Origin: Zavarzinia sp.
GTDB lineage: Bacteria > Pseudomonadota > Alphaproteobacteria > Zavarziniales > Zavarziniaceae
DNA length: 37,577 bases
Assembly (NCBI GenBank): GCA_025869435.1
Contig: JAOZVS010000136.1
Location: 1-37,577, forward strand
Direction: 5' to 3'
The translations under genes and the position numbers were made by a program. Position 1 is the stretch's first letter; every line of letters begins with the position of its first letter. Positions 1-37,577 of this stretch are shown in pieces. The notes below the pieces were generated by a model that worked only from the letters and a program-made list of their open reading frames with translations, was not told the DNA's origin and did not search any database.

Positions 1-62
1 ATGGCATTGCCTGCCGGTAGCGCCTCTACGCCACCGGCCCTGCGCAAAAAGAGCGGAGCGCG

Positions 63-575
63 CTATTTCGGCGGCGCCATCCTGCGGATCTGCGCGTCGC
101 GCGCCGTGCGGGCGGCGGCGCGCAGCGCCTCGTCCTCGGGCCTGCGGACCGGCTGCTCGATCGCCTTGGCGTAGTAGCCGAGCGCCAACTGGTCGGAGGC
201 GATGCCGGCATAAAGATCGCCGAGGCGCTTGTTCGCCTGCAGCGCCGCCTCGGGCTTGCCCGCAGCCTCCTCGAAAGTCCCGATCGCGCCGGGCACATCG
301 CCGGTGCGCGCCTTCAACTCGGCGAGGGCGGCGGCATAATCCGCCACCGCCTCGTCCGAGACATTGCCCGAGATCGCCGGAACATGGCGATAGGCGAGGC
401 CAAGGCGCCTGGCCGCCGCCTCGATCTCGGCCGAGGGCGGCTGGTCCGGCGCCTCGCCGTCCGGCCGGCTGTTGATGATCGAGCGGAAGCCCAGCGCGGA
501 AAGCGTGCCGACATCGCCCGCGTTGATCTGCGGCGTGACGGACAGGAAGGGCGTCAGTTTCTTCAGGCTTTCCAT
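63..575 (-). CDS. Truncated DUF442 domain fused to a TPR-like tail
   Basis: About 170 residues. The first 90 align by eye with the next gene upstream (DUF442/Blh phosphatase-like family): both have a xxLKxxxPxLxVTxQI start, an SRPDGE/DRPDGE motif and a RHxPI/RHVPA strand. Where the paralogue carries its catalytic loop (CRTGNR), this protein has only RTG and then an unrelated alpha-helical stretch resembling one to two tetratricopeptide repeats (AIGTFEEAA, ALGYYAKAIEQ). The catalytic cysteine is therefore absent. The start at 575 is chosen because the DUF442 fold begins there and GGGGGAG lies just upstream; the open frame extends further but is not protein-like. It is the last gene of the blh operon. 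A scaffold or regulatory role is inference; a decaying paralogue is also possible. Confidence 0.75.
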   Translation of the reverse strand: MESLKKLTPFLSVTPQINAGDVGTLSALGFRSIINSRPDGEAPDQPPSAEIEAAARRLGLAYRHVPAISGNVSDEAVADYAAALAELKARTGDVPGAIGTFEEAAGKPEAALQANKRLGDLYAGIASDQLALGYYAKAIEQPVRRPEDEALRAAARTARDAQIRRMAPPK

Positions 576-612
576 GGGGCTCCCCCGAGCTTTTATCGTT
601 GGGTGGACAGGA

Positions 613-1029
613 TCAGATGAGGCGCGGCCGGAGACCCGAAAGATCGCAACCCGCCGCGGCGGCGGTGCCGATGATTTCGTCGGCCGGTTTGCTGCCGGCG
701 AGACCCAGCGCCCAGAGGACGGCGCAGCGATTGCCGGTCCGGCAATAGGCCAGCACCGGCCCCTTCGCCTCGGCCAGGGCCTTGGCGAAGGCCCCCACGG
801 TGGCGGCATCGGCGGCCGCGGGCGAGGTGATCGGAATGTGCCGCGCCTCGAGCCCGGCCCTGATGGCTGCTGCGGCGACGGTGGCGAAATCGGGCTGGCC
901 CGGGTCCTCGCCGTCCGGCCGGTCGCAGACGATCATGGCAAAGCCCCGGCCGGCGAGATCCGTCACGTCGTCGGGCAGGATCTGTCCGGTTACAGCCAGA
1001 TCCGGGCTGATCTGCTTCAGCGCCTGCAT
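613..1029 (-). CDS. DUF442 / TIGR01244-family phosphatase-like sulfur protein
   Basis: 138 residues, the usual length of the stand-alone DUF442 domain, which in Blh proteins is fused to a metallo-beta-lactamase domain and is linked to sulfide oxidation. The P-loop of the tyrosine-phosphatase/rhodanese-like fold is visible at residues 94-101 (AYCRTGNR) with catalytic Cys96. The product probably handles persulfide or thiol intermediates in the cytoplasm; the substrate is not deducible here. Its ATG sits one base after the TGA of the upstream membrane-protein gene, so the two are translationally close. It is followed by a degenerate paralogue. Confidence 0.88.
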   Translation of the reverse strand: MQALKQISPDLAVTGQILPDDVTDLAGRGFAMIVCDRPDGEDPGQPDFATVAAAAIRAGLEARHIPITSPAAADAATVGAFAKALAEAKGPVLAYCRTGNRCAVLWALGLAGSKPADEIIGTAAAAGCDLSGLRPRLI

Positions 1030-1030
1030 G

Positions 1031-1231
1031 TCAGCGCCCGTTTGTCCGGCAGGTGCGGATGCCCAGCAGGGTATAGAGCGGGCACCACGACATCGCCGCT
1101 GTCGCCAGCGGCACGATGCCGATCAGGCCGAACCACTTGGCCTCGCCGTCCAGCAGGAACAGGAGGGAGAGCAGCACGAGTCCCGCGATGACGCGCAGCA
1201 CGCGATCCAGGGCTCCGATGTTCGTGTTCAT
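1031..1231 (-). CDS. YgaP-like DUF2892 small membrane protein
   Basis: 66 residues with two hydrophobic segments (about 10-26 and 33-47) and the N-terminal pattern MNxNIGxxDRxLRxxxGLxLL typical of DUF2892, the membrane anchor found in YgaP rhodaneses and as a stand-alone protein in sulfur operons. A short cysteine-containing C-terminus (SWCPLYTLLGIRTC) is also typical. It lies 15 bases after the MBL hydrolase and one base before the DUF442 gene. An inner-membrane role in handling sulfide, sulfite or thiosulfate is inferred from the operon only. Confidence 0.88.
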   Translation of the reverse strand: MNTNIGALDRVLRVIAGLVLLSLLFLLDGEAKWFGLIGIVPLATAAMSWCPLYTLLGIRTCRTNGR

Positions 1232-1246
1232 GATCAGACACTCCTC

Positions 1247-2110
1247 TCAGAGAGCGTTCAGGGGGATTTTCAGGTAACGTGTACCGTTGCTTTCGGCTGG
1301 CGGCAGCTCGCCCGCGCGCATGTTCACCTGCACCGATGGCAGGATCAGCCGAGGCATCGACAGGGTGGCATCTCGGGCTTTCCGCATGGCGACGAAATCG
1401 CCTTCCGCGACGCCCTCGTGGACATGGACATTGGCGGATTTCTCGGCGCCGACCGTGGTTTCCCAGGCGTAAGTTTCGCGGCCCGGGGCCTTGTAGTCGT
1501 GGCACATGAACAGCCGGGTTTCATCCGGCAGGGCGAAGATCTTGCGGATGGACTGAAACAGCGTCGAGGCGTCGCCACCGGGGAAGTCGCAGCGCGCGGT
1601 GCCATAGTCGGGCATGAACAGCGTATCGCCAACGAAGCCGGCATCGCCGATGACATAGGTCAGGCAGGCCGGCGTATGACCCGGGGTGTGCAGCACCCGA
1701 CCCTCGATCGCGCCGACCTTGAACGTATCGCCATCGACGAAGAGCTTGTCGAACTGACGGCCATCGGTGGCGAATTCGGGCTCGGCGTTGAACACCTTGC
1801 CGAAAATGCCCTGCACCACCTTGATGTTGGCGCCGATGGCGATCTTGCCGCCCAGAACCTTCTTCAGGTAGGGCGCGGCCGACAGGTGATCGGCGTGGAC
1901 ATGGGTTTCCAGCAGCCATTCGACCGTCAGGCCCCGCGCCTTCACGAGGGCGATCAACTGGTCGGCCGAAGCCGTCGAGGTGCGGCCCGAGGCCGGATCG
2001 TAATCGAGGACGGAATCGACGATGGCGGCGACCTTGGTCGCCGGATCCTCGACCACATAGCTGACGGTGAAGGTTGGCTCGTCGAAGAAGGAATGGACAA
2101 CGGGCTTCAT
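1247..2110 (-). CDS. blh: Blh-type MBL-fold hydrolase (persulfide dioxygenase-like)
   Basis: 287 residues. The metallo-beta-lactamase metal motif THVHADHL is at residues 69-76, with later ligands in LHTPGHTPA, VGDTLFMPD and MCHDY. The sequence matches the ETHE1/Blh branch, non-haem iron persulfide dioxygenases or related hydrolases that oxidise glutathione persulfide in sulfide detoxification. The start at 2110 (MKPVVHSF) has CAGGAG nine bases upstream; an in-frame start eight codons earlier has less support. It is the first gene of a four-gene minus-strand operon. A strong AT-rich promoter embedded in an inverted repeat lies 43-81 bases upstream, and a BigR-like repressor gene comes next upstream. 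Confidence 0.92.
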   Translation of the reverse strand: MKPVVHSFFDEPTFTVSYVVEDPATKVAAIVDSVLDYDPASGRTSTASADQLIALVKARGLTVEWLLETHVHADHLSAAPYLKKVLGGKIAIGANIKVVQGIFGKVFNAEPEFATDGRQFDKLFVDGDTFKVGAIEGRVLHTPGHTPACLTYVIGDAGFVGDTLFMPDYGTARCDFPGGDASTLFQSIRKIFALPDETRLFMCHDYKAPGRETYAWETTVGAEKSANVHVHEGVAEGDFVAMRKARDATLSMPRLILPSVQVNMRAGELPPAESNGTRYLKIPLNAL

Positions 2111-2152
2111 GGCTTCAGCTCCTGGGCGGCACACGCCTTTTTATAACTGTAT

Positions 2153-2181
2153 TATCTATGATTTCATAAAGTTAAAATCAA
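2153..2181 (-). promoter_or_regulatory. Candidate sigma70 promoter of the blh operon
   Basis: On the minus strand TTGATT (2176-2181) is followed after 17 bases by TAGATA (2153-2158), with an overlapping alternative GATAAT. It sits in a markedly AT-rich island in otherwise GC-rich DNA, about 45 bases before the blh start codon. The -35 lies in the spacer of the inverted repeat described next. Confidence 0.55.
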
Positions 2182-2191
2182 TATGAAATCA
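2159..2191. promoter_or_regulatory. 9-bp inverted repeat, candidate BigR operator
   Basis: TGATTTCAT (2159-2167) and ATGAAATCA (2183-2191) form a perfect 9-bp inverted repeat with a 15-base AT-only-rich spacer. It overlaps the predicted blh promoter, the position expected of a repressor site. BigR-family repressors are known to bind AT-rich palindromes over promoters; assigning this site to the BigR-like gene at 2425-2847 is inference. Confidence 0.6.
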
Positions 2192-2424
2192 CATCGCATC
2201 GGCTGTCGAACGCCAGGGATCGATGCCTGGCGCCCGAATTTCGGGGCCGGGACAACAGGGAACGGTCGCATCCGGTGCCGGTCACCCCTGCAAGATAGGA
2301 CTTGATCGCATATTTTCAATATATATTTGCGTAAATTATATAATGTAAGAGCGTGGCGCGATGCTCCCGCCATCCCGGGCCATGGCGGATCGTCAGGCGC
2401 TCGCGGAGCAAATGCCCCGGCGGC

Positions 2425-2847
2425 TCAACCGACCGGATTGCGCTGCGGACGGCGGACCGTCGGGAAAGCGGCGGCCTCGCCGAGCGAGGGGCCGCGCGGC
2501 GGCGGGGCGGCGGGGCGGGGCGGCGCCGCCTCGGCCGGGGCGCCACCGCAGAACAGCTGGTTCATCACGGCGATCAGCGGCCGCGCCCGCTCGTCCGACA
2601 GCTGGTAGATCACCGATTTCGCCTCGCGCCGGCCGATGACGATGCCGGCTTCGCGCAGGATGCCCAGCTGTTGCGACAGGGTCGGCTGGCGAATGCCGAG
2701 CTGGGTCTCCAGTTCACCGACCGAGGCCTCGCCGTCCAGCAGATGGCAGACGATCATCAGCCGGTTGGCGTTGGCGAGAACCTTCAGGAACTCCGCCGCG
2801 CTGTCGGCCATGGGCAGCAGTTCATCGCCCTTGCGCCCGCCGCTCAT
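2425..2847 (-). CDS. bigR: BigR/SqrR-type ArsR-family sulfide-responsive repressor
   Basis: 140 residues with an ArsR winged helix (recognition region RQPTLSQQLGILREAG, wing REAKSVIYQL). The two cysteines used by BigR and SqrR to sense persulfides are both present at Cys34 (IVCHLLDGE) and Cys100 (NQLFC), so redox sensing by disulfide or tetrasulfide formation is expected from the family. Residues 101-140 are an Ala/Pro-rich tail not usual in the family, which normally ends soon after the second cysteine. Its ATG overlaps the TGA of the peroxiredoxin gene (ATGA), so it is translationally coupled to it. It probably represses the downstream blh operon. Confidence 0.88.
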   Translation of the reverse strand: MSGGRKGDELLPMADSAAEFLKVLANANRLMIVCHLLDGEASVGELETQLGIRQPTLSQQLGILREAGIVIGRREAKSVIYQLSDERARPLIAVMNQLFCGGAPAEAAPPRPAAPPPRGPSLGEAAAFPTVRRPQRNPVG

Positions 2848-3551
2848 CGCCCGCGCCCCTTGCCGCCGCGCGGCGCCGGCTCGGGCGCCACGGCGGCGCC
2901 GTAATACCAGTCGCGGCTGTCGGGCCGGGCCTTGCGCAGCCGTGCCTCGTCAAGCCCGACCGGCGGCGGCGCCAGCACGGAATCACCCTCGCGCCAGTCG
3001 GCGGGCACGGAACATTCGCTGCCCGACGCCGCCTGCAGGGCGGCGACGAGACGCAGCAGTTCATCGACCGAACGGCCAACCGCCATCGGATAATACTGGA
3101 TCGCCTGGACGACCCCGGCCGGATCGATGACGAAGACGGCGCGGATCGTCGCCGTCGTCGCCGCCCCGGGATGAACCATGCCGAAGGCGCGGGAAATCAC
3201 CAGCGAGACATCCTCGACGATGGGAAAGTCCACGGTTACACCGAATTTTTCCTCGATCGCCAGCACCCAGGCGATATGGGCGAACAGACTGTCGACCGAA
3301 AGGGCGACGAGTTCGCAGCCAAGGCGCTTGAAACGCTCGGCGGACCTCGCGAGGGCGACGAATTCCGAGGTGCAGACCGGGGTGAAATCGGCGGGATGGG
3401 ACATCAGCACCAGCCAGCGGCCGCGATAATCCGACAGCGTCAGCGGCCCTCTGGTGGAACGAGCCTGGAAATCCGGGGCCAGTTCGCCGATCAGCGGCAA
3501 GCGATCGCAAATATCCTGCGGGGCAATGGGCGGTTCGGGCTGACCCGTCAC
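2844..3551 (-). CDS. Peroxiredoxin (Prx6/AhpC-type)
   Basis: About 235 residues. The peroxidatic motif PADFTPVC is present with Cys at about residue 60 from the chosen start, and a C-terminal CSVPADWREGDSVLAPPP block is typical of long Prx6-type arms; its cysteine could act as resolving residue. The GTG start at 3551 is chosen because a good promoter (3585-3614) and an inverted repeat lie immediately upstream, inside what would be coding sequence if the TTG at 3614 were used, and because CGGAG precedes the GTG. It overlaps the BigR-like gene by four bases. Peroxide or persulfide removal is the likely role, consistent with the sulfide operon downstream. Confidence 0.85.
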   Translation of the reverse strand: MTGQPEPPIAPQDICDRLPLIGELAPDFQARSTRGPLTLSDYRGRWLVLMSHPADFTPVCTSEFVALARSAERFKRLGCELVALSVDSLFAHIAWVLAIEEKFGVTVDFPIVEDVSLVISRAFGMVHPGAATTATIRAVFVIDPAGVVQAIQYYPMAVGRSVDELLRLVAALQAASGSECSVPADWREGDSVLAPPPVGLDEARLRKARPDSRDWYYGAAVAPEPAPRGGKGRGR

Positions 3552-3560
3552 GATGGTCGG

Positions 3561-3587
3561 AACTCCGGGAAGAGGTATATCGGAGTT
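3561..3587. promoter_or_regulatory. 7-bp inverted repeat at the peroxiredoxin promoter
   Basis: AACTCCG (3561-3567) and CGGAGTT (3581-3587) are perfect inverted arms 13 bases apart. They cover the -10 end and the predicted transcription start of the peroxiredoxin promoter, so a repressor site is likely. The cognate factor is unknown; the FixK-like or the BigR-like product are candidates by proximity only. Confidence 0.45.
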
Positions 3588-3614
3588 ATAGGCCCCTCGG
3601 CCCTTCAATTTCAA
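3585..3614 (-). promoter_or_regulatory. Sigma70-like promoter of the peroxiredoxin-bigR unit
   Basis: On the minus strand TTGAAA (3609-3614) and TATAAC (3585-3590) are separated by 18 bases, each one base from consensus. Transcription would start near 3578, after any upstream start codon, which supports the GTG start at 3551. Confidence 0.6.
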
Positions 3615-3686
3615 TATTCGTTAAGTGATTAACCGACGGCGCCGCCCTTTGGGGGCGGGGGCGGATGGCGGCGCCGTCGTCCCGCC

Positions 3687-4376
3687 CTACTCACACATGT
3701 CCTCGAGGGCTTCGCGGTCCTCGATGACGATGGTGCGGGATTGGGGGATGGAGATGAGGCCGTCGGCCTGCAACTGGCTCAGGGTGCGCGACACGGTCTC
3801 GATGGTCAGGCTCAGGTAGTCGGCCATGTCCTGCCGGCTCATGGGCAGGTCCAGCCGCCGGTCGGCGTCCGCCCGCTCGACCATGTCGAGAAGGAAGCCG
3901 GCGACCCGTTCGCAGGCGCTCTTGTGGCTGAGCATGGCGACATGCTCCTGGCTGCGCTGCAGGCCCTGGACGGCGAGGCGGAACAGGGTCGTCGCGACAT
4001 CGCCCTGGCGGGCCGCCGCCTCGTTCAGATGGGCGCGGCGAACGACGAGGATGGTGGCGCCGCCGAGGGCTTCGGCCGAGGCGCGGTGAGCGGCCCCCGC
4101 CTCCATGCCGAAATATTCACCGGCGAGGTGGAAGCCTTCGATCTGCCGGCGGCCGTCGCGCAGGATGCGGTAGGTACGGACCCAGCCCGAGATCACCTTG
4201 TAGAGGCAATCCGCCTTCTCGCCCTGGCCGAAGATCTCGGCGCCCTTGGTGAAATGCATCAGCTGGCCGCCGTCGAGCGGCAGGTCGTCGTCGGTGACGA
4301 CCGAGGTCTGCGGAAAGACCGCGAGGACGGCCGGGACGGTGTTCGGGGCGGTAAGGATCTGGCTGGTGGCGAACAT
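3687..4376 (-). CDS. Crp/Fnr-family regulator, FixK-like
   Basis: 229 residues: an N-terminal cyclic-nucleotide-binding fold (about 35-150) and a C-terminal HTH. The stretch DLPMSRQDMADYLSLTIETV followed by SRTL matches FixK/FNR HTH domains with the E-SR recognition signature. The N-terminus lacks the cysteine cluster of FNR, so it should not sense oxygen through an Fe-S centre; FixK proteins are instead controlled by FixLJ. AAGGGA precedes the ATG. The peroxiredoxin gene lies downstream on the same strand but has its own promoter. A divergent receiver gene and two candidate sites (4451-4469 and 4474-4487) share its upstream region. Confidence 0.88.
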   Translation of the reverse strand: MFATSQILTAPNTVPAVLAVFPQTSVVTDDDLPLDGGQLMHFTKGAEIFGQGEKADCLYKVISGWVRTYRILRDGRRQIEGFHLAGEYFGMEAGAAHRASAEALGGATILVVRRAHLNEAAARQGDVATTLFRLAVQGLQRSQEHVAMLSHKSACERVAGFLLDMVERADADRRLDLPMSRQDMADYLSLTIETVSRTLSQLQADGLISIPQSRTIVIEDREALEDMCE

Positions 4377-4450
4377 CGGCGATTCCCTTTGGCTGTTGAG
4401 GGAAAGCTACCTGTCCGCGCGGCCGCGGGACATTCCGGGCGGGCGCATAA

Positions 4451-4469
4451 GGGGAACTACGTATGCCCC
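4451..4469. promoter_or_regulatory. FixJ-like site (TACGTAGTTCCCC)
   Basis: Read on the minus strand, toward the FixK-like gene, the segment is TACGTAGTTCCCC; the whole is a GGGG-N11-CCCC element centred on the palindrome TACGTA. It resembles rhizobial FixJ sites of the TAAGTAGTTTCCC type as I recall them. It lies 75-93 bases before the fixK-like ATG. No FixL or FixJ gene is in the window, so this is an inference by similarity. Confidence 0.45.
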
Positions 4470-4473
4470 GTCA

Positions 4474-4487
4474 TTGTTCTGGATCAA
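4474..4487. promoter_or_regulatory. FNR/FixK box (TTGTT-N4-ATCAA)
   Basis: TTGTTCTGGATCAA differs from the TTGAT-N4-ATCAA consensus at two positions, and CATTG/CAATG arms (4472-4476 and 4485-4489) keep the dyad. It lies 71 bases upstream of the receiver gene and 98 upstream of the FixK-like start, so it could mediate activation of the receiver or autoregulation of the regulator. Confidence 0.55.
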
Positions 4488-4557
4488 TGGCAGGTCTGGC
4501 CTGATCTGTTGTCATATCCCCATGGATACCGCCGCTCTCACAAGCCGGGGCCCCCCC

Positions 4558-4923
4558 ATGCCCAATGACGCAAGGCCCAGGATCGTTGTCATCGAGGATG
4601 ATGCCGCCCTCCTTGACGCCCTGTCCTTCGCGCTTGAGACCGAAGGCTACGCCACCCGCACCTATATGTCGGAAGCGGCGGTGCTGGCGGACGGCGAACT
4701 GGATCAGGTCCGCTGCTTCGTGATCGATTTCATGCTGGCCCCGATCGACGGCCTTGAGCTTCTGGCGGAATTGCGCCGACGCGGCGCCATCGCCCCCGCC
4801 ATCCTGATCACCACCGAACCCGATGCGCGCTGCCGCCGCCGCGCGCGCCTGATGGGCGCCGCCATCGTCGAGAAACCGCTGATGACCGATGCCCTCAGTC
4901 AGAAGATCCGGTCGCTGATCTAG
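4558..4923 (+). CDS. Single-domain response regulator (receiver only)
   Basis: 121 residues forming one complete CheY-like receiver: acidic pocket Glu13-Asp14-Asp15, phospho-acceptor Asp57 (VIDFM), Thr85/86 and Lys106 in EKPL. There is no output domain. An upstream in-frame ATG at 4522 would add 12 residues; the chosen ATG has a poor ribosome site (a run of seven C directly before it). It is divergent from the FixK-like gene and preceded by a FixK-type box. By analogy to FixT-like or FixJ-receiver proteins it may modulate a phosphorelay, which is inference. Its 3' end overlaps the convergent NYN gene by 29 bases. Confidence 0.85.
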   Translation: MPNDARPRIVVIEDDAALLDALSFALETEGYATRTYMSEAAVLADGELDQVRCFVIDFMLAPIDGLELLAELRRRGAIAPAILITTEPDARCRRRARLMGAAIVEKPLMTDALSQKIRSLI

Positions 4924-5677
4924 GCTTGCGGCGGCGCTGACCGGTAGCCTTCGGCTTGGCCGTCGGAACGTCCTTCGGGGCGACCCGGACCTGAAGGTGA
5001 CCGCCTTCGGTCTGGCCGATCTCGAACGCATCGATGCTGCGCACGAGATCGCTCAATTTCTTGAAGCCATAGGTCCGCGAATCGAAATCCGGCGCCAGAT
5101 TGGCCAGCTGCTTGCCGATCGCCCCCAGGGTGGCCCAGCCCTCGTCGCCTTCCTCCTGCGACAGGGCCTTGCGGATCAGGTCTTCGGCTGCCTTCGACGG
5201 TCGCGCCGCCTTGGCTTCGGCGGGACCAGCCCCGCCGAGCAGATTTTCCGTGTAGATGAAGCGCCGGCAGGCCTGGCGGAAACTTTCCGGCGTCTTCTGT
5301 TCGCCGAAGCCGAAGACATCGACGCCCTGTTCGCGGATGCGCGAGGCCAGACGGGTGAAATCACTGTCGGAGGAGACAAGACAGAAACCGTCGAATCGGC
5401 CGCTGTGCAGCAGGTCCATGGCATCGATCACCAGGGTGATGTCGGAGGCGTTCTTGCCCGTCGTATAGGCGAACTGCTGCTGCGGCACGATGGCGTGGCG
5501 GGTCAGGATGTCGGCCCAACCCTTGGAGCGGGAGACCGAGAAATCGCCATAGATGCGGCGGACGCTGGCTTCGCCGATACGGGCGATTTCCTCGAACAGC
5601 CCGTCCGCGATCTTGGGCGAGGCATTGTCCGCGTCGATCAGCACGGCGAGCCGGGGCGAGCGGCCTTCCTGAGTCAT
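4895..5677 (-). CDS. NYN/LabA-like (DUF88) protein with C-terminal OST-HTH
   Basis: About 260 residues. The N-terminal NYN (PIN-like nuclease) domain shows LAVLIDADNASP, an NASDITLVIDAMDLL block and VSSDSDFTRLA, the acidic residues expected to hold the catalytic metal. A C-terminal segment of about 70 residues (GWATLGAIGKQL ... TYGFKKLSDLVR) is an OST-HTH/LOTUS-like RNA-binding domain, ending in a basic tail. RNA cleavage or RNA binding is the likely role. GGGAAG is seven bases before the ATG at 5677; an ATG at 5683 is possible. The stop lies inside the convergent receiver gene. Confidence 0.85.
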   Translation of the reverse strand: MTQEGRSPRLAVLIDADNASPKIADGLFEEIARIGEASVRRIYGDFSVSRSKGWADILTRHAIVPQQQFAYTTGKNASDITLVIDAMDLLHSGRFDGFCLVSSDSDFTRLASRIREQGVDVFGFGEQKTPESFRQACRRFIYTENLLGGAGPAEAKAARPSKAAEDLIRKALSQEEGDEGWATLGAIGKQLANLAPDFDSRTYGFKKLSDLVRSIDAFEIGQTEGGHLQVRVAPKDVPTAKPKATGQRRRKPRSATGSSD

Positions 5678-5714
5678 GGTCATTCTTCCCGGTGCCGGAG
5701 GGGCAGCGGCGCTA

Positions 5715-6362
5715 TCAGACGGCAGCGGCGCCCGATTTGTCCAGTGCCCGTTCCGCCAGCCAGTCGGCGACCCCGGCACGGATGGCGCCCAGCACCGCCG
5801 CGCCAATCGCTTCGCCGATGGCCGTGTGCAGCCCGGCATAGGCTACCCGTGGCCCGGCCGCCGGGCAGGTCAGGACGATGCAGTCGGTTCCGGTCCCGGT
5901 GATCGGCGGCCGGTCGGGATCCGGGCGGTAATCGCCCTCGATGATCGCGAGGGTGCGGGCCTGCGCCGCCACCGACTGGGCTTCCAGCAGGGCGGCATCG
6001 TCGAGCCCTTGCGAGACATGGACCAGCATGTTGACCGTGCCGTATCCGGGCGGCCGCGCATGGCGCCGACGCCCCACCCGCTCGCCATTGCCGAGACCGA
6101 TCGTCGCGAGGCAAGCGGCGGCGACGCCCTCGACCTCGGCATGGCCTGTGAAATGGCGGCGAATATCGCGGGAGGTCATCATGGCGACGGCATCAAGCGC
6201 GCCAAGGGCCGCCAGTCCGTCCCGCAGCAACGCCAGGGGATCGACATCGGGGGTGAGGTCGGCATTGCGCACTTCGCGCCAGACCACGCGCCGCGCCTCC
6301 TGAAATCCGGGCCGGTGCGGCGCCCAGCTCAAGACCCGGCAAGGCCCGCCCAGATCGGCCAC
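5715..6362 (-). CDS. cbiZ: Adenosylcobinamide amidohydrolase CbiZ
   Basis: 215 residues matching the CbiZ family: conserved core MMTSRDIRR, ATIGLGN-R, VNMLVHVSQGL and the C-terminal GTGTDCIVLTCP block. CbiZ hydrolyses adenosylcobinamide to adenosylcobyric acid so that foreign cobamides can be remodelled. The start is uncertain: the GTG at 6362 is the first usual start, but upstream codons in frame (PFHIECRQPWLV) look like the family's first beta strand and contain only CTG codons, so a non-standard start or an N-terminal truncation is possible. It follows hbd by 41 bases; no other cobinamide gene is here, but a cobalamin adenosyltransferase lies at 9277-9837. Confidence 0.85.
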   Translation of the reverse strand: MADLGGPCRVLSWAPHRPGFQEARRVVWREVRNADLTPDVDPLALLRDGLAALGALDAVAMMTSRDIRRHFTGHAEVEGVAAACLATIGLGNGERVGRRRHARPPGYGTVNMLVHVSQGLDDAALLEAQSVAAQARTLAIIEGDYRPDPDRPPITGTGTDCIVLTCPAAGPRVAYAGLHTAIGEAIGAAVLGAIRAGVADWLAERALDKSGAAAV

Positions 6363-6403
6363 CAGCCAGGGCTGACGGCACTCGATATGGAAGGGCAGCG
6401 GAA

Positions 6404-7279
6404 TCAGCGGGTCGGAACCGGGTGCTCGCCCCGGTAGTCGTAGAAGCCGCGGCGGGACTTCCGCCCCAGCCAGCCGGCCTCGACATATTTCACCAGCAGG
6501 GGACAGGGCCGGTATTTGGAATCGGCCAGACCCTCGTGCAGCACCTGCATGATCGCGAGGCAGGTGTCGAGACCGATGAAGTCGGCCAGCTGCAGCGGAC
6601 CCATGGGGTGATTGGCGCCGAGGCGCATGGCGGTATCGATCGCGTCGACCGAACCGACACCCTCGTAGAGCGTATAGACCGCCTCGTTGATCATCGGCAG
6701 CAGGATGCGGTTGACGATGAAGGCGGGGAAATCCTCGGCCGCGGTCGGCGTCTTGCCGATCGCCACGGCGAATTCGCGGATGGTCTGATAGGTGCTCTCG
6801 TCCGTGGCGATGCCCCGGATCAGCTCGACCAGTTTCATGACCGGCACCGGGTTCATGAAGTGAACGCCCATGAAGCGTTCCGGCCGGTCGGTGATCGCCG
6901 CGAGGCGGGTGATCGAGATCGACGAGGTGTTGCTCGCGATCAGCGCCGAATCCTTCAGCTTGGGACAGAGATTGGTGAAGATCTGCTTCTTCACCGCCTC
7001 GTTTTCCGAAGCCGCCTCGATCACGAGGTCGGAAACCCCGAGCTGGTCGAGACTGTCGGTCGGCATGATGCGCTTCAGGGCGACATCACGGGCAGCTTCC
7101 GTGATGGTCCCCTTGGCCAGCTGGCGACCCAGGTTGCCCTGGATGACCTCGAGCGCGGCCTTGGCCCGCTCGAGGCTGACATCCATCAGGAACACATCGT
7201 AACCGGACAAGGCGCAGACATGGGCGATGCCATTGCCCATCTGGCCGGCACCGATGACACCGATCGTCTTGAGCGCCAT
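6404..7279 (-). CDS. hbd: 3-hydroxybutyryl-CoA dehydrogenase
   Basis: 291 residues, full length. The NAD-binding Rossmann motif IGVIGAGQMGNGIA begins at residue 6, and the family signatures ASNTSSISIT, FMGVHFMNPVPVMKLVE (catalytic His in the HFMNP segment) and GYTxxLGxNHPMGPLxLADFIGLD-type C-terminal block are present. It interconverts 3-hydroxyacyl-CoA and acetoacetyl-CoA with NAD(P). It lies 54 bases downstream of etfA on the same strand, so an etfB-etfA-hbd transcript for acyl-CoA oxidation or polyhydroxybutyrate-related metabolism is likely. Confidence 0.95.
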   Translation of the reverse strand: MALKTIGVIGAGQMGNGIAHVCALSGYDVFLMDVSLERAKAALEVIQGNLGRQLAKGTITEAARDVALKRIMPTDSLDQLGVSDLVIEAASENEAVKKQIFTNLCPKLKDSALIASNTSSISITRLAAITDRPERFMGVHFMNPVPVMKLVELIRGIATDESTYQTIREFAVAIGKTPTAAEDFPAFIVNRILLPMINEAVYTLYEGVGSVDAIDTAMRLGANHPMGPLQLADFIGLDTCLAIMQVLHEGLADSKYRPCPLLVKYVEAGWLGRKSRRGFYDYRGEHPVPTR

Positions 7280-7333
7280 TCCATCTACCCCGTCTGCTGT
7301 CCGCGTTACGATAAGCCTAACAAATAAGTCGCG

Positions 7334-8266
7334 TTACTTCGACAGTTCCGCTTCCAGCTCGGGCAGGGCCTTGAACAGGTCCGCGACGAGGCCGTAGTCG
7401 GCAACCTGGAAGATCGGCGCCTCTTCGTCCTTGTTGATGGCGACGATCACCTTCGAGTCCTTCATGCCGGCGAGGTGCTGGATGGCACCCGAAATCCCGA
7501 CGGCGATGTAAAGCTCGGGGGCGACGATCTTGCCGGTCTGGCCGACCTGATAGTCGTTCGGCACGAAGCCGGCATCGACCGCGGCGCGCGAGGCACCGAC
7601 GGCGGCGCCCAGCTTGTCGGCGATCTTGTCGAGCAGGTGGAAATTGTCGCCCGACTGCATGCCGCGACCGCCCGAAACGACGATGCGGGCCGCGGTCAGT
7701 TCCGGACGTTCCGACTTCGACAGCTCGGCGCCGACGAAGCTCGACAGGCCCGGATTGCCGGCGGCGGCGACGGCCTCGATGGGGGCCGAGCCGCTGGTGC
7801 CACCGGCCGGGAAGGCGGTGGTGCGGACGGTGATCACCTTCTTGGCATCCGACGACTGCACGGTCGCCAGGGCGTTGCCGGCATAGATCGGACGGACGAA
7901 CGTATCGGCCGAGACGACCTTCACGATTTCCGAGATCTGCGCGACGTCGAGCAGCGCGGCGATGCGCGGCGTGACGTTCTTGCCCGAGGTGGTGGCGGGC
8001 GCGACGATATAGTCATAGGCGCCGGCGAGCGAGACCACGAGGGCGGCCAGCGGCTCGGCCAGACGATGGGCATAGGCCGCGTCGTCGGCGGTCAGCACCT
8101 TGGCCACGCCGTCGATCTTGGCGGCTTCGGCGGCGGCGGCGGCGACGCCTTCACCGGCGACCAGCACATGGACGTCGCCGCCGATGGCCTTGGCCGCGGT
8201 CACGGCATTCAGGGTCGCCGGCTTCAGGCCAGCGGCGTCATTTTCCGCAAGGACGAGAATCGCCAT
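7334..8266 (-). CDS. etfA: Electron transfer flavoprotein alpha subunit
   Basis: 310 residues. The C-terminal FAD-binding region carries [36 protein letters not shown] and [20 protein letters not shown], all diagnostic of EtfA. With EtfB it passes electrons from acyl-CoA dehydrogenases to ETF:quinone oxidoreductase. Its ATG is one base after the TGA of etfB, so the two are translationally coupled. Confidence 0.97.
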
Positions 8267-8267
8267 C

Positions 8268-9017
8268 TCAGATCACTCCCGCTTCGGTCTTCAGCTTGGC
8301 GACGAGGGTCGCGACGTCGGGCACCTTGATGCCGGCGGTGCGCTTCGGCGGCTCTTCGACCTTCAGGGTCTTCAGGCGCGGGGCGACGTCGACGCCGTAG
8401 TCGGCCGGGGTCTTCTCGGCCAGCGGCTTCTTCTTCGCCTTCATGATGTTGGGCAGCGAGGCATAGCGCGGCTCGTTCAGACGCAGATCCGACGTGACGA
8501 TCACCGGCAGCTTCAGGGTCAGGGTCTCGAGACCGCCGTCCACTTCGCGGGTGACGTCGGCCGAGCCGTCGCCGATCACGATCTTGGACGCGAAGGTCGC
8601 CTGACCCCAGCCGAGCAGCGCCGACAGCATCTGGCCGGTCTGGTTCGAATCGTCGTCGATCGCCTGCTTGCCGACGATGACGAGACCCGGCGCCTCTTCG
8701 GCGACGACGGCCTTGAGCAGCTTGGCCACGGCCAGCGGCTGCACGTCCTCATCGGTCTTGATCAGGATGCCGCGATCGGCACCCATGGCCAGCGCCGTGC
8801 GGATGGTTTCGGCCGCCTGCGCGGGGCCGATCGAGACCACGATCACCTCGGTCGCCTTGCCGGCTTCCTTGAGGCGAATAGCCTCTTCGACGGAAATCTC
8901 GTCGAAGGGGTTCATGGACATTTTTACGTTGGCGAGGTCGACGCCGGAATTGTCCGCCTTGACACGGATCTTCACGTTGTAATCGACCACCCGCTTAACG
9001 GGTACCAGGACCTTCAT
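8268..9017 (-). CDS. etfB: Electron transfer flavoprotein beta subunit
   Basis: 249 residues, typical length. [20 protein letters not shown] at the start, the [12 protein letters not shown] motif, the AMP-binding region and the recognition loop ([13 protein letters not shown]) are present. The start has GGAG at a normal distance. A promoter is predicted 121-149 bases upstream. It is the first gene of the etfB-etfA-hbd-cbiZ run. Confidence 0.97.
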
Positions 9018-9137
9018 GGGAAATTCGCTCCGCCCTGTTCTCGAAAAACAGCTTCATGACCAGGACCACCCGGTCCCGGGGAAGCAGCAGGTGCCGACCT
9101 GCCGGCAACTGGCCGGGCGGCCCCCATACTGCGGCGC

Positions 9138-9166
9138 ACCATATGAAGGGATGACAGTCCTGTCAA
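9138..9166 (-). promoter_or_regulatory. etfBA promoter with overlapping palindrome
   Basis: On the minus strand TTGACA (9161-9166, perfect -35) and TATGGT (9138-9143) are 17 bases apart. The spacer and -35 overlap TGACAG-N2-CTGTCA (9152-9165), a perfect 6-bp dyad, which looks like a repressor operator. The 5' leader would be about 115 bases. In 9018-9276 nothing else is recognised. Confidence 0.6.
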
Positions 9167-9276
9167 CGAACCGCGATCCTCACTGGCGCATCACGGGACC
9201 CTTCGGCCTCCGAGGGCTGCATAGTGGCAGGGAATCCGCCGTTGGCAAGCGTGGGCCACGGAGCCTGCCGCAATTC

Positions 9277-9837
9277 TCAGCGATTGGCGCCGGGCACCCA
9301 CAGAACATCGGCCGCACCCTTGTCGTTCAGATGGCGAGCGAGCACGAACAGATGATCGGACAGGCGGTTGACATAGCGCAGCGCCGCCATGTTGATCGCT
9401 TCTTCCCCGGCCAGGGCGCTGATCGCCCGCTCGGCCCGGCGGGCCACGGTGCGGGACAGATGGGCGAAAGCCGCCGCCCGGCTGCCGCCCGGCAGGATGA
9501 AGGAGCGCAACGGCGGGATATCGGCGTTCATCGCGTCGATCTCGGTCTCCAGCCGCGTCACCTGGGCATCGACGATGCGCAGCGCGCCCTCGATTCCCTC
9601 CGGCGTCGCGAGATCCGCCCCGAGGTCGAACAGATCGTTCTGGATCCGGCCCAGCATCCCATCGACGTCGGCCAGAGCCACGGTTTCGAGCCGGATGAGA
9701 CCGATCGTCGCATTGAGCTCGTCCACCTCGCCGTAAGCGGCGACACGGCTCGCGTGTTTCGCCACCCGGCTGCCATCGACGAGGGAGGTCAGGCCCTTGT
9801 CGCCGCCCCGCGTGTAGATTTTGTCGAGCTTGACCAT
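9277..9837 (-). CDS. PduO-type cob(I)alamin adenosyltransferase
   Basis: 186 residues. The family N-terminus IYTRGGDKGLTSLVDGSRVAK (ATP-binding), AYGEVDELNATIG, and the C-terminal RxxARRAER and YVNRLSDHLFVLARH motifs are clear. It transfers the adenosyl group of ATP to cob(I)alamin, making adenosylcobalamin for example for methylmalonyl-CoA mutase. It overlaps the upstream small membrane-protein gene (TGATG), a pairing common in alphaproteobacteria. CbiZ at 5715-6362 suggests cobamide salvage nearby. Confidence 0.95.
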   Translation of the reverse strand: MVKLDKIYTRGGDKGLTSLVDGSRVAKHASRVAAYGEVDELNATIGLIRLETVALADVDGMLGRIQNDLFDLGADLATPEGIEGALRIVDAQVTRLETEIDAMNADIPPLRSFILPGGSRAAAFAHLSRTVARRAERAISALAGEEAINMAALRYVNRLSDHLFVLARHLNDKGAADVLWVPGANR

Positions 9838-10034
9838 CAGGTCCTCCCGGCGAAATAGAGCGTGAGCAGCAAAAGGACGAGGGCGACGCCCTGCACGACG
9901 ACGCGCAGCTGCATCAGCCTGTTGGAAAAGCGCCGGTCGGGTCCGCCGCGCAGCAAGGTGGTGATTCCCAGGGCGAGAATCACGACGAGCGCGACCATGA
10001 CGAGCGGCACGAGGAAAGCGAGGAATCCGGACAT
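9837..10034 (-). CDS. HIG1-like twin-transmembrane small protein
   Basis: 65 residues with two transmembrane segments (about 3-27 and 46-62) joined by a basic loop (RGGPDRRFSNRLMQLRVVVQ). The R-x3-LR-x3-Q pattern is like the HIG1 (hypoxia-induced gene) domain, which in bacteria and mitochondria associates with cytochrome oxidase. Its stop overlaps the adenosyltransferase start. Function is inferred from family only. Confidence 0.8.
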   Translation of the reverse strand: MSGFLAFLVPLVMVALVVILALGITTLLRGGPDRRFSNRLMQLRVVVQGVALVLLLLTLYFAGRT

Positions 10035-10082
10035 GATCGGCAGGTATAACGCGCCGCCGGCTTCAGGGAAAGCGCCGCCGTC

Positions 10083-10823
10083 CTAGCGGGCGAGTTCGGC
10101 GACCGCCGCTTCCATCCGGGCGATGTCGGCCGGCGCCGACAGACGGTGATCGGCCCCCTTGACCAGGGTCAGGGTGGCATCCGCGCTCTCGATCCGCGCC
10201 AGCAGTTCCGCCGACAGCGACCAGGGCACGTCCGTGTCCTCGGTGCCATGGATCATGCGCACCGGGCAAGTGATCGCCACCGGCCCGCCGAGAATCAGGT
10301 GATTCCGCCCCTCGTCCAGCAGGGTCTTGCGGATTTCATAGCCGGCCGGGTCGTAATCGGAGGGATCGACGATGAACCCGTCCCGCGCGAGCGCCTCGCG
10401 CTGGGCCGGGGTCATCCGCCCCTCGATCAGGCGATGGGTGAAATCGGGCGCGGCGGCCAGGGTGACGAGGCCGGCGACCCGCTCCGGCTGCGCGATGGCG
10501 ACGAGGCTGGCGATCCAGCCGCCCATGGACGAGCCGACGAGGACGACCGGCCCCCGCGCCACCTGGTCGAGGATGGCGAGCGCGTCATCCAGCCAGCCGC
10601 CGATGGTGCCATCGGCGAAGCGGCCCGAACTGGCGCCATGGCCCCCGTAGTCGAAACGGGTGAAGGCCCTTCCGGTTTCGCGGCAGAAACGATCAAGCGC
10701 CGTCGCCTTGGTTCCGGTCATGTCGGATTTGAAGCCACCGAGGAACAGGACGGCGGGTGATTTCCCGTTCTTAGTGTGATAGGCGATCGTCTTTCCGCCG
10801 CCTCGGGGCAGACGGTCGGGCAT
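10083..10823 (-). CDS. Alpha/beta hydrolase, ABHD10-like
   Basis: About 246 residues. The order GGFKSDMTGTKA, FDYGGHGASSG, nucleophile elbow GSSMGGW (Ser), HGTEDTDVPW (acid) and GADHRL (His) matches the ABHD10 family of thioesterases/acyl-glucuronide esterases. The catalytic triad is complete. The start at 10823 (MPDRLPRGG) is chosen because upstream residues are not conserved-looking; an ATG at 10856 would overlap the start of the divergent glycosyltransferase by two bases. It is 48 bases before the HIG1-like gene on the same strand. Confidence 0.88.
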   Translation of the reverse strand: MPDRLPRGGGKTIAYHTKNGKSPAVLFLGGFKSDMTGTKATALDRFCRETGRAFTRFDYGGHGASSGRFADGTIGGWLDDALAILDQVARGPVVLVGSSMGGWIASLVAIAQPERVAGLVTLAAAPDFTHRLIEGRMTPAQREALARDGFIVDPSDYDPAGYEIRKTLLDEGRNHLILGGPVAITCPVRMIHGTEDTDVPWSLSAELLARIESADATLTLVKGADHRLSAPADIARMEAAVAELAR

Positions 10824-10854
10824 GGCGGATTCGGCAGGGGCATCGGCAGTCTTC

Positions 10855-12045
10855 ATGAGCGATACATATACCGGCATCGAGGCGGATGCCACGTCGGCGG
10901 CGCCCCGGGGCCGGTTGCCCCGCGTGCTCCAGGTGCTGCCCGCCCTCGCCGCGGGCGGGGTGGAGCGAACGGCGGTCGATGTCGCCGCCGGCCTCGTCGC
11001 CGCCGGGGTGGAAACCTTCGTCGCCTCGGAAGGCGGACGGCTGGTCCATGACGTCGAGCGGGCGGGCGCCCGCCACATCACCCTGCCCCTCGCGACCAAG
11101 AATCCGTTCCGCATGAGGAGCAATGTCCGCCGCCTGCGCGAGGTGATCCGGGCCGAGGGGATCGAACTCGTGCACGCCCGCTCCCGCGCCCCGGCCTGGA
11201 GCGCGCGCGCCGCCGCCCGGGCCGAGGGCCTGCCCTTCGTCACGACCTATGCCGGGACCTATACCGAGAATTTCGCCGGCAAGCGCTATTACAACGGCAT
11301 CATGGCGGCGGGCGACGCGGTGATCGCCAATTCCCACTTCATCGCCGCCCATGTGCTGGAGCGTTACCCCGAGGCCCGTGGCCGGCTGGTGACCATTCCG
11401 CGCGGCATCGACATCCACACCTTCGACCCCACCCGCGTCAGCCAGGAACGGGTCATCGCCATCGCCAGGGCGTGGCGGATGCCCGACGGCCTGCCCGTCG
11501 TCCTGATGCCCGGCCGCCTGACGCGCTGGAAGGGCCAGAGCTTCCTCGTCGAGGCGCTGGCCGCCCTCGGCCGGCAGGATATCGTCTGCTTCATCGTCGG
11601 CGACGATCAGGGCCGCAACAAGTACCGCGCCGAACTCGAGGACAAGATCCGCCACCTCGGTCTTGGCGGCGTGGTGCGCATCGTCGGCCATTGCCGCGAC
11701 ATGGCGGCGGCCTACATGCTGGCCGACGTCGTCGTCGCCCCCTCGCTGGAGCCGGAAGCCTTCGGCCGCATTCCGGTGGAAGCCCAGGCCATGGGCAAGC
11801 CGGTGGTGGCGACCGATCACGGCGGTTTCCGTGAAACCGTGTTGCCGGGGGAGACCGCCCTTCTCGTCCCGCCGGGCGATGTTCCCGCCCTGGCGACCGC
11901 GATCGGCGATGCCCTCGCCCTCGATCTCGACACGCGCCAGGCCATCGCCGCCCGTGGCCGCGAACATGTCGCCGCGGTCTGGACCGTGGAACACATGGTC
12001 GCCTCGACCCTCGACGTCTATCGCGGCCTGATGGCCGGACGCTGA
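10855..12045 (+). CDS. Glycosyltransferase family 4 (GT-B)
   Basis: 396 residues. N-terminal Rossmann region with VLQVLPALAAGGVERTAVDV, C-terminal donor domain with PGRLTRWKGQSFLVEAL and the E-x7-E region SLEPEAFGRIPVEAQAMGKP then VVATDHGG. Retaining GT4 enzymes transfer sugars from nucleotide donors in LPS, exopolysaccharide or glycolipid synthesis; no other polysaccharide genes are near, so acceptor and pathway are unknown. The ATG at 10855 is favoured; one at 10822 is possible. Only about 30 bases separate it from the divergent hydrolase start, so promoters must lie inside one of the two genes. Confidence 0.9.
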   Translation: MSDTYTGIEADATSAAPRGRLPRVLQVLPALAAGGVERTAVDVAAGLVAAGVETFVASEGGRLVHDVERAGARHITLPLATKNPFRMRSNVRRLREVIRAEGIELVHARSRAPAWSARAAARAEGLPFVTTYAGTYTENFAGKRYYNGIMAAGDAVIANSHFIAAHVLERYPEARGRLVTIPRGIDIHTFDPTRVSQERVIAIARAWRMPDGLPVVLMPGRLTRWKGQSFLVEALAALGRQDIVCFIVGDDQGRNKYRAELEDKIRHLGLGGVVRIVGHCRDMAAAYMLADVVVAPSLEPEAFGRIPVEAQAMGKPVVATDHGGFRETVLPGETALLVPPGDVPALATAIGDALALDLDTRQAIAARGREHVAAVWTVEHMVASTLDVYRGLMAGR

Positions 12046-12062
12046 CTCCGGAGAATTCACCA

Positions 12063-12086
12063 TTTCGGGTTTAATGACACCCGAAA
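12063..12086 (+). terminator. Hairpin after the glycosyltransferase gene
   Basis: TTTCGGGT (12063-12070) and ACCCGAAA (12079-12086) form a perfect 8-bp stem with an 8-base loop, 17 bases after the stop. No U tract follows, so it is a weak terminator or an RNA-stability hairpin. Confidence 0.45.
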
Positions 12087-12167
12087 CAGATGAATATCAC
12101 CACCCGATCCATTATGCCTCGACACATGGCCGGCGCCCGGCGCCCGCCCTGACCGAGGTTGCATTCC

Positions 12168-12578
12168 ATGCGTCTTCCGCTGCTGCTCACGGCCCTGATC
12201 GCCGCCACCCCCGCCATCGCCGGGTCTTCCGGCCCCCATGGCCGATACATCATCGACGTTGACGCCACCTATCAGGCCCTCGTCGACGCCAAGGCGGCGA
12301 CCGAGACCAGCCGCGGCACGCTGGAGCGGCAAAAAGAGCTGATTTTCCTCGATTTCACCGGCGATACGCTGTCCTTCGTCGCCGGCCCCAAACTGGGCGG
12401 CGGGGTCAAGGGCCGCTGCCGCTGGCGGCTGGACAAGGACCTGATCCTGACCGAAGCCTGCGGCCAGCCCGATGGACGCCCCTTTTCGGTGACCGGCCAG
12501 ATCGGCTTCGATGCCGACTCCGGCACTTTGAGCGTCACCGGCAACGCCCCGGTTCCGATCCGCTATCGCGCCCAGTGA
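12168..12578 (+). CDS. Small secreted protein of unknown function
   Basis: 136 residues. The N-terminus MRLPLLLTALIAATPAIAG is a signal peptide with an expected cleavage after AIA-G. The mature part is about 115 residues with two cysteines (CRWRL and EACGQPDG) that could form a disulfide, and an alternation suggesting a small beta fold: LIFLDFTGDTLSFV, ILTEACG, VTGQIGFDADSGTLSVTG. GAGG is nine bases before the ATG. I do not recognise the family. A terminator-like hairpin follows. Confidence 0.75.
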   Translation: MRLPLLLTALIAATPAIAGSSGPHGRYIIDVDATYQALVDAKAATETSRGTLERQKELIFLDFTGDTLSFVAGPKLGGGVKGRCRWRLDKDLILTEACGQPDGRPFSVTGQIGFDADSGTLSVTGNAPVPIRYRAQ

Positions 12579-12623
12579 CCACACGCGCGCTTCGTATTGA
12601 TAAATTGTCAATTTGGGGGCAAT

Positions 12624-12645
12624 AACATCCTTATCGGGATGTTTT
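12624..12645 (+). terminator. Probable rho-independent terminator
   Basis: AACATCC (12624-12630) and GGATGTT (12637-12643) form a 7-bp stem with a 6-base loop, followed by two further T residues, 45 bases after the secreted-protein stop. Confidence 0.5.
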
Positions 12646-12718
12646 GGTTGCATTTCGGGATTATCCCCCGCGAACCCGCAGCCTAGGTTCGTCCGGGGAT
12701 CGCGGCAGGAGTTTCAGT

Positions 12719-14641
12719 ATGGCGTTTCAGGGCAGGAACAGGCGTGAACGCGGCGCGGCCGCCCTCTTGTTCGCGGTGGCGCTGCCGGTCCTGATCGCCA
12801 TCGTCGCCATGGTCGTCGACCTCGGCTATGGCTATTATTCCCGACAGCGCCTGCAGGCCGCCCTCGATCTGGCCGCCATTTCCGCCGCGCGCGAACTGGA
12901 CGGCTCGTCCGGCCAGCGCACCGCCGCCATCGCCGCCGCCAACAGGACGCTTCAGGACAATGGCTTCACGGCCGAGGCCGTCAATGTCTACGATTTTGGC
13001 GACTACAGCCGGGGGCGGCCGCTGGGCAGCCGCTTTTCCGCGATCGCCTCGGGCAACAGCGGCGTCAACGCCATCCGGCTCGAAGCCACCGACGATTCGC
13101 CCCGTTTCTTCGCCGGCATCGTCGGCGCGGACCCGATCGACGTCACCGTGCGCTCGACGGCGATGACCACCGGCCGCCATGCCACGGTGAAGATCGCGAG
13201 CGGCCTCGCCAATCTGAACGACGGCCTGCTCAATCTGATCCTCGGCGCCCTCCTCGGCGGCAACGTCAATCTCTCCGTCCTCGACTACAAGGGCCTCGTC
13301 GGCGCCAATGTCGAGTTGCTCGGCTTTCTCGACGAATATGCGATCCGGGTCGGCGCGGAGGTCGGCAATTACGACGAGCTGCTGCATGCCGATGCGTCCG
13401 TGCTGGGCGTGCTCGGCGTCGTCGCCGACATCGCCAAGAACGCCGCCAATGGCGATTCCAAGGCGGTTCGCCTTGGGGTCGGCCTCGGCGATGCCTTCCC
13501 CGGCATTTCCAAGCTGCCGCTGCTCGTCCTGTCCGACGTCAACGTGAAGCTGGGCGACCTGCTCGGCGTCGGCCTCGGCAACAATGCTTCCGGCCTGTCC
13601 GTGCCCGTCAATGTCTTCGACCTGATCACCGCCTCGATCCTGGCGGCTTCGACGCAGGAAAACGCCACCGGCCAGCACGCGGTGACGGTCAACCTCGGCA
13701 CCTTCCTCGGCGCCTCGGTCGATGTCTCGATCGTCGAGCCGGCGCAGCCGCCCACCGGCTACCGCGTCATCACCGAAGACGATATCAGGACGGGCAACAA
13801 CCTGCTGCGCACGTCGCAGATCCGCATCCTGCTGCGGGTCGACTGGAAAGGGCCGCTGTCCGGCGTCATCACCGTCGTCAATGGCCTGCTCGACATCCTG
13901 CAGGTCCTCGGCCTCGACGTCGACCTGCTGCCGACCTATGGCCTCCATGCCAACGACAATCTGTCGATCGGTATCAATGTCGCCCCGGCCCAGGCCCGCG
14001 TCACCAAACTCGGCTGCGAGCCCGATCGCGGCGAGGATCGCTATGTCGAGATGGATGTCGATACCGGCCTCGTCTCGGCCCATGTCGGCCAGATCGACCG
14101 CGCCGCCTTCCTGTCGAACAGCGCCGCCGCCCATGCCGATACCTTCAACGTGCTCGGCCTCTATTACAATCTCTGGGGCCTGATCAATCCGCCGATCGAC
14201 ATTCTCACTGTCGGCCTTGGCGTGAACCTGACCGTCGGCGGGCCGACCGCGCGGCCTTCGGTCAAGGCGTCGGACGCTCTCGACCAGCCCGCCTTCGCCG
14301 ACATCGCCGCCCTCTTCGACGAGCCGGGGCACGAGCCGGACAGCGCCGCCTTCCCCAGCGGCGTCACCATCGGCACCAACAAGATCATCACGACCCTGGG
14401 CAAATCCCTGCGCGACGCCCTCGGCCTGCAGCTCGGCGGCTATCTCGGCACCTATGTGTTGCAGCCCCTGGTCGATCTCGTCACCTTCATCGTCGGCGAT
14501 GTCCTGATCGGCATGGTGCTGGGCCCCATTCTCGACGTGATCGTCGATTTCCTGCTGGATGTCCTCGGCATCAATGTCGGCACGGCGGAGGTCGCCGTGA
14601 TCGGCCTCGAATGCGGCTCACCCAGGCTGGTCGCGCCCTGA
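12719..14641 (+). CDS. TadG-like protein with long hydrophobic body
   Basis: 640 residues. The N-terminus has the Tad/TadG signature: [20 protein letters not shown], a transmembrane segment, [25 protein letters not shown]2134-like region follows ([20 protein letters not shown]). The rest (about 185-640) is rich in Gly, Leu and Val with recurring LGVGLG, VGLGVNL and LLxxLGLxV motifs and hydrophobic stretches near the C-terminus ([18 protein letters not shown]). GGCAGGAG precedes the ATG. No other flp/tad pilus gene is in the window. It is probably anchored in the inner membrane with a periplasmic body; its role outside a Tad system is unknown. Confidence 0.82.
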
Positions 14642-14714
14642 TCCTGCCGCGGGTCTGGCTTTTCCGCTTCCGCGAGGCAATGATCGTGCCCCCGGAAGCG
14701 GAGCGCCGAGACCC

Positions 14715-16196
14715 ATGACCGACATCGCCGAGAATGCCCCCGGCTTTCGCTTCGACAACAGCTATGCCCGGTTGCCGGAGCGGTTCCATGCCAGGCTGGA
14801 CCCGACGCCCGTATCCGCCCCCGGCCTGATCCGGGTCAATCACGCCCTCGCCATCGAACTCGGCCTCGACGCCGACGCCCTCGCCGCCTCGTCCGACATT
14901 CTCGCCGGCAACCGCGTGCCCCAGGGGGCGGAGCCGCTGGCGCAGGCCTATGCCGGCCACCAGTTCGGCAATTTCGTGCCCCAGCTTGGCGATGGCCGCG
15001 CCATCCTCCTCGGCGAGGTGATCGACCGCGAGGGGCGTCGCCGCGACATCCAGCTGAAGGGCTCCGGCCCCACGCCCTTCTCGCGTAATGGCGACGGCAG
15101 GGCCGCGCTCGGCCCGGTTCTTCGCGAATTCATCGTCTCGGAAGCGATGCATGCCCTCGGCATTCCGACGACGCGGGCGCTGGCCGCCGTCACCACCGGC
15201 GAATTCGTCCGGCGCGACCGGATGCTGCCCGGCGCCGTGCTGACCCGCGTCGCCGCCTCCCACATCAGGGTCGGCACCTTCCAGTATTTCGCCGTGCGCG
15301 GCGATCTCGAGGCCCTGCGCCTGCTGGTCGATCATGTGATCGCGCGGCATTATCCGGATCTCGCCGTTGTGGAAAATCCCGCCCTCGCCCTTCTCGGCGC
15401 CGTCGCGGAACGTCAGGCATCGCTCGTGGCGCGCTGGATGCATGTCGGCTTCATCCACGGCGTGATGAATACCGACAATGTCACCGTCTCGGGCGAGACC
15501 ATCGACTTCGGCCCCTGCGCCTTCATGGAAGCGTTCAACGTCAACACGGTCTTCAGCTCGATCGACGAACAGGGCCGCTATGCCTTCGGCAATCAGGGCG
15601 GCATCGCCAACTGGAACATCGCCCGTTTCGCCGAGACCCTGCTGCCCCCGATCGACGACGACGCGGACAAGGCGATCGCCGCGGCAACCGGGGTGGTGCA
15701 GGACTTCGGCGCCCGGTTCCGCGACCACTGGCTGGGCGGGATGCGCGCGAAACTGGGCCTCGCCACGGCCGAGGACGGCGACCTCGCCCTCGTTCAGGCG
15801 CTGCTGGCGGCGATGCAGCAGAATGGCGCCGATTACACATTGACCTTCCGCCGCCTCGCCAGCCTGCTCGGCGGCGGAGATGTCCCGCGCGATCTCTTCA
15901 TCGATCCCACCGCCTTCGACGCCTGGGCGGAAGGCTGGCACGCCCGCCTCGACCGCGAAGGACGGGCGCCGGCCGAGGTCGCCGCCGCGATGCGCGCCGT
16001 CAATCCCGCCTTCATTCCGCGCAATCACCGGGTCGAACAGGCCATCGTGGCGGCGGAGCGCGGCGGCGATTTCGCGCCTTTCGAGCGCCTGATGGCCATC
16101 CTCGCCCGGCCTTTCGACGACCAGCCCGATGCCGCCGACTTCGCCGAACCCGCGCCCCCGGGCGAGGAAGTCCGCCAGACCTTCTGCGGGACCTGA
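14715..16196 (+). CDS. selO: SelO / YdiU protein adenylyltransferase
   Basis: 493 residues, full length for the family. Pseudokinase motifs are present: [18 protein letters not shown] (nucleotide-binding loop), [13 protein letters not shown], and the active-site segment [17 protein letters not shown] followed by IDFGP. SelO transfers AMP from ATP to Ser/Thr/Tyr of target proteins under oxidative stress. The C-terminus ends TFCGT, keeping cysteine at the third residue from the end, where eukaryotic SelO has selenocysteine. The next gene starts four bases after the stop. Confidence 0.95.
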
Positions 16197-16200
16197 GACC

Positions 16201-17448
16201 TTGAGCCGCTTTCGCTTCATCCATGCCGCCGACATCCATCTGGACAGCCCCCTGCGCGGGCTGGAAGCCGACCCGGATGCCCCGGCCGACCAGATCCGCC
16301 AGGCGACAAGGGCGGCCTTCCGCAACCTGATCGATCTCGCGATCGACGAGACGGCGGCCTTCGTCCTCATCGCCGGCGATCTTTATGACGGCGACTGGCA
16401 GGATTACCGCACCGGGCTTTTCCTCGTCGAGGAGGCGGCGCGCCTCGGCCGGGCCGGCATTCCGCTGTTCCTGCTTTACGGCAATCACGATGCCGCCAGC
16501 ATCATCACCCGCCACCTGCGCCTGCCGGACAACACAAAGGTTTTCTCCGCCGCGAAGCCCGAGAGTTTCATCCTGGACGACCATGCCGTCGCCCTGCACG
16601 GCCGCAGTTTCCCGACCCGGGCCGTAACCGAGGACCTGACCCTCGCCTATCCGCCGCCGCTGCCCGGTCACCTGAACATCGGCCTGCTGCACACCGCCCT
16701 CGGCAACCGGGAGCATGACGATTACGCCCCGACGACGCTGGACGCCCTGGTCGCGCAAGGTTACGACTATTGGGCGCTCGGTCATGTTCACGCCCGCGCC
16801 CATGTCCTGGCCGCGCCCTGCCACATCGTCTTTCCCGGCAATCTGCAAGGCCGCCATGTCAAGGAGACCGGCGCCAAGGGTGCCAGCCTGGTCACGGTCG
16901 AGGACGGGCGGATTCAGTCGGTGGAACACCGCGCGCTCGACGTGTTGCGCTGGGCGCGGCCCACCGTCGACCTGTCGCCGGCCTCCGACATCGACGGGGC
17001 CCTGGCCCTCGTCGGGCGGGCGATCGCGGCCGAACTGGACGTCGCCGACGGCCGTCCGGTCGCGTTGCGCCTTCATTTGACGGGCCGCACCGCCGCGCAT
17101 GGCCATTTGACGACACGGCCCGAGGATTTCCGCCAGCAGGTGATCGCCGAAGGGCGTCACCATGGCGCCGGGCGGGTCTGGCTGGAATCCCTGCGCAACG
17201 AAACCCGGCCCCCGGCCGATCCCGCCCTGCTGGCGGAACGGCCCGATGTAACCGGCCGCCTTGCCCGCATCATCGCCGAGATCGCCGCCGCGCCACCGCC
17301 CGGGCTTCTCGGCGATTATCCCGAGCGCCTGCGCGAGCGGCTGCGCGCCGTCGAGATCCCCGCCGAGCACATCCTGGCGACCGGGCCGGACGAGGCCACG
17401 ATGGCGCGGCTTCAGGCCATGGTCCTGGCCGCCCTGGCGGAAGGCTGA
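16201..17448 (+). CDS. YhaO-like metallophosphoesterase (SbcD-type)
   Basis: 415 residues. Calcineurin-like nuclease motifs appear in order: HAADIHLDSPL, IAGDLYDGDW, LLYGNHD, LLHTALG and GHVHARA. This is the SbcD/Mre11-like exonuclease family, YhaO branch. The TTG start at 16201 is chosen because it gives the conserved LSRFRFIHAADIHL N-terminus; an ATG at 16129 would overlap selO by 68 bases with non-conserved sequence. It forms a pair with the SbcC/Rad50-like ATPase starting four bases after its stop, so a double-strand-break processing complex is likely. Confidence 0.9.
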   Translation: MSRFRFIHAADIHLDSPLRGLEADPDAPADQIRQATRAAFRNLIDLAIDETAAFVLIAGDLYDGDWQDYRTGLFLVEEAARLGRAGIPLFLLYGNHDAASIITRHLRLPDNTKVFSAAKPESFILDDHAVALHGRSFPTRAVTEDLTLAYPPPLPGHLNIGLLHTALGNREHDDYAPTTLDALVAQGYDYWALGHVHARAHVLAAPCHIVFPGNLQGRHVKETGAKGASLVTVEDGRIQSVEHRALDVLRWARPTVDLSPASDIDGALALVGRAIAAELDVADGRPVALRLHLTGRTAAHGHLTTRPEDFRQQVIAEGRHHGAGRVWLESLRNETRPPADPALLAERPDVTGRLARIIAEIAAAPPPGLLGDYPERLRERLRAVEIPAEHILATGPDEATMARLQAMVLAALAEG

Positions 17449-17452
17449 CCCC

Positions 17453-20400
17453 ATGCGTATCGCCCGCCTCCGGCTCGAGAATTACGGCCCCTTCGAAGCC
17501 CGCGACCTTGCCTTCGACACGCGGCCCGGCACGGTCAATCAGGTGATCGCGCCCAATGGCGCCGGCAAGTCCGTGCTGCGCCAGGCCCTGCGCGATTTCG
17601 TCTTCGGCATTCCGGGCCAGAGCCCGATGAGTTTCCGCTTCGGTTACAAGGGGATGCGCCTTCTCGCCGATGTCGTCGATGCGGACGGCACCGCCATCAG
17701 CCTCGGCCGGCGCAAGGGCCGGGGCCATACGCTGATCGGCGCGGACGGGGCGGATGTGCCGGAAGCCCTGCTGTCCCGTCTGACCGGCGGCGCGGACGAT
17801 GCCCTGTTCCAGCGCCTGTTTTCCCTCGACACCCATCTGCTCCGGGTCGGCGGCGAAGCCCTGATCGCCACCGGCGGTGAGATCAATGACGCGGTATTCG
17901 CCGCGGGCGGCGGCACGCTGCAGATCCGCGGCATCCGCGAAGCCTTCGAGAAGGCGCGGGACGACATCGCCCCCGCCCGCCTGACCGCCACCAAGCCCTT
18001 CTATCTCGCCCTCGAGGACCAGAAGACGGCAAGCGCCGACCTGAAGCATGATCTGGTCCGGCCCGAGGACTGGCGCCGTCAGCAGGCCGACCGGGCCGCC
18101 ACCGCCGCCCGTCTGACCGAAATCCGCGAAGCGCAGGGCCATGTCCGCGTCGAGGTCGAGAAACTGAACCGCATCCGCCGGGTCCGGCCCTGGCTGGAAC
18201 AGCACCGCCTGGCCGTCGCCGCCCTCGCCCCCCTCGCCGATCATCCGGCCCTGCCCGCCGGTCTCGACAAGGACTGGCAAAGGGCCGGCGATGCCCTCGC
18301 CGCCGCCGAAGCCCAGCTGGCGACCCGGCAGGAGGAACTGGCCCTGCTTCAGGCGAGGGCCACCGAACTGCGGCCGGATCAGGCCCTGCTCGCCGAGGCG
18401 GAGGCGATCGACGACATGCACCGGACCCTCGGCGAAGTCGGCGGCGATCACCGCGACCTGCCGCGCGTCGCCGCGGCCGAACAGGCCTCGGCCGATCTCG
18501 TCGCCGCGCTGGAACGGGACCTTGGTCTTGCGCCCGGTGCCGCCCTGCCGCCGCCGCCGCCCATCGCCGCCGCCCGCGACCTGATCCGGCGCAGCGAAGC
18601 CAGCGCCCGGGCCGAAACCACGGCCGCCAGCGACCTTGCCGCGGCCGAGGCGGATCTGGCCGAAGGCCTCGCCGCGCTGGCGGCCCTGGCCCCGGCGGGC
18701 GATACCGCTGCCCTCGCCACCGCCCGCGAACGCGCGCTGGCCGACGGCAATCCCGCCCGCCGGCTGGAGGAGGCGGAGGGCCGCCACGACAGCGCCCGGG
18801 CCAGATTGGCCGCGATGCTGGCCGCCGTTCCCGGCTGGACGGGTGATGCCGCCACTCTTCTGGCCGTCGTCCCCCCCGCCGCCGGCACGGTGGCCCGTCT
18901 GGACGAGACCCTGCGCAAGGCCGGACGGGCGCTGGACAATGCCGCCGCCGAGGCCGCCCGCCTTGCCGCCGAAGACGAGAAGGCCGGGCGCGAAATCGCC
19001 GCCTTGCTGGAAGCCGGCGCCTTGCCCGAGCCCAGCGTGATCGCCGCCGCGCGCAAGGCCCGAAACGACACCTGGAGCCTGATCCGCCGGGCGAAATTCG
19101 GTCTCGGCGCCGACCCCGCCCTGCTGGAAACAGCCGGGGGCGAGACGGCAACCGCCGACGCGCTCGACCGGGGCATCGCCGAAGCCGATACGCTGGCCGA
19201 TCGCCGCGACAGCGAGAGCAACCGCCTCGCCCGCCTCGCGCAGTTGCGCATGGCAAGGTCCGCCCTCGCCGACGACAGCGCCCGCGCCGCCTCTGCCCGA
19301 GCCGAGGCGGAAACCGCGCTGGCTTCCGCCCGGCGGGACTGGGCCACCCTGACCGCCGGCCTTGGCCTGCCCGAGGCGACGGGCGCGGCGGCGCTCAACG
19401 AATTCCTCGCCGCGCGGCTTCGCGTCGCCGATACCGCCGCAGAGACGGAAGCCGCCCGTGCCGCCCTCGACCGGGAAGCGGCCCGGCATCAGGCCCTGGC
19501 CCATGATCTCGCCGCCCGTCTCGGCACCGCGCCCGCGCCCCTGCCCGAAGTCCTGGCCGAGGCGGAGCGTCGGCTCGCGGCGGCCGCCAGCCTCATGGCC
19601 GAACGCAAGACCCGTCAGGCCACGATCGACACCGCCCGCCGCCGCCAGGGCGAAGCCGCCCGCAAACGCGATACCGCCGAACAGGATTTCAAGACCTGGC
19701 AGGCGGACTGGGCCCGCAGCCTCGCCGCGCTGGACCGCCCGGCCGGGGAGCCGCCGGCGGCAACCGAACGCGCCCTCGACCTTCTCGAGCAACTGCGCGG
19801 CGAGCGGCGGCAATTGGCCGACCTGCGTCACCGCGTGCAGGGCATGAATCGCAACATCGAGGCTTTCGAGACCGGCATCCGCGCCCTTGCCCGCCGTCTT
19901 GCCCCGGATCTCGCGGCATTGCCGCCGGCGGACATCGAGCGCGGCCTTCGCCTTCGCCTTGTCGACGCGCGCCGGCTGGAGACCGCCGCCAGCACCCTGG
20001 CCCCTCAGATCACGGCGGCCATGACGGCACGGGACAAGGCCGTCACCGCCCGGGCGGAAACGCTGGCCGCGACCGAGGCCCTGCGCCGTCGCGTCGGCGG
20101 CGGGGATGACGCGGAAGTTCTCTACCGGCTGGACTCGGCAAGGGCCCGGGTCGCGGCGGAAGCCACATTGGCGCTGGCGGCCGAGCGCCTCGCGGCGGAG
20201 GGCGATCACTGGCCGCTGGATGTGCTGGCGGCCGAGGTCGACAGTCTCGATCCCGTCGCGGTCGACATCCGCCTCGACGCGCTGGAAGGCGAGGCCGCCC
20301 GCCTGTCGGCCGAGCGCGACGAGGCGGTGCTACGGGAAGCGGAACTGGCCCGGCTGGCCGCCGAGCTGCAGGCGACGGACCGCGCCCTCGACGCCGAGGA

Positions 20401-20923
20401 CCGGCGCCAGCAGGCCGGCGCGCGCCTGCTTCGGCTCGCCGGGGATGCCCTGCTGGCCCATGGCGCCGCCGCCCTGCTGGCGGAAGCCCTGGACCGCCTG
20501 CGGAAGGAAGAGGACGAGGACAGTCTCCTCGCCCGGATCGGCGCCCGTTTCGCGCGTCTCACCGGCGGCGCCTATCAGGGCGTGACGGCCGACGAGGATG
20601 ATGCCGGCCGGCCCCACCTGCTGATGATCGAGGCCGACGGGGTGACGGCCAAGCGGGTGGAGGAATTGTCGGAAGGCGGGCGCGACCAGCTCTATCTCGC
20701 GCTGCGTCTCGTCATGATCGAGGATTACGCGGGCAAGGGCCCGGCCCTGCCCTTCATCGCCGATGATCTGCTGCAAACCTCGGACGAGACCCGCAGCCGC
20801 CTCATCCTGGAGGCGCTGACGGACCTGTCGCATCACACCCAGGTGATCGTGCTCAGCCACCACGAGCAGGTGGCGCGCATCGCCGAAGGGCTCGGCGACG
20901 CGGTCCGGCTCATTCGCCTGTAA
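17453..20923 (+). CDS. YhaN-like AAA/SbcC-type ATPase
   Basis: 1156 residues. Walker A APNGAGKS at residues 33-40, a long Ala/Glu/Arg-rich coiled-coil middle of roughly 800 residues, and C-terminal ABC signature ELSEGGRDQLYLALRL, Walker B LPFIADDLLQTSDE and H-loop VLSHHEQ. This is the Rad50/SbcC architecture, YhaN (DUF3584-like/AAA_27) branch. It probably works with the adjacent YhaO-like nuclease. The start has GGAAGG overlapping the upstream stop region. The low-complexity GC-rich coiled coil produces a very long open frame on the opposite strand, which is not a gene. Confidence 0.92.
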   Translation: MRIARLRLENYGPFEARDLAFDTRPGTVNQVIAPNGAGKSVLRQALRDFVFGIPGQSPMSFRFGYKGMRLLADVVDADGTAISLGRRKGRGHTLIGADGADVPEALLSRLTGGADDALFQRLFSLDTHLLRVGGEALIATGGEINDAVFAAGGGTLQIRGIREAFEKARDDIAPARLTATKPFYLALEDQKTASADLKHDLVRPEDWRRQQADRAATAARLTEIREAQGHVRVEVEKLNRIRRVRPWLEQHRLAVAALAPLADHPALPAGLDKDWQRAGDALAAAEAQLATRQEELALLQARATELRPDQALLAEAEAIDDMHRTLGEVGGDHRDLPRVAAAEQASADLVAALERDLGLAPGAALPPPPPIAAARDLIRRSEASARAETTAASDLAAAEADLAEGLAALAALAPAGDTAALATARERALADGNPARRLEEAEGRHDSARARLAAMLAAVPGWTGDAATLLAVVPPAAGTVARLDETLRKAGRALDNAAAEAARLAAEDEKAGREIAALLEAGALPEPSVIAAARKARNDTWSLIRRAKFGLGADPALLETAGGETATADALDRGIAEADTLADRRDSESNRLARLAQLRMARSALADDSARAASARAEAETALASARRDWATLTAGLGLPEATGAAALNEFLAARLRVADTAAETEAARAALDREAARHQALAHDLAARLGTAPAPLPEVLAEAERRLAAAASLMAERKTRQATIDTARRRQGEAARKRDTAEQDFKTWQADWARSLAALDRPAGEPPAATERALDLLEQLRGERRQLADLRHRVQGMNRNIEAFETGIRALARRLAPDLAALPPADIERGLRLRLVDARRLETAASTLAPQITAAMTARDKAVTARAETLAATEALRRRVGGGDDAEVLYRLDSARARVAAEATLALAAERLAAEGDHWPLDVLAAEVDSLDPVAVDIRLDALEGEAARLSAERDEAVLREAELARLAAELQATDRALDAEDRRQQAGARLLRLAGDALLAHGAAALLAEALDRLRKEEDEDSLLARIGARFARLTGGAYQGVTADEDDAGRPHLLMIEADGVTAKRVEELSEGGRDQLYLALRLVMIEDYAGKGPALPFIADDLLQTSDETRSRLILEALTDLSHHTQVIVLSHHEQVARIAEGLGDAVRLIRL

Positions 20924-20935
20924 TCGCCGGGACGA

Positions 20936-21373
20936 TCACCAGACGCCGGTGCTGGGCATGGATTTCCACGGCTCGGCCGGGGGCAGCGGCGCGCCCTTCT
21001 GCAGAAGCTCGACCGAAATCAGGTCGGGCGAGCGGACGAAGGCCATCCAGCCGTCGCGGGGCGGCCGGTTGATGGTGATGCCCGCCGCCTGCAGCTTCGC
21101 GCAGGTCGCGTAGATATCGTCGACCTCGAAGGCGAGGTGGCCGAAATTGCGCGCCGTGCCGTAATCTTCCGTATCCCAGTTGTAGGTCAGCTCGACCAGC
21201 GGCGCATCGGTGGCGCCCGCATCGGCATCGACCGGCGCGGCGAGATAGACGAGGGTGAACCGCCCGCCCTCGCTCTCCATCCGGCGCACCTCGCGGAGGC
21301 CGAGATGGGTGCAGAAGAAAGTCATCGCGGCGTCGAGGTCGCGCACGCGGATCATCGTGTGCAGAAAACGCAT
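20936..21373 (-). CDS. gloA: Glyoxalase I (lactoylglutathione lyase)
   Basis: 145 residues. The four metal ligands of GloA are all in place: His5 (MRFLHTM), Glu in PLVELTYNW, His in [10 protein letters not shown] and Glu in ISVELLQKG. It isomerises the methylglyoxal-glutathione hemithioacetal to S-lactoylglutathione. AGGAGAATGAC precedes the ATG at 21373. It lies 28 bases after the crotonase gene on the same strand and its stop is 12 bases from the convergent YhaN-like stop. Confidence 0.93.
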
Positions 21374-21401
21374 GTCATTCTCCTGTGGATACGGTCGGGG
21401 C

Positions 21402-22160
21402 TCAGAAGCCACGAAATACGGACTTGCGCTTCTCGGCGAAGGCTTTCAACCCTTCCTGAAGGTCATCCGACGCCCAGCAGGCGGAAATCCGCTCGGCCGC
21501 CGCCGTCTCGTCGAGATCGCCCCGGGCGATGCCGTTCAGGGTCTGCTTCATGCCCTGCACCGCGAGAGGGGCAAGGCCGAGGATGCGCTCGGCCAGCGCA
21601 TCTACCTCGGCGGCGAGGGCCTCCCTGGCGACGATCTTGTCGAGGAAACCGATCTCGACCAGTTGCTGCCCGGCGAATTCCTCGACCGAAAGCACGAGGC
21701 GCTTGGCGACATTGAGGCCCAGCCGCTCGACGAGGCGCGACAGGCCCAACACCGGGTAATGGATGCCGAGCCGGGCCGGCGGCACGAACATCTTCATGCC
21801 CTCGACCCCGATGCGGAAATCGGCCACCAGCGCGATCTCGACCGCGCCGCCGAAAATGCCGCCATTCAGCGCCGCGATCACCGGGATCTTCAGGGCCTCC
21901 AGCTGGTTGACGAAAGCCTCCAGCGCGCCCTCGCGCTGCTCGCCCGAGGTCAGGTCGTTGATCGAGACCCCGGAACAGAAACTCTTCGACGTGCCGCCCG
22001 AAAGGATCAGCAGGCGGATCGAGGGATCGGCCGCGATCGTCGCGAGGTGGGCGCCGAAACGCTCCAGATCGGCCCGCTCCAGCGCGTTGTGGCGCTCCGG
22101 CCGGTTCAGGGTGATGGTGGCGCGCGCGCCTTCGACGTGGAGGAGGACGGTATCGGTCAT
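21402..22160 (-). CDS. Enoyl-CoA hydratase/isomerase (crotonase)
   Basis: 252 residues. Crotonase features: [13 protein letters not shown], the first oxyanion-hole segment [11 protein letters not shown], and [19 protein letters not shown] with one acidic residue. The second catalytic glutamate of classical hydratases is not evident in [17 protein letters not shown], so the reaction may be isomerase or another crotonase activity. Start at 22160 (MTDTVLL); upstream in-frame sequence is GC-rich and unconserved. Probably cotranscribed with gloA. Confidence 0.88.
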
Positions 22161-22219
22161 GGCCGGCACCCTACAAGACCGCGTGCGGCGCAGCAACCGG
22201 CGCGCGCGCAAAGCAGGGC

Positions 22220-22248
22220 TTGCGAAGCCCCCTCATCTTGGCTATTAG
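22220..22248 (+). promoter_or_regulatory. Candidate promoter of tRNA-Thr
   Basis: TTGCGA (22220-22225) and TATTAG (22243-22248) are 17 bases apart, ending 25 bases before the tRNA 5' end. Each hexamer matches consensus at four of six positions. Confidence 0.5.
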
Positions 22249-22273
22249 AAGCGCCTTCGATGGCCCCCGGCCT

Positions 22274-22348
<75 letters not shown>

Positions 22349-22404
22349 GCGCCAAGCCATTGATTTCAAAGAGAAATTTCCGCTTTTCCGGGCCGTTCGG
22401 AACG

Positions 22405-22419
22405 GAACGTAACGGGAAC
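22405..22419. promoter_or_regulatory. LexA (SOS) box GAAC-N7-GAAC
   Basis: GAACGTAACGGGAAC is an exact alphaproteobacterial LexA box (GTTC-N7-GTTC on the other strand), 64 bases before the SRAP start codon. An additional GAAC at 22400-22403 lies beside it. Confidence 0.8.
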
Positions 22420-22482
22420 TGTCAAACTTTTCCCGCGGCAAACCGTTCAACTCTTGTTGCCTGACCGTTCCTCGGAGAGGCC

Positions 22483-23145
22483 ATGTGCGGTCGCTATACC
22501 TATCGGCTGAATTGGCGGGACATCCACAGGCTCTACAGCCTGACGATCGACGCGCCGCCGTCGAACCTGCAACCCCGCTATAATGTCGCGCCGACCCAGG
22601 TCGTGCCCATCGTGCGGGCGGATCACGAACTCGCTTGGAGCCGCTGGGGCATGATCCCGCCCTGGGTCCGCGACCTCGGCGACATCCGCATCACCACGAT
22701 CAACGCCAGGGCCGAGGGGCTGGACGATTCCCGCCTCTATCGCGGGCCGTGGCATCAGGCGCGCTGCCTCGTGCCAGCGTCGGGCTGGTACGAATGGCAC
22801 ACGGTCGGCCGCTCGAAACAGCCGCATCTCATTCAGCGCCCGGGGGCCGGGACGATCAGCTTCGCCGGCCTGTGGTCGCTCTGGCGCTCGCCCGAGGGGC
22901 ACGAGATCGTCTCGCACACGATCGTCGTCACCGACGCAGCGCCCGCCCTTCGCCACATCCACGACCGGATGCCGGTGATCGTCCGGCCGGAAGATCACGA
23001 GGCATGGCTGACCGCACCCGAGCCCCCGGCGCATCTGCTGCGCGCCGACCCCGGCCCCTGGGACGATGTGCTGGTCGCCCCCCGCGTCGGCCGCGTGACC
23101 GAGGATGACGAGGGGCTGATCCAGCCCCTTCGCCGCCTGATCTGA
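22483..23145 (+). CDS. SOS response-associated peptidase (SRAP, YedK/HMCES)
   Basis: 220 residues. Catalytic Cys2 follows the initiator Met (MCGRYT), with INARAEG (Asn), SGWYEW (Glu) and IHDRMPVI (His), all the active-site residues of the family. SRAP proteins form a thiazolidine crosslink with abasic sites in single-stranded DNA and protect them. GGAGAGG precedes the ATG. The LexA box upstream fits SOS induction. Confidence 0.95.
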   Translation: MCGRYTYRLNWRDIHRLYSLTIDAPPSNLQPRYNVAPTQVVPIVRADHELAWSRWGMIPPWVRDLGDIRITTINARAEGLDDSRLYRGPWHQARCLVPASGWYEWHTVGRSKQPHLIQRPGAGTISFAGLWSLWRSPEGHEIVSHTIVVTDAAPALRHIHDRMPVIVRPEDHEAWLTAPEPPAHLLRADPGPWDDVLVAPRVGRVTEDDEGLIQPLRRLI

Positions 23146-23173
23146 GGGCGGGCGCGACACCGCCCTTCCGGTC

Positions 23174-23353
23174 TCAAGGCTCGTAAGGCACGAAATCGCT
23201 CTTCGCCGTGCCGCAGGCCGGGCAATACCAGTCGTCCGGCAGGTCGGCGAAGCGGGTTCCCGGCGGGATACCGTCATCGGGGAGGCCGGCGGCCTCGTCA
23301 TAGATCTCGCCGCAGGTCGCGCATTGCCACAGCTTGTAGGACTCCTCCGACAT
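23174..23353 (-). CDS. Rubredoxin
   Basis: 59 residues. Iron ligands are in [13 protein letters not shown] and [15 protein letters not shown], the two CxxC knuckles of rubredoxins, with the aromatic core residues present. The ATG at 23353 is nine bases from the stop of the P450 gene on the same strand, so the two are almost certainly cotranscribed. It could deliver electrons to the P450, which normally uses a [2Fe-2S] ferredoxin; no reductase gene is adjacent. Confidence 0.94.
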
Positions 23354-23361
23354 GGCCGCGC

Positions 23362-24648
23362 TCAAGCCGTCATCTCGAAGCGGATCGGCACATGCTTCGG
23401 CCCGCAGACGAATTCGGACTGGGCCATCTCACCCTCGCCCGCCATCTCGAGATGCTTCAGGCGGGGAATGACTTCCTCCCAGAAGCACCGCATCTCGAGC
23501 CGCGCCAGATGCTGGCCCAGGCAGATATGCGAGCCGTAGCCGAAGCCGATGTGGCGGTTGGGCGTGCGTTCGGGATTGAACACCATCGGATCCTCGAAGG
23601 CATCCTCGTCCCGGTTGCCCGAGATATAGGACAGATACAGGAGGTCGCCCTTCTTGATCTGACGGCCGCGCAGCACGTAATCCTCGGCGGCGGAACGGAC
23701 GAACTGCTGCACCGGCGAGGCCCAGCGGATCGATTCCTCGACGAAACCGGGGATCAGCTTCGGATTGTCTTGCAGCTTCTTCAGGAGCCCGGGCGTCTCC
23801 GCCAGTTTCCACATCGAGGTGGCGGTCGTCGCCGAGGTGGTGTCATGCCCGGCGGTCGAGGCGATGACGAAATAGGAGATCATCGCCCGGTCTTCCATCG
23901 GGCAGCCGTTGACCTTGCCGTTGGCGATGACCGAGGCGATGTCGCCGCGCGGGCAGCCGCGCCGGTCCGCGATCACCTTGTCGTAATATTCCTTGAATTC
24001 GGCATAGACGATGTCCCAGGTCCGGATGATCTCGCCCGGATCGGTCGGGTCGGAGCCCGGACGCTTCAGGTCGGGATCGGCATAGGTGAACAGCCACTGC
24101 GTCAGGCGCAGCATCTTGGCGTGGTCTTCCTCGGGCACGCCGATGATGCTCAGCACCACTTCGAGCGGATAGTGGAAGGCGACGTCCCAGGCGAAGTCGC
24201 ATTGCGGCGCCAGTGCGGCCAGCCGGTCGGCGTAGCGCTTCGCCATCTCGCGCACCTTGGGCTCCAGCGCCGCGATCGACTGCGGCATGAAATGCGGCGC
24301 GGTGACGTTGCGGTAATCCGTGTGCTCGGGCTCGTCCATATGCACGAGGGTGCGGAAGATATGCGGCAGGCCGCCGGTATAGTCCCGCATCAGCTGCTCG
24401 GCATATTGCGAGGCCAGGGTCTTCGAGCGTTCGGCGTTCAGGAAGATCCTGTCCTGGCGCGTAATCTCCCGGATATCGTCATATTTGGTGACGATCCAGT
24501 GCGGATCGAACCCCGGCACTTCCGCGACCGACAGCGGATAATCGCGGCGCAGCGTCTGGAAGATGTCCTGGATGCGCTCGCGGCTGCCGAAGGTCGCGGG
24601 CGAGAAGATGGGGGCGACGAGATCGACCGGAATCGTGGTGGTTTCCAT
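23362..24648 (-). CDS. Cytochrome P450, CYP108-like (P450terp relative)
   Basis: 428 residues. I-helix AGHDTTS (266-272), ExxR at 305-308 (EESIR), haem loop [15 protein letters not shown] with Cys376 as axial ligand. The sequence resembles CYP108 (P450terp, alpha-terpineol hydroxylase; also CYP108D1) by recall: [25 protein letters not shown], and the C-terminus GPKHVPIRF. Substrate is probably a terpenoid or small hydrophobic ring compound; that is inference. CAGGAGGAAATC is an excellent ribosome site. A 20-bp motif at 24726-24745, shared with the regulator gene, lies 78 bases upstream. The SDR gene is divergent. Confidence 0.93.
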
Positions 24649-24725
24649 GATTTCCTCCTGATTGTTCTTTGCTTGGGATGCGCGGCATCCACCGGCCTGA
24701 ACCCTATCGCCCCGAGAGATCGCCT

Positions 24726-24745
24726 CACTGTCCGAAAGGATAGTT
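24726..24745 (-). promoter_or_regulatory. Shared 20-bp motif, P450 copy
   Basis: On the minus strand AACTATCCTTTCGGACAGTG; 17 of 20 bases match the copy before the LuxR-type regulator (28445-28464). It ends 78 bases before the P450 ATG and lies in the 165-bp divergent region with the SDR gene. TATCCT inside it could be a -10; no good -35 is seen, consistent with activator dependence. Confidence 0.65.
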
Positions 24746-24813
24746 CTCGGTCGCGCCTTCTCCGCTAGGGATCGGGCAAGGGGCGGCCGGCCCCGCCAAC
24801 GACGGGAGGACCC

Positions 24814-25647
24814 ATGATCACCGACCATTTCAGCCCGGACCTGCTCAAGGGCCGCACCGCCTTCATCACCGGCGGCGGCAGCGGCGTGAACCTCGCCATC
24901 GGCAAGGCTTTCGCGGCGCTGGGCGCGAGGATCGGGATCTGCGGCCGAACGCGGGAGCGGCTCGAAAGCGGCCGGATCGCCCTCGAGGCGCTGGGCGCCG
25001 AGGTCTTCACCGCGGTCGCGGATGTCCGCGACGCCGAAGCTGTCCAGGCCGCCCTCGATGCCTGCCGCCTCGCCCTCGGTCCCGTCGATATCCTGGTCTG
25101 CGGCGCCGCCGGCAATTTCGTCGCCCCAGCGGAAGCCATCAGCGCCAAGGGCTTCCGCACCGTCGTCGAGATCGACCTGCTCGGCACTTTCCACGCGACC
25201 CGGGCAGCCTTTCCGCAACTGCGCGAGACGAGGGGCAACATCCTCTTCGTTTCGGGCGGACAGTCCTTCGTGCCCTTCGCCTTCCAGGCCCATGTCGGCG
25301 CCGCCAAGGCGGGGATCGACAATCTGATGCGGAACCTGGCGCTCGAATGGGGCCGCTACGGCATCCGCTGCAACAGCATCGTGCCCGGCCCGGTGAAGGA
25401 TACCGAAGGCATGAAGCGCCTGGGCGGCCAGGAGGACCCGGACCTGTGGCGCGCGATGACGCCGCTCGGCCGCATGGCGGAACAGGAAGAAATCGGCCAG
25501 GCCGCCGCCTTCCTGGTCTCGCCGCTGGCGAGCTATGTCAGCGGCGCCCGGCTCTGCGTCGACGGCGGACAGAACCTGACCGGTTCCACCCTGTTCAACG
25601 CGGCGATCGCCCGCGCGCTGGCGGCGGAGACCGGGGATCCCGCCTAG
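24814..25647 (+). CDS. SDR oxidoreductase, 2,4-dienoyl-CoA reductase-like
   Basis: 277 residues. Cofactor motif TGGGSGVNLAIG, GAAGNF (NNAG variant) and the segment QAHVGAAKAGIDNLMRNLAL place it with DECR2-type (peroxisomal-like) 2,4-dienoyl-CoA reductases, which lack the usual YxxxK tyrosine at that position and keep the lysine. It likely reduces or oxidises an acyl-CoA or a ring product. GGGAGG precedes the ATG. It is divergent from the P450 gene and its stop is nine bases from the convergent regulator stop, so it sits inside the P450-regulator module. Confidence 0.87.
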   Translation: MITDHFSPDLLKGRTAFITGGGSGVNLAIGKAFAALGARIGICGRTRERLESGRIALEALGAEVFTAVADVRDAEAVQAALDACRLALGPVDILVCGAAGNFVAPAEAISAKGFRTVVEIDLLGTFHATRAAFPQLRETRGNILFVSGGQSFVPFAFQAHVGAAKAGIDNLMRNLALEWGRYGIRCNSIVPGPVKDTEGMKRLGGQEDPDLWRAMTPLGRMAEQEEIGQAAAFLVSPLASYVSGARLCVDGGQNLTGSTLFNAAIARALAAETGDPA

Positions 25648-25656
25648 TGGATCGCC

Positions 25657-28335
25657 CTATTGCAGCATGCCCATCGAGCGGGCCTTGGCGACCGCCGCCG
25701 TCCGCGTCCGCACGTCGAGCTTGTCGAAGATATTCCGCAGGTGCCATTTCACCGTCGGCAGCGACACGAACAGACGCTCGGTGATCTGGCCATTGGTCAG
25801 GCCCTGGGACACCATGGCGAGGACGCGGTATTCCTTCTTGCTGAGGCTGGCGCGGGCCGCCACCTCGCCGGACAATGCCCCGTCCTCGTCGTTGTCATCG
25901 GGGGTGACGGCCGGGGTCCCGGCCAATCGCGCCACCAGCGCGAGCGCTTCGGCCGGCAGGCTGTCCCGGATCGAGGCGACATGCTGCGCGATCGCCGGGG
26001 CGAGGGGGCGCAGGATCGCCTCATGGTCGAGAATGCTGCGCGCGAGGCCCAGCGAGGCGGCCTTTTCCACGGCTTCGACGAGGGTGCGAAGGGCGAATGT
26101 CGTCTCGCCATCGGCATGATGGGCCGCCGCCTTCACGCAGCAGGCCTGGACCCACAGGCGAAGGCGACCGCTGGCCCTGGTCGCGGCGACGATCGGCAGG
26201 ACATCGGCGATCGCCCGCCGGGCATGGCCCGAGACCAGATTCTGCTTGGCGTTCAGCAGGCGTTGGCGCTCGGCGAGTTCGGGCGTATCCGCCCCCTCTT
26301 CGCCGGGATCGCCGCCATCGACGATGTCGAGGCCGCGCCGGACGACGGGACTGAGATCGAGGATGATCTCGTTCCTTATGAGATGAAGCATCTTCAGCGC
26401 GGGCGCCCCGAAGCGCCGGATCGACAGGGGTTCCATGTCGCGCAGCAGGTCGAGCGCGGCCCCCGGCCCCTTGTCGATCAGGGCGAGACGCGCAGCGACC
26501 CGCCAGCCGCACAGGGCGATGTCGATATTGCCGTGCTGGGCGATGCTCGGCAGGCTGCGCCAGATCAGCAGCCGCGCCTGATCGAGCTGGCCGCGCTCGT
26601 AGCAGGCATCGGCCAGCACCAGTTCGGCCGAGGCCCGCATCAGCTCCGACGGCTGATTGCGGGCCAGCATGTCCTCGATTTCCTTGCAGGCCGCCTCGGG
26701 CCGGCCCTGCAACAGGAAAAACAGGGCGGAGAGTGTCGTGACCCAGCCAAGGCCGTAACTGGTATTGGCCCGGGCGATTTCCCGCCGCGCGAGGTCGAGG
26801 GATTTCAGCGCGCCCGCCATGTCGATCTGGGTGCGCTGGCACAGCGCCATCGCCACCGCGACGGTCGCCCGGTCGAAGGGCGTCTCGGCCGCGCCGCCCT
26901 CCAGCCAGTCCCGGCCGAGCATCAGGGCATCGCCATGGCGATAGGTGAAATAGGCGATCAGGAACCGCAAAAGGCCGAGCTGGCGCCCCTGCGGGTCCTG
27001 CCGCCGCAAGGTCTCGAAATGGGCGTCCATGATCTGGCCGGCCCGGTCGTAATCGCCCGAGAACAGCGCCGCCCAGACCATCCAGAAGGCGATCCTCGGC
27101 CAGGTCGGGTCCGCCGGCGGCAGGCGCTCGGCGCAGCTCAGGAAACGGGCGGTCTCGCCCCGCCGGGTCAGCAGCTCGGGGGCGCAGGCCTCCAGCCATT
27201 CCGCCGCCAGGCCCCCCTCGCCGGCCCGGAAGGCATAGTCGATCGCCTCGATCCAGTCGCCCTTGCCATGGTGCCACAGCGCCGCCCGGCTCAAGGACTG
27301 GGCGACCAGCGCGGGGTCCTGCCGCAGGGCATTCATGATCAGGAAATCGCGGAACAGCGCATGCAGCCGGACCTGCGTGCCCTGGCGGTCCAGCCGCATG
27401 ACGAAGAGATTGCGCTCCTGCATGTCGTGGAAATGGTCCCGCGCCGCGCCATCGCCGGTGACCGCTTCCGACAATTCAGCGGTGATATTGTCGAGAGGTC
27501 CGACGCGAAGGAGAAAATCGCGCAAGGGCGGCGGCAGGGTGCGGAAGACTTCCTCGTTCAGGAACTGGCCGATATCCTGATCGGCGCCGGAGAATTCCTC
27601 CGCCAGCTGGCGCAGGCTGGCGCCGGCGGCGACCAGCAGGCGGACCAGTTGCAGCCCGGCCGCCCAGCCTTCGGTGCGCCGGATCACCCGCTCGACCGCA
27701 TCTGCGTCGGCCCGGCAATCATGGCCGATCAGCCGCCGCGCCTCCTCGGGCGAAAAGGCGAGGTCGCCGGCATCGAATTCGCCGACGAGGCCGCGCAGCC
27801 GCAGATGCCCGAGGGCGAGCCGGACCCCGCGCCGCGTGCCGATGACCGCATGAACCAGGCCCCTGCCCTCGCGGATCAGGACATCGAGGGCATGCGCCGT
27901 CTCCTCGCTGTCGCAAAGGTGGAAATTGTCGATGAAGAGCACGATCCGCCGGCCCCGGGCGACGATGGCGTCGGCCAGCCCCTTGGGATCATGGGCCGAC
28001 AGCAGGGCCTCGATCGTCGTCCGATCGCCCCCCATCCCGTCGTCGCGACCGCGCCCGTCGTCGCGACAATGGGCGACCGCCTGTTCCAGCATCGAGACGA
28101 AACGCCCCGCCTCGGCGTCGAAATGATCGCAGCCGAACCAGGCCGCCTCGCCCCCTCGCCCGCGCCAGGCGTCCAGGACCTGCGCCATCAGGGCCGACTT
28201 CCCGCTGCCCGTGGGCGCCGTCACCAAGGTCACCGTATTGCCGGCGATACTGGCGCAGATCGCCTCGATCAGCCGGCCGCGCGGGACGAGCTCGAGATTG
28301 AATGTCGGCGGACTGAATTTCTCATGCCTGCCCAT
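25657..28335 (-). CDS. LuxR-family regulator of the MalT/AlkS (LAL) type
   Basis: 892 residues. N-terminal STAND-type NTPase with Walker A APTGSGKSAL (40-49) and Walker B RIVLFIDNFHL; a central TPR-like helical region; C-terminal LuxR HTH (SKKEYRVLAMVSQGLTNGQI ... SLPTVKWHLRNIFDKL). The size and architecture equal MalT and AlkS, ATP-dependent activators that bind an inducer. GGGAGGGAGCC precedes the ATG at 28335. It lies beside the P450/SDR genes and its own upstream region carries the shared 20-bp motif (28445-28464). It is the likely activator of the P450-rubredoxin unit, possibly self-activated. Confidence 0.93.
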   Translation of the reverse strand: MGRHEKFSPPTFNLELVPRGRLIEAICASIAGNTVTLVTAPTGSGKSALMAQVLDAWRGRGGEAAWFGCDHFDAEAGRFVSMLEQAVAHCRDDGRGRDDGMGGDRTTIEALLSAHDPKGLADAIVARGRRIVLFIDNFHLCDSEETAHALDVLIREGRGLVHAVIGTRRGVRLALGHLRLRGLVGEFDAGDLAFSPEEARRLIGHDCRADADAVERVIRRTEGWAAGLQLVRLLVAAGASLRQLAEEFSGADQDIGQFLNEEVFRTLPPPLRDFLLRVGPLDNITAELSEAVTGDGAARDHFHDMQERNLFVMRLDRQGTQVRLHALFRDFLIMNALRQDPALVAQSLSRAALWHHGKGDWIEAIDYAFRAGEGGLAAEWLEACAPELLTRRGETARFLSCAERLPPADPTWPRIAFWMVWAALFSGDYDRAGQIMDAHFETLRRQDPQGRQLGLLRFLIAYFTYRHGDALMLGRDWLEGGAAETPFDRATVAVAMALCQRTQIDMAGALKSLDLARREIARANTSYGLGWVTTLSALFFLLQGRPEAACKEIEDMLARNQPSELMRASAELVLADACYERGQLDQARLLIWRSLPSIAQHGNIDIALCGWRVAARLALIDKGPGAALDLLRDMEPLSIRRFGAPALKMLHLIRNEIILDLSPVVRRGLDIVDGGDPGEEGADTPELAERQRLLNAKQNLVSGHARRAIADVLPIVAATRASGRLRLWVQACCVKAAAHHADGETTFALRTLVEAVEKAASLGLARSILDHEAILRPLAPAIAQHVASIRDSLPAEALALVARLAGTPAVTPDDNDEDGALSGEVAARASLSKKEYRVLAMVSQGLTNGQITERLFVSLPTVKWHLRNIFDKLDVRTRTAAVAKARSMGMLQ

Positions 28336-28444
28336 GGCTCCCTCCCAGGAGATCCCGCGGGCTCCGATCTGCGCCGGGCGCCGCCTTGTCCTTGATCCCG
28401 GCCCGGCCGGAACACGACACCATCCGCCGCGCCCCCGCCCCGGC

Positions 28445-28464
28445 CCCTGACCGAAAGTATAGTT
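28445..28464 (-). promoter_or_regulatory. Shared 20-bp motif, regulator copy
   Basis: On the minus strand AACTATACTTTCGGTCAGGG; differs from the P450 copy at three of 20 bases. It ends 110 bases before the regulator ATG. TATACT inside it matches a sigma70 -10 well and again lacks a -35. Confidence 0.65.
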
Positions 28465-28531
28465 TGGTGGGAAATCGGGCGAGTGGGGATTTGGGCGGGG
28501 TGGGCGCAATACCCGCATAGGGGCCGACGCG

Positions 28532-29722
28532 TCAGGCCGGCAAGGGATCCGTGCCGCGATCGAGCAAGGCCAGATAGTCCGAATAGGCGTAGATACGGCC
28601 ACGTTGCCGCCCCGTGGTCTCGCGCACGACATCGATTCTGGCGAGATTTTCCAGCGCCGTGCTGGCGGTCGGGAAAGAGATGGCGAGCTTTTCGGCGACA
28701 GTCTGGATGGTCATGATCGGGCTGGCCTGCATCAATTCATGGACTCGAAGCGCGGACACGGCCGCGCGGCCGAGGCCAGCGATCCGCTGCCGGTGAGCGT
28801 CGAACATGGCGATCAGATCGCGTGCCGTCGCGGTGGCTTGTTCAGCGGTCTCCGCGACGCCGGTCAGGAAAAACTCCATCCAGGTCTCCCACGTCCCGGC
28901 CTGGCGGACTTCCTGCAAGAGCCGGTAATAGTCGTCGCGCCGGGATTTCAGGAACAGGCTGAGATAGAGGATCGGCTCGCGCATCACCCCCGCCTCGCAC
29001 AGGATCAGCGTGATGAGCAGCCGGCCCAGACGCCCGTTGCCGTCGAGAAAAGGGTGGATCGTCTCGAACTGGACGTGAGCCAGGCCCGCCCGGATGAGCG
29101 GGGGCAAAGCCGCATCCTCGCTGTGCAGGAAACGCTCGAGCGCGTCCAGGCATTCGTCCAGCCGGTTCGGCGGCGGCGGCACGAACAGGGCGTTGCCGGG
29201 CCGGGTTCCGCCGATCCATTTCTGCGAGCGGCGAAACTCGCCCGGTTGCTTGGCGGCGCCCCGTCCCGACTTGAGCAGGATGGCGTGCATTTCGCGGATC
29301 AGCCGGAGCGACAGGGGAAATCCACCCCGCATCCGGGAGACGCCGTGCTCGATCGCCGCGACGTAATTCGAAACCTCGGTCACATCGTCGAGCAGGGCCG
29401 CCGACGCTTCGTTATTTTCGAAGAGCAGCAGATCCGACAACGACGATTGCGTCCCCTCGATCTGCGAGGACAGGAGGGCTTCCTTGCGGACGTACATGTA
29501 GAGGAACAAGGGCGTCGAGGGCAGGATCGTCGTCATGCCATCGAGCCGCCCGACCGCGGCGATGGCGCGTTCGTAGACCCGCATGAACCGTGCGAGTTCG
29601 AGCGGCGGCATCGGCGGCAATGGCGCGGGCATATAGGCGCGCACCCGCTCGCCTCCCGCGCTCGTTTCGACATAGGCCCCGAGCCTTTGGTTCGCCCCGT
29701 CCGCCACGCGCGATCCTTTCAT
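28532..29722 (-). CDS. Fic-family protein with N-terminal inhibitory motif and wHTH
   Basis: About 396 residues. The active loop HPFLDGNGRLGR matches the HPFx[D/E]GNGRxxR consensus with catalytic His, so AMP transfer is expected. Upstream, SSQIEGT fits the (S/T)xxxE(G/N) inhibitory helix, making this a class II Fic protein that is self-inhibited. A C-terminal winged-helix region (IMTIQTVAEKLAISFPTAST) suggests DNA binding. Start is unclear: ATG 29722 has AAGG only three bases away, ATG 29734 has no site, GTG 29707 has AAAGGA at six bases. The upstream DNA is AT-rich with ATATCGCCATAT (29744-29755). No separate antitoxin is seen. Confidence 0.88.
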   Translation of the reverse strand: MKGSRVADGANQRLGAYVETSAGGERVRAYMPAPLPPMPPLELARFMRVYERAIAAVGRLDGMTTILPSTPLFLYMYVRKEALLSSQIEGTQSSLSDLLLFENNEASAALLDDVTEVSNYVAAIEHGVSRMRGGFPLSLRLIREMHAILLKSGRGAAKQPGEFRRSQKWIGGTRPGNALFVPPPPNRLDECLDALERFLHSEDAALPPLIRAGLAHVQFETIHPFLDGNGRLGRLLITLILCEAGVMREPILYLSLFLKSRRDDYYRLLQEVRQAGTWETWMEFFLTGVAETAEQATATARDLIAMFDAHRQRIAGLGRAAVSALRVHELMQASPIMTIQTVAEKLAISFPTASTALENLARIDVVRETTGRQRGRIYAYSDYLALLDRGTDPLPA

Positions 29723-29832
29723 TAGCCTTTTCATTATTAAAACATATCGCCATATACCTTAATAGAGGACCGAGCGAATTCAAGGCTGCCGGCATACGGG
29801 CGTCTACACGGAAAGGGGCCTTGGACCGCGAT

Positions 29833-29845
29833 AGGGGACAGACGC
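29833..29845 (+). repeat. 13-bp inverted repeat, left copy
   Basis: AGGGGACAGACGC; its exact reverse complement is at 30310-30322, 464 bases away. The pair brackets most of the micro-ORF chain. The sequence resembles GGGACAGAC-type motifs common near REP-like elements, by recall. Confidence 0.6.
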
Positions 29846-29874
29846 GGCCGAAGTTCGGAAGTCGTGGCCACTGG

Positions 29875-30132
29875 ATGTGCACCGAGCCGCCATTCCTCTC
29901 CGGGCTCGATCCGGCGATGCACTCGACGCTGCGCGCCCGCGCCCGCCGCGCGGCGGGCAAGCCGCAGCGCGACGACGCATTCCGCCTGTGTATCCTGTGT
30001 ATGTTGTCCGTGCGCGGCCGGTTCGACCCACCCCAATGGGCCTTGCGGCGGCTGGCACCCGGCGACTTGGCCGAATGCCGCGCCGCTCTGGCGGCAGACT
30101 GGGAGAAACATCAGCATGAGAGGAAACCATGA
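29875..30132 (+). CDS. Hypothetical small protein, first of an ATGA-coupled chain
   Basis: 85 residues, no family recognised. It is basic at residues 19-33 (TLRARARRAAGKPQR) and has a CxxC (LCILCML) in its middle, then a helical C-terminus (LAPGDLAECRAALAADWEKH). Its TGA overlaps the next ATG as ATGA. The ribosome site is weak (GGAAG 12 bases upstream), and the frame stays open upstream, so the start is uncertain. Confidence 0.5.
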   Translation: MCTEPPFLSGLDPAMHSTLRARARRAAGKPQRDDAFRLCILCMLSVRGRFDPPQWALRRLAPGDLAECRAALAADWEKHQHERKP

Positions 30133-30272
30133 TGCGCTCAACACGACCCCCACGCTATTCGCCTCCACGCCAGACGAAAGCCATCCAGGGGCCGGGAACA
30201 GCTCCGCCGCGCCCCGTAGGCAAGGCAGGCCACACGCCCGCGAAGGGCAGCAGTTCGCGGCCGCCCAAATGA
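30129..30272 (+). CDS. 47-residue Pro/Arg-rich micro-ORF
   Basis: Starts MMRSTRPPRYSPPRQTK and is rich in Pro, Arg, Gly and Lys, so probably disordered. GAGAGGAAACC before the ATG is the best ribosome site of the chain. It overlaps both neighbours by four bases (ATGA). No family is recognised. Confidence 0.45.
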   Translation: MMRSTRPPRYSPPRQTKAIQGPGTAPPRPVGKAGHTPAKGSSSRPPK

Positions 30273-30346
30273 GCGAGCCAAGGATTGCCGAGCTGCGGCT
30301 CACCCCTAAGCGTCTGTCCCCTGGGCAGTCCTTCGGGCGGGCATGA
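30269..30346 (+). CDS. 25-residue micro-ORF
   Basis: MSEPRIAELRLTPKRLSPGQ and five more residues. It begins in the stop of the preceding ORF and ends in the start of the next (ATGA at both ends). It may be a translational coupler rather than a functional peptide. The right copy of the 13-bp repeat lies inside it. Confidence 0.35.
   Translation: MSEPRIAELRLTPKRLSPGQSFGRA
30310..30322 (-). repeat. 13-bp inverted repeat, right copy
   Basis: GCGTCTGTCCCCT, the exact reverse complement of 29833-29845. Confidence 0.6.
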
Positions 30347-30645
30347 CGCAGGCAGAGGCCCGCGCAGCGCTGGGTCCCGGCCCCAGCCGAGAGCTGCTCG
30401 AACGGGTGCGTTGGGGACAGATCGTGTTCCAGCCGCCGATACAGTTGAACGGCCGCGACGAGCGCGAGGTGCGGGCCAAGAGGACAAAACCGGCCCAACC
30501 CCGCAAGCCCGTCAAGTATGTCAACCAAGTCGATGCGGCTCCGCAGCCCTGCCTGTGTTGTCGGCAGCCTTTTGCGAGCAGCGGGCCGGGCAATCGGATG
30601 TGCGACCGGTGCCGCACCCGAAACGTGAGCCCCTACGCGCTCTGA
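30343..30645 (+). CDS. Small zinc-ribbon protein
   Basis: 100 residues. The C-terminal third has two CxxC knuckles (PCLCCRQPF and MCDRCRTRN) around an FASSGPGNR loop, a pattern of small zinc-ribbon proteins found in alphaproteobacterial accessory and phage-like regions, by recall. The N-terminal half is basic (EREVRAKRTKPAQPRKP). It is the last member of the ATGA chain and stops four bases before the stop of the convergent membrane-protein gene. A nucleic-acid-binding role is plausible. Confidence 0.72.
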   Translation: MTQAEARAALGPGPSRELLERVRWGQIVFQPPIQLNGRDEREVRAKRTKPAQPRKPVKYVNQVDAAPQPCLCCRQPFASSGPGNRMCDRCRTRNVSPYAL

Positions 30646-30649
30646 CCCT

Positions 30650-31708
30650 TCACTTGCCTTGGGAAGCTTCGATGGCGGGAGGCGGCGCAGGGATCTTGAG
30701 GGCCCCCTGGAGGTAGGCAGCTGCCAACCCCGCAATGACCGTCGCCACAATGCCGATCCCCCACGACGCCACCCTGGGCCATGCCTTGCCGAACCAGCCC
30801 TTCTTTTTCTCGCGCAGGTAGATCGCTGCATAGGGCACGTAACGGGAGTGCAGCGCGTTGACCCCGAAGATCAAGGCCAGAACAACCCCCATCAAAATCG
30901 CCCGATCCTTCAAACCGCTCAGGCTTGGTAGGAATACAATGGCGGCCAGCAGCATCACCTGGTTGATGCCGATCCCCCACCGCTTGAAGTTCGTGATGTA
31001 GGTGCGCTCGTACCGTTTCAGGTCGCGCTTCAATGTCTCAAGCTGTCCGAGAACCCACGCTTCGTTCGCCCCCTGCGTCATGGCCGTGTTCACCTGGGGG
31101 CCAAATTCTATGGAGACGACCTGGTTCGATCCTGAGCCATCGGGCTTTTGGGCGAATATCTTGATGATCTCTGCCCGATCCACGGTGAATTGGAGCTGCT
31201 TGAAGTCCTCAAGGTAGCGGGCTTGTTCGGTGCCTGCGACCACGGTGACAATGACGCTGGGAAACTCCCGCCGAATGCTTCCTGCAATTTCCGTGATCTG
31301 GTCCTTATCAATCTCAATCGCGCCAAAATTGTGCCGGGCCGTGTGAAATTGCTCTGCCCTCTGCACGTCGGTCGGCTGTTCGCCGCCCGTGTGCGGGAGT
31401 AGCGTGAAGGTGCCCGCCGAGCCGATGGTGGTCTGCCAATCGCCGTGGATTTCGCCCTTGGCGTTCATCGTGCCAGTGACGGTGAGCCGCCCAAACTCGA
31501 CGCCCTCAATTTCCGCTTCGGGCTGACCGGTCAGGGTGAGTGTGGGTGCATCAAAGGTGCCCCGCACCGCGTAAACCGCAATGCCAACGCCTTCCTCATT
31601 CATTCGTAGGGTACCGGTCAGCGCCGCATCTTCACCTTCCAAGGTGACGAATACATTGCCGATGTTTGTGCCCCAAGCGCGGCCAGCCCATCTTTTCGTC
31701 AGCGCCAT
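30650..31708 (-). CDS. Unknown membrane protein with beta-rich N-terminus
   Basis: 352 residues. Residues about 1-110 look like a beta-rich sensor or lipocalin-like domain (repeated GTxxxPTLTLTGQ, LTVTGTMNAKGEIHGDW). A mixed alpha/beta middle follows (about 115-225), then three transmembrane helices at the C-terminus (INQVMLLAAIVFLPSL, AILMGVVLALIFGVNAL, GIGIVATVIAGLAAAYL). GC and third-position GC are visibly lower than in the neighbours, a sign of transfer. GGGGGG precedes the ATG at 31708. No family is recognised. The cytoplasmic or periplasmic side of the N-terminus is undecided; no signal peptide is seen. Confidence 0.78.
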   Translation of the reverse strand: MALTKRWAGRAWGTNIGNVFVTLEGEDAALTGTLRMNEEGVGIAVYAVRGTFDAPTLTLTGQPEAEIEGVEFGRLTVTGTMNAKGEIHGDWQTTIGSAGTFTLLPHTGGEQPTDVQRAEQFHTARHNFGAIEIDKDQITEIAGSIRREFPSVIVTVVAGTEQARYLEDFKQLQFTVDRAEIIKIFAQKPDGSGSNQVVSIEFGPQVNTAMTQGANEAWVLGQLETLKRDLKRYERTYITNFKRWGIGINQVMLLAAIVFLPSLSGLKDRAILMGVVLALIFGVNALHSRYVPYAAIYLREKKKGWFGKAWPRVASWGIGIVATVIAGLAAAYLQGALKIPAPPPAIEASQGK

Positions 31709-31848
31709 AAATCCCCCCGAGCATCGGCTTAGACAACATGCCACAATACGAACAGGCGGGAAGGCTGAATAAACCCCAAGTATCAGCCCCCCCCCTCCTG
31801 CGACCGTCCGTCTCGCCTTGGGGCGGCCTTGTCTGCTAGGCTCGCGCG

Positions 31849-32343
31849 ATGCGCGACGCTGACCTGAAAGACTTCACTGCCTTCCTGCATGAGTTCCAGT
31901 CCGAAACCGACCGGGGAGCCGCGCTAGTCGGCGCTGCCCTGATCGACCGGAAGCTGGCGGACACGCTGCGCGCGTTCTTCGTCACCGGTAAGACAGCCGG
32001 GGAGCTGCTGGACGGCGGCACTGCCCCCCTGGGGACCTTCTCGGCGCGCATCAAGGCGGCTCACGCCTTGGGCCTGATCGACGCCTTCGAGCTCTGCGAG
32101 TGCAACCTGATTCGGAAGATTAGGAACGAGTTCGCCCATAGCGTTCACGGGCTGGCCTTTGCCGACCCGACCATCACTGGCCTCTGCGACAAGCTGCAGT
32201 CCGACCTACCAGGCGGCCGGGCAGCCTTTGCCGGGAAGCCGCGCGGGGTGTTCATCAATGCGATCGTGCTAACCGTAATGCGCCTCACCTACCGCGCCGA
32301 GTGGGTGGCGAAGGAGCAGCGGACCACGAAAAGCTGGCCTTAG
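31849..32343 (+). CDS. MltR-family protein
   Basis: 164 residues. FLHEFQSETDRGAALVGAAL, the PLGTFSARIKAAHALGLI block and IRNEFAHS match the MtlR/MltR (mannitol operon repressor) family, an all-helical fold also found scattered in islands without any mannitol genes. No mannitol gene is near, so a mannitol role is unlikely; the RNEFAHS motif is similar to HEPN-type RxxxxH motifs, an inference only. It is divergent from the membrane-protein gene; a run of nine C (31787-31795) lies between them. A nested hairpin follows its stop. Confidence 0.82.
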   Translation: MRDADLKDFTAFLHEFQSETDRGAALVGAALIDRKLADTLRAFFVTGKTAGELLDGGTAPLGTFSARIKAAHALGLIDAFELCECNLIRKIRNEFAHSVHGLAFADPTITGLCDKLQSDLPGGRAAFAGKPRGVFINAIVLTVMRLTYRAEWVAKEQRTTKSWP

Positions 32344-32398
32344 GCCTTCAGCAAATCTGCTCCCCTGGGCGCTCCTCTGATGAGGAGCCCGAAGGCCT
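32342..32398 (+). terminator. Nested hairpin after the MltR-like gene
   Basis: Outer arms AGGCCTTC (32342-32349) and GAAGGCCT (32391-32398) enclose a perfect 7-bp hairpin GCTCCTC/GAGGAGC (32371-32377, 32382-32388). It begins inside the stop codon. No U tract follows, so it could be a terminator of unusual type or an element boundary beside the tRNA-Gly genes. Confidence 0.5.
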
Positions 32399-32424
32399 CA
32401 AAACGCTGCTAAGTTATTGAAAAT

Positions 32425-32508
32425 CTGGAGCGGGCGAAGGGATTCGAACCCTCGACCCCAACCTTGGCAAGGTTGTGCTCTACCCCTGAGCTACGCCCGC
32501 TCTGGCGT
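32425..32508 (-). repeat. 84-bp direct repeat containing tRNA-Gly
   Basis: Identical to 32547-32630 at an offset of 122 bases. It includes the whole tRNA plus a CTGG-side base and the shared TCTGGCGT flank on the 5' side, pointing to a recent tandem duplication. Confidence 0.85.
32426..32500 (-). tRNA. tRNA-Gly (GCC), copy 2
   Basis: Minus strand: acceptor GCGGGCG/CGCCCGC, D arm AGCTCAGGGGTAGAGC, anticodon GCC in AACCTTGCCAAGGTT, T arm GGTTCGAATCC, encoded CCA at 32426-32428. Its 3' end faces the accessory strip to the left. Identical to the copy at 32548-32622. Confidence 0.96.
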
Positions 32509-32531
32509 TTGTCCGGCGGCCTGAAATCGCA

Positions 32532-32547
32532 GTTTCCCTTGGGAAAC
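32532..32547. other. Hairpin between the tRNA-Gly genes
   Basis: GTTTCCC-TT-GGGAAAC, a perfect 7-bp dyad directly against the 3' end of the first-transcribed tRNA; probably an RNA-processing or spacer hairpin. Confidence 0.5.
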
Positions 32548-32622
32548 TGGAGCGGGCGAAGGGATTCGAACCCTCGACCCCAACCTTGGCAAGGTTGTGC
32601 TCTACCCCTGAGCTACGCCCGC
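32548..32622 (-). tRNA. tRNA-Gly (GCC), copy 1
   Basis: Same sequence as 32426-32500, transcribed first of the pair. A promoter is predicted about 60 bases upstream. Confidence 0.96.
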
Positions 32623-32683
32623 TCTGGCGTCGGACGACGTAATCTGCGGCATTCCAAAGGCCGCTGATCGCGTCGAGGCCGGC

Positions 32684-32711
32684 ACTATACGCAGGCGCCC
32701 GATCTTTGCAA
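32684..32711 (-). promoter_or_regulatory. Promoter of the tRNA-Gly pair
   Basis: Minus strand TTGCAA (32706-32711), 16-base spacer, TATAGT (32684-32689). It would start near 32677, giving a leader of about 55 bases before the first tRNA. The region is shared with the divergent prolyl-tRNA editing gene. Confidence 0.6.
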
Positions 32712-32749
32712 GCATGTTTTTCGGCGCCGTCCGGCGCTAGAAAGGAGCC

Positions 32750-33286
32750 ATGCCGCTGACCGATTCCGAACTCCTCGCCCGTCTCGATGCCCTCGGCATC
32801 GCACATCGCACCCACGACCACGCGCCCGCCCATACCGTCGAGGAAGCGCAGGGCTTGCGCGGCGCCTTGCCCGGCGGCCATGCCAAGAACCTGTTCCTGA
32901 AGGACAGGAAGGGCGGTTTCTGGCTGGTGGTCGCCGAGGAGAATACCCGTGTCGACCTGACGGCGCTGGAGAAATTCCTGCAGGTGCCGCGCCTGTCCTT
33001 CGGCCCGGCGGAGATGATGATCGCGTTGCTGGGCGTTTCCCCCGGCTCGGTCACGCCGCTCGCCCTCGCCAACGAATCGGCGGCGCCGGTCCGCCTCGTC
33101 CTCGACGAGGGGTTGATGGCTTTCGACCCGCTGCATTTCCACCCTCTGCGCAACGACCGCACAACGGCCCTCGCCCGCGCCGATTTCCTGCGCTTCCTCG
33201 AGGCGGTCGGCCACCCGCCCCTGATGGCCGATCTCGCGGGGCTTGCCGCGGCCCGGGCGGCCGCGCGGGCCAAGGCGCGGGACTGA
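32750..33286 (+). CDS. Prolyl-tRNA editing protein (YbaK/ProXp-ala type)
   Basis: 178 residues. The editing-domain features AKNLFLKDRKGGFWLVV (catalytic Lys in KNLFLKD), SFGPAEMM and GSVTPLALANE match the free-standing ProXp-ala/PrdX family, which deacylates Ala-tRNA-Pro. AAAGGAG is seven bases before the ATG. It is divergent from the tRNA-Gly pair. Confidence 0.92.
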   Translation: MPLTDSELLARLDALGIAHRTHDHAPAHTVEEAQGLRGALPGGHAKNLFLKDRKGGFWLVVAEENTRVDLTALEKFLQVPRLSFGPAEMMIALLGVSPGSVTPLALANESAAPVRLVLDEGLMAFDPLHFHPLRNDRTTALARADFLRFLEAVGHPPLMADLAGLAAARAAARAKARD

Positions 33287-33426
33287 TCACCCCTTGCGCA
33301 CACCGGCACACCGCCCAATCTAGCAGGCCGAGGTAAAAACCCGCGTGCCTTCGGGCGCCGGGGCGCCTAAACATGAGCCCAACGCTCGACAAGAGCCACC
33401 GCGACACAGGCAACGGAACAGAAGTC

Positions 33427-34362
33427 ATGGAAACCCTCATCGGACAGGGCAAGGCGGGTACCGCGGGCAAGCCCGGCCCGAGCGCCGCCGATCTCGTCAA
33501 GGACAGTGGCCTCGCCACCTTCCGCCAGGACGTCATCGATGCCTCGATGCAGGTCCCGGTCATCGTCGATTTCTGGGCCACCTGGTGCGGCCCCTGCCGC
33601 CAGCTCGGCCCGGCGCTGGAAAAGGCCGTGGTCGCGGCCGGCGGCGCGGTCCGCATGGTCAAGATCGATGTCGACCAGAACCCCGAGATCGCGCAGCAGA
33701 TGCGCATCCAGTCGATCCCCGCGGTCTATGCCTTCTTCCAGGGCCAGCCGGTCGACGGTTTCACCGGCGCCGTGCCCGACAGCCAGGTGAAGACCTTCGT
33801 CGAGCGCCTGGCCAAGATGGGCGGCGGCGCCGGCTCGCCGGTCGAGGAAGCGCTGGAGGCGGCGCGCCAGGCCCTGGCCGAGGGCCAGAGCGACGAGGCG
33901 GAAGGCATTTTCGCGCAGATCCTGCAGATGGAAGAGCAGAACGCAGCCGCCCTCGCCGGCCTCGCCAAGATCGCGGTCGCCCGCGGCGCCCTCGACGAGG
34001 CGGCGGAATTCCTCGGCGCCGTGCCCGAGGACAAGGCCGGCGATGCCGAGGTCGCCAGCGCCCGCGCCGCCCTCGCCCTCGCCGAGGAAGCGGGCAAGGT
34101 CGGCGACCTCGCGCCGCTGGAAGCGGCGCTCGCGGCCGATGCCGACAATCATCAGGCGCGTTTCGATCTCGCCGTCGGGCTTCATGCCGCCGGCGACAAT
34201 GCCGCCGCCCTCGACCATCTGCTGGAGATCGTGAAGCGCGACCGCAAATGGAACGACGAGGCGGCGCGCAAGCAGCTGGTCAAGCTGTTCGAGGTGCTCG
34301 GCTTCGACGATCCGCTGGCGATCGACGGGCGTCGCCGCCTGTCCTCGATCCTCTTCGCGTAA
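33427..34362 (+). CDS. cnoX: CnoX (YbbN) thioredoxin-like chaperone
   Basis: 311 residues. An N-terminal thioredoxin domain with active site ATWCGPCRQ and a C-terminal TPR-type helical region (about 150-305). CnoX holds unfolding proteins during bleach stress and hands them to GroEL; the WCGPC site suggests real redox activity, unlike the SQHC-type site of the E. coli protein as I recall it. ATG 33427 (METLIGQG) is preferred for its AGAAG site; ATG 33373 would add 18 unconserved residues. It heads a run with the LON-domain, Trm112 and DUF971 genes. Confidence 0.9.
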   Translation: METLIGQGKAGTAGKPGPSAADLVKDSGLATFRQDVIDASMQVPVIVDFWATWCGPCRQLGPALEKAVVAAGGAVRMVKIDVDQNPEIAQQMRIQSIPAVYAFFQGQPVDGFTGAVPDSQVKTFVERLAKMGGGAGSPVEEALEAARQALAEGQSDEAEGIFAQILQMEEQNAAALAGLAKIAVARGALDEAAEFLGAVPEDKAGDAEVASARAALALAEEAGKVGDLAPLEAALAADADNHQARFDLAVGLHAAGDNAAALDHLLEIVKRDRKWNDEAARKQLVKLFEVLGFDDPLAIDGRRRLSSILFA

Positions 34363-34372
34363 CGGGCGGGCG

Positions 34373-35041
34373 ATGTCGGCCCGGGCCGGACTTGCCGGGA
34401 TCGAGGAATTGCCGCCGATCCTGCCGATCTTCCCGCTGGCGGGGGTTCTCCTGCTGCCGCGGGGTCGCCTGCCGCTGAACATCTTCGAGCCGCGCTATCT
34501 CGCCATGGTGCGGGATGCGCTGGCGTCGGGGCGGACCATCGGCATGGTCCAGCCGCTGGACCCCGCCAGCCGCGAGCCGGAACCGGCGGTCTATCCGATC
34601 GGCTGCGCCGGCCGCATCACCGGCTTCACCGAGAATGACGACGGCCGCTTCCAGATCACCCTGACCGGGATCAGCCGCTTCCGCATCCGGGAAGAATTGT
34701 CGCGCGTCACCCCCTACCGCAAGGTGATCGCCGATTACGACGACTTCACCGATGATCTGGAGCCGCCGCCTCATGCCGGCGATGTGAATCGCAACCGCCT
34801 CGCGCCCGCGCTGCGTTCCTATCTCGAACTGCACGGCCTGTCGGCCGACTGGCAGGCGATCGAGAAGGCGCCGGCCGAAAGCCTGATCAACGCCCTCGCC
34901 ATGATCTGTCCCTTCACCCCGCCCGAGAAGCAGGCCCTGCTCGAGGCGCGCGATATCGGCGATCGGGCGGACATGATGATCGCCCTTCTCGAGATGGCGG
35001 TGGCGGCCCGGCCCGGCGCCCCCGAAACCAAGCTGCAATAG
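34373..35041 (+). CDS. LON N-terminal substrate-binding domain protein
   Basis: 222 residues, stand-alone LON N-terminal (PUA-like) domain: [49 protein letters not shown]. No ATPase or protease domain. The role of such orphan domains is poorly known; the context suggests protein quality control. Ten bases separate it from cnoX. Confidence 0.92.
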
Positions 35042-35049
35042 GCAAACCC

Positions 35050-35271
35050 ATGACCGATGCCCCGAACAAGCCCGCCAACGGCGGCACCGTCGACCCGAAG
35101 CTGCTGGAAATCCTGGTCTGCCCCGCCTCGCGCCAGCCCCTGCGCTATGACCGCGAGAAGGGCGAGCTGATTTCCGACGCCGCCCGCCTCGCCTATCCGA
35201 TTCGCGACGGCATTCCGATCATGCTGATCGAGGAAGCGCGTTCGCTCGACGACGACGGCGCCTCGGCATGA
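35050..35271 (+). CDS. Trm112-family small protein
   Basis: 73 residues. [21 protein letters not shown] and [16 protein letters not shown] are the Trm112/YcaR signature. Only one cysteine (in VCP) remains of the zinc-ribbon set, as in many bacterial members. In eukaryotes Trm112 activates methyltransferases; the bacterial role is unsettled. ATGA overlap with the DUF971 gene. Confidence 0.9.
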
Positions 35272-35618
35272 GTCCCTGGCCGGTCGAGATCCGCCTGCGC
35301 CGCGCCGAACGGGCGCTGGAAATCGATTGGGACGATGGCCGCAAGGATGTCATTCCGGCCGAATTGCTGCGGGTCGAAAGCCCTTCGGCCGAGGTTCAGG
35401 GCCATGGCCCGGCGACCAAGAAACTGGTCGCGGGCAAGAAGAATGTCACCGTCACCGGGGCGGAGCCGATCGGCAATTACGCCGTCCGCCTGATCTTCGA
35501 CGACGGCCACGACAGCGGCCTCTTCACCTGGGAAACGCTCCGCCGCTTCGGCGAGACCAAGGCCGACATGTTCACCGCCTATCTCGAAGCCCTGCACGGC
35601 GCCGGCCTGTCGCGGTAA
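35268..35618 (+). CDS. DUF971 (GBBH N-terminal-like) protein
   Basis: 116 residues. [32 protein letters not shown] and [15 protein letters not shown] are the DUF971 signature, related to the N-terminal domain of gamma-butyrobetaine hydroxylase and seen near Fe-S cluster genes. It overlaps the Trm112-like gene by four bases (ATGA). It stops 16 bases before the stop of the convergent dinB gene. Confidence 0.93.
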
Positions 35619-35634
35619 GGCAACACCTTTCCCC

Positions 35635-36738
35635 TCACGCCGGCCCCAGCGCCAGGCGCAATTGCCGGTCCGCTTCACCGTCGCCATCGGTCAGGGTGGC
35701 GAGGCCGACGCCGAGGAGGCGGATGCCGCCCGCCGTCGGCAGGCTGTGCAGGAACAGTTCCACCGCGATCGCCAGCAGTTCGGCGCCGCCGCTCACCGGC
35801 TCGCGCAGGGTGCGGCTGCGCGTCACCTCGTTGAAGCGGGGATCGCGCACCTTGATGGTGACGGTGCGCCCGCTGTAGCCATGGCGCTCGCAATGGCGCC
35901 AGACCTTCCCGGCGAGATCGGACAGTGCCGCCTCGACCTCGGGCAGGCTGGTCAGGTCCTTGTCATAGGTCGTCTCGGCGCTGATCGACTTGCGCTCGCG
36001 GTCGGCCTCCACCGCGCGATTGTCGATGCCGCGGGAAATCCAGTAGTAATGCCGCCCGGCCTTGCCGAAATGCCGTTCGAGAAAATCGAGGTCGCGGGCG
36101 CGCAGATCCGCCCCGGTCTCTATGCCGAGGGCTTTCATGCGGGCTTCCGTCGCCGGGCCGATGCCGTGGAAACGGCCGACCGGCAAGCTCTCGACGAAGC
36201 CGGGCCCCATGGCCGGCGTGATGACGAAGAGCCCGTCGGGCTTGCGGTGATCGGAGGCGAGCTTGGCCAGGAACTTGTTGTAGGAAACCCCGGCCGAGGC
36301 GGTCAGGCCGGTCTCGGCCCGGATCTCGGCGCGGATCATCTCCGCGATCCCGGTCGCCGAGGCGATGCCCGGAATATTCACCGTGACATCGAGATAGGCC
36401 TCGTCGAGGGATAGCGGCTCGATCAGCGGGGTATATCGTGCGAAGATCTCCCGGATCTGGGCCGACACCGCGCGGTAGACATCGAACCTGGGCCGCACGA
36501 AGACGAGATCCGGGCATTTGCGCAGCGCCGTGACCGAAGGCATGGCGGAGCGGACGCCGAAACGCCGCGCTTCGTAGCTGGCGGCGGCGACCACGCCCCG
36601 CGCCCGCGCCCCGCCGACGGCGACGGGAAGGCCACGCAGGTCGGGATTGTCGCGCTGTTCGACCGAGGCATAGAAGGCATCCATGTCGACATGGATGATC
36701 TTGCGGATGCTGGGCGCCTGCTGTTCATCGCCGGTCAT
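35635..36738 (-). CDS. dinB: DNA polymerase IV
   Basis: 367 residues. Y-family motifs: IHVDMDAFYASVEQRDNP (metal Asp), the YEARRFGVRSAMP fingers segment, EPLSLDEAYLDVT (metal Asp-Glu), and the HhH region FHGIGPATEARMKALG. It performs error-prone translesion synthesis. A LexA-like site lies 50-64 bases before the ATG, so SOS induction is likely. Confidence 0.96.
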   Translation of the reverse strand: MTGDEQQAPSIRKIIHVDMDAFYASVEQRDNPDLRGLPVAVGGARARGVVAAASYEARRFGVRSAMPSVTALRKCPDLVFVRPRFDVYRAVSAQIREIFARYTPLIEPLSLDEAYLDVTVNIPGIASATGIAEMIRAEIRAETGLTASAGVSYNKFLAKLASDHRKPDGLFVITPAMGPGFVESLPVGRFHGIGPATEARMKALGIETGADLRARDLDFLERHFGKAGRHYYWISRGIDNRAVEADRERKSISAETTYDKDLTSLPEVEAALSDLAGKVWRHCERHGYSGRTVTIKVRDPRFNEVTRSRTLREPVSGGAELLAIAVELFLHSLPTAGGIRLLGVGLATLTDGDGEADRQLRLALGPA

Positions 36739-36787
36739 GAGGCGACTCCGATATCCCTGCCCGAGGTTCTAGCAAAGCCTTGACCTG

Positions 36788-36802
36788 GAACAAAGCACGA
36801 AT
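36788..36802. promoter_or_regulatory. LexA-like box before dinB
   Basis: Minus strand ATTC-N7-GTTC (plus strand GAAC-N7-GAAT), one base from the alphaproteobacterial consensus. It overlaps a possible -35 (TTGTTC, with TAGAAC 16 bases on). Confidence 0.55.
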
Positions 36803-36850
36803 GAGCCGCACCGTTTACCTGTCGGCGACATCTGAAACAGAACCGATCCC

Positions 36851-37577
36851 ATGGAACGCAAGACCAAGATCAATCTCTGGTACATCCTTCTGGCCGTGTT
36901 CGGCATTTTCATGCTGCGCGACCTCTGGGTGCAGAGCCAGACGGTGGAGGCCATCCCCTACAGCCGTTTCGAGCAGTTGCTGGACGACGGCAAGCTGCGC
37001 GACCTCGTCATCGGCAAGGATTACATCAGGGGCGAATTCACCGCCCCCGAAGGCAAGAAGACCAATTTCGTGACGACGAGGGTCGAGCCCGAACTGGCCG
37101 AGAAGCTGCGCGCCAAGGGCATCGAATATTCCGGCGCGGCCGAGGACAACTGGCTGAGCAATCTCCTGTCCTGGGTGCTGCCGGCCCTGATGTTCGGCTT
37201 CCTGTGGTTCTTCGTCATCCGCCGCTTCGCCGAGAAACAGGGCATGGGCGGCATGATGGCGATCGGCAAGAGCAAGGCGAAGGTCTATGTCGTCGCCGAT
37301 ACCAAGGTCACCTTCGCCGATGTCGCCGGGGTCGACGAGGCCAAGGAAGAATTGCAGGAAGTGGTCGATTTCCTGAAATCGCCCGAGGAACACGGCCGCC
37401 TCGGTGCCCATGTGCCCAAGGGCGTGCTTCTGGTCGGCCCGCCGGGCACGGGCAAGACCCTGCTGGCCCGGGCTGTCGCCGGCGAGGCGGGCGTGCCCTT
37501 CTTCTCGATCTCCGGTTCGGAATTCGTCGAGATGTTCGTCGGCGTCGGCGCCGCCCGCGTGCGCGACCTGTTCGAGC
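36851..37577 (+). CDS. ftsH: FtsH ATP-dependent zinc metalloprotease (5' part)
   Basis: 242 codons, cut by the window end. N-terminal transmembrane helix ([16 protein letters not shown]), a periplasmic domain, second helix ([16 protein letters not shown]), then the AAA domain with [20 protein letters not shown], Walker [10 protein letters not shown] and [21 protein letters not shown]. The pore-loop aromatic Phe ([11 protein letters not shown]) is present. The zinc site HExxH lies beyond the window. The ATG at 36851 is the first after an in-frame stop. Confidence 0.95.

Follow-up and report, generated by a model that had tools for sequence, protein, structure and literature searches.

Two copies of a 20-bp imperfect dyad, one between a CYP108-like cytochrome P450 gene and a divergent short-chain dehydrogenase/reductase (SDR) gene and the other before a LAL (MalT/AlkS-type) regulator gene, were found in Zavarzinia sp., and it is likely that they are operators of the adjacent LAL protein, which would activate the P450 and SDR promoters and regulate its own gene. 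The case is ordinary in kind and, for one built on sequence only, well supported. The window, by which we mean the whole stretch of 37,577 nucleotides analysed, contains the following features of this module:

23174..23353, minus strand: rubredoxin of 59 aa (PF00301, 1.3e-20), directly 3' of the P450 gene
23362..24648, minus strand: CYP108-like cytochrome P450 (PF00067; closest solved structure P450terp 1cpt, E 6e-115)
24701..24706, minus strand: TAGGGT, -10-like hexamer for the putative promoter of the P450, with its first base 21 nt past the operator CAG
24726..24745, minus strand: predicted operator copy 1, AACTATCCTTTCGGACAGTG, an imperfect dyad ACTRTCC-tttc-GGNCAGT between the P450 and SDR genes
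24765..24771, plus strand: CTAGGGA, -10-like element of the putative SDR promoter, with CTAG at a fixed offset
24814..25647, plus strand: SDR, divergent from the P450 gene
25657..28335, minus strand: LAL (MalT/AlkS-type) regulator with a P-loop, a MalT-like middle and a C-terminal GerE/LuxR helix-turn-helix (HTH)
28445..28464, minus strand: predicted operator copy 2, AACTATACTTTCGGTCAGGG, 5' of the LAL gene and less symmetric

A preliminary description had reported both 20-mers, with an identity of 17/20 between AACTATCCTTTCGGACAGTG and AACTATACTTTCGGTCAGGG, the same orientation as the genes downstream and no further copy in the window, and re-reading of the window agrees on all these points. 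At a tolerance of 3 mismatches these two are the only matches in the window, while shuffled sequences are expected to give 0.01 and none of 100 shuffles had two. The copies lie 77 bases before the P450 start (ATG at 24648) and 109 bases before that of the LAL gene (ATG at 28335). To the shared motif described earlier we add its imperfect dyad character, and to the P450 site the divergent SDR gene at 24814 on the plus strand, which had not been mentioned. The earlier overall reading can be kept as far as a common selected operator and probable control by the LAL protein are concerned, but the -10 element that it placed inside the motif is not supported.

The LAL protein (892 aa) carries an N-terminal P-loop, APTGSGKS, and its residues 16-376 match the MalT structure 8bob (E 8.3e-22). 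Its C-terminus matches PF00196 (LuxR/GerE HTH) at 55.9 bits (cut-off 23.5), and the middle domain reaches 22.6 bits for PF17874 (MalT-like TPR), which is under the cut-off of 45. Orthologues with 60-70% identity occur in three congeners, here G002, G003 and G004; among 96 genomes searched, full-length LAL matches above 35% were confined to these three, none lying outside the genus. Orthologues of the SDR (85-89%) are present in G004 and G003, and the best match in G002 has 46% identity and is located at another place in the genome. A rubredoxin (PF00301) comes right after this P450 in all four genomes. In another family, G104 encodes a P450 with 71% identity on a 9.1-kb contig without a LAL match, and the 131 upstream bases held by that contig contain no motif at up to 5 mismatches. 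A scan of genome contigs returned one locus, identical to the G003 contig.

Conservation of the 20-mers stands out from their surroundings. The P450-upstream copy is present in 4/4 Zavarzinia genomes having this P450, with pairwise identities of 90-100%, and the LAL-upstream copy in three of the four, with 80-90%, and the flanks have 17-41% identity, one pair reaching 63%. Both sites are thus found in three genomes and the P450 site alone in G003, where the LAL gene has no motif copy and comes straight after another LAL gene. At up to 2 mismatches, seven genomes yielded 11 matches, namely seven module sites, confined to the four genomes with a LAL orthologue, and four sites inside coding frames; outside coding frames the motif was not found at this threshold in G001, G005 and G006, which lack the orthologue. 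No whole-genome motif match lies at the paralogues of the P450, which have 46-49% identity. The assembly containing the window comprises 3.49 Mb and is estimated as 75.5% complete, so that sites may be missing; in it the motif has only two non-coding copies at up to 3 mismatches, and the single additional match, C138:4802-4821 with 3 mismatches, is attributed to chance since it encodes NDTFGHGT inside a Peptidase_S8 (subtilase) gene.

When the seven sites were compared with the 20-bp lux box, CTG-N10-CAG, six had the spacing CTR-N10-CAG and the remaining one CCA-N10-CAG. A CTG left half occurs solely in the two G002 sites, and CTA in three of the four P450 copies. The arms pair at 5-6 of 7 positions in the P450 copies and at 3-4 of 7 in the LAL copies, and when dyad symmetry alone was assessed by permutation, two P450 copies gave p = 0.028 and 0.021 and the LAL copy of the window 0.51. 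Column 7 distinguishes the two classes, being A in every LAL copy and C in every P450 copy.

The absence of a recognisable -35, noted previously, is borne out, but the motif is probably not a -10 itself. At the P450 gene this was rejected, as the hexamer varies among orthologues (TATCCT/TGTCCT) and a better candidate lies downstream: TAnnnT begins 21 nt after the CAG in all four P450 promoters, an arrangement seen in 0/200,000 flank shuffles. The fixed TAnnnT together with the unconserved hexamer fits an operator that covers the -35 region. Towards the SDR gene, CTAG is found at a fixed distance in 3/3 genomes having the SDR and in 0/1 without it (0/200,000 shuffles), and given fixed elements on both sides, the operator is probably located near -42 of two divergent promoters, those of the P450 and the SDR.

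The LAL copies share no TAnnnT at +21, and because these promoters have no -10 at the expected spacing, LAL autoregulation could be of either sign, with a slight preference for activation, as known from PalkS2 of AlkS, over repression. This bears on the alternative that survives best, which we regard as a plausible minority reading: the LAL copy would double as a -10 (TATACT), with the LAL protein repressing its own promoter while the same operator activates the P450. It would account for the missing downstream TAnnnT and for the A at column 7, which brings the hexamer nearer to TATAAT, and it has a parallel in AlkS, for which the consulted parts of one paper describe repression of PalkS1 and activation of PalkS2 (PMC3664771). 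Against it, the TATACT of the window is replaced by CATACT in G004 and TGTACT in G002, and a consensus scan detected no sigma-70 promoter in the LAL upstream region of the window. Apart from the sign of autoregulation, it agrees with control by the LAL protein as proposed here.

Regarding the binder, the preliminary description had suggested that the adjacent LAL protein controls both P450 and LAL genes, as AlkS does, and the genome comparison makes this the most likely assignment. Both operators of G002, alone among the sites, differ at columns 5 (G) and 15 (C), and its LAL protein alone has a recognition helix changed from PTVKWHLRNIFDKLDVRTRT to SAVKWHLSNIFDKLGARSRT, while that of the other three LALs is the same save for F-to-Y and D-to-E in G003. 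This joint change indicates the LAL protein as the binder, although it concerns one lineage and could be a coincidence. We make no claim as to which helix residue touches DNA. That the motif is a LuxR-type operator bound by a different GerE-HTH protein, whether a paralogous LAL, an AHL-type LuxR or a response regulator, with the LAL gene as one target among several, appears unlikely. Zavarzinia genomes do hold several LAL paralogues and other LuxR-type HTH proteins that could bind, Autoind_bind LuxRs occur in 5/7 genomes searched, and lux-box geometry is common to the whole HTH family. However, non-coding motifs at up to 2 mismatches track the LAL orthologue (4/4 genomes with it, 0/3 without), AHL-type LuxRs are also present in the motif-free G001 and G005 with none found in the motif-bearing G003 (74% complete), and the operator change in G002 coincides with that of the LAL helix. 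It is very improbable that no dedicated regulator is involved and that the motif acts as a promoter or RNA element, for instance a -10 or a leader element, as its -10-like letters TATCCT/TATACT, which would speak for this, vary between genomes, it would be untranscribed at the P450 if the predicted start is right, no Rfam family was found there at the gathering threshold, and its own assembly has just the two non-coding copies at up to 3 mismatches.

A wider regulon was also considered and rejected. The genome-wide search proposed earlier gave no multitude of unrelated copies at up to 2 mismatches, and some weak candidates remain among the 3-mismatch matches of G002 and G005. At up to 3 mismatches the seven genomes contain 27 matches, all inspected for reading frames and ten stretches also in longer context, comprising seven module sites, 13 coding and seven uninterpreted ones. 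Twelve are coding by codon score (L003, L043, L045, L049, L053, L054, L056, L057, L059, L060, L063, L064), with additional Pfam support for L003 (subtilase) and L060 (enoyl-CoA hydratase); L058, about 2.3 kb ahead of a LAL paralogue yet in a coding frame, was taken as coding because it falls within a DUF1302 gene. The uninterpreted matches, each with 3 mismatches, are L047, L061, L062, L065, L066 and the tandem pair L051/L055. Of these, L065 falls in the frame of an enoyl-CoA hydratase gene, in its 5' part and ahead of the Pfam domain, and could therefore be upstream of the true start. With 3 mismatches G002 gave 11 matches against one for a reversed control pattern, an excess that is not fully explained, and further weak operator sites in this genome are possible. 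CT..AG dyads were also looked for in 34 stretches upstream of LAL starts, the shortest mentioned having just 41 bases; this search is insensitive, as two of the three LAL sites of the module itself were missed at its threshold.

According to the mechanism we propose, an ATP-bound, inducer-loaded LAL dimer would bind the dyad CTRTMC-tttc-GGNCAG through its C-terminal LuxR-type HTHs, the inducer perhaps being a terpenoid or a hydrocarbon on which the P450 acts. Between the P450 and SDR genes, the operator would lie over both -35 regions and RNA polymerase would be recruited by class II activation of the SDR and of the P450 and rubredoxin genes, presumably co-transcribed as an operon. At its own gene the LAL protein would occupy the weaker, less symmetric copy, resulting in autoregulation.

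More tentatively, the module may be an AlkS/AlkB/AlkG-like circuit in which a soluble CYP108-like P450 replaces the membrane alkane hydroxylase and receives electrons from the rubredoxin, with regulator type, lux-box-like operator and rubredoxin retained, one LAL operator serving two divergent promoters, and operator and helix switched jointly in G002. If true, this switch of operator letters and helix residues provides a handle on DNA recognition by LAL regulators, which are called a poorly studied family in a passage of one paper (PMC3282765). As the sequence alone already gives the sites, their spacing and a naturally occurring joint change in site and recognition helix, a simple swap test could assign a residue to a base. 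The small, putatively inducible divergent promoter could also become a sensor of P450 substrates.

The lux box of LuxR/TraR-type regulators is a 20-bp dyad near -42, and the Zavarzinia motif resembles it in length, in the CTR-N10-CAG spacing of six of the seven sites and in its predicted position. It differs in the CTA instead of CTG left half of three of the four P450 copies and in its presumed binder, a LAL protein and not an AHL receptor. The Zavarzinia regulator shares its predicted domain order with MalT, whose box is given as GGA[TG]GA in the consulted part of one paper (PMC9628970), but inspection of the conserved 20-mer found no such box on either strand, and a dyad takes the place of single short boxes. 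The same source describes SCO6993 of Streptomyces coelicolor, a LAL-type protein binding short palindromes and its own promoter, as proposed here for Zavarzinia; SCO6993 differs in having 606 aa and no predictable consensus and in being a negative regulator of antibiotic production (PMC9628970). Among the systems compared, as far as the excerpts consulted describe them, AlkS/PalkB/PalkS2 of Pseudomonas putida GPo1 (LuxR/MalT family) is the closest precedent. In the AlkS system, PalkB and PalkS2 carry inverted-repeat operators and the feedback is positive (PMC8784404; PMC3664771), and both systems would combine a LAL activator, an inverted-repeat operator as in the LuxR family, sites before an oxygenase promoter and before the regulator gene (the repeat being weak in the Zavarzinia LAL copies), and an oxygenase accompanied by rubredoxin. 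The likeness is seen at the level of layout, no AlkS box letters having been obtained from the literature or from the neighbourhood of the Methylibium alkB-LAL cluster; the LAL protein beside alkB in Methylibium (NC_008826) has only 23.6% identity to that of the window. Unlike the AlkS system, the Zavarzinia module has a P450 in place of AlkB and one operator common to two divergent promoters, and this predicted operator overlaps the -35, whereas AlkS is described, in the portion of the report consulted, as binding upstream of it (PMC12740625).

The 20-mer is conserved at the promoters of the P450/SDR/LAL module in Zavarzinia, being found upstream of the P450 in all four genomes that have this P450 and upstream of LAL in three of the four; in G003, no copy for LAL was found on the contig concerned. 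The elements of the module in the window are arranged as follows.

23174-23353 (-): rubredoxin gene (59 aa, PF00301)
23362-24648 (-): CYP108-like P450
24726-24745 (-): 20-mer before the P450
24814-25647 (+): short-chain dehydrogenase/reductase (SDR), divergent from the P450
25657-28335 (-): LAL, a MalT/AlkS-type regulator with a C-terminal GerE/LuxR HTH
28445-28464 (-): 20-mer before LAL

Anchored, ungapped comparison gave 90-100% identity of the 20-mer among the P450 promoters and 80-90% among the LAL promoters. For the flanks (41 bases per side, excluding the 2 bases adjoining the 20-mer), identity was 17-41% on the left and 29-63% on the right of the P450 copies and 24-39% at the LAL promoters; the 63% value belongs to the P450 pair of the window's own assembly (G000) and G002, and all remaining pairs reach at most 41%. 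As the preliminary description had it, the two window copies are identical at 17 of 20 positions, each oriented like its following gene. A search of the window allowing three mismatches returned just these two (0.01 expected). The own assembly, searched at the same threshold, added one match, within a subtilase gene; this assembly is 75.5% complete, so that missing copies elsewhere are no proof of absence. Two minus-strand tRNA genes also lie in the window (32429-32500 and 32551-32622); both score 69.7 bits, 50 bases separate them, and judged by score and spacing they may stem from a tRNA duplication.

Of the genomes compared, G001-G005 are assigned to the window's genus. LAL is the adjacent regulator in all four genomes, with orthologue identities of 70% (G004), 67% (G002) and 60% (G003, computed on the 631 residues present on one contig). 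Those of the P450 are 89, 82 and 86%, respectively, and those of the SDR 85% in G004 and 89% in G003. The order P450(-)/SDR(+)/LAL(-) is common to G000, G004 and G003; in G002 both genes read forward, LAL first and P450 second, and the SDR is missing, the best match to it being 46%. At the G003 locus L037 (JAQVKV010000203.1) there is a tandem LAL pair, the module LAL starting about 18 bases behind a 29%-identical LAL gene.

We consider it likely that LAL itself is the binder and activator at these operators. At up to two mismatches, seven genomes yielded 11 matches, namely seven module sites and four in coding frames, and none came from the three genomes that lack a LAL orthologue; three mismatches gave 16 additional matches, nine taken as coding and seven left uninterpreted. 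Both G002 operators share letters at columns 5 and 15 found in no other site. The G002 LAL has substitutions in its recognition helix (P to S, T to A, R to S, D to G, V to A and T to S) at positions where the other LALs agree, the exceptions being an F to Y and a D to E change in G003. This joint change is a single event and may be coincidental. In G005, which has no LAL orthologue, two tandem copies of AATTGTACTTTCGGTCA lie 24 bases apart (L077:7448-7491). In G004 and G002, a strong dyad, TCTTTCTGAA(GA/AC)GAAAGA, present once per locus, precedes two similar LAL paralogue genes by about 220 bases and is possibly the own operator of that paralogue.

L084:4066-4083 (+): dyad before the LAL paralogue
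L085:6803-6820 (-): dyad before the LAL paralogue

The 20-mer has TTTC at its centre, and CTR-N10-CAG spacing is kept in six of seven sites. The arms of the four P450 copies, which comprise three distinct sequences, pair at 5-6 of 7 positions, those of the three LAL copies at 3-4. Two of the P450 copies gave permutation p values of 0.028 and 0.021 and the window LAL copy one of 0.51, which makes symmetry by itself weak evidence. Column 7 (C in P450 copies, A in LAL copies) and column 19 (T and G, respectively) set the two groups apart throughout, both LAL letters breaking the dyad, and we infer that the LAL copies may be weaker sites.

Neither the P450 nor the LAL upstream region of the window showed a consensus sigma-70 promoter. 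TAnnnT begins 21 nt after CAG in all four P450 promoters (TAGGGT, TAAGTT, TAGGGT, TAGATT) and was not found at this spacing in the LAL promoters. On the SDR side, CTAG stands at a single fixed offset in the three genomes having the SDR and is missing from G002. Single-base shuffling of the flanks, repeated 200,000 times, reproduced neither coincidence; these figures overstate the surprise because both patterns were defined after viewing an alignment of related sequences. The operator centre would then be near -42, covering the -35 regions, with each -10-like element about 30 bp away.

The closest solved structure to the P450 is P450terp (1cpt), or CYP108A1. CYP108-like P450 genes often have a rubredoxin gene directly behind them on the same strand. 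This is so for all four P450 orthologues in Zavarzinia (rubredoxins called by PF00301), and none was seen at the Zavarzinia P450 paralogues. A survey of 289 genomes of the class gave 15 P450 matches in other families (45-71% identity, E <=1e-120), with rubredoxins called by regular expression and not Pfam and some loci cut by contig ends; six of the 15 have a rubredoxin gene directly behind the P450 on the same strand (L140, L141, L142, L144, L148 and L151) and two further ones have it nearby on the opposite strand. The arrangement suggests that rubredoxin may be the electron donor of the P450, which no title or abstract start among the literature matches listed states. Bacterial P450s usually use ferredoxin, in contrast to AlkB, according to one review (PMC8918992). 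A different conserved, AT-rich block, ATATTAAAACA(A/T)CGTA(C/T)TAA, lies about 55-70 bases before a P450 paralogue in four Zavarzinia genomes (L131, L132, L130 and L128) and is probably the site of another regulator.

Among the literature matches listed on LAL/AlkS operators and Zavarzinia, titles and abstract starts do not describe this operator or module. For AlkS, PMC8784404 and PMC3664771 report positive feedback and, upstream of both PalkB and PalkS2, inverted-repeat operators resembling those of LuxR-family proteins. The AlkS circuit is the closest precedent for the Zavarzinia LAL module, a likeness drawn from published text and not from alignment.
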